Assembly: GCF_004114615.1 (NCBI RefSeq)
Contig: NZ_CP035300.1
Location: 434,001 to 498,000, forward strand
Length of the DNA: 64,000 nt
Direction: 5' to 3'
DNA from: Dyella sp. M7H15-1
Lineage (GTDB): Bacteria > Pseudomonadota > Gammaproteobacteria > Xanthomonadales > Rhodanobacteraceae
Part shown: positions 1 through 64,000 of the stretch, piece after piece
How positions within the stretch are numbered: position 1 is the first letter of the stretch
Layout: each line of letters opens with the position of its first letter
Made by a program: the position numbers and the translations under genes
Notes under the pieces: model-generated
Seen by the model: the letters and a program-made list of their open reading frames with translations, nothing else
Database searches by the model: none
What the model was told of the DNA's origin: nothing

Positions 1-502
1 TGGCCGCCGAGCGATCCGCTAATTCAGCGAGCGCGGCGGCATCGACCTCGAGCTTCTGCGCCGCCCAGGTCTCCGCCTTCTTCTCGCCGGTGATGACGCG
101 CCACACCGCCTTCTGATCGCGTGCTTGGTCCTGCGCAGAGGTATGCGCCACATCGAAGCCGGCACGGAGCATTGGGATCACGGCCTCGACGTAGGCAGAG
201 GGATGGTTCTTCGCGAGTAAGCGCTTGCGCACCTCTGCGCCGCTGACCGATAGGCCCATCAGGCCGAACAAGAACGCGCGCCGGTCGTTCGGCCCAAGCT
301 GGGCAAAGCGCTGAGCTTCGAGCACATAAGGCAGGGCTGTCGGCGTGTCCACCCCTTTGAGCGAATCACGCATGCGGCCGTTAGCAGCGACGACGACGCT
401 GTAGGGGCCTGCATCGGTTTGCACGTCGATGCTCGCGCAGTCGGCGCCGACAGTGATCAGTTGTGCCGCTTCCTTTTCGATGTGATCACGCCACTCGGCG
501 CC
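1..502 (-). pseudogene. Phage SbcC/RecF-like AAA ATPase, internal fragment
   Basis: The minus strand is open from an in-frame TAG at 503-505 to the window edge. It encodes a stretch containing LPYVLEAQRFAQL, DRRAFLFGLMG and IPMLRAGFDVAH. I recognise this as the middle of phage-associated AAA/SMC-type ATPases that sit beside RecT-like genes. The N-terminal Walker A part is absent. The frame enters by a +1 shift out of the tail of the neighbouring RecT-like gene, and no ATG occurs before position 373, so I read it as a broken gene. The family assignment is from memory of the family. The C-terminal part lies outside the window. Confidence 0.5.
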
Positions 503-1478
503 CTAGGGCGCGCCCGATGTCGCGCGCCATGTCGTCGTCACCTTGCTTCACGAATGCGATGGCATCGGCGACGGTCGGCACGCTCTGTTGCAGCAGCGAT
601 GGTGCTGCTGATGCTTCAGACGTTGCGGCCGTGACGACTCGCGAATCGTCGATCACCTCACCGGTGATCGGGTCGACGCCAGCGGGCACGGACGGATCGG
701 AACTCACAACCTTGGCTTGCTCGATGTCGCGAGCGCGCAGCATGGCCGGCGTCACACTCGCAACAGAACCGTCAGGATGGAGATCGATCATGTCGTGCGC
801 TTCTTCGACGCTCTGCAGGCCCATCAGCAACTCGGGCGCATAGAGCTTGCCAAAGAAACTGGCGGTGCGATAACGCAGCATGACCTCGAGCATCGTCTGC
901 CATTTGCTGCCATTTTTCCCGTACCAACCTTCCTTGACGGCCATCTCGATATTCACGGCAGGCGATGTAATGCGTTCCCCGGTTTCCTTTTCAATCGCCC
1001 AGGCGACGCACTCCAGATTGCGCACCTTGGCCGTCATTTTGCGGACCTGGCGCTCCCGATTCACCCACTCAGTGACGGCGTATTCAACCTCCTTTTGGCC
1101 GAGGTCTTTGAGCTCGAAGCGCAGTGGCGAGAAACGTCCGCAACCGTTGATAGCGGCGATGATCCACTGCGAAGACCAAGATGGGCGACCCTCCACGATG
1201 TAGAGATTCTGCATCACCATCAGTGCGTCGGCGCCCATGCGCTGAGACATATTGAGGGCGACAACACAGTTTGCCAGCGCGTTGGGATTTTCGCCCTTTT
1301 TGTCATCGAAGGCGCGATAGGCGGCGGGTACAAGCGTGGAATTGGATAGCAGCTTCGCCGCGCGCTGCATAAGCTCGAAGGACTGCAGGCTACCAAAGCC
1401 CGGCGCCACTGCGGGCAAACTGGCCTCGCGCGAGATCGGCTGTTTCATTTCGTGAAGGGTTGCTGGTGCGGACATCAC
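486..1478 (-). CDS. RecT-like phage recombination protein
   Basis: A 330-residue protein resembling prophage RecT/Bet-type single-strand annealing proteins. Typical segments are NCVVALNMSQRMGADALMVM and GRPSWSSQWIIAAINGCG in the first 120 residues. Such proteins anneal phage DNA ends together with a 5'-3' exonuclease, and the fragment just upstream (1502-1975) looks like that nuclease. The start could be GTG 1478 or the adjacent ATG 1475. The reading frame ends at 486, but the alternative frame continues smoothly past GRALG into the ATPase fragment, so the true C-terminus may be frameshifted. The family call is by recognition and is moderately secure. Confidence 0.6.
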   Translation of the reverse strand: MMSAPATLHEMKQPISREASLPAVAPGFGSLQSFELMQRAAKLLSNSTLVPAAYRAFDDKKGENPNALANCVVALNMSQRMGADALMVMQNLYIVEGRPSWSSQWIIAAINGCGRFSPLRFELKDLGQKEVEYAVTEWVNRERQVRKMTAKVRNLECVAWAIEKETGERITSPAVNIEMAVKEGWYGKNGSKWQTMLEVMLRYRTASFFGKLYAPELLMGLQSVEEAHDMIDLHPDGSVASVTPAMLRARDIEQAKVVSSDPSVPAGVDPITGEVIDDSRVVTAATSEASAAPSLLQQSVPTVADAIAFVKQGDDDMARDIGRALGRRVA

Positions 1479-1501
1479 TTACGCATCCCTGATGCAATCA
1501 A

Positions 1502-1975
1502 TTAGTCGTGGAAGTGGCAGCTCGCGTAACGCGGGCAATAGGTGGCACTGCAGAGAAGGGACTTCGGATTCGGATAGAAGCGGCCTCGGCGGAACATGTC
1601 GGCGGCGAACTCGATAAGACCGGGTTGGTCGTCGTTTCCGACCATCACTCGCTTGGCGCCCCTTATGGTGGCGCTTGCAATGTCCGGTGTTCCCTTCGTC
1701 TTGAGGCCAATGATTTCCGCGTCGTCGGTGATGGGCTGGTCGGTGGTGTGTTCGTAAAGCAACTCGTAAGTGCCTACCTGCGGGCCGTGTCCCTTCGTGA
1801 CGGCAACGCCGAATTGAACGGCAGCGGTTCTGCTTTTGAGGTCCGCGATGCCGACGCCGCGTTCTGCCATGCGAACGCGTGCGCGGTCCATCGTGCCGGT
1901 CAGGCGCCGGCTGCGGTCCTGCGATGCGAGTATTTTGCCGCCGACGTTCCGCGAGAAGTGCGCCTGCGACGCCTC
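1502..1975 (-). pseudogene. Phage PD-(D/E)XK exonuclease, C-terminal fragment
   Basis: The open frame begins directly after an in-frame TGA at 1976-1978 and runs to 1502. It ends in a cysteine-bearing tail (FYPNPKSLLCSATYCPRYAS) typical of phage RecB-like/YqaJ-type exonucleases that partner RecT. The conserved nuclease core (D, E-X-K) is not in the fragment, so the N-terminal two thirds are gone. It lies 23 bp upstream of the RecT-like gene on the same strand, consistent with an old recombination operon. An internal ATG at 1891 could start a 129-residue peptide, but this would be non-catalytic. Confidence 0.5.
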
Positions 1976-1993
1976 TCACGAGTCGGTCACCGC

Positions 1994-2134
1994 ATGGAGA
2001 CGTCCCGATACAGCCATCACCTGCGTGCGGCGAAGATCCACGTCGCGGCGTGGCTCCATATTCCGTTTGACGATCCCATGGACGAGGTGTCGGCGGAGGC
2101 CATGCTGGAGTACATCATTACTCTGGAGCGTTAA
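1994..2134 (+). CDS. Possible small ORF, 46 residues, unknown
   Basis: An ATG at 1994 opens a 46-codon frame with a well-mixed composition ending MLEYIITLER. It overlaps no convincing minus-strand gene in this part. No strong ribosome-binding site is visible and I recognise no family. It may be a leftover of another prophage gene or chance. It is listed because the stretch 1980-2240 otherwise has no gene. Confidence 0.2.
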   Translation: METSRYSHHLRAAKIHVAAWLHIPFDDPMDEVSAEAMLEYIITLER

Positions 2135-2246
2135 AGGAAAGATGTCGCAACCACCGCTTGATTGCGCAATTTTTTCCGGATACTCGCGCTTAGTCCGTAT
2201 GGTCACTATCCCGCCAAGCGCGGGATGTTTGTTTTGCTCACGGGCT

Positions 2247-2531
2247 TCACGCGACCGCTACGGTCAGCTTCAGGCCCAGCGCATGAATGATGCGATCCAC
2301 GGTTTCGTATTGCGGCTTTGAACCCGGTCGTACGGCCTTGTAGAGGCTCTCGCGGCTGAGCCCGGAGGCTTTGGCGATGTCGGTCATGCCGCGCGCCTTG
2401 GCAACGTCGCCAAGGGCGGACAGCAATAGATCATAGTCGCCGGTCTCCATGACCTCTTTGATATAGGCGGCAATGACTTTCTCGTTGTCCAGATATTCGG
2501 CGGCGTCGAAAGGTGTGATGTGGGTGGTCAT
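2247..2531 (-). CDS. HigA/XRE-type antitoxin of a type II TA pair
   Basis: A 94-residue protein starting MTTHITPFDAAEYLDNE. The N-terminal half resembles addiction-module antidote proteins. The C-terminal half is a helix-turn-helix (GMTDIAKASGLSRESLYKAV) that would bind its own operator. It starts 14 bp after the stop of the toxin gene, with a GAGAGA ribosome-binding site. Toxin-first order is the HigBA arrangement. I chose ATG 2531 over longer upstream starts because the extension is out-of-frame toxin sequence. It probably binds and neutralises the toxin and represses the operon. Confidence 0.8.
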   Translation of the reverse strand: MTTHITPFDAAEYLDNEKVIAAYIKEVMETGDYDLLLSALGDVAKARGMTDIAKASGLSRESLYKAVRPGSKPQYETVDRIIHALGLKLTVAVA

Positions 2532-2545
2532 AGCGGTTTCTCTCG

Positions 2546-2839
2546 TTACCCCTTGATGCTTTTCCAGAGTTTCTGGGCTTTTTTGATGTCGCGATCTTGG
2601 GAGCTTTTGTCTCCGCCAATCAAGAGCAGATAAACCGTTTTGCCCTGCTTGGCGTAGTAGACGCGGTAACCCGATCCATAGTTGATGCGCATCTCGGAGA
2701 TGCCATCGAAATGCTTCACGTCGCCGAAGTTTCCTGCTGCAGCTTGTTTGGTCCTTGTGATGACTTTGGCTTTCGCTGTGTCGTCCCGAAGGTCGCGCAT
2801 CCATGCCTTGAATTCTTCAGTTTGGTGGATCGTGTTCAT
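2546..2839 (-). CDS. RelE/ParE (HigB-like, Gp49 family) toxin
   Basis: A 97-residue protein from ATG 2839 (MNTIHQTEEFKAWMRDL). It has the family pattern of an N-terminal substrate-facing helix, a central RINYGSGYRVYYAKQG strand pair, and a C-terminal YLLLIGGDKSSQDRDIKKA segment as in the phage Gp49/HigB-like group. Members are usually ribosome-dependent mRNA interferases. A longer start at 2875 exists but adds a non-conserved leader. With the downstream antitoxin it forms an apparently intact module inside the prophage scrap, which may help retain this region. Confidence 0.8.
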   Translation of the reverse strand: MNTIHQTEEFKAWMRDLRDDTAKAKVITRTKQAAAGNFGDVKHFDGISEMRINYGSGYRVYYAKQGKTVYLLLIGGDKSSQDRDIKKAQKLWKSIKG

Positions 2840-2920
2840 GTCGCATAGTGTAGCCAAATGATTACATTCAATCAAGTGTCACCCTCCGCGCACGCTCGCA
2901 GACAAGGCTGAAGTCCACCC

Positions 2921-3367
2921 ATGCAACCCACCCAAGCAGCCATCGCCTTGGTCAAGGCGAGCGAGGGATTGCACCTGACCGCCTACCAGGACGCGACGGG
3001 CGTTTACACCATAGGTTTTGGCCATACGGACGGCGTGCACCCCGGCATGCGCATCATCGAGCAGCAGGCCGAGGAGTTCCTCGCCGCCGATCTGGCCATG
3101 ACCGGTCGTGCTGTCAGCGCGCTGGTCAGGGTTCCGCTGGCTCAATGCCAGTTCGATGCGCTGACGGATTTCGTGTTCAACCTCGGCCAGGAACGGCTGC
3201 GCAAGTCGACGCTGCTGCGGCTGCTCAACGCGGGACAACTTCAGGCGGCTGCGGCGCAGTTCAAGTTTTGGGTGCTGGCAGACGGCAAGCCCGAGCCAGG
3301 CCTTATCAAGCGGCGCGCTGCGGAAGCCGCGCTATTTCTTGTGCGCCCGGCAGGGCGCACCTGCTAG
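2921..3367 (+). CDS. Phage endolysin (GH24 muramidase), 3' end replaced by intron
   Basis: A 148-codon lysozyme of the T4/P22 type. Catalytic Glu15 lies in KASEGLHLTAY, Asp24 in AYQD and Thr30 in VYTIGFGHT, the expected Glu-8 aa-Asp-5 aa-Thr triad. It cleaves peptidoglycan during phage lysis. The C-terminal RRAAEAALFL motif is present, but at 3341 the sequence turns into the group II intron 5' end (GTGCGCCCGG), so the final residues up to the stop at 3365 are intron-encoded. Only a few native residues are probably lost. No signal peptide is seen, so a holin would be needed for export. No holin or spanin gene is visible here. Confidence 0.85.
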   Translation: MQPTQAAIALVKASEGLHLTAYQDATGVYTIGFGHTDGVHPGMRIIEQQAEEFLAADLAMTGRAVSALVRVPLAQCQFDALTDFVFNLGQERLRKSTLLRLLNAGQLQAAAAQFKFWVLADGKPEPGLIKRRAAEAALFLVRPAGRTC

Positions 3368-3417
3368 GAGAGGAGGTGCAAGTCCTCGACTCGCCCGTCA
3401 AGGGGAAGAGTTAGCCA

Positions 3418-3645
3418 AAGGCAAGGCAGTATGTGCAGCAAAGACACCGCTGGGTGGTGGACATTGATCTGGAGAAGTTCTTTGATCGGGTCAACCACGA
3501 CATGTTGATGTCGCGGGTGGCCCGGCATGTGGAAGACGAACGGGTGCTCAAGCTGATTCGTCGTTACCTGGAAGCGGGGCTGATGCGTGATGGGATGATC
3601 GGAGCGCGAGAGACCGGTACACCGCAAGGTGGTCCGCTGACGCCT
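3418..3645 (+). pseudogene. Group II intron reverse transcriptase, 5' fragment
   Basis: The frame reads KARQYVQQRHRWVVDIDLE, then KFFDRVNHD and TGTPQGGPLTP. These are RT finger/palm motifs, including the first catalytic Asp (VVDID). The N-terminus of the RT (about 100 residues) is missing and an in-frame TAG lies just upstream. It stops at the PLTP/PLSP motif where the serine-recombinase element begins. The matching 3' part (SPLLMNLFMHYVFDTW) starts at 8287 on the same strand. Confidence 0.75.
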
Positions 3646-4626
3646 CGAACAATGTTGCATACTTTTCATTCCGTCGCCCGAATCATTCGAATCCTCGCTG
3701 GTGAGCGCTCCCGGCTGCGGATCAACCCTGAACACAACGACGATGTCGTCCTTGTGGATTTCGACGCGCTTGACCAGGCCCAATACGATCCTGCGCTTCG
3801 TTTCCAGGTCAAGCGTGCCAAGTTTCTTGCTAAGGGCACCTGCAAATTCCTCAAGCCGATTGATGACCAGAAATAGTTCGCGTTGTACGGCCCCTTGTTG
3901 CCTTGACTCAAGGATCTGCTGGTCAATCTGCTCAAGCCGGCCCTTCAGTTGCTGCATCTTCGGCTCAAAGTCGGTCTTATCAATGATCCCATCTGCATAG
4001 CTATCGATCAGCCTGGACTTGCCTTTTTCCAGTTGCAACCGCTGCTTTTCAAGGCTGCTCGTATCGAAGCTATTTCTTTCATTGCGCTCCATCATATCCA
4101 GTCGACGCTGATATTCGTTCTTCAATCGCTCCGGATGTCTAAGTAATTCCACTACCTGCTGCCATACCAGATCATCGAGTTTGTCCGTTCGAACCTGCAG
4201 ATTGTCACAGATGCGTTGACCGCCGAAACGATAGGCGTCGGTTCCAACACAGCGATAATAGGCATAGTCTCGCGGATGGCTCTTGGACGCGGCCTTGCTC
4301 ACCTTTTTCGCATAGTAAGCGTAGTGACATTGACCGCAGACTGTCAGTCCTTGCAGCAGACGCAGCGGCGCACTCTCGCGCCTCTGGCGTGCCAGCTTGC
4401 GGTTCTCGACGAGTTGTTCTTGCGCCGATTCAAACAGCGCCGCGCTGATGATGGCTGGCACCGGAATCTCGATCCAGTCTTGTGGGTCGGTACGTGTTGT
4501 TGAATGCGGTTTTTTTGGCACGTCAGCACTATGACGCTGGGCACGCACGCGCACCTGCAGGTGATCGCACGACTTCGTCTTGCCGAACGCAGCCCGCCCC
4601 ATGTACGCGGGATTGCGCAATATGCC
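3643..4626 (-). pseudogene. Large serine recombinase, C-terminal part
   Basis: Continues the recombinase after the IS21-family insertion, from GILRNPAYMG onward. It carries the recombinase domain, a zinc-ribbon-like segment with Cys pairs (LTVCGQCHYAYYAKK and later YRCVGTD) and a long coiled-coil (KQRLQLEKGKSRLIDSYADG). The open frame runs on to 3364, but beyond about 3645 it is only the antisense of the RT fragment, so the native C-terminus lies near the element end. Joined to 7266-7955 it would make a protein of roughly 550 residues. It should have moved the element by site-specific strand exchange. Confidence 0.75.
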
Positions 4627-4632
4627 CCACAC

Positions 4633-4690
4633 TGCGGATTTCGGCGATCGTGACCGCGTATTTCGGTTGATCGTGACCGGTCAGCGCCAG
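4633..4690. repeat. IS21 left-end transposase-binding repeats
   Basis: Two direct copies of a motif of the form TTTCGG-N3 to 5-ATCGTGACCG lie in the first 58 bp of the IS. This end is downstream of istB. IS21 members carry several such transposase-binding repeats at each end. Confidence 0.75.
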
Positions 4691-4725
4691 TCATTGTGCG
4701 GTGCACTCGAGTGTAACTGGACCGG

Positions 4726-5484
4726 TCACGATGAGGTATCGGCGGCTGGCTTGGCGGAGGACTTTCGGCGCATCGATTCGCCCTTCAGCACGATGCGATG
4801 AGAGCGGTGTACGAGACGGTCGAGGATGGCATCGGCGAGGGTGGGATCGTTGAGCCAGGCGTGCCAGTGTTCGATCGGTAGCTGGCTGGTGATGAGGGTC
4901 GATTTGCCGTTGCCGCGATCGTCGATGACCTCCAGCAGATCATGGCGCGCCGCCTGATCGAGCGGTGTCATGCCCCAATCGTCAAGGATTAGCACGTCGA
5001 TGCGCGCCAACTGAGCAAGCACGCGACCGAAGCTGCCGTCGGCGTGGGCGATGCGTAGCATCTCGGCGAGGCGTGGCACACGCTGATACAGCACCGGGAA
5101 GCCTTGGCGGCAGGCATGTTGTCCAAGCGCACACGCCAGCCACGTTTTACCAACCCCGGTCGGACCGGTCAGCAACACACTTTGCCCCTGCCGGATCCAG
5201 TCGCCGCCGGACAAGGTGGCGATCAGGCGTTTGTCGATACCGCGGTCGGCGCTGTACTGCACATCTTCCAGGCAGGCCTGGGCGTGTTTGAGCTTGGCCA
5301 CACGAAGTAATCGTTCCTGCCGTCGACCGTCACGCCAATGGCGTTCGCGATCGACCAGCATGCCGAGCCGATCTTCGAACGGCAGATCGTGACAGGCCGG
5401 CAACAGGCGCTGTTCTTCCAGCGCCTGTGCCATGCCGTCGAGCTTGAGGGCACGCAAGTGTTCAAGGGTGGGATGGATCAACAA
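4726..5484 (-). CDS. istB: IS21-family helper ATPase IstB
   Basis: A 252-residue AAA+ ATPase that assists IstA in target choice and strand transfer. Walker A is [11 protein letters not shown] (around residue 110) and Walker B is [10 protein letters not shown]. The start is taken as TTG 5484 because AAGGAG lies 6 bp upstream and the length then matches the family. A longer ATG frame from 5538 would overlap the end of istA. The C-terminal basic tail ([14 protein letters not shown]) is also typical of IstB. The gene looks intact. Confidence 0.92.
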
Positions 5485-5497
5485 GGTGGTCTCCTTT

Positions 5498-7066
5498 TCA
5501 GTGAGTGGTGGGTGGATCGCGGTAATAGGTGGGGCCACGCAGGTTGACGTGGTCGGGTGTGACCCAGTCGGTTTGGGCGATGGCGCTGGGCAAGGGGTGT
5601 TGATCGAGCTTGTTGTGCAGGATCGACTGCACGGATTTGCGCGTGCGCGAACCGATCGCCCACGCGCGTGCGCAGGCCGCTTCCAGGCGGTCGTCGCCGT
5701 ACTGGCGCGCGAGCGCCAGCAGCCCCAGGCAACTGCGATAGCCCATCTCCGGATGCGGGCGCTCGGTCAGCAGGTGCTCGACCAACTGACGGGTTGCCGC
5801 GCCGATCGTGTCGGCCCAGTGCAGGAAGCGACCGGGTGACCATTCCCGATGCGCACGATGTGCGGCCGGCATGTGGTCGGCGACGGTGGTGTGGCGTCCG
5901 CGCGCCGGGGAGCGGACGTGGCTGGCGATGCGCTGGCCGGCATGCAGGATCTCGACGGTGGTGTCGGTGATGCGCGCCTCGACGGTCTTGCGTACCAGGC
6001 TATGCGGCACGCTGTAGTAATGGCCATCGACCTCGATGTGGTAATCGATGTTGACCTTGCACGGCTTGAAGCGCGCCGGCTCATAGGGTTGCGCCGGCAA
6101 GGGCATCAGGGCGGGACGGTCGATCGTCTCGAACCACGAACGGCGCGAGCCGTCGAGCTTCTTGAACGGCCGTGCATTCAAGTCCGTCAGCAGGTCGGCG
6201 ATGGCGTGATTGAGAGCGCTGAAGGTAAAAAAGCACGGATGGCGCAAGCGCGCGAGGATCCAGCGCTCGACCACCTGCACGCCGACCTCGACCTTGGCCT
6301 TGTCCTGCGGGCGTCGTGGGCGGGCCGGCAGGATCGCCATGCCGTAATGCTCTGCACACGCCTGCGTAGCACGGTTGAGCACGGGCTCGTAGCGATCCGG
6401 CTGGGTGATCAGCGCGCGCGGATTGTCAGGTACCACCAGCGCCGGCACGCCACCAAAAAATGCCAACGCCTGCGTCAAGCCGCGCAGCCAGTCGATCTGC
6501 GTTTCGCCCGGTGTGGCGCAGGCATAGGTGAAACTGGACGCACCCAGCACGGCCACGAAGATGTGCGCTCGCCGCAGCTCGCCGGTGTCGGGGTTGACGA
6601 CGCCAAGGGTGGGGCCGGCGTAGTCGATAAACAGCTTTTCACCAGCAACGTGCAACTGACGCATCGAGCGGCGCAGCGAGGCCGTGTAGTCGTGGAGGTG
6701 CTGGCAAAACTGGGTGTATTGGTACGTGAGACGGCCAGCGTTCGCGTCGCAGTATTCCTGCCACAACAATTGTCGCGTGACGCCTTTGCGGCGCAACTCC
6801 CGATGCACCCATGGCAGATCGATGGGTGCCCGCTCGCCACGCACGGCGGGTGGTGACATACACAGCTGGGCGGCAATCGCGTTGTCGTCCATGGCGGACA
6901 GGCCGGGCCAGTCCAGTCCGGCGGCCGTGGCACGTTTCACGTACTTGCTGACCACGCCCTTGGACAGACCCAAGGCCAAGGCGATGCGTTCGTGCGAGAG
7001 GTCGCACTCCAGCTTCAGTCGAAGACATTCTTTGATCTTGCGCATAGCTACTCGCGGGGTCGGCAT
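5498..7066 (-). CDS. istA: IS21-family transposase IstA
   Basis: A 522-residue DDE transposase starting [20 protein letters not shown]. It has an N-terminal HTH ([18 protein letters not shown]) and an RNase-H-like core with catalytic residues in [11 protein letters not shown] (Asp), VPDNPRALI (Asp) and DKAKVEVGV (Glu), followed by the C-terminal Mu-transposase-like beta-barrel domain. Length is normal for IstA. I use ATG 7066 rather than upstream codons because the homologous N-terminus begins at MPTPR. It ends 14 bp before the istB start, so the two are co-transcribed. Confidence 0.93.
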
Positions 7067-7119
7067 CGCCACTCCAAAAAGCCGTGGAGGATGCCGTTGC
7101 GTTGAAGTTATGCACAACG

Positions 7120-7265
7120 AGGGGCGCGTTTCGGTAAGCCGTGACCGCTGATTTCGGTGACCGTCGAAAATCGGTCACGATCAACCGAAACGGGCGGTCA
7201 CGGCTTACCGAAATGACCGGTCACGCCTTACCGAAATGGGCGGTCACGATGGGCCGAAATACGCA
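7120..7265. repeat. IS21 right-end transposase-binding repeats and promoter region
   Basis: Four direct copies of the TTTCGG...CGTGACCG motif, plus one inverted copy near 7140-7165 (CGGTCACGG type), lie between the right terminus and the istA start. The right end therefore has more sites than the left. This segment must also hold the istA promoter, so transposase binding could autoregulate. That last point is inference. Confidence 0.7.
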
Positions 7266-7955
7266 CCACACCACGCTTCGATCCCAATAGGGTTTGCCTG
7301 ACGCCGTCACAGTACCCGACTCGGTGAGGCGGCGTACCACGTCCCCTATGCTCAAGCGGTCCATTCCCACCCACTGGAAAATTGCCCGGACCGTCGCTGC
7401 TTGGGGTAGCTCGATCACGTACCGGGCCGGCGTTCCATCGAGCTGCCGGCGAATGTAACGGTAGCCGTAGGGTGCCCCGGACAGGACATTGACGCTGCCA
7501 CGTTTTGCGCCGTGAAGCTTGCCACGGCGGTGACGTTCGGTGATCTTCGCCCGCTCGTATTCCGCGATCATGCCCTGCATCTGCAGTAGCAGTGATTCTT
7601 CCGGTGACGCACCGATGGCGTGATTGAGGAACACGACCTGCATGCCACAAGCTGTGAACTCTTCCATCAGCAATGCCTGGTGCGCATATTTGCGCGCCAG
7701 CCGGTCCGGTGACAGGATGTAGAGCTGGTCGATCGTGCTGAGCGCAGCACAGTCCCTGAGTCGCTCTAGCTGTGGCCTGATGAGCGTCGCACCACTCACG
7801 CCAGCGTCAACGAAACACATGTCATCGGCGATCTGCGCGCCATCAGCTGAAATACGCTCCTTCAGTGCAGCCAGCTGGCTTTCAATGGTGCCGCGTTTGT
7901 TTTGCTGCTCGGAGGATACCCGCGCATAGAGCGCGACCATCGTATCTTTGCTCAT
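7266..7955 (-). pseudogene. Large serine recombinase, N-terminal part
   Basis: 230 codons from ATG 7955: a resolvase domain with the nucleophile Ser in ALYARVSSEQQ, conserved YILSPDRLARKY and EYERAKITERHRRGK, and the start of the recombinase domain (LSGAPYGYRYIRR). Coding is broken exactly at the IS21-family target duplication. The frame as found continues into the IS (CVFRPIVTAHFGKA) and stops at 7221. The ATG overlaps the stop of the small gene at 7952 as ATGA, suggesting translational coupling. Confidence 0.85.
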
Positions 7956-8137
7956 CGTCTACCTCGCTTGGTGGTCGCTTGCCTGGTCACTGCAGACGGC
8001 TTCGCGGACGGCTTTGCCGTGGACCGTGCTTCGATGGGATTGATTTGCTCGTACGCCTTTTGCAGCTGTTCCTGGGCGTGGCGGTTCGGCTCGAAGGCCA
8101 GATGTACCCGCCATTGTTTACGTCCTCGGCGCATCAC
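7952..8137 (-). CDS. Small basic protein of the recombinase element
   Basis: 61 residues (MMRRGRKQWRVHLAFEPNRH...), rich in Arg, Lys and Gln, with no membrane segment. Its stop codon overlaps the recombinase start (ATGA), so the two are probably one operon. A short basic ORF before such recombinases is common in this type of element, but I know of no assigned role. It could be a recombination accessory factor. Confidence 0.55.
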   Translation of the reverse strand: MMRRGRKQWRVHLAFEPNRHAQEQLQKAYEQINPIEARSTAKPSAKPSAVTRQATTKRGRR

Positions 8138-8286
8138 CGCACCTTCCTGTCAGTGGGAGTGACCGTCTCAAGGACGAGGTCCACATCAACCTTGGAGCAG
8201 CTTCTGGACCACGGCGCCAAACACCCCCTTGAAATGCGCAGGCCCCATTTTAAGCGACAGTTTGCTCTGTTGTTGGTGGCGTTATA

Positions 8287-8942
8287 AGCCCACTCTTGAT
8301 GAACTTGTTCATGCACTATGTATTCGATACCTGGATGCAACGCTTATACCCGCCATGTCCTTTCGCCCGTTATGCCGATGATGCAGTGGTTCACTGTCGC
8401 AGCGAGAAGCAGGCGCAGGAAGTCATGATGGCCATCGCCCAGAGGCTGGCCGAATGCGGACTGACGATGCATCCGGAGAAATCGAAGTCGTGTACTGCAA
8501 GGACAACAAGCGCACGCAGACCTATAGGGATGTGGACTTTACATTCCTGGGTTTCACCTTTTGTCCGCGAAGGGCGCAAAGCAGGCAAGGCAAGCTGTAC
8601 ACCAGCTTTTTGCCGGGAGTTAGCGAGAACGCCCTGAAACAGATGAGGATGGCGGTGAGAGAGTGGCGTCTATCGAGGTACACATCGATGACGCTGACCG
8701 AGCTGGCAAGGCAATGCAACCCGATCTTGCGCGGGTGGCTGGACTACTATGGGGCGTTCTATCAAGAGGCTTTGGGCGGGTTTTGCTGGTACATGGACCA
8801 GCGGCTTTCGCGCTGGGCACGGCGTAAACACAAACGGCTGCAAGGGCGTAAGCAATGCCGTGGCGAGTGGTTACGCAAGATCAAGATGGCGCATTCTGGC
8901 GGCGGTGGAGCAGGCAATCTTGCCTTCAGGCCGAAGCGCTAG
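8287..8942 (+). pseudogene. Group II intron reverse transcriptase, 3' fragment
   Basis: Resumes at SPLLMNLFMHYVFDTW, contains the catalytic FARYADDAVVHC box, thumb motif FTFLGFTFCPRR and a maturase region RGWLDYYGAFYQEAL, and ends GNLAFRPKR. Near 8486 one base is missing: HPEKSK continues correctly as VVYCKD only after a frame change, so even this half is frameshifted. Its stop codon overlaps the stop of the sensor kinase on the other strand. The expected intron 3' RNA domains are absent. Confidence 0.8.
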
Positions 8943-10345
8943 ACGAGCCTGTCCGATTCCCGAATGGCGGGGAACACGATTTCCACGCGTAAGCCGCTTT
9001 TCACGCCCGCAGCGAAGTAACGTACTTTGGCGCCATGCCATTCGGCAATGCGTTGCACGATGGCGAGTCCGAGGCCGCTGCCTTCCTCGGCACTGCCGGG
9101 TACGCGGAAAAATCGCTCGCCGAGGCGTTCGATCCACGCAGGCGGCACGCCGGGTCCGTTGTCTTCTACAGCGAGGCAGATATCGTCGCCATGACGCGAC
9201 AGCACGACAGTCATCAACGCACCGTTGCCGGCGTAGCGCAAGCCGTTGTCGATGAGGTTGTCGAGCATTTCTTGCAGACGGTGACGGTCGCCATCGATCC
9301 ACAATGGACCGGATGGGCCGTCATAGCCGAGATCGATGTTGGCGGCGATTGCTTCGTGTACGCGTTGTCCAGCCAGTTCTGGAATCAATATGGCGAGATT
9401 GAGTGGTTCGCTGTCGCCAGCTTCATGTGTGGTGGTTTGTGCACGGGTGAGGGCAAGCAACTGGTTGGATGTGCGGTTGGCGCGCTGGATCAATCGCTGG
9501 ATGTGATGGAGTGCATCGGCGATAGTGGCTGGATCGGAGCTGGCCTTGGCGCGTTCGGCATGCACGCTCAGGCCGGCCAGAGGGGTGCGCAGTTGGTGTG
9601 CGGCATCGGCGATGAAGCGCTCGTGCAGGGCAAGCATGTCGCGCAGCCGGCCGAACAGGTCGTCGACGGTGCGCGTGAGTGGAAGGATTTCCGCCGGCAC
9701 GTCTTCATCGCCAATCGGCGCCAGGTCATGTTCCCGGTTGGCCAGTTGGGTGGTGAGCGGACCAAGTTGGCGCAAACCGGTGCGCACACCGAGCCATACC
9801 AGCAGGAAGGCGGCAAAGATCAGCAACGTTTGCGCGGGAATGCTCAGTAACAGGATCTGCCGCGCTTCAGTGCGGCGGTCGTGCAGGGTTTCGGCGACGG
9901 AGACTTCGAGCAGGTCGCTCGCATCGTGCGGGTTGGTCATCTGGATGCTGGCGGCACGCAATGCGTGGTTGTCGATCTGCACATCGTAGAGCTGCGCTTC
10001 GTTGCCCTCCTTGAATAGGCCATCCGGCGGTTGTAGCGAGGGGTTGCCAGCAATGAGGCCATGCGCCCGGCTGAAGACACTGAAATCGTTGTGTTCCTGT
10101 GGTTCGTATTCCAGCAGGAATTGCGCTTGGCGCGAGACGCGTCCATCTGGACTCTCGGTGGCCATCATCTGCATCAGGGTCAGTGAGTCGTCGATGAGGT
10201 TCCGGTCGTGCACGTGATTGGCGTAGAACAGCGCGCCGACGTAGGTGATCAGGCTGTTGAGCAGCAGCAGCGCCATCAGCGGCACCATCACGGTGGTCAA
10301 CAGGCGCGTGCGCAGGCTGCGCCGCCCCCAGCGCCACTGGTTCAT
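8939..10345 (-). CDS. Sensor histidine kinase (TctE/QseC-like)
   Basis: 468 residues. A membrane segment at about 13-42, a periplasmic 2CSK_N-type sensor region, a second membrane segment at about 164-188, then HAMP, HisKA with the phospho-acceptor His250 in DAAHQLRTPLAGL, and an HATPase domain with N-box EMLDNLIDNGLRYA, G1 DNGPGV and G2 GSGLGLAIV. The start overlaps the response regulator stop by 4 bp (ATGA). It senses an unknown signal and phosphorylates the neighbouring regulator. TctE-type kinases often respond to tricarboxylates, but no transporter gene is beside it, so the ligand is open. Confidence 0.93.
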   Translation of the reverse strand: MNQWRWGRRSLRTRLLTTVMVPLMALLLLNSLITYVGALFYANHVHDRNLIDDSLTLMQMMATESPDGRVSRQAQFLLEYEPQEHNDFSVFSRAHGLIAGNPSLQPPDGLFKEGNEAQLYDVQIDNHALRAASIQMTNPHDASDLLEVSVAETLHDRRTEARQILLLSIPAQTLLIFAAFLLVWLGVRTGLRQLGPLTTQLANREHDLAPIGDEDVPAEILPLTRTVDDLFGRLRDMLALHERFIADAAHQLRTPLAGLSVHAERAKASSDPATIADALHHIQRLIQRANRTSNQLLALTRAQTTTHEAGDSEPLNLAILIPELAGQRVHEAIAANIDLGYDGPSGPLWIDGDRHRLQEMLDNLIDNGLRYAGNGALMTVVLSRHGDDICLAVEDNGPGVPPAWIERLGERFFRVPGSAEEGSGLGLAIVQRIAEWHGAKVRYFAAGVKSGLRVEIVFPAIRESDRLV

Positions 10346-11016
10346 GTCTGCTTGACCTCTTCCAGCAGATACCCGAGGCCGCGGATGGTGCGTACTTGCG
10401 TGCCGGAATCCACCAGCTTGCGGCGCAGGCGGTAGATGGCGATATCGAGGCCGTTGTCAGTGAGTTCTTCGTCCCAACTGCACAGTGCTTCGATCAATTG
10501 CGCGCGGCTGGTGACGCGGTCGGGGCGCGCGGCTAGCGCTTCGAGCAGTCCGAACTCGCGGGCGGTGAGTTCGAGCGGGGTGTCATCGACCCAGGCGCGG
10601 TGGCCAGGTAAGTCCAGGCGCAAGCGTCCCAGGGTGAGTTCGGGCGCGCCCTGGGTGGTGTAGCGGCGCAACAGGGCGCGCACGCGTGCTTCGAACTCGG
10701 CCAGGGCAAAGGGTTTGACGAGGTAGTCGTCCGCGCCCAAGTCCAGCACGCGTACGCGCTCGCGCAGACCTTCGCGTGCGGTGATCACCAGCACGGGCAA
10801 GCCGCTGCCGCGCCGACGTACGCGCTGCAGCACTTCGCTACCATCGAGATGGGGCAGGCCCAGGTCGAGTACGAGCAGATCGTAGGGGGTGTCTTTCAGG
10901 GCAGCGTCGGCGCGTACGCCATCCGCAACATGGTCGACGGCGTGGCCGCCCTGGCGCAGCGCGGCGCTGACACCTGCGGCAATGGAGGGATCATCTTCGG
11001 CGATCAGGATGCGCAT
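10342..11016 (-). CDS. OmpR-family response regulator
   Basis: 224 residues. The receiver domain has the acidic pair at D8/D9, phospho-acceptor Asp51 (LLVLDLGLP), switch Thr in VITAREG and Lys101 (YLVKPF). The C-terminal winged helix has ELTAREFGLLEAL and RTIRGLGYLLE. It is the first gene of the pair with the sensor kinase. The 200 bp upstream is the likely promoter region, but no clear box was identified. Confidence 0.95.
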   Translation of the reverse strand: MRILIAEDDPSIAAGVSAALRQGGHAVDHVADGVRADAALKDTPYDLLVLDLGLPHLDGSEVLQRVRRRGSGLPVLVITAREGLRERVRVLDLGADDYLVKPFALAEFEARVRALLRRYTTQGAPELTLGRLRLDLPGHRAWVDDTPLELTAREFGLLEALAARPDRVTSRAQLIEALCSWDEELTDNGLDIAIYRLRRKLVDSGTQVRTIRGLGYLLEEVKQT

Positions 11017-11337
11017 GATTCTTTGGCTCCGTCAGTCCGGGCGAACTCGGGCGGTTTGTCCATGAATTTCAAGATCTTCCCTGATGCCGCATGAATGGTC
11101 CATGCCTGGTGGGTCGCAGCTTAACGCGTGCGGGGTAGACCGCACAGGTGGGCTGGTTGAAGGCCACAGAAATAACACATCGATATGATGTCGTTGATGG
11201 TGACTCACGCGTCCGTCGTCCCGGTGCAGGCCACTATTGTCCGGCAAGGAATTGCGTAAGAGAGACAAGAGGGGCTGTTTGCATGAAAAAGCGTGTCGGA
11301 CAGTAGTGCGCTTTCGCCGGGATGACAGCGGTTTGGA
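11017..11337. other. Intergenic region holding a REP pair
   Basis: This 321-bp gap lies between the response regulator start and the PhoH-like stop. Apart from the inverted REP-like pair at 11215-11326 I see no gene or RNA here. Confidence 0.6.
11215..11326. repeat. Inverted pair of REP-like sequences
   Basis: A unit of the form GTCGTCCCGG...ACTATTGTCCGG at 11215-11247 is matched in inverse orientation at 11294-11326 (CGGACAGTAGTGCG...CCGGGATGAC). The same family recurs as a longer inverted pair at 49065-49409. It is probably transcribed as a stem-loop at the 3' side of phoH. Confidence 0.7.
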
Positions 11338-12717
11338 TTACATCGCCTCCGATGCAAAATCCGCCAACCTCGAACGTTCACCCCGCCGTAGCGTGATATG
11401 CGCCGAGTGCGCCCAGTGTTTGAAGCGGTCGACGGCATACGTCAGGCCAGATGTCGTTTCGGTCAAATACGGCGTATCGATCTGCTCTACATTGCCCAGG
11501 CACACGATCTTGGTGCCGGGACCGGCACGCGTGATCAGCGTTTTCATTTGCTTCGGTGTCAGGTTCTGCGCTTCGTCGATGATCAGGTAACGCGAGAGGA
11601 AGGTGCGGCCGCGCATGAAGTTGAGCGAACGGATTTTGATGCGCGAGGCGAGCAGGTCGTTGGTGGCCTGGCGTCCCCAATTGCCGCCTTCTTCCGGGTT
11701 GGCCAGCACTTCGAGGTTGTCGGTAAGGGCGCCCATCCACGGCGTCATCTTTTCCTCTTCCGTACCAGGCAGGAAACCAATGTCTTCGCCGACCGAGACC
11801 GTGGCGCGGGTCATGATGATTTCGCGATAACGCTGTTGGTCCATCACCTGTGCAAGACCTGCCGCCAAGGCGAGCAAGGTCTTGCCGGTGCCGGCAGTAC
11901 CGAGCAGGGTGACGAAGTCGACATCTGGATCCATCAAGACATTGAGCGCGAAGTTCTGCTCCCGATTGCGCGCAGCGATGCCCCACACGCTGTGGTTGCT
12001 GTGGCTGTGATCGTCGAGCAAGACCAGCGTCACGCGCTGTTCGTCCACGTGCAGCACGCGTAGTTCCACGTTGTCGTTGCCGGGCAGGAACAGGCACTGA
12101 TTGGGATACCAGTCTTCGTCGTCATGGCGATCGACTTTGTAGAAGGTGCGGCCGCGCTCGTTCCATGACTGCACTTCGGGATGTTTGTCCCAAAAGTTTT
12201 CTGGCAACTCGGTGGAACCGGTGTAGAGCAGGGCGAAGTCGTCGAGGGCGCGATCGTTTTCGTAATCTTCCGCATCGATGCCATAGATTTTGGACTTGAT
12301 GCGAAGGTTGATGTCCTTGGTGACCAAAATCACCGAGCGATCCGTACTCTGGTCGCGCAGCTCGATCACCGAAGACAGAATCTGGTTGTCGGCCTTGCCG
12401 TGCCCGTTGCTGGTGCGCTGCTGGAAATACAGCCGGCCCACCCCGGTGCCGCGCTTAAGCTTGATGCCTTCCGGATTGGTGAGTTCCAGGCCATTGCTGA
12501 TGCCGTGGCCGTTGCCGCGTTCGATCAGCTCGTTGAGAAAGCGGCTGACCTGGCGACCGTTGCGTGAGACTTCCGAGGCGCCTTTCTTCTTTTCGTCCAG
12601 TTCCTCCAGCACGGTCATCGGGATGAAGACATCGTGCTCTTCGAAGCGGAATAGTGAGGTGGGATCGTGCAATAGCACATTGGTGTCGAGGGCGTAGATG
12701 CGCTTGCTTCCGGTCAT
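11338..12717 (-). CDS. PhoH-family ATPase with PIN domain (PhoH2-like)
   Basis: 459 residues. The N-terminal PIN domain (about 1-150) begins RIYALDTNVLLHDPTSL, carrying the acidic residues of PIN nucleases. The C-terminal PhoH ATPase has Walker A LLGTAGTGKTLLA and Walker B-like YLIIDEAQNLTP. Proteins with this fusion are thought to unwind and cut RNA. It is the last gene of a minus-strand run with bcp (12 bp upstream) and gcvR. Confidence 0.93.
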   Translation of the reverse strand: MTGSKRIYALDTNVLLHDPTSLFRFEEHDVFIPMTVLEELDEKKKGASEVSRNGRQVSRFLNELIERGNGHGISNGLELTNPEGIKLKRGTGVGRLYFQQRTSNGHGKADNQILSSVIELRDQSTDRSVILVTKDINLRIKSKIYGIDAEDYENDRALDDFALLYTGSTELPENFWDKHPEVQSWNERGRTFYKVDRHDDEDWYPNQCLFLPGNDNVELRVLHVDEQRVTLVLLDDHSHSNHSVWGIAARNREQNFALNVLMDPDVDFVTLLGTAGTGKTLLALAAGLAQVMDQQRYREIIMTRATVSVGEDIGFLPGTEEEKMTPWMGALTDNLEVLANPEEGGNWGRQATNDLLASRIKIRSLNFMRGRTFLSRYLIIDEAQNLTPKQMKTLITRAGPGTKIVCLGNVEQIDTPYLTETTSGLTYAVDRFKHWAHSAHITLRRGERSRLADFASEAM

Positions 12718-12729
12718 GCGGAAGGAACC

Positions 12730-13224
12730 TCATTCGGCAGGAGGTGAAGGGTGTGAAGCACGTTCGCGAAGGTGTATGGCGTCGAACACCGCCTGGACAT
12801 GGCCGGGCACTTTCACGCCCCGCCACTCCGCGGCGAGCTTGCCGTCGGGGTCGATCAGGAAGGTACTGCGTACCACGCCCATGTGACGTTTCCCGTACAG
12901 CACCTTTTCGTGGATCACTTCGAAAGCGTTGCACCAGGTTTCTTCGGGATCGGACACCAGCGGGAAGGGTAGTTCCTGCTTGCTGGCGAAGTTGGTGTGG
13001 GATTTCACCGAGTCGCGCGAGACGCCGATGATTTCGGCGCGGTGTTTCTTGAACTTCGGATAGAGGTCGCGAAAATCTTTCGCCTCGTTGGTACAGCCGG
13101 GTGTGTTGTCCTTGGGGTAGAAGTACACCACTACCCATTGGCCTTTCAGTGAATCGAGTTTCAGCGTACTGCCGTCGCCGGTGACGCCTTGCAGCTTGGG
13201 GACTTTTTTGCCGAGATCGGGCAT
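12730..13224 (-). CDS. bcp: Thioredoxin-dependent thiol peroxidase (Bcp/PrxQ)
   Basis: 164 residues of the peroxiredoxin fold. The peroxidatic Cys is in FYPKDNTPGCTNEAKDF, with the conserved Arg in HMGVVRSTFLIDPDG. The resolving Cys that E. coli Bcp has five residues downstream is not present (the sequence is PGCTNEAKD). Another Cys sits in EETWCNAF, so it is either a 1-Cys type or resolves differently. It reduces peroxides using thioredoxin. It is located between gcvR and the PhoH-like gene, all minus strand. Confidence 0.93.
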   Translation of the reverse strand: MPDLGKKVPKLQGVTGDGSTLKLDSLKGQWVVVYFYPKDNTPGCTNEAKDFRDLYPKFKKHRAEIIGVSRDSVKSHTNFASKQELPFPLVSDPEETWCNAFEVIHEKVLYGKRHMGVVRSTFLIDPDGKLAAEWRGVKVPGHVQAVFDAIHLRERASHPSPPAE

Positions 13225-13328
13225 GGGTTCTCCAGAAGCCGGGCTTACGTTTTGCTATGGCTGGGGCGGAGACTAGCGCGAGTGAGATGACGGAAACAGC
13301 CTTGTCAGGCGAATGTCATCGGAGCATT

Positions 13329-13892
13329 CTAGAATTTCACTGGATCCATGATGGCGTCCAGATTTAGGGCATCGCAAAATTCAAGGAAATCGTCACGTAA
13401 CGCGGCAATGTGCAACTTGTCCGGTACCCCAATCGTGAATTGCGCCTGGAACATCGCCGCGCCCGTCTGCATCGCCTGATAGCGCATGGAACTCAACTGC
13501 TCCACGCTGATGTCGTGGCGGTTGAAGAAGTCGACGATCTTCACCAGGATGCCTGGCCGGTCCGACGACACCACTTCCACCAGATAGGGCAACAAGTGCC
13601 CACTCGGCTCACGTGGGCTGGTGCGGTAGTGGGTAAGGCGAAGCTCTTCCTCACGGGCCAGCTTGGTCAGCGCGGTTTCCAGTTTGGCCACCGCATCCCA
13701 CGCGCCGCTGGCGAGTAGGGTGAGCGAGGTATCCGCGCCAATAGTGGATACCCGGGCGTCGGAGAGGTTGCAACCGGCATCCGCGATACGCCGTGCCAAC
13801 GCGAGCAGAGGCGTGCGCGCCGCGGGTGTCAGCGTCTGGATCAGCAGTTGGTGGTCGTTGCTGGATCGCGCGGAAAAAGGGTTGGTGGACAT
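13329..13892 (-). CDS. gcvR: GcvR-like ACT-domain regulator
   Basis: 187 residues with two ACT domains: about 14-90 (LLIQTLTPAARTPLLALARRI) and about 102-180 (LVEVVSSDRPGILVKIVDFF). GcvR represses the glycine cleavage operon in enterics by binding GcvA. No gcv gene is in the window, so the target is inferred. It is divergent from dapA, the same neighbourhood as in E. coli (gcvR-bcp near dapA-bamC). Confidence 0.85.
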   Translation of the reverse strand: MSTNPFSARSSNDHQLLIQTLTPAARTPLLALARRIADAGCNLSDARVSTIGADTSLTLLASGAWDAVAKLETALTKLAREEELRLTHYRTSPREPSGHLLPYLVEVVSSDRPGILVKIVDFFNRHDISVEQLSSMRYQAMQTGAAMFQAQFTIGVPDKLHIAALRDDFLEFCDALNLDAIMDPVKF

Positions 13893-14006
13893 GGATGATG
13901 GCGATCCCGCGTCGTGCGGGATGACGACGAACGAAGCTGCAGCTTACTTGCCCCTCCGGCGGAGCCGCAAGTAACATGCAATGCCTGGTTTTGTGCGGAT
14001 GGCACC

Positions 14007-14900
14007 ATGAATATTCACGGCAGCGTCTGCGCGCTGGTTACCCCGTTCGAATCCAATGGGGCGCTCGATATGGCGGCATTCGGCCGCCTGCTCGATTTCC
14101 AGATCGCGGGCGGCACCCAGGCGGTAGTCGTCGCCGGCTCCACTGGCGAAGCCCACATGCTTGAACACGACGAATACGATCGCCTGCTGGCCTTTGCGGT
14201 GGAGCACGTGGCTGGCCGTGTTCCCGTCATTGCCGGAACCGGTGAAGCAGGTACCGCCAAGACGGTGGCGCTCACCAAACGTGCCCGTGCACTGGGCGCG
14301 AAAGTGGCCCTCGTGGTCGCACCGTATTACGTGCGTCCCACGCAGGAAGGCCTGCGTCGCCACTTCCTGGAAGTGGCCGATCAGGGCAGCCTGCCGGTGT
14401 TGCTTTACAACGTGCCTTCCCGCACCGGCTGTGACCTGCTGCCGGAGACGACCTCGGTACTGCGCGATCATCCGGCCATCATCGGCATCAAGGAAGCGTG
14501 TAGCGACGCCGAGCGCATCAGGCGGACTGCGGAACTTGTGCGGCAGGATTTCGTCTATCTGTCCGGCGACGATGGCAGTGCGGCCGACGCCATGCTGGCT
14601 GGCGCTGCCGGTACCATCTCGGTGGTGGCCAACCTCGCACCCAGGGTTTTTCGTGCATTGTGTGATGCAGCTACCGTGGGCGACCGCGCGGCCACGGCAC
14701 ATTGCCATGCCGCGCTCGATCCGCTGGTGCAGGCGCTCAACTGCGCACCCAATCCGATTGCGGTGAAGGCGGGCTTGTCTGATCTGGGGCTGGGAATGGC
14801 TACGCCGAGGCTGCCGTTGGTGGAACTGGAGCAGGGGGCAGCGCGTGAGCAGTTGCGCAAAGCCTTGGCAACTCTGGCATCCTTGGCGGATGTCGCCTGA
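14007..14900 (+). CDS. dapA: 4-hydroxy-tetrahydrodipicolinate synthase
   Basis: 297 residues, a TIM barrel condensing pyruvate with aspartate semialdehyde in lysine/DAP biosynthesis. The Schiff-base Lys is in IIGIKEAC, the catalytic Tyr in LLYNVPSRTG and the substrate-binding Thr pair region in VVAGSTGEA. The start is ATG 14007 (MNIHGSVCALVTPF). Longer upstream frames are not conserved-looking. The following lipoprotein gene begins 37 bp later, as in the dapA-bamC operon. Confidence 0.97.
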   Translation: MNIHGSVCALVTPFESNGALDMAAFGRLLDFQIAGGTQAVVVAGSTGEAHMLEHDEYDRLLAFAVEHVAGRVPVIAGTGEAGTAKTVALTKRARALGAKVALVVAPYYVRPTQEGLRRHFLEVADQGSLPVLLYNVPSRTGCDLLPETTSVLRDHPAIIGIKEACSDAERIRRTAELVRQDFVYLSGDDGSAADAMLAGAAGTISVVANLAPRVFRALCDAATVGDRAATAHCHAALDPLVQALNCAPNPIAVKAGLSDLGLGMATPRLPLVELEQGAAREQLRKALATLASLADVA

Positions 14901-14937
14901 CCGACCCAACTACGGAACATCTACGGAATCTCACTAC

Positions 14938-15522
14938 ATGAAGAAAACGTCCCTCGCCGTTGCCCTGGCGCTCACTGGTCTGCTGCTTTCGGGCTGCGGC
15001 ATGTTCCGTTCCGAACGCGCGTGGCAGAACGCCAAGCAGGAAACCCCGCTGGAAATCCCACCAGGCCTGGATACGCCTTCAGCTACCGCGGCGCTGGTGA
15101 TTCCACCGGCCGGTGGCAACCAGCCGACGGCTAACGGTGCCACCGCGCGCGTAGGCAGCACTCCGGGCGCGATCACCGACGGCTTCATCCTTGCCGACAG
15201 CGTGGATGAAACCTATCGTCGCGTCGGCGAGGCGTTGGCCAATGGCGACATCGGCACATTGCAGGCCCACGACGACGCCCTGCACACCTACAACCTCAAT
15301 GTGATGGCGTCCGACCAGCCGGTCGAAAAGGCGGGCTTCTTCGGTCGCATGTTCGGCAAGGGCAGCAGTTCCAGCAGCGGTCCGAACGTGGCGCCGCGGT
15401 CGGTGGTAGTCTCCATCAACAGCAGTGGCCAGGGTTCGAGTGAAGTGCGCGCGCAGGGTGAATCAGCCGCGGTGGCCAAGGTTGTCGACAGCCTGAAATC
15501 GCGGTTGGGTGGCAAGGGTTGA
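14938..15522 (+). CDS. BamC-like outer-membrane lipoprotein
   Basis: 194 residues with a signal peptide and lipobox LLLSGCG (lipidated Cys about residue 20). The N-terminal part [18 protein letters not shown] matches the extended segment that BamC uses to contact BamD, and the position after dapA is that of bamC. It is much shorter than E. coli BamC (about 340 residues) and shows only one possible globular region ([18 protein letters not shown]), so it may be a reduced form. A role in beta-barrel assembly is inferred. Confidence 0.7.
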
Positions 15523-15611
15523 TCGTTTTTTGAGGGAATCGAGAATCGAGAATCGAGAAAAAGCCTAAGGCGCAAGTTTTCAGCTTTACAACTTAGTAAT
15601 TGGCGATAAAC

Positions 15612-15647
15612 AAAAAGGCACTTGCGCGATAACGTAGGTGCCTTTTT
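15612..15647. terminator. Bidirectional intrinsic terminator
   Basis: AAAAAGGCAC and GTGCCTTTTT form a 10-bp stem around a 16-nt loop between the convergent bamC-like and fdxA genes. T-runs follow in both directions. Confidence 0.8.
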
Positions 15648-15651
15648 GCTT

Positions 15652-15804
15652 TTCCCGATTCCCGATTCCCGATTCCCGATTCCCGATTCCCGATTCCCGA
15701 TTCCCGATTCCCGATTCCCGATTCCCGATTCCCGATTCCCGATTCCCGATTCCCGATTCCCGATTCCCGATTCCCGATTCCCGATTCCCGATTCCCGATT
15801 CCCG
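15652..15804. repeat. GATTCCC heptamer array 1 (about 22 copies)
   Basis: Perfect tandem repeat of TTCCCGA/GATTCCC, 153 bp long, ending 5 bp before the fdxA stop codon. Degenerate opposite-orientation units (GAGAATC type) lie at 15533-15556, right after the bamC-like stop. The terminator hairpin lies between the two orientations. It reads open in all three frames as DSRFPIP repeats, but I do not regard this as coding. Confidence 0.97.
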
Positions 15805-15809
15805 GCCCC

Positions 15810-16133
15810 TCAGCGCTCAAGCAACTTGAACTTGTCCAGCTTGCCGTCCCATTCTTTCGCATCCGGCAGGGCATCTTTGCGTGTGACGATGACTGGCCAC
15901 GCCTTGGCCAGATCCTTATTCAGGGCGGTGAAGTGTTCCTGGCCGGCTGGTACGTCGTCTTCTGGGAAGATGGCATTGGCTGGGCATTCGGGCTCGCACA
16001 GCGTGCAGTCAATGCACTCATCAGGATCGATTGCCAGGAAATTGGGGCCTTCGTGGAATGCGTCGACGGGGCAGACTTCAACGCAGTCGGTGTATTTGCA
16101 TTTGATGCAGTTGTCGGTGACGACGAAGGTCAT
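15810..16133 (-). CDS. fdxA: Seven-iron ferredoxin FdxA
   Basis: 107 residues starting [19 protein letters not shown]. The first cluster motif C-x2-C-x4-C-x3-C-P (with the extra spacing of 3Fe-4S types) and the second [12 protein letters not shown] bind a 3Fe-4S and a 4Fe-4S cluster. The C-terminal extension (about 60-107) is typical of the Azotobacter FdI-like group. It is an electron carrier with partners unknown here. Its stop lies next to heptamer array 1. Confidence 0.95.
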
Positions 16134-16180
16134 GCTGCCGTGTGCCTCTGGGGATCGGAAAACCGATCATACAAGGAGGG

Positions 16181-16256
16181 TGGCGCTCCCAACGAGGTTC
16201 GAACTCGTGTTCCCGCCTTGAGAGGGCGGTGTCCTAGGCCACTAGACGATGGGAGC
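16181..16256 (-). tRNA. tRNA-Glu (CTC)
   Basis: The minus strand reads GCTCCCATCGTCTAGTGGCC onward. The acceptor stem GCTCCC/GGGAGC, D-arm, anticodon stem CCGCC/GGCGG with loop CTCTCAA (anticodon CTC, Glu), and T-arm with GTTCGAACC are all present. The 3' CCA is encoded at 16181-16183. Confidence 0.96.
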
Positions 16257-16413
16257 GTATTGTTGCGAGGCGCGGTAGTATATCTGAATTGTCTCATCCG
16301 GCAATGTCCGCATACGGTGTGCCCGTATGGACTGAAACGCTTGGAGGCCAATGCCCTTGGCCCATCTTGAACAGGCCCTGACACACTCACGTGTTTGACC
16401 GAGCCACCGGAAG

Positions 16414-17790
16414 TTGGATACCCGCAAGGATTTCGATCGCTTGAATCCCAAAGCCAGGAACCAGCCAGTGCCGCATCGCATTCCGCGCGAGCAGCACACG
16501 ATTTCCCGCAAGAACATCAGCAAGGCGGCTTTGCGTGTGCTCTATCGCCTGAATGAGGCCGGCTACAACGCCTATCTGGTCGGCGGCGCCGTGCGCGATC
16601 TGCTGCTGGGCGGTCACCCGAAGGATTTCGATGTTGCCACTAGTGCAACGCCGGACGAAGTCAAAAAACTGTTCCGCAATTGCCGCTTGATCGGCCGCCG
16701 CTTCCGTCTCGCCCACGTGGTGTACGGCAATGAGATTATCGAAGTGGCTACCTTCCGTGGCACCAGCGAGGAGCAGGGTGAAGGCGATCGCCACATCGTG
16801 GATGGCCGCATTTTGCGTGACAACGTCTGGGGCACGATCGAGGAAGATGCGTTGCGCCGCGACTTCCGCGTCAACGCCATGTACTACGACATCAGCGATT
16901 TCTCGGTGCGCGACTACGTGGGTGGTATTCAGGATCTGAAAGACCGTGTCCTACGCCTGATTGGCGATCCGGCCACTCGGTATCGCGAAGACCCTGTGCG
17001 CATGCTGCGTGCGGCACGGTTGGCGGCGAAACTCGATTTCCGTATCGATCCCGAAGCGGCTGCTCCCTTCGCCGAACTGGGACCGCTGTTGAGCAGCGTC
17101 GCGTCGGCGCGGCTGTTCGATGAATCGCTGAAGATGTTCCTGACCGGACATGGCTTTAAGAGTTTCCGAATGCTCGAGCAATGCGGCCTTCTCAAGTTCA
17201 TGTTCCCGGCGACAATGCGCGCACTCATGCGTGGCGACAAGGCGCTGCGCTCATTGATTGAGCACGGTCTGGAGAATACCGATACCCGCGTTGTCGACGG
17301 CAAGTCGGTCACGCCGGCGTTCCTGTTCGCCGTGTTGTTGTGGGGCGAGGTGCGTGATCTGGCGCATACCTGGGCCACGCACGGCAAGGATGCCGGCGAG
17401 GCCTGGTCGCGTGCGGCCGCACACGTGATTGCCGAACAATGCCAGCGCGTGGCGATCCCGCGTCGCTTCATCATCACGATGGAAGAGATCTGGTTGTTGC
17501 AGCCACGCTTCGAACAGATCCAGCGCAAGAAGGTGTTCCGCCTGTTGGCACACCCGCGTTTCCGTGCCGCGTTCGATTTCCTGCTGTTGCGCGCCGCTGA
17601 GTCGACGGCCATTGGCGAACTCGGCCAATGGTGGGGGCACGCCCAGCAACTTCCGCATGAAACGCTGGCGGCCTCGTTGCCGCTGTATCACGCAGGGAGT
17701 ACGGGTGATCTGGATTCCGCGCGCGCGGCCGCACCACACAAACGCAAGCGGCGGCGCAAGCCGGCGGACGGCAAGTCCGGGGCGAGCTGA
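16414..17790 (+). CDS. pcnB: Poly(A) polymerase I
   Basis: 458 residues. Nucleotidyltransferase motif YLVGGAVRDLLLGG followed by KDFDVATSATP (catalytic Asp pair), then the RNA-binding region with EDALRRDFRVNAMYY and DPVRMLRAARL. A very basic C-terminal tail (PHKRKRRRKPADG) is typical. It adds poly(A) tails that promote RNA decay. The start is uncertain: TTG 16414 or GTG 16468 (VPHRIPREQH), where homology becomes strong. It overlaps folK by one base, so they are co-translated. Confidence 0.93.
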   Translation: MDTRKDFDRLNPKARNQPVPHRIPREQHTISRKNISKAALRVLYRLNEAGYNAYLVGGAVRDLLLGGHPKDFDVATSATPDEVKKLFRNCRLIGRRFRLAHVVYGNEIIEVATFRGTSEEQGEGDRHIVDGRILRDNVWGTIEEDALRRDFRVNAMYYDISDFSVRDYVGGIQDLKDRVLRLIGDPATRYREDPVRMLRAARLAAKLDFRIDPEAAAPFAELGPLLSSVASARLFDESLKMFLTGHGFKSFRMLEQCGLLKFMFPATMRALMRGDKALRSLIEHGLENTDTRVVDGKSVTPAFLFAVLLWGEVRDLAHTWATHGKDAGEAWSRAAAHVIAEQCQRVAIPRRFIITMEEIWLLQPRFEQIQRKKVFRLLAHPRFRAAFDFLLLRAAESTAIGELGQWWGHAQQLPHETLAASLPLYHAGSTGDLDSARAAAPHKRKRRRKPADGKSGAS

Positions 17791-18269
17791 TGCGCGCATA
17801 CGTCGCGCTGGGTAGCAACCTCGGGGATTCGCGGCAACAACTGACCGATGCCATGCATGCGTTGGCGAGGTTGCCGCATACCCGTTTGCTCGCGCATTCT
17901 CATCTTTATCGAACGCCACCATGGGGTGTGCACGATCAGCCTGATTTTCTCAATGCTGTCGTCACGCTGGAAACATCGTTGTCGCCACATGACTTGCTCG
18001 ATGCCTTGCTGAAGATTGAGCGCGCCGCTGGCCGCGAACGCGATGACGGGCGTTGGGGGCCACGGATACTCGATCTCGATCTGCTGCACATCACAGGTAT
18101 AACCGTCAACGACGAGCGCTTGACTCTGCCTCATCCACACATCGCGGAACGCGCATTCGTGTTGTTGCCGTTGCATGAATTGGCGTCGGATCTGGAGATT
18201 CCGGGCCAGGGGCGCGTGGCCGATCTGTTGCGAGCCGTTGATACGCAAGGCTGCGAGCTTTTGGCTTGA
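17790..18269 (+). CDS. folK: 6-hydroxymethyl-dihydropterin pyrophosphokinase
   Basis: 159 residues. AYVALGSNLGDSRQQL at the N-terminus, TPPWGVHDQPDFLNAV, and the signature GRWGPRILDLDLLHI with the metal-binding Asp residues. It transfers pyrophosphate from ATP in folate synthesis. Its ATG overlaps the pcnB TGA. Confidence 0.96.
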   Translation: MRAYVALGSNLGDSRQQLTDAMHALARLPHTRLLAHSHLYRTPPWGVHDQPDFLNAVVTLETSLSPHDLLDALLKIERAAGRERDDGRWGPRILDLDLLHITGITVNDERLTLPHPHIAERAFVLLPLHELASDLEIPGQGRVADLLRAVDTQGCELLA

Positions 18270-18323
18270 GCCTTTGCCGGCCTAAGCCGGATAATTGATC
18301 AGGACATCCCAAAGGAAACTGCC

Positions 18324-19154
18324 GTGTACGTGGAAAACAGTGGCGCTCCCGTTCGTAAGCCGGTCACCGTGCCGGGCTTGCATGCCATGAAGGCGGAAGG
18401 GCGCAAGATCGTGATGCTCACGGCTTACGATGCCAGCTTCGCCGCACAGGTCGAGCATGCAGGTGTGGATATCGCCCTGGTAGGCGATTCGTTGGGAATG
18501 GTGGTGCAAGGCCAGCGCAGCACTTTGCCGGTGACGCTTGAGCAAATGGTTTATCACACTACCCTGGTGTCACGCGGTTTGTCGGCCACCTTGCTGACGG
18601 CGGATATGTCGTTCATGGCCGGTCGCGATGTGGCGTATGCGCTGGAAGCGGGTGCCCGGCTGGTCGGCGAAGCCGGTGCGGCCATGGTCAAGATTGAAGG
18701 CGCTGCGCCGCACATTCTTGAGTCGATCCATGCATTGACCGAACGGGCGATCCCGGTTTGCGCGCACCTTGGCCTCACCCCGCAATCCGTGCACCAGTTC
18801 GGCGGCTACAAGGTGCAGGGCAGGGCGCAGGATGATGCCGAACGCGTGTTGAGCCAAGCACATGCCGTTCAGCAGGCAGGCGCCAGTCTATTGGTGCTGG
18901 AAGGCGTGCCCACGCCACTGGGCGAGCGTGTCACCAAAGCACTGGATATTCCGGTGATCGGCATCGGCGCCGGGCCGCATTGCGATGGCCAGGTGTTGGT
19001 GATTTACGACATGCTGGGCATTACGCCTGGCAAGCGTCCAAAGTTCAGCAAGGATTTTCTTGCCGGTCGCGGTTCGGTGAGCGAAGCGATTGCCACTTAT
19101 GTCGCCGATGTGCGAAGCGGTGCGTTTCCTGCGGCGGAACACGGCTACCACTAA
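18324..19154 (+). CDS. panB: 3-methyl-2-oxobutanoate hydroxymethyltransferase
   Basis: 276 residues from GTG 18324 (AAAGGAAAC upstream). Ketopantoate synthase motifs: MLTAYDASFA, LVGDSLGMVVQG (metal Asp), VKIEGA and PVIGIGAGPHCDGQVLV. First committed step of pantothenate synthesis. Followed 24 bp later by panC. Confidence 0.97.
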   Translation: MYVENSGAPVRKPVTVPGLHAMKAEGRKIVMLTAYDASFAAQVEHAGVDIALVGDSLGMVVQGQRSTLPVTLEQMVYHTTLVSRGLSATLLTADMSFMAGRDVAYALEAGARLVGEAGAAMVKIEGAAPHILESIHALTERAIPVCAHLGLTPQSVHQFGGYKVQGRAQDDAERVLSQAHAVQQAGASLLVLEGVPTPLGERVTKALDIPVIGIGAGPHCDGQVLVIYDMLGITPGKRPKFSKDFLAGRGSVSEAIATYVADVRSGAFPAAEHGYH

Positions 19155-19178
19155 CGCAACTCAGGCAGACCTCAACTC

Positions 19179-20024
19179 ATGCAAACGGTGCAAGACGCAG
19201 CAGGGCTGCGCGCCACAATCCGTGGCTGGCGTTCACAAGGGCGCACGGTTGGCTTCGTGCCGACCATGGGCAACCTGCATGCAGGCCATCACTCGTTGGT
19301 CAAGTTGGCGAAGGCGCGAACGGATCGTGTGGTGGCGAGCGTGTTCGTCAACCCGACCCAGTTTGGTCCGAACGAGGATTTCGAGCGCTATCCGCGCACG
19401 TTGGCGCGAGATCAAGCTGGTTTGGCCGAGTGCGGTTGCGATCTGCTGTTCGCGCCGGATGTCGCGACGCTGTATCCGTTCGGGGCGGCCGGTAGCGTCA
19501 GCGTGCACGTGCCCGGTATCACCGATACCCTGGAAGGCGCCCATCGTCCCGGACATTTCGATGGTGTGACGACGGTGGTCTGCAAACTGTTCAACCTGGT
19601 GCAGCCGGATATCGCCATATTTGGACAGAAGGATTTCCAGCAGCTCATGGTCGTCGAACGCATGGTGCGCGATCTTTCCTTGCCGGTGAAGGTTATGAGG
19701 GCTCCCACTCAGCGTGCTGATGACGGCTTGGCGCTGAGCTCGCGCAACCAGTACCTGTCGCCCCATGAGCGGGCCCAGGCCGTGCAGATCTACCAGACCC
19801 TGCAGCAGATGCGCGACCTGATCGCCAAGGGTCACGCCCGCAAAGTGGTCGAACAGGCTGCGGCTTCGAAGCTGGAACGTGCCGGCTTCGTGCCGGATTA
19901 CGTGGCGATCCGCCGTGCCGAAGACCTGTCCGAGCCCGCGGACGCCGAGACCGAGGGCCTGGTTGCTCTGATTGCCACCCGTCTGGGCACCACCCGGCTG
20001 ATTGACAATCTGCTGTTCGACTGA
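19179..20024 (+). CDS. panC: Pantothenate synthetase
   Basis: 281 residues with the nucleotidyltransferase HIGH-like PTMGNLHAGHHSLV and KMSKS-like LSSRNQYLS, plus FGQKDFQQL for substrate binding. It joins pantoate and beta-alanine using ATP. It lies between panB and panD in the same orientation. Confidence 0.97.
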   Translation: MQTVQDAAGLRATIRGWRSQGRTVGFVPTMGNLHAGHHSLVKLAKARTDRVVASVFVNPTQFGPNEDFERYPRTLARDQAGLAECGCDLLFAPDVATLYPFGAAGSVSVHVPGITDTLEGAHRPGHFDGVTTVVCKLFNLVQPDIAIFGQKDFQQLMVVERMVRDLSLPVKVMRAPTQRADDGLALSSRNQYLSPHERAQAVQIYQTLQQMRDLIAKGHARKVVEQAAASKLERAGFVPDYVAIRRAEDLSEPADAETEGLVALIATRLGTTRLIDNLLFD

Positions 20025-20143
20025 GTGGGGATTGAAGGGCTGTCGGTCACACCACATGTACGGGTCGGATGCCGATGTTGCGACGCAGCGGCGGCAGTTC
20101 GATAATAGTGAGCCGCGCAGGCAGCTCCTGCTGGAATGAAGTC

Positions 20144-20530
20144 ATGCAACTGAACATGCTAAAGGCGAAAATCCATCGTGCCACCGTGACCCACGCGGAG
20201 CTGCACTATGAGGGTTCCATCGCCATCGACGGCTTGCTGCTCGATGCGTCGGGCATTCGCGAGTACGAACAGATCCACGCGTGGAATATCAACAACGGCA
20301 AGCGCTTCGTGACATATGCGCTGCGTGCCGAGGAAGGCTCGGGCATCGTCTCGGTGAACGGCAGCGCCGCGCACCGTGCGCAGCCGGGCGACCTGATCAT
20401 CATTGCGGCATTCGCCCACCTTAACGAAGCGGAGCTGGAGAAGTTCCAGCCGACGCTGGTCTATGTGGGCGAAGGCAACCGCATCAGCCATACGAGTCGC
20501 ACGATTCCAAAGCAGATGGCAGCGGCCTAA
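20144..20530 (+). CDS. panD: Aspartate 1-decarboxylase
   Basis: 128 residues from ATG 20144 ([20 protein letters not shown]). The self-cleavage site Gly24-Ser25 lies in HYEGSIAID, generating the pyruvoyl cofactor. ISHTSRT near the C-terminus is conserved. It makes beta-alanine for panC. The gene overlaps the stop of queG by 4 bp on the opposite strand. Confidence 0.97.
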
Positions 20531-21624
20531 GGCTGCCCTAGCCCTCTCCCCTTCGGGGAGAGGGAGTCATGTCTCGCTAGCGCCCATGCCACGTGCTCAC
20601 GCACGATCTCCGATGGATGATCGCTGCGCGCGAGTAGCGCTGAACGAATCTCTTCCGACGGCGGTGCATTCCCCAGCGCCACCGCGATATTGCGTAACCA
20701 GCTTTCGTAACCGGTGCGGCGGATCGCCATGCCTTCGGTACGCTTGAGGAATGCTTCTTCGCTCCAGGCAAACAGTGCCACCAGCTTGGCGCCGTCCAGG
20801 CTATGCCGTGGCGCGAAATCCGGTTCGGTCGCATCCTGCGCGAATTTGTTCCAGGGGCAGATCAACTGACAGTCATCGCAACCGAAAATGCGATTGCCTA
20901 TCGGTGCGCGCAGTTCTTCCGGAATCGAGCCTTTCAGCTCGATGGTGAGATAGGAAATGCAACGGCGTGCATCCAGACGGTAAGGCGCAACGATGGCTTG
21001 CGTAGGGCAGATATCGATGCACTTGCGGCAGGTGCCGCAATGCGCCGTAGCAGGCTTGTCGATGGGTAGGGGCAGGTTGGTGTAAAGCTCGCCGAGGAAG
21101 AAATACGAGCCCGCTTGGGCGTTGATCAGCACCGTATGCTTGCCAATCCAGCCTAGTCCGGCATTGCGTGCTAGCGCTTTCTCCAGCACCGGTGCCGAGT
21201 CAACGTAGGCGCGATAACCGAAATCGCCGATCGCGCCTCGGATGCGTTCGGCCAGCTTTTGCAACCGGTGGCGCATTAGCTTGTGATAATCGCGACCGAG
21301 CGCGTAGCGGGCGACATAACCTGCTTCGGCATCATGGATCACATCCCACGCATGTTGCGTGCCAGGCGGCATGTAATCCATGCGTACCGAAATCACCCGC
21401 TGGGTGCCAGGTTCCAATTCATCCGGGCGGCTGCGACGGGTGCCGTGGCGAGCCATGTATTCCATCTCGCCGTGATAGCCATCTTCCAGCCAACGTTCCA
21501 GATGCTGCTCATCCCGGCCAAGCGACACGCCGCTGATTCCCATCTTGGCAAAGCCGAGCTCATGCGCCCAGCGTTTGATATCGCTGGCCAATGCGGCGTA
21601 GTCGGCTAATGAGGAGTCGGACAT
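20527..21624 (-). CDS. queG: Epoxyqueuosine reductase
   Basis: 365 residues. Catalytic Asp in [16 protein letters not shown], then two ferredoxin-like cluster motifs [14 protein letters not shown] and [13 protein letters not shown], followed by HEAT-like helices. It performs the last step of queuosine synthesis on tRNA, using cobalamin and Fe-S clusters. The last 12 codons ([11 protein letters not shown]) are encoded by a REP-like palindrome, so the native C-terminus seems to have been replaced. Confidence 0.95.
20542..20564. repeat. REP-like palindrome at the panD/queG junction
   Basis: CCCTCTCCCC and GGGGAGAGGG form a perfect 10-bp stem with a 3-nt loop. It lies between convergent genes and inside the 3' end of queG, and could act as a terminator-like structure. 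It is one of at least eight copies of this family in the window. Confidence 0.85.
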
Positions 21625-21657
21625 GCGTCTATTCTAGCGACTGCCTATAATCAGACG

Positions 21658-23142
21658 ATGCCCGTAGTCCCGCATCATCGCGATCTCTACACCGTCGAAC
21701 AGGTACGTGTCCTCGACCGCCGCGCCATCGACGACCTCGGCATGACCGGTTTTGAGCTGATGAACCGCGCGGCGACAGCCGCTTTCGCCGCCCTGTGCCG
21801 CCACTGGCCGGAGGCGCGCCGCATGGTGGTGTTCTGCGGGCCGGGCAATAACGGTGGCGACGGTTACCTACTGGCGAGCCTGGCGCACGGCGCAGGCATG
21901 GCGGTGGAAGTGATCGAGCTGAGTGATGTGTCCCACGGTGACGCTGCCCATGCGCGTGATACCTGGCAACGCAGCATGGGTATCACTCGTCACTGGCAGC
22001 AGGATGCATCGCTGCCGCTTGCCGATGTGTATGTGGATGCGCTTTACGGCACGGGTCTCAACCGCGCACCGGAACCGTCCGCCACTGGCTTGATCGATCG
22101 CATCAATGCATCATCCGTGCCGGTGCTCGCGCTGGATGTGCCTTCGGGCTTGAATGCGGATACCGGTGATTGTCCGGGCACTGCCATTCGTGCCGATATG
22201 ACGGTCAGTTTCATCGCAGCCAAGCGCGGCATGTATACCGGGCACGCGGCAACCATCGTGGGCATCCTGCAACTGGATACGCTTGGTCTGCCGGATAGTC
22301 TCTGGCGAGGCATGCCTGCCGATGCGAGTTTGTTGGAAGCCACGTATCTTCCGCCGCGTGCACGCGACGCGCATAAAGGCTATTGCGGGCACGTGCTCGC
22401 CATTGGCGGTGATTACGGCACAGCCGGCGCCATTCGCTTGTGCGGCGAAGCCACATTGCGCAGCGGTGCGGGTCTCGTCAGCATCGCCACGCGTACTGAA
22501 AACATCTTCGCGTTGAACAGTGCGCGTCCGGAACTGATGGCGCACGGCGTCCACGGTCCCCAGGAATTGCAATGGCTGCTCGATCGCGCCGATGTGCTCG
22601 CGGTAGGTCCCGGTTTGGGGCAGGGGGCATGGGGGCATGCCTTATGGCTGACCGCACTCGATAGCGGCAAGCCCATGGTGCTGGATGCGGATGGCCTCAA
22701 TCTGCTGGCGCGCGAGCCGCAACGTTTTAGTGTGCCGGTGGTGCTGACGCCACATCCGGGCGAGGCAGCGCGATTGCTCGGCAAAAGCATTGCGCAAGTG
22801 CAGGCCGATCGGTTTGCCTCGGCGCGTGCGCTGGCACATCGCTATAACGCCATCGTGGTATTGAAAGGACCGGGCAGCTTGATCGCTCATCCAGATGGAC
22901 GTCTGGACGTCTGTATCTGGGGCAACCCCGGCATGGCCAGCGGTGGCATGGGCGATCTGCTTACCGGCGTGATTACCGCCTTGCTGGCGCAGGGCTGTTC
23001 GGCATGGGATGCAGCGTGTCTGGGCGTTGGCTTGCATGCACGCGCGGGTGATCTGGCCGCACGTCGTGGCGAGCGGGGTTTGCTGGCCAGTGATTTGTTG
23101 GAGCCTTTGCGCATGCTTGGCAACGGACTTGAGCATGACTGA
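21658..23142 (+). CDS. nnr: Bifunctional NAD(P)H-hydrate epimerase/dehydratase
   Basis: 494 residues. The N-terminal YjeF epimerase half has VVFCGPGNNGGDGYLLA. The C-terminal ADP-dependent dehydratase half has GNPGMASGGMGDLLTG with the catalytic Asp. It repairs damaged NAD(P)HX. It overlaps the start of tsaE by 8 bp, and the set nnr-tsaE-amiC-mutL follows in one direction. Confidence 0.96.
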   Translation: MPVVPHHRDLYTVEQVRVLDRRAIDDLGMTGFELMNRAATAAFAALCRHWPEARRMVVFCGPGNNGGDGYLLASLAHGAGMAVEVIELSDVSHGDAAHARDTWQRSMGITRHWQQDASLPLADVYVDALYGTGLNRAPEPSATGLIDRINASSVPVLALDVPSGLNADTGDCPGTAIRADMTVSFIAAKRGMYTGHAATIVGILQLDTLGLPDSLWRGMPADASLLEATYLPPRARDAHKGYCGHVLAIGGDYGTAGAIRLCGEATLRSGAGLVSIATRTENIFALNSARPELMAHGVHGPQELQWLLDRADVLAVGPGLGQGAWGHALWLTALDSGKPMVLDADGLNLLAREPQRFSVPVVLTPHPGEAARLLGKSIAQVQADRFASARALAHRYNAIVVLKGPGSLIAHPDGRLDVCIWGNPGMASGGMGDLLTGVITALLAQGCSAWDAACLGVGLHARAGDLAARRGERGLLASDLLEPLRMLGNGLEHD

Positions 23143-23593
23143 GCAGCATTGGGAGCTTGCCGACGAAGACGCCACCCGCACCCTAGGCGTCAAGGTCGCC
23201 CAGGCGCTGGATAGCGGTCTGGTGGTGTATCTGCATGGTGATCTGGGTGCTGGCAAGACCAGCTTTGCCCGCGCTTTGTTAACGGCGCTAGGCGTGAAGG
23301 AGCGCATCAAGAGTCCTACCTACAGTCTGGTCGAGGGCTATCAGGCCAAGGAGCGACCCGCTTGGCATCTGGATCTGTACCGCATCGCAGATCCCGGTGA
23401 ACTGGAATGGCTGGGGCTGGATGCCTTGTCTGATCCCTCAGCGGTGGTGCTGGTGGAGTGGCCGGAGCGCGGGCAGGGTGCTTTGCCAACGCCGGACCTG
23501 GAACTCAACCTGAGTTATAGCGGCCTGGGGCGTCGAGCTTGGTTCCAGCCACGCAGCGTGCGCGGGGCGCGCCTGTTGGCCCGGTTGCTTTGA
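23135..23593 (+). CDS. tsaE: tRNA threonylcarbamoyladenosine synthesis ATPase TsaE
   Basis: 152 residues from ATG 23135 (MTEQHWELADEDAT). Walker A YLHGDLGAGKTSFARAL, switch-like KSPTYSLVEGY and HLDLYRIADPGELEWLG are family hallmarks. It works with TsaB and TsaD to make t6A37 on tRNAs. An upstream in-frame start would lie inside nnr and is rejected. Confidence 0.96.
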   Translation: MTEQHWELADEDATRTLGVKVAQALDSGLVVYLHGDLGAGKTSFARALLTALGVKERIKSPTYSLVEGYQAKERPAWHLDLYRIADPGELEWLGLDALSDPSAVVLVEWPERGQGALPTPDLELNLSYSGLGRRAWFQPRSVRGARLLARLL

Positions 23594-23782
23594 AGTGCGG
23601 CAGGGCTTTAAGTGTCCGTCCCGCCTGAGAAAACCGAACCAAGCAAGTGATTGGGGCTTGCCTTCGAAAAGCGTCGCTTAGGGTCAATAGCTTGAGCTTT
23701 TCTGATAAATAGGCTGCAGGTCATGGATATTTAAGGAAAAACCCCTTGCATTCAGGGAAGCAGTGCGCTTCAATGCCGCGCT

Positions 23783-25366
23783 ATGAGGGGACTGCTTACC
23801 CGCGCCATCTGCCTGGCTGTCACCACGATCCTGACCATGGTGCTCGCCGTCGCCCTGCATGCGGCCGATGTGAAGGACGCTCGCGTCTGGGCCGGCCCGG
23901 ACTACACCCGCGTCGTATTCGACCTTTCGGGTCCAGCCAAATACAAACTCAGCCAATCTGACGGCCAGATCGTACTGGAGCTAAGCGATAGCCGCGTAGC
24001 CAGTCGCCTTGCTCCGCCCGCCCAGGGCCTGTTCAAGGGTCTAGACAATAGTAACCAGGGCAGCATCTTGCGCCTTACGGCGTCAGTGGTACCCAACAGC
24101 CAGTCCAAGAGCTTCGTGCTGGGGCCTTCAGGTCAATCCGGCTATCGCCTTGTGCTCGATCTCTACCCGGGTTCCGGTGGTGTGTCCGCACCCGTCAAGG
24201 CCACGTCGATAACCCGTGCGCCAGACACCTCGACCACATCCACGACAACGGCAGCCGTCACCCAGACGGCTTCGGCATCAACCCGTGCGAATTCCGGCAA
24301 CGTGCCAACACCAGCGCCTGTTATCAACGCGAGCAGCAAGCCGACCAGCCGCAAAGGCGTTACCACTCGCCAGGCCGCGGTGCTGCTCAACAGCCAGCGC
24401 CAGGTGATCGTGGCGGTGGATGCTGGCCACGGCGGCAAGGACCAGGGCGCCCATGGCCCCGGCGGCACGTTGGAAAAGAATGTGACCCTGGCGGTGGCCC
24501 GCGACCTCACCGCCCAGATCAATCGTCAACCCGGCATGAAGGCCATCCTGACCCGCAACGGCGATTACTTCATCCCGCTGCAGCGGCGCTACGAGATCGC
24601 TCGCGAGAATCAGGCCGACCTGTTCGTGGCCATCCACGCCGACTCCTACACCAGCAGCGACGCCCGCGGTTCGTCCGTGTGGGTGCTGTCTTCACGTGGC
24701 AAAAGCTCGGTGGCCGCACAGATGCTGGCCGATCGAGAAAACAGCTCCGATCTGATTGGCGGGGTGTCGCTCGCGGCCGAGAACGACAGCCTCGCTTCCG
24801 TATTGCTGGACATGCAGCAGGGTTGGGCTGTACAAGCCAGCCAAACGGTGGCGCAGAATGTGCTCAATGCCTTGTCGGCGCTCGGGCCTACCCATCGTGG
24901 CTATGTCGAGCAGGCCAACTTCGTGGTGCTGCGCTCGCCGGACGTGCCCTCGATCCTGGTCGAGACAGCTTTTATCAGCAACCCGGACGAAGAGCGCAAG
25001 CTGCGCGATGTCGGCCACCAGCAACAACTGGCCGGGGCGATCATGGATGGCGTGAAAGGCTACTTCATGAACAACCCGCCGCCCGGCACCTGGTTTGCGG
25101 CGGAAGCGGCGCGCCGCAAGGGTGTCACCCTGGGCAATGCCGGTGCCGAGGTGGCAAGTGCTGGCAAGTCCGTGGATAACAAAGTGGCCAGCGTATCCGC
25201 GCCCGCCGACACGGATGTGCGCGACATGCATCGTGTCGTCAATGGCGAGACGCTGCGCAGCATCGCCAAGCAGTATGGCGTGAGCGTAAGTTCGCTCAAG
25301 AGCATCAACGGCATCAGCAGCAACAGCGTGCGTGTTGGCACCATGCTGGAAATTCCGGAGAGTTGA
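23783..25366 (+). CDS. amiC: N-acetylmuramoyl-L-alanine amidase (AmiC-like) with LysM
   Basis: 527 residues. Signal peptide (about 1-27), AMIN domain (about 28-125) for septal targeting, a Ser/Thr/Pro/Ala-rich linker, an Amidase_3 zinc domain with [34 protein letters not shown] and [12 protein letters not shown], and a C-terminal LysM ([18 protein letters not shown]). It splits septal peptidoglycan during division. A LysM in place of a shorter tail is usual in this order. Confidence 0.94.
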
Positions 25367-25401
25367 TCAGCGGATCCCACGGCGCTGCTAAGCTTTGCCC
25401 T

Positions 25402-27231
25402 ATGCCCCGGATCAAACCGCTTCCCTCCGACGTTATCAACCAGATCGCCGCCGGCGAAGTCATCGAGCGGCCGTCCTCGGTCGTCAAGGAACTGGTTGAG
25501 AACAGCCTCGACGCAGGCGCCACGCGCATCGAAGTCGATATCGAGCTTGGCGGCGCGCGGCTGATTCGCGTGCGTGACGATGGCGATGGCATTGCCGCGG
25601 ATGATCTGCCGCTGGCGGTAGCCTCCCATGCCACCAGCAAGATCGGCAGTTTCGATGACCTGGAGCACGTCGCGAGCATGGGTTTTCGCGGCGAAGCGCT
25701 GGCGTCGATGTCGTCCGTGGCGCGCTTTGCGATCACCTCGCGTTTGCGCGGTGAAGATCAGGCTTTTCGCATCGAAGTCGATAGCGGCCGGATGCAGGCC
25801 GCGCGTCCTGCTCAGCATCCACAAGGCAGCAGCGTGGAAGTGCGTGACCTGTTCTACAACGTGCCGGCGCGGCGCAAATTTCTCCGCGCCGAACGCACGG
25901 AGTTTGCGCATATCGACGACTTGCTCAAGTCACTTGCTCTGGCACGCAGCAGCGTTGAATTCCGCCTGAGTCATAACGGCAAGTCGGTGCGCGTGTGGAA
26001 AGCGGCGCGTGATGATCAGGCCATGCTGTTGCGGGTGGCCGAAGTGCTGGGAGAGGAGTTTCCGCAGCAAAGCCTGCGCATCGATCACGCTTCGGCGGGC
26101 ATGCGCTTGTCGGGCTGGGTGGGGCTGCCCACGGCTTCGCGTTCGCAAGCGGATTCCCAGTACTTCTACGTCAATGGCCGGCTGGTGCGCGATCGCGTAG
26201 TCGCTCATGCCGTGCGCCAGGCATATGCGGATGTGTTGTTCCATGGGCGTCATCCGGCCTTTGTGCTGTATCTGGAGCTGGACCCGGTGGGTGTGGACGT
26301 CAACGTGCATCCGGCCAAGAGCGAGGTGCGTTTCCGCGAACAGCGGCTAGTGCATGATTTCTTGTTCCGCACCTTGCACGAAGCGTTGAAGGAAACACGT
26401 GCCGGCCAGAACGTGCAGCCGGAAAGTGCACCGTGGGAATCCGCTCCAACAATCGCAACGCCAGCCCCGCAATTTTCAGGTGGCCGGCCGGGTGGAAGCT
26501 GGCAGGGTGGTGGTGCCTTTGCACAAAGTCGTTTGCAATGGGGCGTGCGTGATGAGCCGCTCGCCGGCTACGCGGCGTTGTTGGGCGAAGTCGCCACAGC
26601 GCAAGTACAACCCCTTCAGCCGCTGCCATCGGCCAATGATAGTGATGTGCCACCGCTCGGCTATGCCATCGCACAGCTCAAAACCATCTACATCCTGGCG
26701 GAAAATGTGCATGGCATGGTGCTGGTCGACATGCATGCCGCGCATGAACGCATCACGTACGAAAAGCTCAAGTCCGGTCGTGCATGCAGCAATCTTCGCT
26801 CGCAGATCCTGTTGGTGCCGTTGTCGGTGCCGGTCAGTGCCAAGCAGGCTGCTGCTGCCGAGGAACATGGCGACGCGTTGGCTGACTGGGGATTGGAGCT
26901 TTCGCGAAGCGGACCTTCCGCGGTGGTGGTACGCCGCATTCCGGCCTTGCTGGAAGGCGCCGATGTATCGGAACTCACGCGCAACGTATTGGATGAACTC
27001 GCGCAGCACGGCAGTTCGCGCCAGTTACAGGAGTTGGAAAACGAACTGCTTTCGACCATGGCCTGTCACGGCTCAGTGCGGGCGGGACGGCGCCTTACCG
27101 TACCGGAAATGAATGCTCTGCTGCGTGAGATGGAAGCGACCGAACGTTCTGGCCAATGCAACCACGGTCGTCCGACCTGGGTGCAAATGAGCATGACGGA
27201 ACTGGATAAATTATTTCTGCGCGGCCGGTAG
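25402..27231 (+). CDS. mutL: DNA mismatch repair protein MutL
   Basis: 609 residues from ATG 25402. GHKL ATPase motifs: [38 protein letters not shown] and [13 protein letters not shown]. The C-terminal dimerisation domain carries [15 protein letters not shown], close to the DQHAx2Ex4E endonuclease motif but with Met for Gln, plus CNHGRPTW like the CPHGRP motif. So it may be an endonuclease-type MutL. It starts 36 bp after amiC. Confidence 0.97.
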
Positions 27232-27345
27232 GTTGGGGTGCAAACCCCAGCATGATGCGTTTCACACATGGCAATGTTGGGGTTTGCACACTGATGTATT
27301 CCCACGTTTTTTCGCTCGTCATCCCAGCTTTCGCTGGGATGACGG
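27229..27345. repeat. Dispersed GGTTGGGGTGCAAACC repeat and REP hairpin
   Basis: Directly after mutL, GTAGGTTGGGGTGCAAACCC at 27229 faces an inverted copy (TGTTGGGGTTTGCACA) near 27275-27290. A second hairpin, CGTCATCCCAGC/GCTGGGATGACG, follows at about 27317-27345. The first motif recurs downstream of uvrA at 49929. The rest of the gap to 27556 shows nothing I can name. Confidence 0.7.
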
Positions 27346-27556
27346 TGGGGTAGCTTGAAAGATGCCTGTAGGCATGAAAATTCTGCATATACAGCTGAAA
27401 TTCCCGACCCAAAAACGTGGGGATACCTTAGGATTTGCACCCTAACGGTATGACCTAATCCTATAAGCTTTTTCTTTGTAGTCGCCGGGTGATGCTTGTT
27501 TCTCGCACAAATAGACGTCCATACTCGGGGTTCTTGCAATGAACGGAGCGAACCCC

Positions 27557-28477
27557 ATGTGGCGTTATGTCCTTGTCGGACTCATCCTTAGTACTGGAGT
27601 GGTTATCGTGCATGCTGAAACGCCCAATCCCACCGTTGCGCAGGATGCCTACCAGCAGAGCATCGAAAAGTGGCGTAACAAACGCATCGAGCGGCTCACC
27701 GCTCCGGAAGGCTGGCTCAGCCTGATTGGTTTGGAATGGTTGCAACAAGGCGCTAACAAGGTGGGCAGCGCGCCGGATAACCATATCGTGTTGCAGGCAG
27801 GTCCCGCGCACCTGGGCGTTATCACCCTCGATAAGGCTGGGCAAGTGCATATCGCGCTGACCGACGGAAGCGGGGCAACCGTTGACGGCAAAGCAGTGCG
27901 TGAAGCCACCTTGATGGATGACGCACACGTCACTGGCGATGCATCGCCAACGACGGTGGCGTTCGGCACCGCCAACTTTTACGTGATCGATCGCGAGGGT
28001 CGCAAGGCGCTGCGTGTCAGGGATTCCTCCGCGGCAACGCGCCAGCATTTTCTCGGCATCGACTATTTCCCCATCGATCCTTCCTGGCGCATCGTGGCCG
28101 ACTGGGTGCCGTTCAACCCGCCGCACGACCTGCAGATGGGGTCGGTGATCGGCACCATCGACATCGTGAAGGTGCCGGGCAAGGCGGTATTCACGCGTGA
28201 CGGCCATACCTACGAGCTGTTGCCGTATCAGGAAGAGCCGGGCGGCGAACTGTTTTTCGTACTCGCCGACCGCACCTCCGGTCACGAAACCTATGGCGCG
28301 GCGCGTTTCCTCTATGCCGCGCTATCGGTGAACGGCAAGGTCGTGCTGGATTTCAACAAGGCCGTCAACCCGCCCTGTGCTTTCACGTCCTATGCGACGT
28401 GCCCGCTGGCGCCGCCGGAGAATCGGCTGGATTTGCGCATTACCGCGGGTGAGAAGAAGTATCGCGGCGGCCATTGA
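27557..28477 (+). CDS. DUF1684 secreted protein
   Basis: 306 residues. ATG 27557 is preferred because GGAG lies 8 bp upstream, whereas ATG 27539 has no ribosome-binding site. Signal peptide (about 1-20, ending VHAET). DUF1684 features: LTAPEGWLSLIGLEWL near the N-terminus, WRIVADWVPF, and the C-terminal LDFNKAVNPPCAFTSYATCP. Members are structurally FHA/pilus-like but of unknown function. Convergent with the enoyl-CoA hydratase across heptamer array 2. Confidence 0.85.
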   Translation: MWRYVLVGLILSTGVVIVHAETPNPTVAQDAYQQSIEKWRNKRIERLTAPEGWLSLIGLEWLQQGANKVGSAPDNHIVLQAGPAHLGVITLDKAGQVHIALTDGSGATVDGKAVREATLMDDAHVTGDASPTTVAFGTANFYVIDREGRKALRVRDSSAATRQHFLGIDYFPIDPSWRIVADWVPFNPPHDLQMGSVIGTIDIVKVPGKAVFTRDGHTYELLPYQEEPGGELFFVLADRTSGHETYGAARFLYAALSVNGKVVLDFNKAVNPPCAFTSYATCPLAPPENRLDLRITAGEKKYRGGH

Positions 28478-28516
28478 TGGGGGGTGTGAATCGGGAATCG
28501 GGAATCGGGAATCGTA

Positions 28517-28553
28517 AGAGCGGATCACTGCAAACTTGTAAGTGACCGCTTTT
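28517..28553. terminator. Intrinsic terminator beside heptamer array 2
   Basis: AGCGGATCACT pairs with AGTGACCGCT (one bulged A), followed by TTTT on the plus strand and preceded by an A-rich tract on the other side. It lies after the DUF1684 gene. Confidence 0.65.
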
Positions 28554-28556
28554 AAC

Positions 28557-28836
28557 GATTCCCGATTCCCGATTCCCGATTTACGATTCCCGATTCCCGA
28601 TTCCCGATTCCCGATTCCCGATTCCCGATTCCCGATTCCCGATTCCCGATTCCCGATTCCCGATTCCCGATTCCCGATTCCCGATTCCCGATTCCCGATT
28701 CCCGATTCCCGATTCCCGATTCCCGATTCCCGATTCCCGATTCCCGATTCCCGATTCCCGATTCCCGATTCCCGATTCCCGATTCCCGATTCCCGATTCC
28801 CGATTCCCGATTCCCGATTTACGATTTACGATTTAC
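28557..28836. repeat. GATTCCC heptamer array 2 (40 units)
   Basis: 280 bp of 7-bp units, nearly all GATTCCC, with GATTTAC variants near the start and as the last three units. The final unit contains the stop codon of the hydratase gene (28833-28835). Three inverted units (GGGAATC) lie at about 28489-28513 right after the DUF1684 stop. Confidence 0.97.
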
Positions 28837-29615
28837 GAGCCCTTGAACACAGCCTTACGCTTTGCAAGAAACGCCGTCGTACCTTCTCGCATATCCTCGG
28901 TCGCAAAGGCCAGCGCGAAAGCCTGGGTTTCGAATTCCAGCCCCTGGTCGATCGAGGTCTCCCCACCTTGCAGTATTGCGTCGAGAATGCCGGCGGCGGC
29001 CAAGGGCGCGGCGGCGGCAAGCTGATCGGCGAGGGCGTTGACCGTTTCGTCTAGCGCTGCCGGCGCCACCACGCGATTGACCACGCCTAGTTCGTAAGCG
29101 CGCTGGGCGGTGATGGTGCCGCCGGTCAGGCATAGCTCAATCGCCGCGCCGCGGCCCGCCAGGCGTAACAGACGCTGGGTGCCGCCAAAGCCGGGGATCA
29201 GGCCGAGGTTGATTTCCGGCTGGCCGAATGTCGCTTTCTCGCTGGCCACTCGCAGATGGCAGGCCATGGCCAGTTCCATGCCACCGCCCAACGCAAAACC
29301 TTGAATACGCGCCACTACCGGCTTGCCGAGGCGTTCGATGGTGCTCATCAGCTGCTGCCCGGTGCGCGAAAAACCTTGCGCCTGCATCGGGGTGTAGCCA
29401 TTCATCTCGCTGATATCGGCGCCGGCGACAAAGGCTTTCTCACCCGCGCCGGTAAGCACCACTGCACGGACGGAATCGTCCTGGGCGGCCTGGACGAATG
29501 CCAGGGTAAGCTCGTTCAAGGTCTCACGGTTCAACGCGTTGAGCTTGTCCGGACGATTAACGATGATCGTGCGCACGGCATCGCGATGGCTGATCTCAAG
29601 ATGGCGGTAGGCCAC
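28833..29615 (-). CDS. Enoyl-CoA hydratase/isomerase family protein
   Basis: 260 residues from GTG 29615 (GGAG 8 bp upstream). A crotonase fold: AFVAGADISEM (oxyanion hole), GFALGGGMELAMACH with one catalytic Glu region, and PEINLGLIPGFGGTQRL with the second. It most resembles short-chain enoyl-CoA hydratases of fatty-acid or amino-acid breakdown. The exact substrate cannot be told. The upstream in-frame ATG at 29651 adds a leader without a ribosome-binding site. Confidence 0.9.
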   Translation of the reverse strand: MAYRHLEISHRDAVRTIIVNRPDKLNALNRETLNELTLAFVQAAQDDSVRAVVLTGAGEKAFVAGADISEMNGYTPMQAQGFSRTGQQLMSTIERLGKPVVARIQGFALGGGMELAMACHLRVASEKATFGQPEINLGLIPGFGGTQRLLRLAGRGAAIELCLTGGTITAQRAYELGVVNRVVAPAALDETVNALADQLAAAAPLAAAGILDAILQGGETSIDQGLEFETQAFALAFATEDMREGTTAFLAKRKAVFKGS

Positions 29616-29794
29616 GACAGACTCCGTAGTGAATAAAAAGAAAGGCGTCATGGTAGCAGTGGGAACCTTTGTAGCCTTGTGGCTTTCTCACACAAACTCT
29701 TACGACCCTGCCGGTAGCCGGCATTGCTGCATCAAACGGCCCAACCCCTTACGATGGAGGCTTTAGCCGTATGCTTGCCGCCACGGAGAAAGTA

Positions 29795-30541
29795 ATGGCA
29801 TACCCGCGTTGGATGGTTTCAGGTTTCTTGCTGCTTGCCGCATGGGCGGTCCAGGCGCAGCAGGGGCCCGTTGCGGCCAACTCACCATCCACGCCGGTAA
29901 AGCTTGACAAGCACAAGCTTTCCTATGCGATCGGCTATCGCATCGGCACACAATTCTCCGAGGGCGATTTCCCGATCGACATGGCCGTACTGCAAAAGGC
30001 CATCGAGGATGCTTACGCCAAGCGTCCCCCGGCCGTGCCAAAAGAAGACATGTATCGGCAGATACTCGCCCTGGGCGAGCGGATGCATGAACAGGCGATG
30101 GCCGAATACAACCGCATTGCCGTGGAGAACGCGCGTAAGAGCACCGATTTCCTCTCGCGCAACGCCGCCTTGCCGGGCGTGGTGCAATTGCCATCGGGCA
30201 TCCAGTATTCCGTGATCAAGAAAGGCGACGGTACGGTCAATCCGAGCATCGACAGCCTGGTGACGGTGAACTACCGCGGCATGCTCATCGACGGTACCGA
30301 GTTCGACAGTACCTGGGCGCATGGCGCGCCGGTCAGTTTCACGGTGGACCGGGTGATTCGCGGCTGGCAGTACGTGATTCCGCGCATGCACGTAGGCGAC
30401 CGTTGGAAGGTCGTGATTCCGCCTTCGCTGGCTTACGGCGAGCACGGTGCCTTGCCGCGCATCGGCCCGAACCAGGCGCTGGTGTTCGATATCGAATTGC
30501 TTGACATCAAGCCGCCGAGCTCGCGGGCAGCGGGCCCCTGA
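29795..30541 (+). CDS. FKBP-type peptidyl-prolyl isomerase, exported
   Basis: 248 residues from ATG 29795 (CGGAGAAAGTA upstream). Signal peptide (about 1-22, AWAVQAQ), an FKBP_N helical dimerisation domain (LSYAIGYRIGTQFSEGD onward) and a C-terminal FKBP domain with VTVNYRGMLIDGTEFDS, VIRGWQYVIPRM and IPPSLAYGE. It resembles FkpA/Mip, a periplasmic or surface folding chaperone. Confidence 0.93.
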   Translation: MAYPRWMVSGFLLLAAWAVQAQQGPVAANSPSTPVKLDKHKLSYAIGYRIGTQFSEGDFPIDMAVLQKAIEDAYAKRPPAVPKEDMYRQILALGERMHEQAMAEYNRIAVENARKSTDFLSRNAALPGVVQLPSGIQYSVIKKGDGTVNPSIDSLVTVNYRGMLIDGTEFDSTWAHGAPVSFTVDRVIRGWQYVIPRMHVGDRWKVVIPPSLAYGEHGALPRIGPNQALVFDIELLDIKPPSSRAAGP

Positions 30542-30569
30542 CGCGCCTGCGTGCTAGCATGGCGGGCGC

Positions 30570-30767
30570 ATGTCGAATGATTCCTACGCCCCTGCGCAAG
30601 CCATCCGGAGCCCCTGTGTTGGCATCTGTCGGCTCGATTCGCGCGGCTATTGCGAAGGATGCCATCGCACCGGCGATGAAATCGCCCGCTGGTGCAGCAT
30701 GAGCGAGACCGAACGCAACCATTACATGGACGTGGTGCTGCCTGCCCGCGAGCCGGGTAATGGATAA
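30570..30767 (+). CDS. DUF1289 small cysteine-rich protein
   Basis: 65 residues with the family motif SPCVGICRLDSRGYCEGC, then RTGDEIARW. The four Cys could bind an Fe-S cluster or zinc. Its function is not established. It overlaps the Nudix gene start by 8 bp, suggesting one transcript. Confidence 0.9.
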   Translation: MSNDSYAPAQAIRSPCVGICRLDSRGYCEGCHRTGDEIARWCSMSETERNHYMDVVLPAREPGNG

Positions 30768-31350
30768 CCTGCTGCGCGCCTTGCGCCCACTGTCCGAGCC
30801 ACCTGCCGCACCTGGCTGGAATCATTGTCAAATGAATGAGCTGCTCGGCGACGCGCCACGCAGCCCAGCTGCTGTGCTAATGGGTCTGCGTGGCGAAGCA
30901 CGGCCGAGCATAGTGTTTACGGTGCGTACCGATCATCTGAGCTCCCACGCTGGGCAGGTGGCTTTTCCCGGTGGCCGCACCGATCCTGCCGATGGCAATG
31001 CGCTGACTACCGCATTGCGTGAAAGCGAAGAGGAAATCGGGCTGGATCGCAGCTTGGTTACGCCGCTGGGGTATCTCGATTGCTTTGAAACCATCAGCGG
31101 CTTCTGCATCACACCGGTGGTTGCACGCATCGCTGAAGAGGCGCGTTTTTGTCCGGCGCCCGATGAAGTCGCCGAAGTGTTTGAAGTGCCGCTGGCGTTC
31201 TTTTTTGAACCGCGCAATGTGAAACGCTATGTGATGGACTACCGCGGCCACCGCCGTGACATGGTGGAATTCGAGCACGCTGGCCATCGCATCTGGGGCG
31301 CCACTGCCGCCATGCTGCAGAACCTGTTGCAAAGGATGGAGCGCGCATGA
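30760..31350 (+). CDS. Nudix hydrolase, CoA pyrophosphatase-like (NudL)
   Basis: 196 residues. The UPF0035-type leader SSHAGQVAFPGGRTD precedes the Nudix box, with the catalytic RESEEEIGL. It likely hydrolyses CoA or related diphosphates. The stop overlaps the ATG of the sulfurtransferase gene (ATGA). Confidence 0.92.
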   Translation: MDNLLRALRPLSEPPAAPGWNHCQMNELLGDAPRSPAAVLMGLRGEARPSIVFTVRTDHLSSHAGQVAFPGGRTDPADGNALTTALRESEEEIGLDRSLVTPLGYLDCFETISGFCITPVVARIAEEARFCPAPDEVAEVFEVPLAFFFEPRNVKRYVMDYRGHRRDMVEFEHAGHRIWGATAAMLQNLLQRMERA

Positions 31351-32192
31351 AAACCACACTCATCTCCGTCACCGAACTGGTCGCATTGCCACCATCGGAC
31401 GTATTGATCGTCGACTGCCGGTATGACCCGTTCGACGCCGGCAAGGGTGAGCGCGATTACCGGGCGGAGCATATTCCAAGCGCCGTATTCGCCAGCCTGG
31501 ATCGTGATCTTTCCGATCTCACACGCATACTGTTGGGGCTTGGGCGTCATCCCTTGCCATCGGAGGAAACTTTTTCCGCAGCGCTAGGGTGCTGGGGTTG
31601 GCGGTGTGGTTCGCAAGTGGTTTGCTATGACGCCGGCAATGGCGCACTGGCAGCGGCGCGACTGTGGTGGCTGTTGCGCTTGTGCGGCGTGCAAGAAGCG
31701 GCGGTGCTCGATGGCGGCTATGCGGCCTGGAAAGCGGCGGGTCAGCCCGTGTCCCCAGATATCACACAGCGTGAATCGACCCAGGTGTCGCTGCATTACG
31801 ATGTCAGCCAGGTAGTGCTGGACCATGCAGCCGTTACCCGTTTCAAGCAGGAACTGCTGCTCGACGCACGTGCAACGCCGCGCTATCTCGGTGAAGTGGA
31901 GCCATTGGATCGGGCCGCGGGTCATGTACCGGGCGCGGCCAATCGCCCATTCTCCGAGAACCTCGAAGCGGATGGACGCTTCAAACCGTCGGCCGAATTA
32001 CGCCAGGCATTCCTGGCGGTCATCGGCGCGCACAGCCCTGAACAGGTCGTGCATATGTGCGGCTCGGGCGTGACGGCCTGCCACAATCTGTTGGCGATGG
32101 AGCATGCGGGATTGACCGGTTCACGGCTTTATGCGCCGTCGTGGAGCGGCTGGGTCAGTGATCCATCGCGTCCGGTGGCGGTGGGTTCGTAA
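31347..32192 (+). CDS. sseA: Sulfurtransferase (rhodanese/3-mercaptopyruvate type)
   Basis: 281 residues with two rhodanese domains. The C-terminal one has the active loop HMCGSGVTACH; the CGSGVT form is usual for 3-mercaptopyruvate sulfurtransferases. The inactive N-terminal domain ends near VVCYDAGNGALAAARLWW. It transfers sulfur to thiophilic acceptors such as cyanide or thioredoxin. Last gene of the DUF1289-nudL-sseA run. Confidence 0.92.
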   Translation: MKTTLISVTELVALPPSDVLIVDCRYDPFDAGKGERDYRAEHIPSAVFASLDRDLSDLTRILLGLGRHPLPSEETFSAALGCWGWRCGSQVVCYDAGNGALAAARLWWLLRLCGVQEAAVLDGGYAAWKAAGQPVSPDITQRESTQVSLHYDVSQVVLDHAAVTRFKQELLLDARATPRYLGEVEPLDRAAGHVPGAANRPFSENLEADGRFKPSAELRQAFLAVIGAHSPEQVVHMCGSGVTACHNLLAMEHAGLTGSRLYAPSWSGWVSDPSRPVAVGS

Positions 32193-32260
32193 ATCGGGAA
32201 TCGTTAAGGCAATGTGTGCGCTTTTTCATATTCCCGATTCCCCATTCCCCATTCCCCATT
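32192..32260. repeat. Heptamer array 3 (short, degenerate)
   Basis: After the sseA stop, ATCGGGAATCG is followed by a spacer and then ATTCCCGATTCCCCATTCC with three CATTCCC-type units, up to the stop of the next convergent gene. It has the same layout as arrays 1 and 2 but with few copies. Confidence 0.8.
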
Positions 32261-33015
32261 CACGGCTTTTTCTTCAGCCGCGCTACCAGCTCATGCAAGG
32301 TTGCCTGCGTTTGCGGATGGAAGAACCCGTCGATAAACGCGTCGATGGGCAGGCTATCCATATCGGCATACGCATGGAGCAGATCCGCACGCGCAATCTG
32401 GCGCGTGGCCAGCATGGCGTGCCGGGGCAGGGCCAGGGTTTCATTCAACCAATGCAGGGCGCGCGTGGTGACTTCGTCGACGCTGGTGAGTTCGTCGACG
32501 AATCCGCAGGCCAATGCCTGTTCTGCGTCGATCAATGTACCGGACACCAACAGGCGTTCCGCGCGATAGTTGCCCACGATGCGACGTAGGGCCATCTGGA
32601 TGCAATCGGGCGCCACCAGTCCGACTTGTACCTCGTTCAGGCCGATGCGATAAGGGCCTTGCGCCATCACGCGATAGTCGCAGAACAGCGAAAGCACGGC
32701 GCCGCCTGCCGGGCTGTGGCCGGTAATCGACGCGGCCACGGGAATCGGTGAATGCGCCAGTGCAGCACAAGTAGCGAAGAACTCGCGCCAGAATTCGCGC
32801 ACGCCGGCGCGGTCACGGGTCAGCAGGGCAGGTACGTCCACGCCCGCGGAGAACATGCCTTGCGTGCCTGACAGCACCATGCCGCGCGCATCATCGCGTA
32901 CCGCGTCGGCAAGTGCCTCCTGGATGGCACGCAGCAGTTCCAGATTGAGCGCGTTGACCGGCGGGCGCGCCAACTGGATTTCGGTGATGGCATCGTGCTT
33001 GATGACGTTGAGCAT
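32260..33015 (-). CDS. Enoyl-CoA hydratase/isomerase family protein
   Basis: 251 residues from ATG 33015 (MLNVIKHDAITEIQL). Crotonase features GMFSAGVDVPALL and ITGHSPAGGAVLSLFCDYR. The usual catalytic Glu in the GG-x-E position is replaced (GGAVLSL), so the activity may be isomerase-like, as in 3,2-trans-enoyl-CoA isomerases. A longer upstream frame is not conserved-looking. Confidence 0.85.
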   Translation of the reverse strand: MLNVIKHDAITEIQLARPPVNALNLELLRAIQEALADAVRDDARGMVLSGTQGMFSAGVDVPALLTRDRAGVREFWREFFATCAALAHSPIPVAASITGHSPAGGAVLSLFCDYRVMAQGPYRIGLNEVQVGLVAPDCIQMALRRIVGNYRAERLLVSGTLIDAEQALACGFVDELTSVDEVTTRALHWLNETLALPRHAMLATRQIARADLLHAYADMDSLPIDAFIDGFFHPQTQATLHELVARLKKKP

Positions 33016-33086
33016 GATCGAGGTTCCTGAAAGGGTAGGGCGGCGAGCCGGCGTAGGTTGCCATGAAACACGCCCTTCCCCGGCAG

Positions 33087-34541
33087 TCAAGACTGCGGAT
33101 TATCATCTGCAGTCCACGTATAACGCACCGCATAGTCGAGTGTCGCCTTGCCGTTAGCCGGTACGTCGATCTTGAACTCCAGCGTGTCGGTGGTTTGCTT
33201 GTTGGGTTTTGCACTCGACGACGTCAGCATCCATGTGCGCCAGCGATTAGGGTGCTCGCGCACCGTCACCGTACGTACAACGTCGCTCGCATTGGTCAGG
33301 GTGATATGGAATGCCTCGTCCATGGTGCGGCCATTCTTGTCCACATGGAGGCGAGTACGTTCGCGTTTGCCGCGCAGGTCGAAAGCGGAGCCCAGCGTGA
33401 TCAGGGCATCGCCGCCTTTGGGTGTATCGCCGATACGGCCCTCGCCGATGAATTGCGGCACGCCGTTGCGATCCGCGGTCAGTATGCGCAGATAACCAGC
33501 CGGAAGACTGTCGAACGCAGTGAAGCCGAGCGTGCTAGTGATGCTGGTGTTGTTGTCAGTATTGACATTGCTATTGAGCATGGGTTGCGACGGTAGCCAG
33601 TTGCCGCCATTTTCGTAAAGAGCAGTACGCGCGCAAGACATGGTGCGGGTGGCATAGAGCGGTACCTGGCTGATGCTGCCGTCGGGTAGATCGACCGGCG
33701 CGGGCAGAGTGTAGCTGCGGTAATCGCCTATGGACGCTTGCTCGGGCATTGCCGGAGCTGTGGCCGCCGCAGCCATCATACGCATCATTGGGCGTGGCTC
33801 GGTGGTCTTGGCGAAGTTCGGTTCACCAGCGATCAGGGTGAGGTGGATGTCATGCCAGTCGCGGCCGCTACGGTTGCCAATGCTGGCGCGCGATTCGAAT
33901 TGCATGCCGCATGCGCTGCCCGTTTGCAGGGTGGCGACATACGCCGCGCGCCAGCCGATGCCGGAAGTGGGATAGCTCAGCACTGCATCGGCCGTGCCGT
34001 TGCGCGAGGCGTCCACGCGCAGGCGCAGGCTGGAGCCGATAGGGAAGTGGCCGCCTTCCGTATGGACGGCCGCATAACGGCGAATAAGCGTTGTGCCGTT
34101 GCTGCCGCGAACCACCAGACCGTCTTCGCCAGCGCGCAGTAAGGTACCGCTGGTCAGCGGCTGGCCGTTGTCGCTGAGCACACGGATCGTGCTGCCGGTC
34201 AAACCGGTCAGCGCTGCATTCGCCCCCTGGCCAAGCAGCAAGCGTTGCGAAATCACCTTGGCCTCGCCACTCGGGAAGCCAAGTGCCATGGCTTCGGCAT
34301 CAAGATAGTTCGGCAAATCGCCAAGCACCAGGTCATGCACACCGGCCTGCAGCGTTACGCTGCGCTGTTCGCGCACTACGGCATAACCTTCCTGGGTGCT
34401 GCGGTCACTACTGCTTGCATACAAGGCAGGACTATCGCTGCGATAGAGGGTGATCGATGCGCCATCGACGGCCTTCGCCTGGGAGATCCCGCTTAGCGTG
34501 GCGATGGCAACGGCCAGAACGGTTCGATGGTGGATGGGCAT
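33087..34541 (-). CDS. DUF4139 family exported protein
   Basis: 484 residues with an N-terminal signal peptide (AVAIATLSGISQAKA). Predicted all-beta mucoidy-inhibitor-A-like architecture, including YPTSGIGWRAAYVATL and a C-terminal LTNASDVVRTVTVREHPNR. Function unknown in bacteria. It is 71 bp upstream of the hydratase gene on the same strand. Confidence 0.8.
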   Translation of the reverse strand: MPIHHRTVLAVAIATLSGISQAKAVDGASITLYRSDSPALYASSSDRSTQEGYAVVREQRSVTLQAGVHDLVLGDLPNYLDAEAMALGFPSGEAKVISQRLLLGQGANAALTGLTGSTIRVLSDNGQPLTSGTLLRAGEDGLVVRGSNGTTLIRRYAAVHTEGGHFPIGSSLRLRVDASRNGTADAVLSYPTSGIGWRAAYVATLQTGSACGMQFESRASIGNRSGRDWHDIHLTLIAGEPNFAKTTEPRPMMRMMAAAATAPAMPEQASIGDYRSYTLPAPVDLPDGSISQVPLYATRTMSCARTALYENGGNWLPSQPMLNSNVNTDNNTSITSTLGFTAFDSLPAGYLRILTADRNGVPQFIGEGRIGDTPKGGDALITLGSAFDLRGKRERTRLHVDKNGRTMDEAFHITLTNASDVVRTVTVREHPNRWRTWMLTSSSAKPNKQTTDTLEFKIDVPANGKATLDYAVRYTWTADDNPQS

Positions 34542-34733
34542 GACGCATTCCTTGGGCGACGAGTGGGCTGATCATAACGAGCGGCTCGCGATGGCGTATA
34601 TGCTGTAACAGTCAGCTGTTCTTGCGTGCTTCAGGACGGTGGCTTGCCATGCTGCATGATGCGGCTGAACTGGCGTACTATCGCCGCCAGTGTACCTGCA
34701 TGCTTGAATGCATAACGGACTCAAGGGCGGCAA

Positions 34734-35417
34734 ATGGATGATTTCTCGCTAAGAGTAGTGCTTGCGGACGATCATCCGGCGATGATCGCAGGCATCGAAC
34801 ACAGCTTGTCTGCCGTCGGCACCATCCAGTTGACCGGTACGGCGGGTAATTCAACCGAACTGCTCCGCATCCTGGATACCGATTGCTGCGATGTACTCGT
34901 TTCCGACTACTCCATGCCAGGAAACGAACATGGCGACGGTATCGCATTGTTTTCGTTCATCCAACGACACTACCCTTCGATCAAGCTGGTTGTGTTGACG
35001 ATGCTGGACAATCCGGCCGTACTCGGGGCGCTGCAAAGCCAAGGTATCTTATGCATCGTCAGCAAGGCGGATGCGGTCAGCCATTTGGTCCCTGCTATTT
35101 ATGCGGCTGCAACGGGTGGCGCCTACTATTCGCCCATCGTCGAGAAAAGCAGGCGCACGCACGATAGGGTTCGGCGTGATAAGAACGCACCTCAGTTGTT
35201 GAGCAAGCGCGAAATCGAGGTGTTACGGCTTTATGCGAGCGGCCTGACCGTCAACGAGATTGCCGAGCGTGTCAGCCGCAGCAAAAAGACGATTAGCACC
35301 CATAAGGCGCGTGTCATGCAGAAGCTGGGCATCGAACGCGATGTGGATTTGCTGCGCTATGCGATAGAGCACGGGATTGTTGCGTCGTCATCGCCGCCAC
35401 GGACCTCCGCGGATTAG
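34734..35417 (+). CDS. NarL/RcsB-type response regulator
   Basis: 227 residues. Receiver with acidic pair ADDHPAM, phospho-acceptor Asp58 (VLVSDYSMPG) and a Lys in CIVSKADA. The C-terminal LuxR-type HTH is LLSKREIEVLRLYASGLT, then NEIAERVSRSKKTISTHK. No sensor kinase is beside it. RcsB-like regulators control envelope and surface genes, and it lies just before the surface-protein locus, so control of those genes is a reasonable inference. Confidence 0.92.
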   Translation: MDDFSLRVVLADDHPAMIAGIEHSLSAVGTIQLTGTAGNSTELLRILDTDCCDVLVSDYSMPGNEHGDGIALFSFIQRHYPSIKLVVLTMLDNPAVLGALQSQGILCIVSKADAVSHLVPAIYAAATGGAYYSPIVEKSRRTHDRVRRDKNAPQLLSKREIEVLRLYASGLTVNEIAERVSRSKKTISTHKARVMQKLGIERDVDLLRYAIEHGIVASSSPPRTSAD

Positions 35418-35721
35418 GATTAAGGCAACGCTGATTATTAGGAAGATCAGTTCAACGTGTTCAAGTGTGCGATGTCGCGCACGCCGGGTTTATCGCCGCT
35501 TGCCGTACCCTTCACGCGGAATTATCAAAACGCATGCCATTGTTTTACACGCTTTCCGTCCTTGTACTCCATCAGTAAGCGTCAATCGTTTTTTTGACGT
35601 GCAGCCATGGCCGCCATTAAGCATGATGGTTTTGTGAAAGTTAGTGTGCCGATGTGAAGCCGGGATGACACGTGATTGTGTGACGTAAATCTTCCCCTCA
35701 TTGCTGAAAGGATGCGTCGCC
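35418..35721. other. Intergenic region upstream of the Ig-repeat gene
   Basis: I see no gene here. The last 35 bp match the region before the YadA-head gene (see the shared leader). No convincing promoter boxes were found. Confidence 0.5.
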
Positions 35722-35740
35722 ATGCAAAAGCACAACGGTC
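35690..35740 (+). promoter_or_regulatory. Shared 5' leader and start region, copy 1
   Basis: CCCCTCATTGCTGAAAGGAT followed by GCGTCGCC and the ATG at 35722. The same leader with few changes occurs at 39974-40022. AAGGAT is the likely ribosome-binding site. Confidence 0.7.
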
Positions 35741-38700
35741 ACTCCAGCGGTCATGTTTCGTCACACGCGCACCGCGTGCCGTCAAGCATGCTGCAAACCC
35801 CGCCGGGAGAGCACACAGACCCCGCCCTGGCGACCATGCCGCGTGGCGTTGAGCGCAACGATGGTCAGCAAGACATGGGGCATTCGCCACGACATCAGGA
35901 TCCTCTCTTGTTCGAATGGCTTGGTCGCCACGCCGGGGATCATCCCTATCTTGATCCGAAAGCCGAAGCGTTGATGGCCTACGGCGGTGTGGAACGGTGG
36001 GTGCCTGGGACGCGATACCGTGGCCCTGCGCGGGCCTGGCGGCACGCGACGGCTGAACTCGCTTCACTGTCGCGCATCGTGCTGCAACCCACCGTCCTGA
36101 AGTCGATACCCATCGGTGACAACGGCGAGCAAGCCATCGGCCTTCACGTGCGCGAAGGTGGCGTGATGGTGCAGGTGGAACCGTGGTCACCGATGCAGGT
36201 GGGCGATCGGCTCCAATTGTTCTGGGGCGCGCCTGACGATCCGCAGAGCCCCGGCTACCCCGGCACCCCGGCTGCCGATAAAACCCTGCAGTTTCCGGAA
36301 GAACTCAACAAGGCCGTACTGCTGTCCGTACCGGAAGAGGACGTGGTCGCCGGTTGGTTCAACGTGGTGTGCCGCGTCACGCGCGCGACCACCGGTTATC
36401 AAGAACTGTCGCCACGGCTGCGCGTGCTGGTCAAGCTGGATCGGCCCGGTGGCATCGACCCGGCGCCGGACGTGAACCCGAATCTGGCCGCACCCGGCTT
36501 GCCGGCGGAAGTGATCCGCGATGGCGTGGATACGTCCTGGGCCGCGCGCGGCGTACCGGTGACGATCCAGCCGTACCCCAACATGGCGGTCGGCGACCGG
36601 ATCCGCTTGTCCTGAGGCGGCGTGTTCGTGGAGAAGACGATCCTGGACGCCAGCGACGTTGGACAGATGGTGATACTGGTAGTGGACGACGCCACCATCC
36701 GCGCCGCGGGTGACAGCGATGCCCTGGTGTTGCGGTACCAGGTTTACGACATCGTGCACAACCGTTCCGGCTGGTCGCCCACCACCGACGTGGTGGTGAA
36801 CGTGCAGGGCAATGCGCTGTTTCTGCCCGAGGTGACAAATGCCGACGCGAACGGCGTGATCGATCTGGCCCTGCTGGGCAGTGAGGATGTACGCGTACTG
36901 GTGACGGCGTTTGAACCCGACTTTGCGGTCGGCGACACGGTCACGCTTTACTGGCTGGGCCATACGGCGGAAGGTGTGTCAGTGCCCTACGAGGCCGCGC
37001 AATCGGTCACCCGTGGCCCCATCCAGACGCTGGAATTTTTGGTGCCCAACGCCAACGTGGCCGCGCTCGCGCAAGGCGATGCGGTGGTGTCATACGCCCT
37101 GCAGAACGACCGCACGTCCAAGCAAGTGCGAGTGACGATCGTCGGCCAAGCCGCATCGCTGCCGGCGCCCACGGTGGATGAGGCGTCGAACGACTACGAC
37201 GAACTGAGCGCGAGCGTGTCGCGCGCGACGGTGCGCATCCCGCCGTATCCGGGCATGGACGCGGGCGACGTGGTGACACTGATCTGGTCCGGTACGCGTG
37301 CCGACGGCGAAGCACACCTCTATCAAGTGGAGCGCCAGATCAGTGGCAGCGCCGTGGGCAAAGACATCGTGCTGCAAATACCGGGTGCGGAGATTGCGTT
37401 GTTGGCGGGTGGCACGGTGGAGCTGTGGTACGACGTGATCATGGGCGACGGCACACCGCTGCGCCCCTCGCAGGTACGCACGCTGCGTGTAAGCAGCGGG
37501 CAAGACATCTTCCTGCCGCAACCATCGGTCGATGAAGCACCCGACGGTGTCACGCTGGACCCGGCTGCGGTGGACCTTTATGCGACGGTGCGCATCGCGC
37601 CATATGCAGGCATGGCTATCGATGATCGGGTGGACCTGTATTGGGTTGGCAGCGGCGTGGGTGGCAGCACCAGCGACTGGATCACGGTCCGTGCGGCCAC
37701 GCTCAATAAGCCGCTGCTGTTCGACGTGGATAAGGCCTACGTGACGGTCAACGACGGTGGCACGGTGACGGTGCGTTATGCGGTGACGCCGAAGGGGGGG
37801 AGTCCACGGCCATCCACGCCGCTGAAACTGCTCGTTAGTCCAGCGCAAGCAATCATCCCTGTCATCACCTCGGTCAGCGATTCCACAGGAGATATCCCCG
37901 ATGGTGGCATCACGCACGACACCACGGTGACCGTCAGCGGCACGGCCATCGCTGGCATGACCGTTGAACTGTTCGACAACGAAACCATCTCGCGTGGCAT
38001 CGCTCCCGTAGACAACGCTGGTCTGTGGATTCGCGCGGTGACCGGACTCGCCGATGGCAATCACCGTTTCACAGCCACGGGACTGTATGGCAGCGAGCCG
38101 GTGTCTCCGGCGTGGAGCTTCACTGTTCTTGCAGCGTTGGTGGGGCTGGCGGCGCCCATCGTCACTGAGGCAGATCCCTTCACCAACACGTTGAATCTGG
38201 TCAAGCCCATCAACGGGGTCCACATCGTGATCGATTACCCGGGCATGGCGCCCAACGACGTGGTGACGATGATCTGGCAAGGCACAGAAGGGGGCGGGTC
38301 CCAGCAGCAGGCCACGAAAGTTGAAGTAGTAGGTCCGATCATTTTTACTGTCGACAACCCCACGATTGATCCCAACACCAACCGCACGGTCCAGATTTTT
38401 TATACTGTAAAACGGGCGGGTGAGCCTGCAGTGGAATCGCCAGTGCTTAACCTGGCGATTCACGGTGTCCCCAACATGGGTCTCGCGCCTTATTTCATCG
38501 GCGGTACTACCAGCTTCTACCGTTGTACCGCTCGATCAAGTATCACGATTCCGGAAGACTTACCGATCGGCGCGGTGATCGATACGACTTCGCCAATCAG
38601 CCCTAGTGGATGGACTGCTATTTACAGTTGGGCTTATCAGTCGCGGCAATATCTAAGCAATGCCATCGGCGGCGAGCCGGCACAGAACTCGACGCTCTTT

Positions 38701-38802
38701 TCGACCGGAATACCGGGTGTGGGATTCAGGCTTATTTTTAATGGCAGTGCGTGGCCTGCTGGGCCAGCGGTTTACCCCAGTCCGCAGGGCTATAACTCAG
38801 AA
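35722..38802 (+). pseudogene. Large Ig-like-repeat surface protein, broken by TGA
   Basis: From ATG 35722 (MQKHNGHSSGHVSSHAHR) one frame runs to 38802 except for TGA at 36613-36615. The protein has a tagged N-terminus without signal peptide, then at least six repeats of about 95 residues with a core like PYPGMDAGDVVTLIWSG. In the repeats the residue at the TGA is Trp (LIWSG, LYWVG, LYWLG, MIWQG), and the broken unit reads DRIRLS-stop-GG. A GTG at 36622 could restart. The C-terminal domain is then cut by an IS200/IS605-type element at about 38802. It is probably an adhesin or surface filament component. No family name is claimed beyond Ig-like repeats. Confidence 0.8.
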
Positions 38803-39411
38803 TGAGGTAAGCCCCCGGCTTTGCCGGGGGACTCACCAAGGTTTGACCTATACGGCGGTCGTAGTGAACCTGAAATCTCGACCAAGAGACGAGGTTCACG
38901 ATGAAAGAGTATCAAAGCTTGAGTCATGCCCGTTGGGACTGTAAGTACCGCGTGGTGTTCATTCCCAAGCGGAGAAAGAAGCAGGTGTTTGGAGAGTTAC
39001 GCAAGCACTTGGGCGAGGTCTTCCACGAGTTGGCTTCGCACAAGGAATCGCAGATTGTGGAAGGCCACCTGATGAGCGACCACATTCACATGTGCATCAG
39101 CATTCCGCCGAAGTATGCAGTGTCGAACGTGGTGGGTTACCTCAAGGGTAAGAGTGCCATCACCATTGCGCGCAAGTTCGGAGGACGGAATCGAAACTTC
39201 ACTGGGGAGTCGTTTTGGGCACGAGGCTATTTCGTCTCGACGGTGGGCTTGGACGAAGCGATGGTGAGGGCATACATCCGAAACCAAGAGCAAGAGGATG
39301 AACGTTACGACGAGATGAAGCTGGGCGTGTAGCCCGCCGCCTTCAGGCGGCTCACGCTGTTATCGCCCCTTTGAGGGGCTCACCCAATAAAGCCCCCGGC
39401 TTTGCCGGGGG
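38803..39411 (+). mobile_element. IS200/IS605-family insertion sequence
   Basis: About 610 bp with a single tnpA gene. Identical hairpins CCCCCGGCTTTGCCGGGGG sit near both ends (38810-38830 and 39391-39411), in the place of the subterminal hairpins that TnpA recognises in this family. No inverted terminal repeats or target duplication, as expected. Removing it joins codons TCA (38797) and GAT (39411) in frame, giving ...GYNSDTYYTNAN.... Confidence 0.85.
38901..39332 (+). CDS. tnpA: IS200/IS605 transposase TnpA (Y1 HUH)
   Basis: 143 residues. HUH motif HLMSDHIHMCISIP and the catalytic Tyr region in FFV-like ARGYFVSTVGLDEAMV. KYRVVFIPKRRKKQ near the N-terminus is typical. It performs single-strand peel-and-paste transposition. 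It looks complete, with no tnpB accessory gene. Confidence 0.94.
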   Translation: MKEYQSLSHARWDCKYRVVFIPKRRKKQVFGELRKHLGEVFHELASHKESQIVEGHLMSDHIHMCISIPPKYAVSNVVGYLKGKSAITIARKFGGRNRNFTGESFWARGYFVSTVGLDEAMVRAYIRNQEQEDERYDEMKLGV

Positions 39412-39656
39412 ATACTTACTATACCAATGCCAATACGACTGGAGCGATTGCGTTCGTCAAGACCGGTCCGATTGCGCCAGGAACAACGCTTCAAGCTGGT
39501 TTGCTGGCGCAATGGTTATGGGGCCCGAATCGCCTGTACGGCATGGGGTGGCAGCTGATGAACGATGTGACTTTCAACGTTGTCAGTCGCGGTTCGACCC
39601 GAAGCAAACGCGAAGCTGCGATGCCGTCTACGGCAGGTGCACTACGCATACCGTGA
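39411..39656 (+). pseudogene. Detached C-terminal part of the Ig-repeat protein
   Basis: About 80 codons continuing DTYYTNANTTGAIAFVKTGP and ending ALRIP, in frame with the gene upstream of the IS200/IS605 element once it is removed. The region is Gly- and aromatic-rich (LAQWLWGPNRLYGMGW). By itself it has no start or ribosome-binding site. Confidence 0.7.
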
Positions 39657-40003
39657 AGAGATGGCTCGTCCATGCCACGGAAAATAAAACGCGCGAGATG
39701 CCCGGCACGCGATGTTTCGCGTGTTGGGCTCAGCACGATTTGCTGTTCCCATCCGATGAAATTGTCTGGCTACGCGCCATCTTTTTACACGACTTTTTTT
39801 GTAATGCGTCAAGCGAAACGCATGGCAGAAACCCCAATGCAGCCTTTTCGATGACATTTGAGGCAGTCGTACAGGGCGATGCCCGGTACCGAAAGTGCTG
39901 CAGCCGCACGAACATTTGCGTATCGATGTGAAGCTGGTATGGCGCGTGGATGCGTGAATGAAACATCACCCACTCCCCTCATTGCTGATAAGGATGCGTT
40001 GTC
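39657..40003. other. Intergenic region before the YadA-head gene
   Basis: No gene seen. The last 35 bp contain the shared leader (CCCCTCATTGCTGATAAGGA). Short blocks such as CGATGTGAAGC also occur before the Ig-repeat gene. Confidence 0.5.
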
Positions 40004-40022
40004 ATGAAAAAGCACAATGGTC
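39974..40022 (+). promoter_or_regulatory. Shared 5' leader and start region, copy 2
   Basis: CCCCTCATTGCTGATAAGGA then TGCGTTGTC and ATG 40004, followed by codons for KKHNGHSNG. Compare copy 1 at 35690-35740. Confidence 0.7.
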
Positions 40023-43000
40023 ACTCCAATGGTAATGGTCACGTCGAGTCGAAGGCTCGCAATGCACCGCCTAGCGGCTTGCAAGCGACCTTGGCCAGGA
40101 AAATCGCCCAAACGCTGGCGCAAACGGTTGAGCGGCGTAACGTCGAATACAGCGATGGGCGGTACGCTGCCGGTCAACCATGGGACGGCACGGGAGCCGC
40201 GCTGGTTGAGACAAGGGCCAGCCTGGAGGCGCTTCAAAAGTACACTGCTTTTACAACCAGTACCTACGCATCCGATTTGGCTGCTCAAGCAGGCCCAGCC
40301 AACACTGGCTCAACGGCTGTTGGGGCAAATGCAAATGCGAGCGGAACGTCGGCCACGGCACTCGGCGGTAACACCGTCGCCGGCTATAACTCCATCGCGA
40401 TCGGTACGTTGTCGAAAGCCACTGGAAACGACAGCAGCGCGGTGGGTTTGGGTGCAAACGTGAGCGGCACCTATGCCACTGCTGTGGGCGCGGATTCCAT
40501 TGTCAATGGCAACTTTGCGACCGCATTAGGTGGAAAGGCATCGGCTGCCGGAAATTATTCGATGGGCTTGGGACAATCAGCCAATGCCGTCGGGCACAAC
40601 GCCATTGCTATCGGATACAGCGCGAAAACCAGTACGGGTTCCGCAAGTACGGGTCTCGGGAACATCGTGATCGGTTCGAATGCCCTCTTCGATAACAACG
40701 GTTCTGGGGCTGTCATTGTCGGTCGTGATGCGAAAATTTCCTCCGGCGGTGGTAACGGGTCAGTGAGCGGGGCTGGATCCATCGTCCTGGGCGATGGTGG
40801 CTACGTGTATGGCAATAATGCTGTCGCCATTGGTAGTAGTGCCAATGCAGGGCACAGCAAGGCCCTTGCGCTGGGGGCGAATGCAACAGTCACGTCGCTC
40901 GGGCCTTCCGTGGCACTCGGCGCAGATTCCCTGGCGAATGTGGACGGGACTGTTTCCATCGGCAACGGCACCACCGGCATGAGGCGCCGTGTCACGAACA
41001 TGGATGCTGGCCGTTACTCCTATGAGGCGGTGAACGTGAGCCAGTTGCGGTCGGTGATCACGGCATTGGGCGGCGGCGCCTCGCTCAGTTCGGACACCGG
41101 CTCCGTGACCGGCCCCACTTACACCCTCGCCAACGGTGGCACGAAGACCACGCTCAGCGGTGCGCTGAGTGCGTTGGACAAAGCAGTGAGCGATGCGGCG
41201 GTGGGTGTATACGACAAGTACCTCGCCTTCAAGTCGGGTGCTTACGCTACCGATTTGGACGCCCAGGCGGGTAGTAGTGCAACGGCTGTGGGGATGAATG
41301 CCAATGCGAACGCCCAGTCGGCGGTGGCGCTAGGCGGCAATACGGTTGCCGGCTATAACGCGATCGCGATCGGTACGTTGTCGCAAGCCACCGGACGGGA
41401 CAGCAGTGCGGTGGGTTTACAATCCATGGCAAACGCCCTTGGCTCAACGGCCGTGGGCGCCTATGCCATTGCCAGCGGTACCGATTCGACGTCAGTGGGT
41501 AATCATTCCAGCGCGAGCGGCACGGCCGCAACGGTGCTGGGTCAAGCGGCATTGGCAACCGGAAATTATTCGGTGGCCGTGGGAATTCAGGCCAATGCCG
41601 TTGGCACCGACACCGTTGCCATTGGGGTGGGTGCGATATCCGGCAAGGGTTCTCCCACGGCCAATGGCAATGGAAACGTCGTCGTCGGTGCACACGCTCT
41701 CGTCGATAACACCGGTGCGGGTGCGATTGCGATTGGCCGCAATGCGAAAATTTCCTCATCTACCGATTCGTCGGTAATCGGGGTGGGATCCATCGTCGTG
41801 GGCGATGGTGGCTTAGTGAAAGGCAACAATGCCGTCGCAATCGGTAGTAGTGCTTTCGTAGGGCACTCCAGTAGCGTCGCGTTGGGGGCTGGTGCAAGAG
41901 TCTTGTCTTTAGGTTCTTCGGTGGCACTCGGCGCTGGCTCCTTGGCGGATGTGGACGGGATTGTTTCCATGCATTGTCAACATGAACGCGGGCCTTGACA
42001 CTTACGACGCGGTCAACGTGAACCAGTTGCAGCCGGTGATCACGGCGCTGGGCGGTGGCGCATCCATCGATCCGGTCACGGGTGCGGTGAGCGGCCCCAG
42101 CTACACGCTCACCAACGGCGGTGTGCAGACCACGCTCAGCGGTGCGTTGCGTGCGCTAGATCAGGCGGTGAGCAATGCCGGCGGTGAGAACGACAAGTAC
42201 ATCGCCATCAACAGCACCGGGCCGGATGCCACGGCCACCGGCAGCAACGCCATCAGCCTGGGCAGCGGAGCGAGCGCCGCAGGAAACAATGCGGTGGCGC
42301 TCGGCACCAACGCGCGGGCGGATGTCGCCAATACCGTTTCCGTAGGGGCTTTGGGGAGCGAGCGCAGGATCGTGAATGTTGCTGCGGGCAATGTTTCGGC
42401 GACGAGTACGGATGCCATCACCGGCGCCCAGCTCGATGCCACCAACCAGGCACTCACGGTGCTGGAGTACGCACTGAACAGCAGCGGCGTGATCGACCCA
42501 GCCACGGGTACCGCGCTGGCGGTGATCTACGACAGCATCGCCAAGAACACGATCATGCTGGGCAGCACCGGCCAGCCGGTGAAGATCATGAACGTCGCCA
42601 CCGCCGTTGCACCCAACGATGCGGTGAACCTGACGCAATTGAACAACACCGTGGACGGTTTGCGCGGCGATCTGGCCGATAACCTCAACTACGTAAAGAT
42701 CAATGCGACCGGTGCCGATGCCAATGCGGTGGGTTCCGATGGCATTGCCATCGGTTCGGCGGCCGTGGCAAGCGCCGAAGACACGCTGGCCCTTGGCGTG
42801 CGGGCACGTACCTCGGCGGATCAGTCCGTGGCGATAGGCAGCGACAGCTTGGCTGATACACCCTTGTCGGTATCGCTTGGCAACAAACCGGCCGGTTTGA
42901 TGCGCCGTCTGGTCAACATGCAGGCCGGTGCGGACGCGAATGACGCGACCAACGTCAGCCAGTTGCAATCGGTGGTGAGTGCGCTGGGCGGTGGCGCATC

Positions 43001-44138
43001 CATCGATCCGGTCAGTGGTGCAGTCACCGGCCCCACCTACACGCTTGCCAATGGCGGCGTGCAAACCAGCCTCGAAGCGGCGTTGGGTGCGCTGGACCAA
43101 GCTGTCAGCGACAGCACCGCCAACTCACCGTATCTGGCCGTCAACAGTATGGGGGCGGATGCCGCGGCGAATGGGAGCGAAGCCATCGGCCTGGGCAGCC
43201 TGGCCGCGGCGACCGGTAATTATTCGGTGAGCGTGGGCAATGTGGCCCAAGCCATCGGGAGCCATGCCATCGCCATCGGGTACAACGCGAAATCCCATCA
43301 GGGATCGGGCGCGAGCGGGGATGGAAACATCGTCATCGGCGCAAGCGCGCTTGTCGACAACACCGGCGACGGCGCGATCGCGCTGGGGCGTAATGCCAAA
43401 GTCGAAGCCGCCAGTGGTTATCCAGGTGTGTTTGGAACAGGATCGATGGCCCTCGGCGACAGCGCTGTCGCCTATGGCAACGGTTCCACCGCGATCGGCA
43501 TTGGTACTTACTCAGCGCATAGCGACAGCATTGCCTTGGGCCGCGGTGCAACCACGGGCGTCAGCCGCATAGGGATAGGCAACATCGCCATCGGCGCGGG
43601 TGCGCTCATCAACAATGCCGGGGGTACCGAGGACGGCAGCGGGCAAGGCAATATCGCCTTGGGTCTGGGGGCCCTTATCGACAACATCGGTGTGGGCGGC
43701 ATTGTCATCGGCCGCAGTGCGACGATTCAGTCCCCTGACGGCGATGCATCCGCCATCGGCACAGGATCGATCGCCTTCGGCGATGGCGCCGCCGCGTATG
43801 GCAACGCCGCCACCGCCCTTGGCAGCGGCAGCTACGCCGGACGTAGTGGTGCTGTTGCGCTAGGTAGCGGCGCCCAGGTGCTGGCACTCGATGCGGCGGT
43901 CGCACTGGGCAAAGACACCTTGGCGAATGAAGCCATGACCGTGTCGGTGGGTAACACCACCACCGGGCTGCGACAACGGATCGTCAATATGGAGGCCGGT
44001 CGCGCTGCCAGCGACGCTATGACCATAGGCCAGTTACGGCCCGTGATCACCGCGCTGGGTGGCGGTGCGTCCATCGATCCGGCCACGGGTGCAGTGAGCG
44101 GCCCTACGTACACGTTAGCCAACGGTGGCACGCAGACT
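40004..44138 (+). pseudogene. Giant YadA-head-type protein, 5' part, frameshifted
   Basis: Starts MKKHNGHSNGNGHVESKARN with no signal peptide. Then come many collagen-like head repeats (SxAxGxxAxAxG type) organised in four modules of about 1 kb, each ending in a connector such as VNVSQLRSVITALGGGAS and TYTLANGG (near 41030, 42010, 42950 and 44020). Around 41968-41972 a segment present in the first module (GNGTTGMRRR) is missing and the frame shifts: frame one stops at 41998 and coding resumes as IVNMNAGLDTYDAVNVNQL. The gene is then cut at 44138 by the IS5-family fragment. Confidence 0.85.
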
Positions 44139-44139
44139 A

Positions 44140-44883
44140 GAGCATGTCGTCATAAGATTCTGAGCCACATGACGAGGCAGCGAATTTGCACAGCGGCAAG
44201 GAAAGAGGACAGATTCTTCGCGTAGCGTGTCGCCACACCACGCCACTGTTTCAGGTACAAAAACGCATTCTCAACCAGGTGGCGATGACGATACAGGTAC
44301 GTGTCGTAGTCGCGCGGCTCTTTTCGGTTTTTACGTGGCGGAATATGCGCCTGCATGCCTTGCTCATGAGCCTGCTCAACAATGGCATCACTGTCATAAC
44401 CTTTGTCGGCCATGAGATGCTCAGCAGGAATGTCTTTGATCAGTTCCGCGGCCTGCGAACAATCTGCCCGGGTACCCTCTGTAACAAGAATTCGGACTGG
44501 CATACCATGCGCATCCACGGCCAAATGTATCTTGGTGTTGCGCCCCCTTTTGTGAGACCTATGCCCTGATTGCCGCCACGAGCTCCCGCTGCATGAGGAT
44601 GAACCTTGCAGTGACTGGCATCGATCATCAGCCACTCAAAGTCCGGCTCATCCATCACACGTTCCAACAGACCTTCCCATGTGCCGTTATCGCGCCAGCG
44701 ACAAAAGCGCCGATGGGTATTCTTCCAATCGCCGTACTCGGGTGGTAAATCTCGCCACGGCGCTCCGGTGCGAAGTATCCAGAACACTGCGTTGATGAAT
44801 TGCCGATTATCTTTGGCTACACGCCCCCATCGGCCCGCTTGACCCGGCAAATGGGGTTCAAGCAAACCCCATTTTTCATCGGA
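44140..44883 (-). mobile_element. IS5-family (IS427-like) element, truncated
   Basis: The left end is GAGCATGTCGTCATAAG beside CTAG, a typical IS5-type target. The transposase reads toward it on the minus strand. The other end is missing: adhesin sequence (NAGALTDTS) resumes immediately upstream of ISDEKWGLLEPHLP, so the terminal repeat and orfA start were deleted together with some adhesin sequence. Confidence 0.8.
44150..44880 (-). pseudogene. IS427-like transposase, 5'-truncated, two-frame
   Basis: The orfA part (ISDEKWGLLEPHLPGQ to RGGNQGIGLTK) and the orfB part (KRGRNTKIHLAVDAHG to LVMWLRIL) overlap at a CACAAAAGGGGG run near 44543-44555, where a -1 shift joins them, as in IS427-type elements. 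DDE residues: WLMIDASH, MADKGYDSD and the C-terminal YLYRHRHLVENAF. The start codon is lost, so it is inactive. Confidence 0.85.
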
Positions 44884-46662
44884 AATGCAGGCGCGTTGAC
44901 GGACACCAGCACGGATGCGGTGAACGGTTCGCAGTTGTACGTGACGAATCAGGCGATCAGTGACCTGGCCGAGGCGCTGGATAACAGCGGTGTGCTCGAT
45001 CCAAGCGGCAATTCGCTGGCGGTGACGTATGCCGACGCCACGAAGATGGAGGTTTCGCTGGGCACGACGGGCATGCCGGTAACCATGACGAACGTGAATG
45101 CGGGAGCGTTGACCGACACCAGCACGGACGCGGTGAACGGTTCGCAGCTTTACACGGTGGATAAAGAGCTCAGCAATCTGAAGGATGCGCTGGACAACGG
45201 CGGCGTGATCGATCCGGAGACGGGTGATTCGCTGGCGGTGACGTATGTCGACGCCACGAAGATGGAGATTTCGCTGGGCACGACGGGCATGCCGGTAACG
45301 ATGACGAACGTGAATGCGGGCGCATTGACGGATACCAGCATGGATGCGGTGAACGGTTCGCAGCTCTATGCCGTCGACCAGTCCGTTAGCGATCTCAAGG
45401 ACACACTGAATGAAAGCGGCTTGCTCGATCCGGAAACCGGCGAATCGCTGGCAGTCACCTACGACAGTACCTCCAAGGACGGCGTGACTCTGGGCGGCGC
45501 GAGCGCGACCACACCGGCAGCGTTGCACAACATGGCTACCGGTACGGCCAATACCGATGGTGTCAATGTGGCACAACTGACGCTGGGGTTGAGCGATCTC
45601 AAGACCGAATTGACCAGTGGCGCGATCAATTTGAAATACATCAAGGTCAATGCGACCGGCACCCAGGCCAACGCGAACGGTAACAACGCGGTCTCCATTG
45701 GATCGAACGCCAGTGCCACGGCATTTACTTCGGTGGCTATCGGTACCGGTGCTTCCGTCTCGGGCAACCGTTCGGTGGCGGTGGGTTACAACTCCGTGGC
45801 CGATGATGACGATGTGTTCTCCGTGGGATACGCGGGTTACGAACGCAAGATCATCAACGTTGCGGAGGGTGACGTCAGCCCTCTCAGCACGGATGCCGTC
45901 AATGGTGGTCAGTTGTTTGCCGTGCGCAGGGCGCTGGATGCGCTCGCTGCGACGAATGGCGTGAAGAACGAGGAGGATCCGCTGGCCGCCGTCGAAGGTC
46001 GCAGCGGGCACAACGTGGCCTCGTTGAACGGCGGCGATCCAGAGGAGTTTACGGCAGCGGCGATCGGTGTGTTCTCGTTTGCCAACGGCAGCAATGCGAT
46101 TGCGATGGGTTTGGACAACGTGGCTGGCGCGGATCATTCAGTGGCCATGGGTCGCCGGGCGCGGACAGGCGCGGATAACGAGAACGCCGTGGCGGTGGGT
46201 GCGGACGTCCATACCAACGCGCCGCGCGCGGTGGCCTTCGGCACGCGGGTACAGGCCAATGCGGAGCATGCGTTGGCGCTAGGCACCAACGAGACCTGGG
46301 CGATCGGCAGGAGCTCCATCGCCATGGGCGAAGGCGTGAAGGTGCGCAGCGATAACGGCATTGCGATCGGACGTGGCGCGATGGTGGCGGCGAATGTGAA
46401 TGGCGCGCTGGCGCTGGGCGCGGAGGCGAGCGTGGAAGCGGCGGCGTTCGGCGGTGTTGCGCTGGGTCACGGCGCGGTGGCCGATCGCGGCAATGCGATC
46501 TCCATTGGTGGTGGTTCGGTTGGCACGCGGCAGATCATCCATGTTGCGGCAGGTACGGAAGCGACCGATGCGGTGAACATGGCGCAATTGCAAGAGGCGA
46601 TGGCCGCGATGCGGGCCGAGATACAGTTGTTGCGTGGTCAGCTTGGTGCGCGTTCGATGTAA
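44884..46662 (+). pseudogene. Giant YadA-head-type protein, 3' part without anchor
   Basis: 593 codons in the open frame after the IS fragment. Three near-identical neck/stalk units (NAGALTDTSTDAVNGSQLY) are followed by more head repeats (GxNAIAMGLDNVAGADHS), and it ends VNMAQLQEAMAAMRAEIQLL then stops. No C-terminal YadA beta-barrel follows. In an intact trimeric autotransporter the anchor would come here, so this protein, even when whole, would be either released or assembled on another anchor. Confidence 0.8.
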
Positions 46663-46699
46663 AGCGCAAAGCTTGGCTTTATGGCTCCCTCTCCCTTTC

Positions 46700-46925
46700 C
46701 TGTCTCTTGATCAGATTTTAACGAGACAGACCAGTCCCCTCTCCCCTTCGGGGAGAGGGCTAGGGTGAGGGGCCGGGTTTGAGCGAAACTCCATGGCTAC
46801 GCGCAAGCTTCGCTCTTTAAATCGTGCACGAAACAAGCTCTGTCGCAAGATTGGCCCCTCACCCCAACCCTTTCCCCGGAGGGGAGAGGGAGCGCCGTCG
46901 CACCAGATTTGTGATCAAGAGACAG
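46700..46925. mobile_element. MITE-like element with IS50-inside-end-like termini
   Basis: 226 bp bounded by perfect inverted CTGTCTCTTGATCA (46700-46713 and 46912-46925). The left end continues GAT, matching the known IS50 inside end CTGTCTCTTGATCAGATCT over 17 of 19 bases. Flanks CTCCCTTTC (46691-46699) and CTCCCCTTC (46926-46934) look like a 9-bp target duplication with one change. No ORF. It contains inverted REP-like palindromes. It sits inside another REP copy. Confidence 0.75.
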
Positions 46926-46955
46926 CTCCCCTTCGGGGAGAGGGGACAGGTTTCT

Positions 46956-48806
46956 TCACCACTGAAACGAAGCACCCACACCCACCGTGTTGCCGTTGTT
47001 GGACAAGCCCACCCCCGCGCGAACCTTCCAGTTTTCGCCGACGCGAGCTTCGCCACCCAGCGCGGCAGCGGTGTAACCCTTATAGCTACCCACACCGGCA
47101 CCGACCGAGAATGTCTTGCCGACGTCGACGCCCGGAATCATGGTCAGTGCCGTGACGCCTGCAATGCCGGAATACGCCGCGCGTGCAGTGTTGCTGACCT
47201 GGTCTTGTAGCCCATCAATCTGACCTTGCAGACCATCGATACGCCGATCGAGTTGATTCACCGCACCTTCCACGCCGCGAACCTGCTGGCCGCCGACCGT
47301 GTAAGTCGGCGTCGAGATGGTGCCGTCGTCATTGAGCTTGGCACCGCCGCCCAGTGCATCGGCTGTGCTTTGTGCTGTGGCCGCCAACTGTGAGCCGTTG
47401 ACGGCGTCCTTGCTTCCCGCATTCACGGCGCCGTCGCCGACGTTGGTGATCTTGTTGCCTTGGGCATCGTAATTCCACGAGCCGCCATCGCCGACGCCAC
47501 CGCCATTGTTCTCGATGTGGGTGACGCGGTCGTCGATGTTGGTGACGGTCTGGTTCAAGTTGTCGACCTGGCCTTGCAGGTTGCTGAGCTGGCCGAAGTT
47601 GACGGCGTCATACTGGTTTTTGCCATCCGCTACGTTGGTGAGAATCACCGGCGCGGCAGCCGGACCGCCCAGCGTCACCGAACCGTAGTGGGTGGAACCG
47701 TCATCGTTCAGGTCGTACCTCACGGCCTGCGAATCGGTGGCACCCGATGAGGCGGCCGCCTGAATAGCCTGCTCGACCGTCGTGTACCGGTAGCCGTTGA
47801 TCACGAAAGTCGGCTGCGTAATGCTGCCGTCCGGTGCCACGCCGGCACCCGCGCCGAACGCATCCGTTACGCCTTTGAGCTGGCTGACGTTCACCGCATC
47901 CGTGAGTTGCGTGCCGGCCGCGACGTTGATGATTTGGCGTTCTGCACCGAAGGAACCAATGGACAGCACATTCGCGCGGTCGGCAATGGAGCCGGCACCC
48001 AAAGCGATGCTGCCGTAAGCGCTTGCGATCACGTGGGCGTTCGCGCCCAATGCCATCGCATTGGCCGTGTTTCTGTCGATGGTTGCGTTGGTGCCCATGG
48101 CGATGGAGTTGTCGCTGCGGCTGTTCACTCTGGCGCCATCGCCTATGGCGATCGAGCTCTGGCTAAGTGCCGTGGTGTTGTTGTTGCCGACCGCAAGGGC
48201 GTTGTCCGCGTTGGCCTGGACGTTCGCACCCAGTGCGATGGCTTGCGTACCCCTGGTAGAAGCATTCGAGCCAACCGCGACAGCATAGGGCTGATCTGCT
48301 CCGGTCGAGACCTGGCTGCCGAGCGCGACCGAGTGGTCCGAATGGGCGACGGCCTGCACCCCGACCGCGACGGCATTGCCGCCGCTGGCGTTGGAGCTTA
48401 CACCCATGGCGAGTGCGGTCATCGTGGACGAATCAGCGCCGTTCAAGGAGGCATTGTTGGGGCCGCGCACACCTTCGGCAGCGAACTGCGGATCCTCCAC
48501 ATCCATGACGCCCACGGAGCCTCGGTCGGCAGCGTGCTGCGTCAAAGCTTGACTCGGTGCGGCGTGCGATGAGGTATCGGCGGTGGCTTGCTCGCCGTCC
48601 CCATCGATGTCGTCATCCGTCACGATGATGTCGTAGTTCGCTGCGACCGGCGCGTTGTTGCTCTCGGCGATAGCTGCGCCCACGAGGAATGCCTCCGCCA
48701 AGGCAGCGGCGATCAGGCTGCGCTGCAAAAGCCCCATGCGGCGACGCGGTGTGGTTTGGGCTGGGGATGGCGCGATGCTGGGGGTGGTGCGTTTCTGCAC
48801 GTTCAC
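46956..48806 (-). CDS. Trimeric autotransporter adhesin with YadA anchor
   Basis: 616 residues. Extended signal region (RRRMGLLQRSLIAAALAEAF then LVGAAIAES), head repeats (about 115-300, such as GTNATIDRNTANAMALGANA), connector/neck VNVSQLKGVTDAFGAG, stalk coiled-coils (LDRRIDGLQGQIDGLQDQVS) and a C-terminal YadA anchor of about 70 residues (SGIAGVTALTMIPGV ... GVGASFQW). It is likely an outer-membrane adhesin. The start is GTG 48806 with GAGGAG upstream. It converges with the YadA-head gene. Confidence 0.93.
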   Translation of the reverse strand: MNVQKRTTPSIAPSPAQTTPRRRMGLLQRSLIAAALAEAFLVGAAIAESNNAPVAANYDIIVTDDDIDGDGEQATADTSSHAAPSQALTQHAADRGSVGVMDVEDPQFAAEGVRGPNNASLNGADSSTMTALAMGVSSNASGGNAVAVGVQAVAHSDHSVALGSQVSTGADQPYAVAVGSNASTRGTQAIALGANVQANADNALAVGNNNTTALSQSSIAIGDGARVNSRSDNSIAMGTNATIDRNTANAMALGANAHVIASAYGSIALGAGSIADRANVLSIGSFGAERQIINVAAGTQLTDAVNVSQLKGVTDAFGAGAGVAPDGSITQPTFVINGYRYTTVEQAIQAAASSGATDSQAVRYDLNDDGSTHYGSVTLGGPAAAPVILTNVADGKNQYDAVNFGQLSNLQGQVDNLNQTVTNIDDRVTHIENNGGGVGDGGSWNYDAQGNKITNVGDGAVNAGSKDAVNGSQLAATAQSTADALGGGAKLNDDGTISTPTYTVGGQQVRGVEGAVNQLDRRIDGLQGQIDGLQDQVSNTARAAYSGIAGVTALTMIPGVDVGKTFSVGAGVGSYKGYTAAALGGEARVGENWKVRAGVGLSNNGNTVGVGASFQW

Positions 48807-48814
48807 GGCGTGCT

Positions 48815-48840
48815 CCTCATCAGGTTGTAGGGTGATGAGG
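48815..48840 (-). promoter_or_regulatory. Hairpin over the adhesin ribosome-binding site
   Basis: CCTCATCA and TGATGAGG form an 8-bp stem with a 10-nt loop. The 3' arm on the transcript contains most of the GAGGAG ribosome-binding site of the autotransporter gene. This could limit translation. The idea is from sequence only. Confidence 0.45.
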
Positions 48841-49064
48841 AAATGCTAGAAGTCGTATGTCTTGAGATATGTCGGACGTGACCGATTCGTGCGCGACCAG
48901 TTGTAGTCCCGGTCCGAATTTGTTCGATGCGCTGTCTCAAGCGGAGATGGGCTGAACAGCATCGCGCGGTTGGTTCAGCATGGGTGGATAGCAGGGTAAG
49001 ACTTTTCTCAGATATATGTCGGCAACCTGATTGGCATGACGTCCCAGTCGCGTCATTTACTTTC
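48841..49064. other. Upstream region of the autotransporter, no gene
   Basis: I see no ORF or RNA here. It presumably holds the promoter of the adhesin gene, but no clear boxes were identified. Confidence 0.4.
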
Positions 49065-49409
49065 CCCCGTCGTCTCGGCGCAGGCCCACTGCTGTCCGGG
49101 GAAAATCACGCTGATTGATGAAGTGTGGCTTATGCCAAAGGTTTCACCGCATCAGCGGATGCGGAGACTTGCGAAACATCTGATGAGTGATTCCCTCTCC
49201 CTCCGGGAGAGGGTGCCGGCAGGCGGGTGAGGGTCCGGGCGAAGTGAGCGATTCAATTCTCGCGCAAGTCTTTGTTTTCGCGCGCTGGCCGAACCCTCAC
49301 CCCAACCCCTCTCCCGAAGGGAGAGGGGCTCATGCTCTGCTCATCTGTAGGTACTCATGCCGGGGACTATTTTTCCCGGACAGCAGTGGGCCTGCGCCGG
49401 GACGACGGA
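49065..49409. repeat. Long inverted repeat made of nested REP-like sequences
   Basis: Outer arms 49065-49104 (CGTCGTCTCGGCGCAGGCCC ... TGTCCGGGG) and 49370-49409 are inverted and almost identical. Inside are two further palindromes, CCCTCTCCCTCCGGGAGAGG at about 49192 and CCCTCTCCCGAAGGGAGAGG near 49307. No gene. It resembles a BIME-type cluster. Confidence 0.8.
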
Positions 49410-49455
49410 CAAGTATCCGATGGCGCTCTACATCATCCATTGGATCAACGTTGTA

Positions 49456-49878
49456 TTACCCACCTTCGTGCTGCACGTTCACCATCCACGGCACGCCGAA
49501 CTTGTCCACCAGCATGCCGAAACCTTCCGTCCAGAAGGTTTTCTGGAACGGCATGGTGACCTGGCCGCCTTGCGTGAGTGCGTTGAAATACTTTTCTCCC
49601 GAAGTCGCATCACTTGCAGTCACGGAAAGGCTGAAGCCGGAGTGCACCACCTTTTCCTGGCCGCACTGACCATCCGACATCAACAGATGTGTGCTGCCGA
49701 TCACCAGTGCGGCATGCATGATCTTTTCGGCATGTTCGGGCGGGCTCTGATAGTCGTCGCTGGGCGGGGCATCCTTGAAGCGCATCTTCATCAGTTCCTG
49801 TGCGCCGAGTGCGTCGCGATAGAACGCGATGGCTTCCTCGCAGCGACCGTCGAAGAACAGATAAGGCTGAATTTCCAT
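49456..49878 (-). CDS. VOC-superfamily (PhnB-like) protein
   Basis: 140 residues from ATG 49878 (MEIQPYLFFDGRCEEAIAFY). A glyoxalase-like fold as in PhnB/3-demethylubiquinone-methyltransferase-like proteins, with MHAALVIGSTHLLMSD, WTEGFGMLVDKFGVPWMVN at the end. No enzyme function can be assigned; members often bind a metal or a small molecule. It lies 83 bp downstream of uvrA on the same strand. Confidence 0.85.
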   Translation of the reverse strand: MEIQPYLFFDGRCEEAIAFYRDALGAQELMKMRFKDAPPSDDYQSPPEHAEKIMHAALVIGSTHLLMSDGQCGQEKVVHSGFSLSVTASDATSGEKYFNALTQGGQVTMPFQKTFWTEGFGMLVDKFGVPWMVNVQHEGG

Positions 49879-49928
49879 GTGCGTGACTCCGTGGTCGGGA
49901 TTGAGGTGCCCCCGATTATGGCGCAGGG

Positions 49929-49961
49929 CGTAGGTTGGGGTGCAAACCCCAACATTGCCAT
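49929..49961. repeat. Dispersed GGTTGGGGTGCAAACC repeat, second copy
   Basis: GTAGGTTGGGGTGCAAACCC followed by CAACATTGCC, directly before the uvrA stop on the plus strand. It matches the copy at 27229 after mutL and its inverted partner. Confidence 0.75.
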
Positions 49962-52856
49962 TCATGCCGTTTTGCGTTTGGGTTTGGATTTGGTGTTGTT
50001 GTTTTCGAGCTTGGCGCGTGGCGCTTTCAGCGGCTTGAGATGCGTAGCGAGGAAACGGCCAGTATGTGAGCCCGGCGTCGCGGCTACCGTTTCCGGTGTG
50101 CCGGTAACGAGGATACGGCCACCACCGGAACCACCTTCCGGGCCCAGGTCGATGATCCAGTCGGCAGTTTTGATGACGTCCAGGTTGTGCTCGATCACCA
50201 CCACGGTGTTGCCCTGGTCCACCAGCTGATGCAGCACGTCGAGCAATTGCTCGATGTCGTGGAAATGCAGACCGGTGGTGGGTTCGTCGAGGATGTACAG
50301 CGTGCGGCCGGTTTCGCGCTTGGAGAGTTCCTTCGATAGCTTGACGCGCTGCGCTTCGCCACCGGACAAGGTGGTCGCGCTCTGACCGAGCTTGATGTAG
50401 TCCAGGCCGACCGAGCGCAGTGTGTCCAGCTTGCGTGCGATCACCGGCACGTTCTCGAACAGCTTGGCTGCGTCTTCCACCGTTATGTCGAGCACGTCGG
50501 CAATCGTGTGGCCCTTGTACAAAATTTCCAGCGTTTCGCGGTTGTAACGCTTGCCATGGCAGACATCGCACGGTACGTACACGTCGGGCAGGAAGTGCAT
50601 TTCCACCTTGATCATGCCATCGCCTTCGCAAGCCTCGCAGCGGCCGCCGCGCACGTTGAAGCTGAAGCGGCCCGGCGTGTAGCCGCGTGAACGTGCTTCC
50701 GGCACCTGTGCGAACAGTTCGCGCAGCGGTGTGAACAGGCCGGTGTAGGTGGCGGGATTCGAACGCGGCGTGCGACCGATCGGCGACTGGTCGATGTCAA
50801 CGACCTTGTCGAACAGCTCCAGGTTCTCTACCGATTTGTAAGCCGCGGGCTGCACGCTCGAACCATTCAACTCGGCAGCGGCGAGTGCAAACAGCGTGTC
50901 GTTGATCAGTGTGGATTTGCCGGAGCCGGATACGCCGGTAATGCAAGTGAACAGGCCGGCCGGAATCGCCAGATCCACGTTCTTCAGATTGTTGCCACTG
51001 GCGCCTTTCAGATACAGCCAGGAATCTTTGTCGAGCTGTTCGCGCCGTTCTTCTGGTACTTTGATTTCGCGCTTGCCGGACAGATATTGACCGGTGACCG
51101 AGCGTGGTGCGGCAAGAATGTCCTTCAACGAACCTTGCGCGACCACTTCGCCACCGTGCACGCCTGCGCCGGGGCCGATGTCCAGCACGTGGTCGGCAGC
51201 GCGAATCGCATCTTCGTCGTGTTCAACCACGATCACCGTATTGCCCAGATCCCGCAGGCGTGTCAGCGTGCCGAGTAGGCGTTCATTGTCGCGCTGGTGC
51301 AAGCCGATCGAGGGTTCGTCCAGCACGTACATCACACCAACCAGGCCAGCGCCGATCTGCGATGCGAGGCGAATGCGCTGCGCTTCGCCGCCCGATAGCG
51401 TATCGGCCTGGCGATCCAGGGTGAGGTAGTTCAAACCCACATCGTTGAGGAAGCTCAGGCGTTCGCGGATTTCCTTGACGATCTTCACGGCGATGTCGCC
51501 ACGCCAGCCGGTGAGCTTGAGTTTCTCGAAGAACGCCAATGCATCGTCGATGGAGCGGGCGGTAAGCAGAGGCAGCGGTTGATCGGCCACAAACACGTTG
51601 CGCGCCGAACGGTTCAAGCGCTGACCGCCGCAATCGGGGCAGGGATGATCGCTGATGTATTTGGAGAGTTCTTCGCGTACCGCTGGTGACTCGGTTTCCT
51701 TGTAGCGGCGTTCCAGATTCGGCAGGATGCCTTCGAAGCGGTGCTCGCGTGTGACCTTGCCGCCACGTTCGGTGATATAGCGGAAGGCAATCGTTTCGTT
51801 GCCGCTGCCGTTCAAGATGGCCTGCTGCACCTTGCCAGGCAGTTTCTGCCACGGTGTTTCGACATCGAAGCCATAGTGATTGGCCAGCGACAGGATCAAC
51901 TGGAAGTAATGCGCATTGCGCCGATCCCAGCCACGCACGGCGCCGCCGGCCAGCGACAGTTCGGGATGGCCGACCACGCGATCGGCCGAGAACACTTGCG
52001 TCACGCCCAGGCCATCGCAGGTGGGGCAGGCGCCGACCGGCGAGTTGAACGAGAACAGGCGCGGTTCCAGTTCCGGTAGCGAGTAATCGCAGACCGGGCA
52101 GGAATAGCGTGAGGAGAACAACTGTTCGTTCGCCTTCTTGTCATCCATGTCGACCACGATCACTAGCCCGTCGCCCAGACGCAGGGCTGTCTCGAAGGAC
52201 TCGGCCAGGCGCTGCTTGATGTCGTCACGCGGACGGAAGCGATCGATCACCGCTTCGATGGTGTGTTTCTGGCGCAAGGTCAGCGGCGGCACGGCATCCA
52301 GGTCGTACACCGTGCCATCCACACGAGCGCGCACGAAGCCTTGCGCGCGCAATTGTTCAAACACCTGCACATGCTCGCCCTTGCGCTCGCGGATCACTGG
52401 CGCCAGCAACATGAAGCGCTTCTCGGGATCCAGCGCCAGGGTGCTGTCCACCATCTGGCTGACGGTTTGCGCTTCCAGCGGAATGCTGTGATCCGGGCAG
52501 CGGGGCGTGCCCACGCGCGCATAGAGCAGGCGCAGGTAATCGTAGACCTCGGTGATCGTGCCTACGGTCGAGCGTGGGTTGTGCGAGGTGGATTTTTGTT
52601 CGATCGAGATCGCCGGCGACAGGCCCTCGATGTGGTCGACGTCCGGCTTTTCCATCATGGACAGGAATTGCCGTGCATACGCGGACAGTGACTCGACGTA
52701 GCGGCGTTGCCCCTCGGCATAGATCGTGTCGAAGGCCAGCGAGGACTTGCCCGAACCGGACAGTCCGGTGATCACGATCAGCCGGTCGCGTGGCAGGTCC
52801 AGGTCGATGTTCTTGAGGTTATGCGTGCGTGCGCCGCGAATGCGTATGGTGTCCAT
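49962..52856 (-). CDS. uvrA: Excinuclease ABC subunit A
   Basis: 964 residues from ATG 52856 ([19 protein letters not shown]). Two ABC ATPase halves: Walker [16 protein letters not shown] and [15 protein letters not shown], signatures LSGGEAQRI and LSGGEAQRV, and zinc-finger Cys pairs CPVCDY..., CEACEGDG and CDVCHG. It finds DNA lesions with UvrB. The longer start at 52880 is less likely. A divergent dyad at 52931-52950 lies in its upstream region. Confidence 0.97.
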
Positions 52857-52930
52857 GACGCGTCGATAGTGGGGAATCATTCACTATACCAAGCTGGTCC
52901 CATCCGTCTGTTCCGTTCTCGTAAAAACAT

Positions 52931-52950
52931 GCTGACAACGTTATGTCAGC
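52931..52950. promoter_or_regulatory. Perfect dyad GCTGACA-N6-TGTCAGC
   Basis: A 7+7 inverted repeat in the 174-bp gap between uvrA and the divergent DUF2059 gene. It looks like a dimeric regulator site and could be a LexA-type or other operator for either gene. It does not match the E. coli SOS box. No T-run follows, so it is not a terminator. Confidence 0.45.
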
Positions 52951-53030
52951 AGGTGTGTTGAACGGCTGACTAGGCAGCCATGGCACAGACGAATATGCTC
53001 GGCTGCTATTTCCCGGTTGGAGGATGCGAC

Positions 53031-53561
53031 ATGACGGTTGGTAAATGGGCGTTGGGTATGTGCATGGCACTCGCGGCAAGCCACGTTCTGGCGGCGCAGC
53101 CCAGCGAGGCACAGGTGCGGGAATTGATGCAGGTGATGGACGTGTCGGGCCAGTTCACCGTCATGAACGACCAGATGGGCGCGATGATGAGCCAGCAGCT
53201 TCCCTGTGTGCCGGTCAGTTACTGGCAAACCTATATCGACAAAAACGGGGTGGAGCAGCTCAGCAAGGCCATGGTCCCCGCTTACCAGCACCATTTCACG
53301 ACTGACGAGGTCGAGGGGCTGATCAAGTTCTATAAATCCCCGCTGGGTCAGAAGTTGGTCGCCCAGATGCCGGCGACCATGGCCGAGGCCGCCCAGGCTG
53401 GTCAGCAATGGGGTCGCCAGCGCACCGCGGACATGTTTTCGGAGCTGCAGAAGCAGGGCAAACTGGATGCTCAGGGTCGTTGCCCGGGTACGACCGACTC
53501 CGACAGCGGGGTTTTGCCGCCTTCGCCCGCGCAAGGCGGCTCGGGCCAGTCGGGCAAGTAA
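53031..53561 (+). CDS. DUF2059 exported protein
   Basis: 176 residues from ATG 53031 (GGAGGATGCGAC upstream). Signal peptide (CMALAASHVLAAQPS) and the DUF2059 helical core with LSKAMVPAYQHHFTTDEVEG then LIKFYKSPLGQKLV. Function unknown. The Gly/Ser-rich tail ends GGSGQSGK. Confidence 0.9.
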   Translation: MTVGKWALGMCMALAASHVLAAQPSEAQVRELMQVMDVSGQFTVMNDQMGAMMSQQLPCVPVSYWQTYIDKNGVEQLSKAMVPAYQHHFTTDEVEGLIKFYKSPLGQKLVAQMPATMAEAAQAGQQWGRQRTADMFSELQKQGKLDAQGRCPGTTDSDSGVLPPSPAQGGSGQSGK

Positions 53562-53588
53562 GCCCCGTAAGTATGGGCTGGTCAGTTG

Positions 53589-53618
53589 TTGACCAAAAAA
53601 CGCCCTCTTCGCTATACT
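53589..53618 (+). promoter_or_regulatory. Sigma-70 promoter of rplU-rpmA
   Basis: TTGACC (53589-53594), 18-bp spacer, TATACT (53613-53618), 68 bp before the rplU ATG. This is close to the sigma-70 consensus, in the expected place for a ribosomal operon. Confidence 0.8.
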
Positions 53619-53685
53619 CTTTAGTTCGCTGTGGCCGATACCGGCCGTGGCGAACCCAAGAGAATAACGACAGAAGGGCTCTCCC

Positions 53686-54000
53686 ATGAGTTATGCAGTC
53701 ATCAAGACGGGCGGCAAGCAATACCGCGTCCAGCAGGGCGACGTCCTGCGCGTGGAACTGCTGAACGCCGAAGAAGGCGCCAGCGTGAAGTTCGACCAGG
53801 TGCTGCTGGTCGGTTCCGGTGAAACCATCACCGTCGGCGCCCCCACCGTGTCTGGCGCCACCGTCACCGCCACCGTGCGCAAGCATGGCCGCGCTGACAA
53901 GGTCCGCATCATCAAGTTCCGCCGCCGCAAGCACCACAAGAAGCAGCAGGGACATCGTCAGCACTACACCGAAGTCGAGATCACGGGCATTAACGCCTGA
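53686..54000 (+). CDS. rplU: 50S ribosomal protein L21
   Basis: 104 residues, [19 protein letters not shown] at the N-terminus and the basic [15 protein letters not shown] signature near the C-terminus, which binds 23S rRNA. Followed 20 bp later by rpmA. Confidence 0.98.
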
Positions 54001-54020
54001 TACAGCCGGAGTAAACAGTC

Positions 54021-55607
<1,587 letters not shown>

Positions 55608-55609
55608 AT

Positions 55610-55796
55610 CAAGCTCGGAGCCGCCGACCACGCGCCGGAAATCATCGGTCTGCTGCAAACCCTGCTGATGGATGGTGAGCGCAAGCTCAGCGCCTCCATT
55701 CTGTTCGAGCGGCTCCAGCATCAGCTCGACGCCATCAACGCTTCCGACCTGCCGCGTGAATTGCCGCGCACCGCGCAGGCGTATTACGACCCATGA
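55610..55796 (+). pseudogene. C-terminal remnant of an unidentified gene
   Basis: The frame reads [20 protein letters not shown] then [20 protein letters not shown] and ends AQAYYDP with TGA. Helical, protein-like composition but no start: upstream is REP sequence. I do not recognise the family. It looks like the tail of a gene whose front was lost when the REP pair arrived. Confidence 0.4.
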
Positions 55797-55870
55797 TCAG
55801 GACGTTCAACGACAAAGACACGGAAGCCCCTATTCCAAGGGATGAGAGTGCGCCGGTTCGTGCATTTTGA

Positions 55871-56275
55871 ATGCCGTTGCTCGCCGCAAGTTGGTCCAGC
55901 TCAATTTCGTTGGTGTCGGCTTTGGCTGCCCAGGAAGGGGGGCTGATCGCGTCGAGCTTTGCAGCAGCCTCGCTGAAGGTGGCATCACGCCGTCATACGG
56001 TTTGCTGGCTGTGGCGCGGGATCGTGTGCGCATACCCGTCTATGCGCTGGTCCGGCCACGCGGCGGCGATTTTCTTTATGACGACGCCGAATTTGAAATC
56101 ATGCGGCGCGATATCGAAACTTGCGTGCAGCTTGGATTCGATGGTGTGGTGATTGGCGCGCTGGATGCCGATGGTGGAGTTGATCCGCGTTGCCGTGCAT
56201 TGGTAGCTGCCGCCGGCAGGCTGGGCGTCACCTTCCATCGAGCCATCGATGCGAGCGCGGATATGTCTACGGTTT
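55871..56275 (+). pseudogene. cutC: Copper homeostasis protein CutC, frameshifted and truncated
   Basis: Two frames together encode the N-terminal half of CutC: MPLLAASW...SALAAQEGG in one and ADRVELCSSLAEGGITPS onward in the other. The change falls in a run of six G at 55937-55942; one more G would restore the frame. Coding homology ends near FHRAIDASADMSTV, about half the normal length, where the rpsT terminator starts. Probably non-functional. Confidence 0.8.
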
Positions 56276-56281
56276 TTACGC

Positions 56282-56308
56282 AAAAAAGCCGGCGTTTCCG
56301 CCGGCTTT
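56282..56308 (-). terminator. Intrinsic terminator of rpsT
   Basis: On the minus strand, GCCGGCG and CGCCGGC form the stem, followed by TTTTTT. It lies 23 bp after the rpsT stop. Confidence 0.88.
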
Positions 56309-56330
56309 CCATGCCAACCCTAGCTAAGCC

Positions 56331-56594
56331 TTAGGCCAGCTCGCGAATCTTCGCGTTCAAGCGACTTTTGTGACGGGCGGCCTTGTTCTTGTGGATCAGG
56401 CCGCGAGCAGCGTAACGATCCATCACTGGTTGGGCAGCCGTGAAGGCAGCCACGGCGCCGGCCTTGTCCTTGGCTTCGATAGCCTTGACGACCTTACGGA
56501 GGGCGCTGCGCACCATGGAACGGGCGCTGACGTTGCGCAGGCGGCGCTGCTCGGACTGGCGCGCACGCTTCTTCGCGGACTTGATGTTGGCCAA
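56331..56594 (-). CDS. rpsT: 30S ribosomal protein S20
   Basis: 87 residues, starting at TTG 56594 ([18 protein letters not shown]). The rare UUG start is also known for E. coli rpsT and has CCGGAGTT upstream. The basic helical protein binds 16S rRNA ([16 protein letters not shown] at the end). A longer ATG frame from 56639 would add a non-homologous leader. Confidence 0.97.
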
Positions 56595-56689
56595 GGTAGA
56601 ACTCCGGGAATGAAATGCAGGGGTGGAAAAAGGCGGCAATTATGACGGCAATTTGTCGGGTGGTCAAGCATTTAAGGCTGACGTTGGAC

Positions 56690-57895
56690 CTACGATCGCT
56701 CCGTGAGGTAGTAGAGCATCGCCCCCGCCGGCAAGCTGAAGCCGAGCCATGCCGTGCATGCCCAGCCGAATTGCGCGAACACCCACGCGCCTGCTGCCGA
56801 GCCGATCGCGCCGCCCAGGAAAAAGATGGCGATGTAGATGGCGTTGAGCCGTCCGCGGTATTCGGACGCCATGGCGAAGATGGCGCGCTGGCCGATCACG
56901 AAGTTCATCGATACGCCGAAATCCAGCACGACCGCGGACAGCACCAGCATGGCGATACGCACCGCGAAGCCGCCGCCGGCATGCATCATCAGGAAGGACG
57001 AGGCGACGATCAGGATGGCAAGACCGGTCAACAGATGTCCCCAGCCCTTGTCCGCGAAGCGGCCCGCGATGGGTGCGGCGATCGCACCTGCCACGCCGGC
57101 AAGTGCGAACCAGGCAATGCCTGCCTGCGATAGATGAAACGCGGGGCTTGCCAGCCACAGCGGCGCCGTGGTCCAGAACAGGCTGAAGGCGCCGAACAGG
57201 CAGGCGTGATAGAAGGCGCGCCGACGCAACAACGGCGTGCGCAGAAAAAGCTGCAACATCGACCGCAGCAGCTCGCTATACGAAAGCCCGGGATCGGGGC
57301 GCCTGGCGGGCAGCAGCAGCGTCAGCACCGCGGCGAGCACCGCCATGCCGGCAGCCGCCAGCACGAACACGGTGCGCCACGATCCCACGTCGGTAAGAAA
57401 GCTCGCCGCCGGCCGCGACAGCATGATGCCTAGCATCAGCCCGCTCACCACCTTGCCCAGCGCGCGGCCGCGCGCTTCGGGTGCGACAAGATGGGAGGCG
57501 TAAGGCATCACGATTTGCGCGGCCACCGCGCTGAAGCCGATGCAGAACATCGCCAACAGAAAGACCGATGCATTGTTCGCGAGCCCGGCCATGAACAGTG
57601 CGAACGTGCAGGCTGCCAGCGCCGCAACGATCAGGCGGCGATTTTCGATCACGTCGGCAAGCGGCACCACCAGCACCAGGCTGAGTCCGTAGCCGATCTG
57701 CGTCATGGTGACGATCAGGCCTGCGGTTTGCGGCGAAAGCCCCAATGCGCCGCTGATCGGACCGATCAGTGGCTGCACGTAATAGAGGCTGGCCACAATC
57801 ATGCCGCAGGCGGTGGCGAGCAGCAGGGTGATCCATGTGGGTAACGAACGGACGACTGCGGGGGAATCGGCTTGTGCGATGTATTCGGTTTGCAT
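56690..57895 (-). CDS. MFS transporter (drug/metabolite efflux-like)
   Basis: 401 residues with twelve predicted membrane helices. The first loop motif LADVIENRR (motif A-like) follows helix 2, and LSRPAASFLTDVGSWRTVF has the DHA1 motif C surroundings. It resembles YnfM/NepI-type proton-coupled exporters. Substrate unknown. It is 34 bp downstream of the DAHP synthase and could export the product of the neighbouring pathway. Confidence 0.9.
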   Translation of the reverse strand: MQTEYIAQADSPAVVRSLPTWITLLLATACGMIVASLYYVQPLIGPISGALGLSPQTAGLIVTMTQIGYGLSLVLVVPLADVIENRRLIVAALAACTFALFMAGLANNASVFLLAMFCIGFSAVAAQIVMPYASHLVAPEARGRALGKVVSGLMLGIMLSRPAASFLTDVGSWRTVFVLAAAGMAVLAAVLTLLLPARRPDPGLSYSELLRSMLQLFLRTPLLRRRAFYHACLFGAFSLFWTTAPLWLASPAFHLSQAGIAWFALAGVAGAIAAPIAGRFADKGWGHLLTGLAILIVASSFLMMHAGGGFAVRIAMLVLSAVVLDFGVSMNFVIGQRAIFAMASEYRGRLNAIYIAIFFLGGAIGSAAGAWVFAQFGWACTAWLGFSLPAGAMLYYLTERS

Positions 57896-57929
57896 GGGCG
57901 GGTCTCGTTTGAATCCGTGCTTCGCTCAA

Positions 57930-59381
57930 CTACACCGCCGCCGCAACTGGCGCCAGCGATTTCAGCATCCCGCTCCCCAGCACGCGCTCGTCGAAATCCG
58001 GACGCCCCGATTTGCGCACGATCAGCATCGCCAGCTCCAGCGACTGTTCGTAATTGAGCCGCGGATCGACCATCGACTTGTAGGCACGGCTCAAGTCCTT
58101 CTCGTCCAACGCGCGCGCACCACCCGTACACTCGGTGACGTCTTCGCCGGTGAGTTCCAGATGCACGCCGCCGAGCCGCGTGCCTTCCGCGGCATGGATG
58201 TCGAAAGCCTGTTCCAGCTCGCCGCGAATGTTGTCGAAGCGGCGCGTCTTGTAGCCGCTGGCGGTGCTTTCGGTGTTGCCGTGCATCGGGTCGGCTACCC
58301 ACAGCACGCGCCGGCCGGCCGCGCGCACGGTGCGCAACAACGGCGGCAGGCCGGTGGCGACGTGCGCGTTGCCCATGCGGTGAATGAGCGTGAGGCGGCC
58401 GGCTTCGTCGTGCGGATTGAGCACGTCGATCAGGCGCAGCAGCGCATCGGGCTGCATCGACGGCCCCACTTTCACGCCGATGGGATTTCGTATGCCGCGG
58501 AAATATTCCACGTGCGCGCCGTCCAGCGCGGCGGTGCGCATGCCGATCCACGGAAAATGTGTAGACAGGTTGAACCATCCTTGCTGGCGTGGCACGCGCC
58601 GGGTCATCGTCTCTTCGTAATACAGCAGCAGCGCTTCGTGCGAGGTGAAGAAATCCACCCGCGCGCAACCGTCGATCGGCCCCGCCAGCGTTTCCATGAA
58701 GCGCATCGAATCGGCAATGCCGGCGAGCATGCGCCGATATTCCACCGCCAGCGGCGCGTGCTCCACCCAGGCCAATTCCCAGTATTCGGGATGGCGCAGA
58801 TCGGCGAAGCCGCCGTCGATCAGCGCGCGCACGAAGTTCATGGTGAGCGCGGAACAGGCATGCGCCTGAATCAGCCGTTGCGGATCGGCACGCCGTGCCT
58901 GCGGCGTAAAGGCCACGCCATTGACCATGTCGCCGCGAAAACACGGCAACGTCACGCCGTCGAGCGTTTCGGTGTCGGCCGAGCGTGGCTTGGCGTATTG
59001 GCCGGCGAAGCGGCCCACGCGCAGCACGGGTTGTTTCAAGCCGTGCACCAGCACCATGCTCATCTGCAGCAAAACCTTCAACCGGTTCGAGATGGTCTCA
59101 CTGTTGCAGTCGGCAAAGGCTTCGGCGCAGTCACCGCCTTGCAGCAGGAAGCTACGTCCTTCCTGCGCATCGGCCAGCGCATGCTGCAACGTCAGCACTT
59201 CGCCCGACGTCACCAGCGGCGGTAACTGCGACAGGCGTTCGCCCACATGCGCGAGTTCTTCGGGGTCGTCATAGCGCGGATGCTGCAAAGCGGTCCGCTG
59301 CCGCCATGAGCCTGGCGCCCAGTCCCTGGTCTGTAACGCGTCCACAGGATGATGCTGGGCATTCACTGTTGCGGTCGTCAT
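57930..59381 (-). CDS. Class II 3-deoxy-7-phosphoheptulonate synthase
   Basis: 483 residues from ATG 59381. Plant/actinobacterial type DAHP synthase: LLQGGDCAEAFADC, RVGRFAGQYAKPRS, HFPWIGMRTAALDGAHVEYF, HRMGNAHVATGLPPLL, VLWVADPMHGNTEST and HLELTGEDVTECTGG with the metal and PEP ligands. It catalyses the first step to chorismate. Class II enzymes are often dedicated to specialised metabolites (for example phenazine PhzC), though some bacteria use them for general aromatics. The next gene upstream is 80 bp away on the same strand. Confidence 0.93.
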   Translation of the reverse strand: MTTATVNAQHHPVDALQTRDWAPGSWRQRTALQHPRYDDPEELAHVGERLSQLPPLVTSGEVLTLQHALADAQEGRSFLLQGGDCAEAFADCNSETISNRLKVLLQMSMVLVHGLKQPVLRVGRFAGQYAKPRSADTETLDGVTLPCFRGDMVNGVAFTPQARRADPQRLIQAHACSALTMNFVRALIDGGFADLRHPEYWELAWVEHAPLAVEYRRMLAGIADSMRFMETLAGPIDGCARVDFFTSHEALLLYYEETMTRRVPRQQGWFNLSTHFPWIGMRTAALDGAHVEYFRGIRNPIGVKVGPSMQPDALLRLIDVLNPHDEAGRLTLIHRMGNAHVATGLPPLLRTVRAAGRRVLWVADPMHGNTESTASGYKTRRFDNIRGELEQAFDIHAAEGTRLGGVHLELTGEDVTECTGGARALDEKDLSRAYKSMVDPRLNYEQSLELAMLIVRKSGRPDFDERVLGSGMLKSLAPVAAAV

Positions 59382-59461
59382 GAGCTGTGCTCTCCAGATG
59401 TGAACGAACCGATGGCACTTCGCCGCTTTTTGTCGACACACTTTCCCTGTGGATGAACACG

Positions 59462-60673
59462 TCAACTCACCTTGGCCGCCAGCCCCGGACGCGAGGCGAG
59501 CCGCGCGGAAACCACCGGCACCGTCAGCATGGTGCTGAGCAGCGACATGATCAGCAGCGCGGTGAACGCATCGCCGCTGATGATGCCTTTGTCAAGCAGC
59601 ACGTCGGCGAAGACGATGGTGATGAGCGATTTGGATTGCAGCAGCCAGCCGATGATCGCCGCCTCGCCCTCGTCCCATTTCAATATCCGACCGGCTAGAT
59701 GCACGCCGATCAGCTTGCCCGCCACCGCTGCCAGCAGCAGCAGGCCAGCCACCGCGAACACCGCCGCGCCGCCGATGGACCAATGCGTCTTCAGGCCGGT
59801 GCTCAGGAAAAACACCGGCATCATCAGCAGCAGCACGTAATGCCTGAGCAGGTCGACGTGCTTCTGCTCGAACCAGCGCAGGTCGATCACCACGCCGGCG
59901 AGAAACGCGCCCACCATGAAATGCAGGCCCGACCATTCGGCCATGAAGGCGGCGACGGCCAGCCAGATGATGGCGGCGAACCAGCGGTCGGCTTCGGTCA
60001 ATCGCGCCATCAGCTTTCGGAAACCTATCGCGGCCAGACCGAACGTTACGAGAAAAATCAATTGTGTCTTGAGGCGCTGCAGATCCAGCAACACCACCGC
60101 CAGCACCGACCAGATCAATATGTCGTCAAGGCTGGCGTAGCGCAGCACGCGCTGGCCGATGGGCTGGCGTAGCAGTTCCATCTTTTCCAGGAAGATGATC
60201 AGTATCGGCAGCGCCGTGATGGAACAGGACATGCCGATGGCCAGCGTGAATTGCCAGCCGTGCGCCAGCGGGCCGGCCCAGCCCGCGTGATGGCTCAACA
60301 GATAACCGACGATGGCGCCCAGCGACAGCGGCACGCCCAGCGCGAGGCCGGCGGTGATGCCGCTTTCGCGGCGGTATCGCCACACGTTGCTCAAATCCAG
60401 TTCCAGTCCGGCGACGAACACGAAAATCATCACCGCCCAGGCGGCGATGCCGTTCAAGTTTTGCGTGGTGGTCGCGCTGAACACCGCGTTGTAGCAGTTG
60501 CCGCAATACGCACCGAGCACGTCGGGTCCGAGCACGATGCCGGCGACGATCTGCACCACCACCATCGGCGCGTAGTAGTCGGTTTTCAGGTGACGCCAGA
60601 GCAGATACGGCACGCTGAAGATGATCAGCATGGCGATCAGGAAACTTTCGGGTTGGGTCAGGTGAAACGCCAC
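59462..60673 (-). CDS. CPA2-type cation/proton antiporter
   Basis: 403 residues from GTG 60673 (AGGAG 7 bp upstream). About twelve hydrophobic helices with MIFVFVAGLELDL, SCSITALPILIIFLEK and the conserved SLDDILIW (Asp pair), plus LQSKSLITIVFADVLL. It resembles KefB/NapA-like Na+/H+ antiporters without the cytosolic TrkA domain. Its role in the cluster is unclear; it may support efflux or pH balance. Confidence 0.9.
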   Translation of the reverse strand: MAFHLTQPESFLIAMLIIFSVPYLLWRHLKTDYYAPMVVVQIVAGIVLGPDVLGAYCGNCYNAVFSATTTQNLNGIAAWAVMIFVFVAGLELDLSNVWRYRRESGITAGLALGVPLSLGAIVGYLLSHHAGWAGPLAHGWQFTLAIGMSCSITALPILIIFLEKMELLRQPIGQRVLRYASLDDILIWSVLAVVLLDLQRLKTQLIFLVTFGLAAIGFRKLMARLTEADRWFAAIIWLAVAAFMAEWSGLHFMVGAFLAGVVIDLRWFEQKHVDLLRHYVLLLMMPVFFLSTGLKTHWSIGGAAVFAVAGLLLLAAVAGKLIGVHLAGRILKWDEGEAAIIGWLLQSKSLITIVFADVLLDKGIISGDAFTALLIMSLLSTMLTVPVVSARLASRPGLAAKVS

Positions 60674-60965
60674 GACAGGCTCCTGTCTTCGGATCATTCA
60701 ACTGATGTGATAGACCAGTTTCTCCCCTGCATGCAGGGGAGAGCTGGGGGTCAGCGCTCTGAACTTAAGGATCTTCCAATCACCCAAAATCCAACTTTCG
60801 TCATTCCAGCGAAAGCTGGAATCCAGTGTTTTTCCGTCCCCAAGTCGCTGGAATGACGAGATGGGGAATTACACTTAAGTTCGGAGTATTGCTTCCACCT
60901 CCCCTGCAAGCAGGGGAGGTGCTTGCTTCACGCGTCGCCCTCGAATACGCGACGGAACCGAGGCG
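60674..60965. repeat. Intergenic region with REP-like hairpins
   Basis: No gene. CTCCCCTGCATGCAGGGGAG (about 60723) and CTCCCCTGCAAGCAGGGGAG (about 60900) are palindromes. TCATTCCAGCGAAAGCTGGA at 60801 is another, with an inverted half near 60847. This separates the two minus-strand gene groups. Confidence 0.7.
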
Positions 60966-61448
60966 CTAATCGATCAACAACGGCCGATACGCCCCTGCAA
61001 AAAAGACCAACGGCCTGCCCTCCGGCTCGGCGAAGAACTTGTCGACAATGCCGATGAGCAGGTCGTGATCGCCTGCCTCCATCCTGCCCCAACTCAAGCA
61101 TTCAAAACGGGCCAATGCATGCTTGACGTAGGGCATTCCGTACTCGTTGATCGCGTAATCGGCCGGGTGCATCCGATGATCGCCGGGGCGTGCGTAGCGG
61201 CTCGAAATCTCCATCTGCTGATCGGATAGCACGCTGATGGAATAGCTTTTCAGTCGCGAAAACAGCGGATAACACAGCGATTTCTGCTTGATGCTCCACT
61301 GCACCAGCGATGGCTCCAGCGACAATGACGAAAAGGAGTTGATCGTCATGCCGATCGGCAGCCCCTGCTCGCCGACGGCCGACACCACGCATACCCCGGT
61401 GGTGAACCGACCCAGGGCGTGGCGATATTGTTTTTGCTCAAGCGCCAT
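60966..61448 (-). CDS. Flavin reductase (FMN-binding split barrel)
   Basis: 160 residues from ATG 61448 (GGAGGA 8 bp upstream, inside the end of the halogenase gene). Flavin-reductase-like domain with ALGRFTTGVCVVS, GMTINSFSSLSLEPSLVQWS and YINEYGM-like PADYAINEYG. It reduces free flavin with NAD(P)H and so could supply FADH2 to the halogenase-like enzyme encoded immediately upstream. Confidence 0.92.
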   Translation of the reverse strand: MALEQKQYRHALGRFTTGVCVVSAVGEQGLPIGMTINSFSSLSLEPSLVQWSIKQKSLCYPLFSRLKSYSISVLSDQQMEISSRYARPGDHRMHPADYAINEYGMPYVKHALARFECLSWGRMEAGDHDLLIGIVDKFFAEPEGRPLVFFAGAYRPLLID

Positions 61449-61465
61449 GACGAAAAGTCCTCCGC

Positions 61466-63046
61466 TCAGTCGGTTTCGCACTCTTGCACCACCATGCTCG
61501 GGTGCACGTCTTCCATGTCTTGCTTCTTCATCGCGTCGTACTCGGGCATCGGCACGCCGATGCGCCGAGGGTGAACGCCGTGCATGTCCGGATAGCCGTA
61601 GCGGCGGAAGTTGAAGGGCTTCATGTCTTCGCGCAGGAAGCGGCCAAGTTCTTCCGCCTCTTCCGCGCTGACCGAATCGCGCTTGGCGTATTCCACCACC
61701 TTGCGGTAGACCGATTCGAATTTCTCCACGAATACCTTGTCGCCCGCGCTCAGCAGCAAGTGGTCCAGATCCACCGCCTTGCCCGCGCCGCCCTTCTCCA
61801 GGTAGCTCTCCGTGCCCATGAAGCAGAAGAAGCAGTAGTTCTTGAAGATCTCGAAATGCTTGAAGGTCTTGTACATGCCGTCGACCATCTTGGCGACGTG
61901 GAAGTACTCGGTCTTGATGGATTTCTCGTAATCCAGCAGCAGCTTCCGTTCAAAGCGCTTGTTCGGAAAAATCTGCTTGTCCAGCACGTCCACCAGCCGG
62001 TGGATGGACATGAAGGTGGCGGCCAGGCCGGTGCTGAACCACGCATCCAGCGCATACGCCGACGCCTGCAGCATGGCCCAGCGGTCGCCGGCCAGTTCCT
62101 TGTTGAGGAACTGCAGCCGCTTGGTTTTGATGAAGGGGAACTCGATCTTGCGGCCGCGCAGCAGCTCGGACACCATCGGATACTGGTCGATGATTTCCCA
62201 GAATTCCTCTTCGCCATTGCGGTCGTTTTCCGGATACAGGTCGATGTCCAGGTTGACGCCGACGCTGGTGATGCCGTTGTCGAAGGGAATGAACCAGATC
62301 CAGCCGCCTTCAAAGCAATGGTGCTGGGTGGCGCGTGAACGCGGCACCGGCGAGCGATCCGGATACTCGGTGCTCTTGCGGATGGTCTCGTCGAACGCGC
62401 CGATGTCCCTGAAGTGCGTGAAGATGCTGCGGCTCTTCAGCGGCGTGTCCAGCGCGTCGCCGGTGAGCTTCAGGTCGAACTTGCGGCCGATGATGGAATT
62501 GAAGCCGGTGGCATCCACCACGAAATCGGTTTCCACGGTGAATTCGCGCTCACCCTTCTTGCAGGAAAGATCCACCTTGTCCGTGCCGAACACGATGTCC
62601 TCGACCGAGGTCATGTCGCTGTATTCCACGCCGTACTTCACGGCCACCTCGGTGATCTGCTGATCCGACGCGGCGCGGTAGTACTGCGCGTCCACTTCGG
62701 ATGTCTGTACGATCACTTCGGGAAACGGTCCGAATTCGTCCGGCCGGGTCTGGCCTTTCTGGTGCACGAAGTACTGGAACATCTCCTTCGGTCCGCACAT
62801 CACGCCGTTTTTCGACGCGTGAATGTTGTTGTAGGTGGACAGATCGTCCAATTCCGGAATGCCGTAGGCGCGGCTGATGTAGCGCATCTTGCGGCTCAGC
62901 GCGGGCGTGCCCGATTCGCCCAGCGCAAAGCGCGGGTGCGTGCCGCGTTCGATCAGCAGCACGCTGTAGCCCAGTTTGGCCAGCACCAGCGCGCAACCGC
63001 TGCCGCCCATGCCGCTGCCGATCACGGTAACGTCGTATTTCTTCAT
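61466..63046 (-). CDS. Flavin-dependent halogenase-like enzyme
   Basis: 526 residues. N-terminal FAD motif VIGSGMGGSGCALVLAKLG, LGESGTP loop (about 43-48), Lys79 in HASKNG at the position of the catalytic Lys of such enzymes, WIWFIP at 249-254 (the WxWxIP halogenase motif), and ALDAWFSTGLAA near 340, like the DPxFSSG halide loop. So it likely uses FADH2 and O2 to chlorinate or brominate an aromatic or pyrrole substrate. It could also be a related monooxygenase. It has flavin reductase and diiron oxidase genes as neighbours. Confidence 0.8.
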   Translation of the reverse strand: MKKYDVTVIGSGMGGSGCALVLAKLGYSVLLIERGTHPRFALGESGTPALSRKMRYISRAYGIPELDDLSTYNNIHASKNGVMCGPKEMFQYFVHQKGQTRPDEFGPFPEVIVQTSEVDAQYYRAASDQQITEVAVKYGVEYSDMTSVEDIVFGTDKVDLSCKKGEREFTVETDFVVDATGFNSIIGRKFDLKLTGDALDTPLKSRSIFTHFRDIGAFDETIRKSTEYPDRSPVPRSRATQHHCFEGGWIWFIPFDNGITSVGVNLDIDLYPENDRNGEEEFWEIIDQYPMVSELLRGRKIEFPFIKTKRLQFLNKELAGDRWAMLQASAYALDAWFSTGLAATFMSIHRLVDVLDKQIFPNKRFERKLLLDYEKSIKTEYFHVAKMVDGMYKTFKHFEIFKNYCFFCFMGTESYLEKGGAGKAVDLDHLLLSAGDKVFVEKFESVYRKVVEYAKRDSVSAEEAEELGRFLREDMKPFNFRRYGYPDMHGVHPRRIGVPMPEYDAMKKQDMEDVHPSMVVQECETD

Positions 63047-63109
63047 GTGGATATCCTTGTGAACGAATGGCTGCGTGGATCCGCTCCGCCGTGGCGGAGC
63101 GGGCGGTGC

Positions 63110-64000
63110 TCAGGCGACCTGCGCTTGCGCTTCAAGCTGGTCGGCGGCGATCTTGCGGCTTTGCGCTTCCAGGCGGCGGCGCAGGATGCCGGCGAGAATG
63201 CCGTCGTAGACGCCGGCGCGCGCGTCCAGCATGCGCATCGCGGCGACATAGACCTTCTCGAAATCCGAACGGGAACGGATGTATGGCAGGCCGGCGGCAA
63301 ACCAGCCGTCGCCGTGCGATTCGTCCAATTCGCAATGCACCACGAAGAAGCGCACCAACTTTTCGTTCAGGCCGCGGCGGCGCAGGTTGGCCAGGATGCG
63401 GCGCTGCTGCGCGGGAATCGTCAGCTCCAGCGCGCCCATGCCGCCCAGACCGTATGGCAGGCCGTCGGCGAACCAACACAGGTTGATCTTGGTGTTGAGC
63501 AGGTGGAAGGTTTCGGGATTCCAGTCGTCCTCGCGCGCGCCGCCGAAGTGATCCATCAGCGGCTCGAACAGGTTGGGATGGGCCTGCTCGAAATCGCCCT
63601 CGCCGAATTCGTCGTGCAAGTTTTCGTACAGTTCCTCGCGCATCTTGAACGGCACGAACAGACTGTAGGCGGCGACGTGCAGGTGGAAGCGCTGCATGTT
63701 CACGCGATAGTTGGACAGAAAGTAGCGAATTTCCTCGTCGCTGAGGTCGTTCTTGTCGAAATACACGAACAGCTCGTGATCGGTGACGCGGTGCTCGTAG
63801 ATCCTGGCCTTGAGCCAGTCGAGGAATTCCTCGGGATCGACGATGTGCGGGGGAATATGCGCCTCGGGCAACATTTCCTTTTCCACGCTTTCCACCAGCG
63901 CACGGAATTTCCATTCCAGCTCGCTGCGCTGCGTGCCGAGGGCGAAGCCTTCGGACATGAGCTTAAGGTTCATGTGGAACAGCGTTTCCTGCAACGCACC
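63110..64000 (-). CDS. Heme-oxygenase-like diiron oxidase (partial at 5' end)
   Basis: At least 296 residues, open to the window edge, so the start is outside or at the TTG 63994. The HDO fold shows the metal-ligand motifs: NLHDEFGEGDFEQAHPNLF in the middle and FVVHCELDESHGDGW near the C-terminus. Such enzymes (as in SznF, UndA or BesC) use Fe2 and O2 for N-oxygenation or C-C cleavage. It is 63 bp upstream of the halogenase-like gene on the same strand, so they probably act in one pathway. Its exact reaction is unknown. Confidence 0.8.
   Translation of the reverse strand, partial: GALQETLFHMNLKLMSEGFALGTQRSELEWKFRALVESVEKEMLPEAHIPPHIVDPEEFLDWLKARIYEHRVTDHELFVYFDKNDLSDEEIRYFLSNYRVNMQRFHLHVAAYSLFVPFKMREELYENLHDEFGEGDFEQAHPNLFEPLMDHFGGAREDDWNPETFHLLNTKINLCWFADGLPYGLGGMGALELTIPAQQRRILANLRRRGLNEKLVRFFVVHCELDESHGDGWFAAGLPYIRSRSDFEKVYVAAMRMLDARAGVYDGILAGILRRRLEAQSRKIAADQLEAQAQVA

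Follow-up and report, generated by a model that had tools for sequence, protein, structure and literature searches.

What would a halogenase gene make when it lies between a flavin reductase and a heme-oxygenase-like diiron oxidase (HDO)? These are among six co-directional genes at the end of the window, the 64,000-nucleotide stretch of Dyella sp. M7H15-1 DNA analyzed here. Pfam and NCBIfam searches recover all six on the minus strand, in the families that a preliminary description had proposed (Table 1). Once the window is extended, they turn out to make up the downstream half of a cluster that spans about w56690-78741 in window coordinates (~22 kb). Beyond 64000 lie an AMP ligase, a GlcG-like protein, a propeller cytochrome, a 2,3-dihydroxybenzoate (DHB) module, and a class II aldolase-fold protein; the flank is not housekeeping only. 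We give about even odds (roughly 0.5) to a regulated small-molecule cluster that couples N-oxidation, to an oxime and then nitrite, with phenol halogenation. This reading is based on gene content, conservation across genera, residues, a fold match, and a common operator.

Table 1. Genes of the cluster that lie within the window.
Feature	Position	Strand	Evidence
MFS exporter	56690..57895	-	PF07690 140 bits
Class II DAHP synthase (second in genome)	57930..59465	-	TIGR01358 663 bits, cut-off 615
CPA2-like cation/proton (Na/H-exchanger-type) antiporter	59462..60697	-	PF00999 133 bits; below cut-off of CPA2-like model
Flavin reductase, HpaC/FerA type	60966..61481	-	PF01613; top NCBIfam matches are FerA/HpaC-like models, under their cut-offs
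Predicted phenolic-type FADH2-dependent halogenase (HAL)	61466..63046	-	K87, WIWFIP; CtcP/PltM nearest solved
HDO, 336 aa	63110..64000, runs on to w64120	-	PF14518

The solved sequences nearest to the halogenase are CtcP (196 bits, 8.8e-57) and PltM (157 bits, 5.5e-45), followed by PltA at 77 bits. A geranylgeranyl-reductase-like identity, raised earlier as a possible pitfall, is rejected: that model scores 58 bits against a cut-off of 159. The WxWxIP motif (residues 249-254) and catalytic Lys had been recognized correctly, except that the residue numbered Lys79 is K87. K87, W249, W251, I253, and P254 are invariant in all 10 aligned halogenase sequences. In CtcP, the residue opposite K87 is a Lys (7xgb, chain index 99) that is taken to be the catalytic Lys98, which PMC12400496 equates with PltM Lys87. 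The flavin reductase gene overlaps the end of the halogenase gene, and this HpaC-like reductase adjoins its halogenase as CtcQ is described as doing with CtcP (PMC12400496). A flavin reductase accompanies the halogenase in 8/8 orthologous loci and was not found in two cyanobacterial loci that have a 31% halogenase relative. The pair is a credible two-component halogenase, with predicted activity on phenols. The earlier picture of a biosynthetic-looking cluster with such a halogenase and a chorismate supply holds. A plasmid search with the halogenase returned nothing above 34% identity among the matches listed (20 of 70 records), and in the phylum sample (E 1e-50) the single match among 398 was the window's own genome.

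The halogenase resembles those of the pyoluteorin (PltM) and chlortetracycline (CtcP/CtcQ) systems in nearest solved sequence and aligned Lys. Unlike in those systems, polyketide machinery is not seen here, and the Dyella cluster adds the HDO, a dioxygenase-like protein, and the ligase. Scaffold genes anticipated past 64000 (NRPS, PKS, aminotransferase) do not appear among the 20 proteins scanned from the 26 kb beyond it. Genome-wide, condensation domains match only at one place distant from the cluster, C1:3.37-3.38 Mb. We reject this distant NRPS (C1:3371-3378 kb) as a scaffold gene, having seen no sign of a link to the cluster. Any halogenated compounds of the cluster would apparently be made without NRPS or PKS.

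The preliminary description assigned the HDO to the right family; as a correction to it, the gene is cut by the window edge. In a structure comparison (best 50 matches listed), the fold match spans nearly the full length of HrmI, the hormaomycin N-oxygenase, and of FlcD from fluopsin C biosynthesis. Among the matches listed, the modeled fold is closest to an N-oxygenase (HrmI). HrmI and FlcD/FlcE are described as performing N-oxidation or oxime chemistry (PMC13108848, PMC11363339). The HDO differs from this group in its neighbors and in an identity of only 16-19%. E171, H181, E232, H262, D266, and H269 are invariant in 20/20 sequences (18 of the 22 loci described below plus two distant HDOs; L039, L050, L051, and L056 left out) and form a candidate 3 His / 3 carboxylate ligand set. 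These residues are presumed ligands, assigned by pattern and by the SznF spacing, and two of the six fall in a poorly modeled stretch. HDOs with identical ligands are also described as desaturating substrates or cleaving C-C bonds (PMC13108848), which counts against the N-oxidation reading.

The class II aldolase-fold protein resembles the pyruvic oxime dioxygenase (POD) that acts in heterotrophic nitrification in Alcaligenes faecalis (AfPOD). As PMC11841055 describes AfPOD, the two share the fold, the His triad, and an N-terminal extension, with a Lys8 equivalent in 9/11 cluster copies. The match to AfPOD has E 3.3e-68 (PDB set), and that to NovR 4e-21; PMC11841055 draws the POD group at E < 1e-60 to AfPOD, in a database whose size differs from that of the PDB set. 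Equivalents of His119, His121, His183, Gln53, Phe103, His104, and Glu164 are invariant in 11/11 cluster copies. In the same 11 copies, the Tyr233 expected of a POD is Trp, as it is in 9/9 related proteins from outside the cluster, four of which adjoin a DHDPS-like gene, with no HDO in evidence. According to PMC11841055, Tyr233 is highly conserved in PODs, and Y233A keeps 0.3% of kcat. Given this Trp in cluster copies and outside relatives alike, nitrite formation and the oxime remain hypothetical. We call the protein POD-like, not POD, because Tyr233 is Trp and nitrite-making from pyruvic oxime is only predicted. It also differs from AfPOD in being about half identical, judged by eye, and in sitting in a halogenase/HDO cluster.

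Twenty loci found by HDO, together with Dyella sp. M7H15-1 and Nostoc C057, gave 22 loci, in which genes were counted by tblastn at E 1e-6, with matches covering 40% or more of the query. Since the loci were found through HDO, linkage counts are conditioned on HDO. L025/26 and L040 belong to one genome (D. acidisoli), as do L047 and L049, and contig ends near HDO truncate L046, L054, and L057. HDO, halogenase, and flavin reductase are contiguous in two Rhodanobacter genomes, Dyella acidisoli, and a Pseudomonas MAG, while in three other gammaproteobacteria one TauE-type gene separates HDO from halogenase. Because the arrangement recurs across those genomes, the gene order is not chance. The POD-like gene occurs in HDO clusters at 11 proteobacterial loci (it is absent from L054) and at 0/10 cyanobacterial loci, eight of which have no flavin halogenase. 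The ligase is absent from L046, L049, and L057. Judged by sequence, an HDO-ligase core is common to soil and marine gammaproteobacteria and cyanobacteria. Burkholderia stagnalis has an HDO-POD-AurF triplet, whose HDO is too distant for a BLAST match. HPP was not seen in the cluster of the Dyella sp. M7H15-1 genome. MFS exporter copies 72-76% identical occupy the equivalent position in L038, L039, and L040, and the antiporter gene is present at 5/22 loci.

The chorismate/DHB part is an addition outside the core, found at 3/22 related loci. The DHB module and extra DAHP synthase occur together in Dyella sp. M7H15-1 and two Rhodanobacter genomes; the cluster-type DAHP synthase is also in L038 and L039. 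Its ATG start is likelier near 59384. The other DAHP synthase copy of the genome (C1:3354 kb, 76% DNA identity) is taken as the housekeeping one because it lies behind ribosomal protein genes, recognized by eye. In the module, an EntA/DhbA-type dehydrogenase scores 324 bits with TIGR04316 (cut-off 300), and a chorismate enzyme scores best with an isochorismate synthase model, at 191 bits, below the cut-off of 225. The isochorismatase (217 aa) matches the isochorismatase domain only, with nearly equal scores for 2fq1, which we take to be E. coli EntB (8e-60), and PhzD (2e-59). A phenazine-type or 3-hydroxyanthranilate (PhzD-like) module is disfavored by the dehydrogenase and chorismate enzyme matches.

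An alternative, which we consider rather unlikely, is that the cluster makes a halogenated DHB or halogenated catechol. The HDO would then cleave or hydroxylate the carbon skeleton, the aldolase-fold protein would be a decarboxylase or aldolase, and nitrogen would be uninvolved. However, the latter protein is far closer to POD than to NovR and keeps the POD catalytic residues, and the HDO is closest to HrmI and FlcD among the matches listed. Furthermore, 5/8 halogenase loci are without the DHB module, and a search of the five genomes concerned for isochorismatase outside these loci (E 1e-10) found none.

A candidate TetR-type operator, ATAACGATCGTTAT, is common to the main operon and the DHB module in three genomes, and the cluster includes a TetR gene. 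The operator sites of G371 stand at 7/8. At up to two mismatches, the pattern and its reversed control gave 12 versus 8, 17 versus 14, and 13 versus 15 sites, not clearly above control in 3/5 other genomes; the case for the operator depends on exact and one-mismatch sites and their positions. This common operator argues against the module being a separate catechol-siderophore remnant that merely adjoins the halogenase cluster. DHB genes are typical of siderophores, and their scarcity among the loci would suit a remnant, yet the extra DAHP synthase within the main operon co-occurs with the module, and the NRPS or carrier domain expected to take DHB is not among the locus proteins scanned. We regard a remnant as very improbable.

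The ligase scores highest with acyl-CoA synthetase models and structures and resembles the PRK08162 type, below cut-off. This similarity would fit an island that degrades or detoxifies aromatic or N-oxidized compounds in humic or acidic habitats: the ligase would form an aryl-CoA for oxygenation by the HDO and the halogenase-like protein, and the POD-like protein would clear oximes. The TetR gene, the exporters, a GST in one cluster copy, a GMC oxidoreductase in another, and a VOC-family gene in three are consistent with such an island. It nonetheless appears improbable: the isochorismate route, like the extra DAHP synthase, is anabolic, the halogenase hallmarks are conserved, and a clear ring-cleavage enzyme is absent among the proteins scanned.

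The ligase, POD-like protein, and common operator lay outside the earlier reader's view, and they move the reading from a halogenated aromatic to N-oxidation plus halogenation. For this preferred reading, we infer all substrates, the step order, nitrite release, the operator-binding protein, and the product. HAL and its flavin reductase, a pair of the PltM/CtcP type, would halogenate a free phenol. The HDO would oxidize an amine to the level of an oxime or hydroxylamine, and the POD-like Fe dioxygenase would cleave an oxime to nitrite and a carbonyl compound. A carboxylic acid of the pathway would be activated by the AMP ligase, while later oxidation and export would fall to the transporters together with the propeller cytochrome and the GlcG-like proteins, which are probably exported. 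In Dyella sp. M7H15-1 and the two Rhodanobacter genomes, the DHB module and extra DAHP synthase would supply a chorismate-derived phenolic acid under the same operator.

HDO and halogenation are likewise described together in one pathway for aetokthonotoxin, from a cyanobacterium, where AetF is the halogenase partner of AetD. Unlike here, aetokthonotoxin uses a tryptophan route; we know of no ligase or POD-like gene in that pathway, and AetD is not among the best 50 HDO structure matches. ATP-dependent diazotases are homologs of ANL ligases. In the ava and cma clusters, as described in PMC10777205, cluster-made nitrite is used by such an ATP-dependent enzyme. Nitrite would likewise be made within the Dyella cluster, but its source would be HDO plus the POD-like protein, not a CreE/CreD-type pair (ANS), and we noticed no CreE/CreD-type gene among the proteins scanned. 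A bolder proposal, and a decidedly unlikely one, is that HDO and the POD-like protein form a second biosynthetic nitrite module with no relation to the aspartate/nitrosuccinate (CreE/CreD) route. The AMP ligase would then join nitrite, or the preceding oxime, to a halogenated phenolic acid, and the product would be a halogenated phenol bearing a nitro, nitroso, or diazo group.

New halogenated compounds might be sought from this cluster, and the phenolic-type halogenase could prove useful as a tool enzyme. In heterotrophic nitrification, the origin of the hydroxylamine or oxime that POD converts to nitrite is described as debated (PMC11841055, PMC11160463, PMC11440038). HDO and a POD-like gene in one cluster, together with the Burkholderia stagnalis triplet, offer a direct test pair for this debated step. 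If the nitrite module is real, the nitrite-releasing enzymes of heterotrophic nitrification would have a biosynthetic origin.

We interpret the gene set and its extension past the window edge as a small-molecule cluster that would join N-oxidation with phenol halogenation. All six genes of the preliminary description are there as described, according to gene reading with Pfam and NCBIfam: an MFS exporter, a class II DAHP synthase, a CPA2-like antiporter, a flavin reductase, a halogenase, and a heme-oxygenase-like diiron oxidase (HDO). The genome is a single contig of 3.52 Mb, with the window at G000:C1:434001-498000. The HDO gene is truncated at the window edge, and its full-length product has 336 amino acids. 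Past the edge, co-directional genes encode an AMP ligase, a GlcG/HbpS-like protein, and a YVTN propeller that contains the CxxCH motif twice. A divergent TetR gene comes next, followed by genes for a VOC-family protein, a chorismate-binding enzyme, a short DAHP-synthase-like protein, a DhbA-type dehydrogenase, and an isochorismatase. Divergent from these lie a class II aldolase-fold protein resembling pyruvic oxime dioxygenase (POD-like), a propeller-like protein, and a cupin. A CutC-like reading frame at w55867-56334, identified by eye and apparently short or broken, lies next to a ribosomal protein gene.

Features past position 64000; the numbering continues that of the window (C1 position less 434000)
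Feature	Position	Strand	Remark
HDO	to 64120	-	
AMP ligase	64172-65806	-	PF00501, 226 bits
GlcG/HbpS-like	65895-66443	-	PF03928, 86 bits
YVTN propeller-cytochrome	66453-69191	-	
Tandem operator	69499-69536		
TetR	69582-70208	+	
VOC	70229-70630	-	
Isochorismate-synthase-like	70643-72091	-	
Short DAHP-synthase-like	72052-73083	-	= L004:52-1083
DhbA-type dehydrogenase	73144-73980	-	
Exact operator	74127-74140		
Isochorismatase	74137-74790	-	
POD-like	74902-75684	+	
Propeller-like	75787-77130	-	
Operator	77210-77223		
Cupin	77416-77994	+	
Small tautomerase-like protein	78235-78687	-	by eye; no match in Pfam and NCBIfam scans
Two exact operators	78705-78718 and 78728-78741		

A tandem palindrome upstream of TetR is conserved in an alignment of four genomes. 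Its core, ATAACGATCGTTAT, has three exact copies genome-wide, every one within the cluster; given the base composition of the surrounding 36 kb, 0.003 would be expected. With up to two mismatches, there are 18 sites genome-wide versus 4 for a reversed control, and 6 of the 18 fall in the 9.2 kb of C1:503499-512741. Sites lie upstream of the TetR gene and main operon, the DhbA operon, the propeller-like gene, and a small gene; the window itself yielded none. At one mismatch or fewer, sites fall within the cluster region in Dyella acidisoli (4/4, C18:233808-239119), inside about 25 kb in Rhodanobacter A1T4 (7/7), inside 27 kb in ANJX3 (7/8), and on the cluster contig of a Pseudomonas MAG (4/5), while the genome carrying related locus L041 has none. 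Loose matches say little on their own, since counts at up to two mismatches can lie near the reversed control (D. acidisoli, 12 versus 8; ANJX3, 19 versus 5; A1T4, 14 versus 5; L041's genome, 17 versus 14; Pseudomonas MAG, 13 versus 15). The TetR protein would be the operator binder. Both Rhodanobacter genomes carry an extra tandem copy (G371:C1:272644-272681 and G372:C8:235953-235990), ~15 kb from the TetR/main-operon sites, pointing to another target gene.

Because operator sites are shared, the 2,3-dihydroxybenzoate (DHB) module is very likely in the same regulon as the main operon. In our view, this probable co-regulation is the strongest evidence for DHB or a relative entering the pathway in the three genomes carrying the module (3/22 related loci). 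The DhbA-type dehydrogenase scores above the curated DhbA cut-off (324 versus 300), and the best model for the chorismate enzyme is isochorismate synthase, at 191, below the cut-off of 225. Elsewhere, the isochorismatase was found only in both Rhodanobacter genomes (12 other genomes or records searched, E 1e-10). In the short DAHP-synthase-like protein, the GGDC motif lacks its Cys and the DPMH motif its His; the full-length paralog has both. We take these residues to be metal ligands, which makes DAHP synthase activity improbable; the protein is probably not a DAHP synthase and is likely a non-catalytic paralog. Its gene is retained in three genomes, between the DhbA and isochorismate synthase genes.

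One HDO-alignment scan of named genomes gave 20 related loci, which with the window's own genome and a Nostoc plasmid make 22 (12 proteobacterial and 10 cyanobacterial). The ligase is present in 19 of these. The halogenase or an ortholog (56-79% identical) occurs in eight, each time with the flavin reductase, and the YVTN cytochrome is found in exactly these eight loci. Since every locus except the window's own was reached via HDO, these counts do not measure halogenase occurrence without HDO. A 31% identical halogenase relative is found in two cyanobacterial loci. Vanadium-haloperoxidase-like proteins adjoin HDO in three cyanobacterial loci (L033:17489-19459, L048:7487-9322, and L051:3447-5282), the first carrying a spondin domain; vanadium chloroperoxidase is a match for the Nostoc protein (7e-23), which shares 33% identity with each of the other two. 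Some halogenating-type enzyme is thus present in 11/22 loci (flavin type in 10, vanadium type in 3, both in 2). The HDO gene is interrupted in L056:9959-10980 (in-frame TAG) and L051:5819-6817 (two frames), through either decay or sequencing error. HPP is present in 9/22 loci; its reading as a nitrite transporter follows PMC7438415, where Maeda et al. 2014 is cited.

POD-like proteins occur in 11/12 proteobacterial versus 0/10 cyanobacterial loci. The three best solved relatives, 8IL8, 8IQA, and 8IX6, are pyruvic oxime dioxygenase structures; the Alcaligenes faecalis enzyme (AfPOD) converts pyruvic oxime and O2 to pyruvate and nitrite (PMC11841055, in excerpt). Equivalents of Q53, F103, H104, H119, H121, E164, H183, and E229 are unchanged in all 11 cluster copies, and that of K8 is found by eye in nine. 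The Y233 position is Trp in every copy and the F69 position is variable. As F69 and Y233 constrict the AfPOD pocket mouth (PMC11841055, in excerpt), the substrate is likely a different oxime, if the chemistry is retained. Nitrite would then be released, and HPP, where present, would be its transporter (PMC7438415, in excerpt).

The same Trp occurs in 9/9 aligned POD-like relatives from outside the cluster. Of the eight loci read for these relatives, four have a DHDPS-like gene adjoining POD-like (one of them by eye), two have neither that gene nor an HDO/AurF-family arrangement, and one record lacks annotation. In the eighth, on Burkholderia stagnalis plasmid plas2 (L071:8272-10768), HDO, POD-like, and AurF-family N-oxygenase genes are consecutive, and the surrounding cluster also holds KS, ACP, and AMP-binding genes; it is a candidate further N-oxidation pathway. 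Nitrite formation from acetaldoxime is reported for Pseudomonas aeruginosa, whose homolog groups with actinobacterial ones (PMC5216522, 2017, in excerpt). In a class sample of 274 genomes, POD-like (E 1e-50) and HDO (E 1e-20) matches each occur in four. Both genomes with close HDOs have POD-like, and both with distant HDOs are without it. A Fisher test of this co-occurrence gives P = 1.6e-4 for close HDOs (the split into close and distant having been made after the matches were seen), P = 9.5e-4 for all four, and P = 0.011 without the window's own genome.

Among solved proteins, the halogenase best matches CtcP (8.8e-57), followed by PltM (5.5e-45) and PltA (77 bits). Its K87 aligns with the CtcP Lys at chain index 99 in 7xgb, taken to be Lys98, the counterpart of PltM Lys87 (PMC12400496, in excerpt); PltM K87A has no activity (PMC6424973, in excerpt). 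K87 and the WxWxIP positions are unchanged in all 10 aligned sequences (the halogenase and nine relatives), including two cyanobacterial relatives only ~30% identical. The flavin reductase adjoining the halogenase is HpaC-like, as is CtcQ of the chlortetracycline system (PMC12400496, in excerpt). Halogenase matches at E 1e-3 occur in 54 of 100 genomes (the window's own and 99 relatives), yet of the 99 only G003, a member of the same genus, carries an ortholog (74%), all others reaching about 30% at best. A phylum sample of 398 genomes held no match at E 1e-50 beyond the window's own genome.

The preliminary observation is confirmed, and its interpretation, a possible halogenated, N-oxidised or C-C-cleaved aromatic product, was half right. 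Among the open-access titles and abstract openings listed, none reports HDO, POD-like, and halogenase in one cluster, which is weak evidence of novelty. The analysis establishes the cluster's anatomy, its conservation, the residues, a fold match, and the operator; the substrates, nitrite release, the order of steps, and the product are what we infer. The enzyme families themselves are already known; the cluster is an unusual biosynthetic assembly of them.
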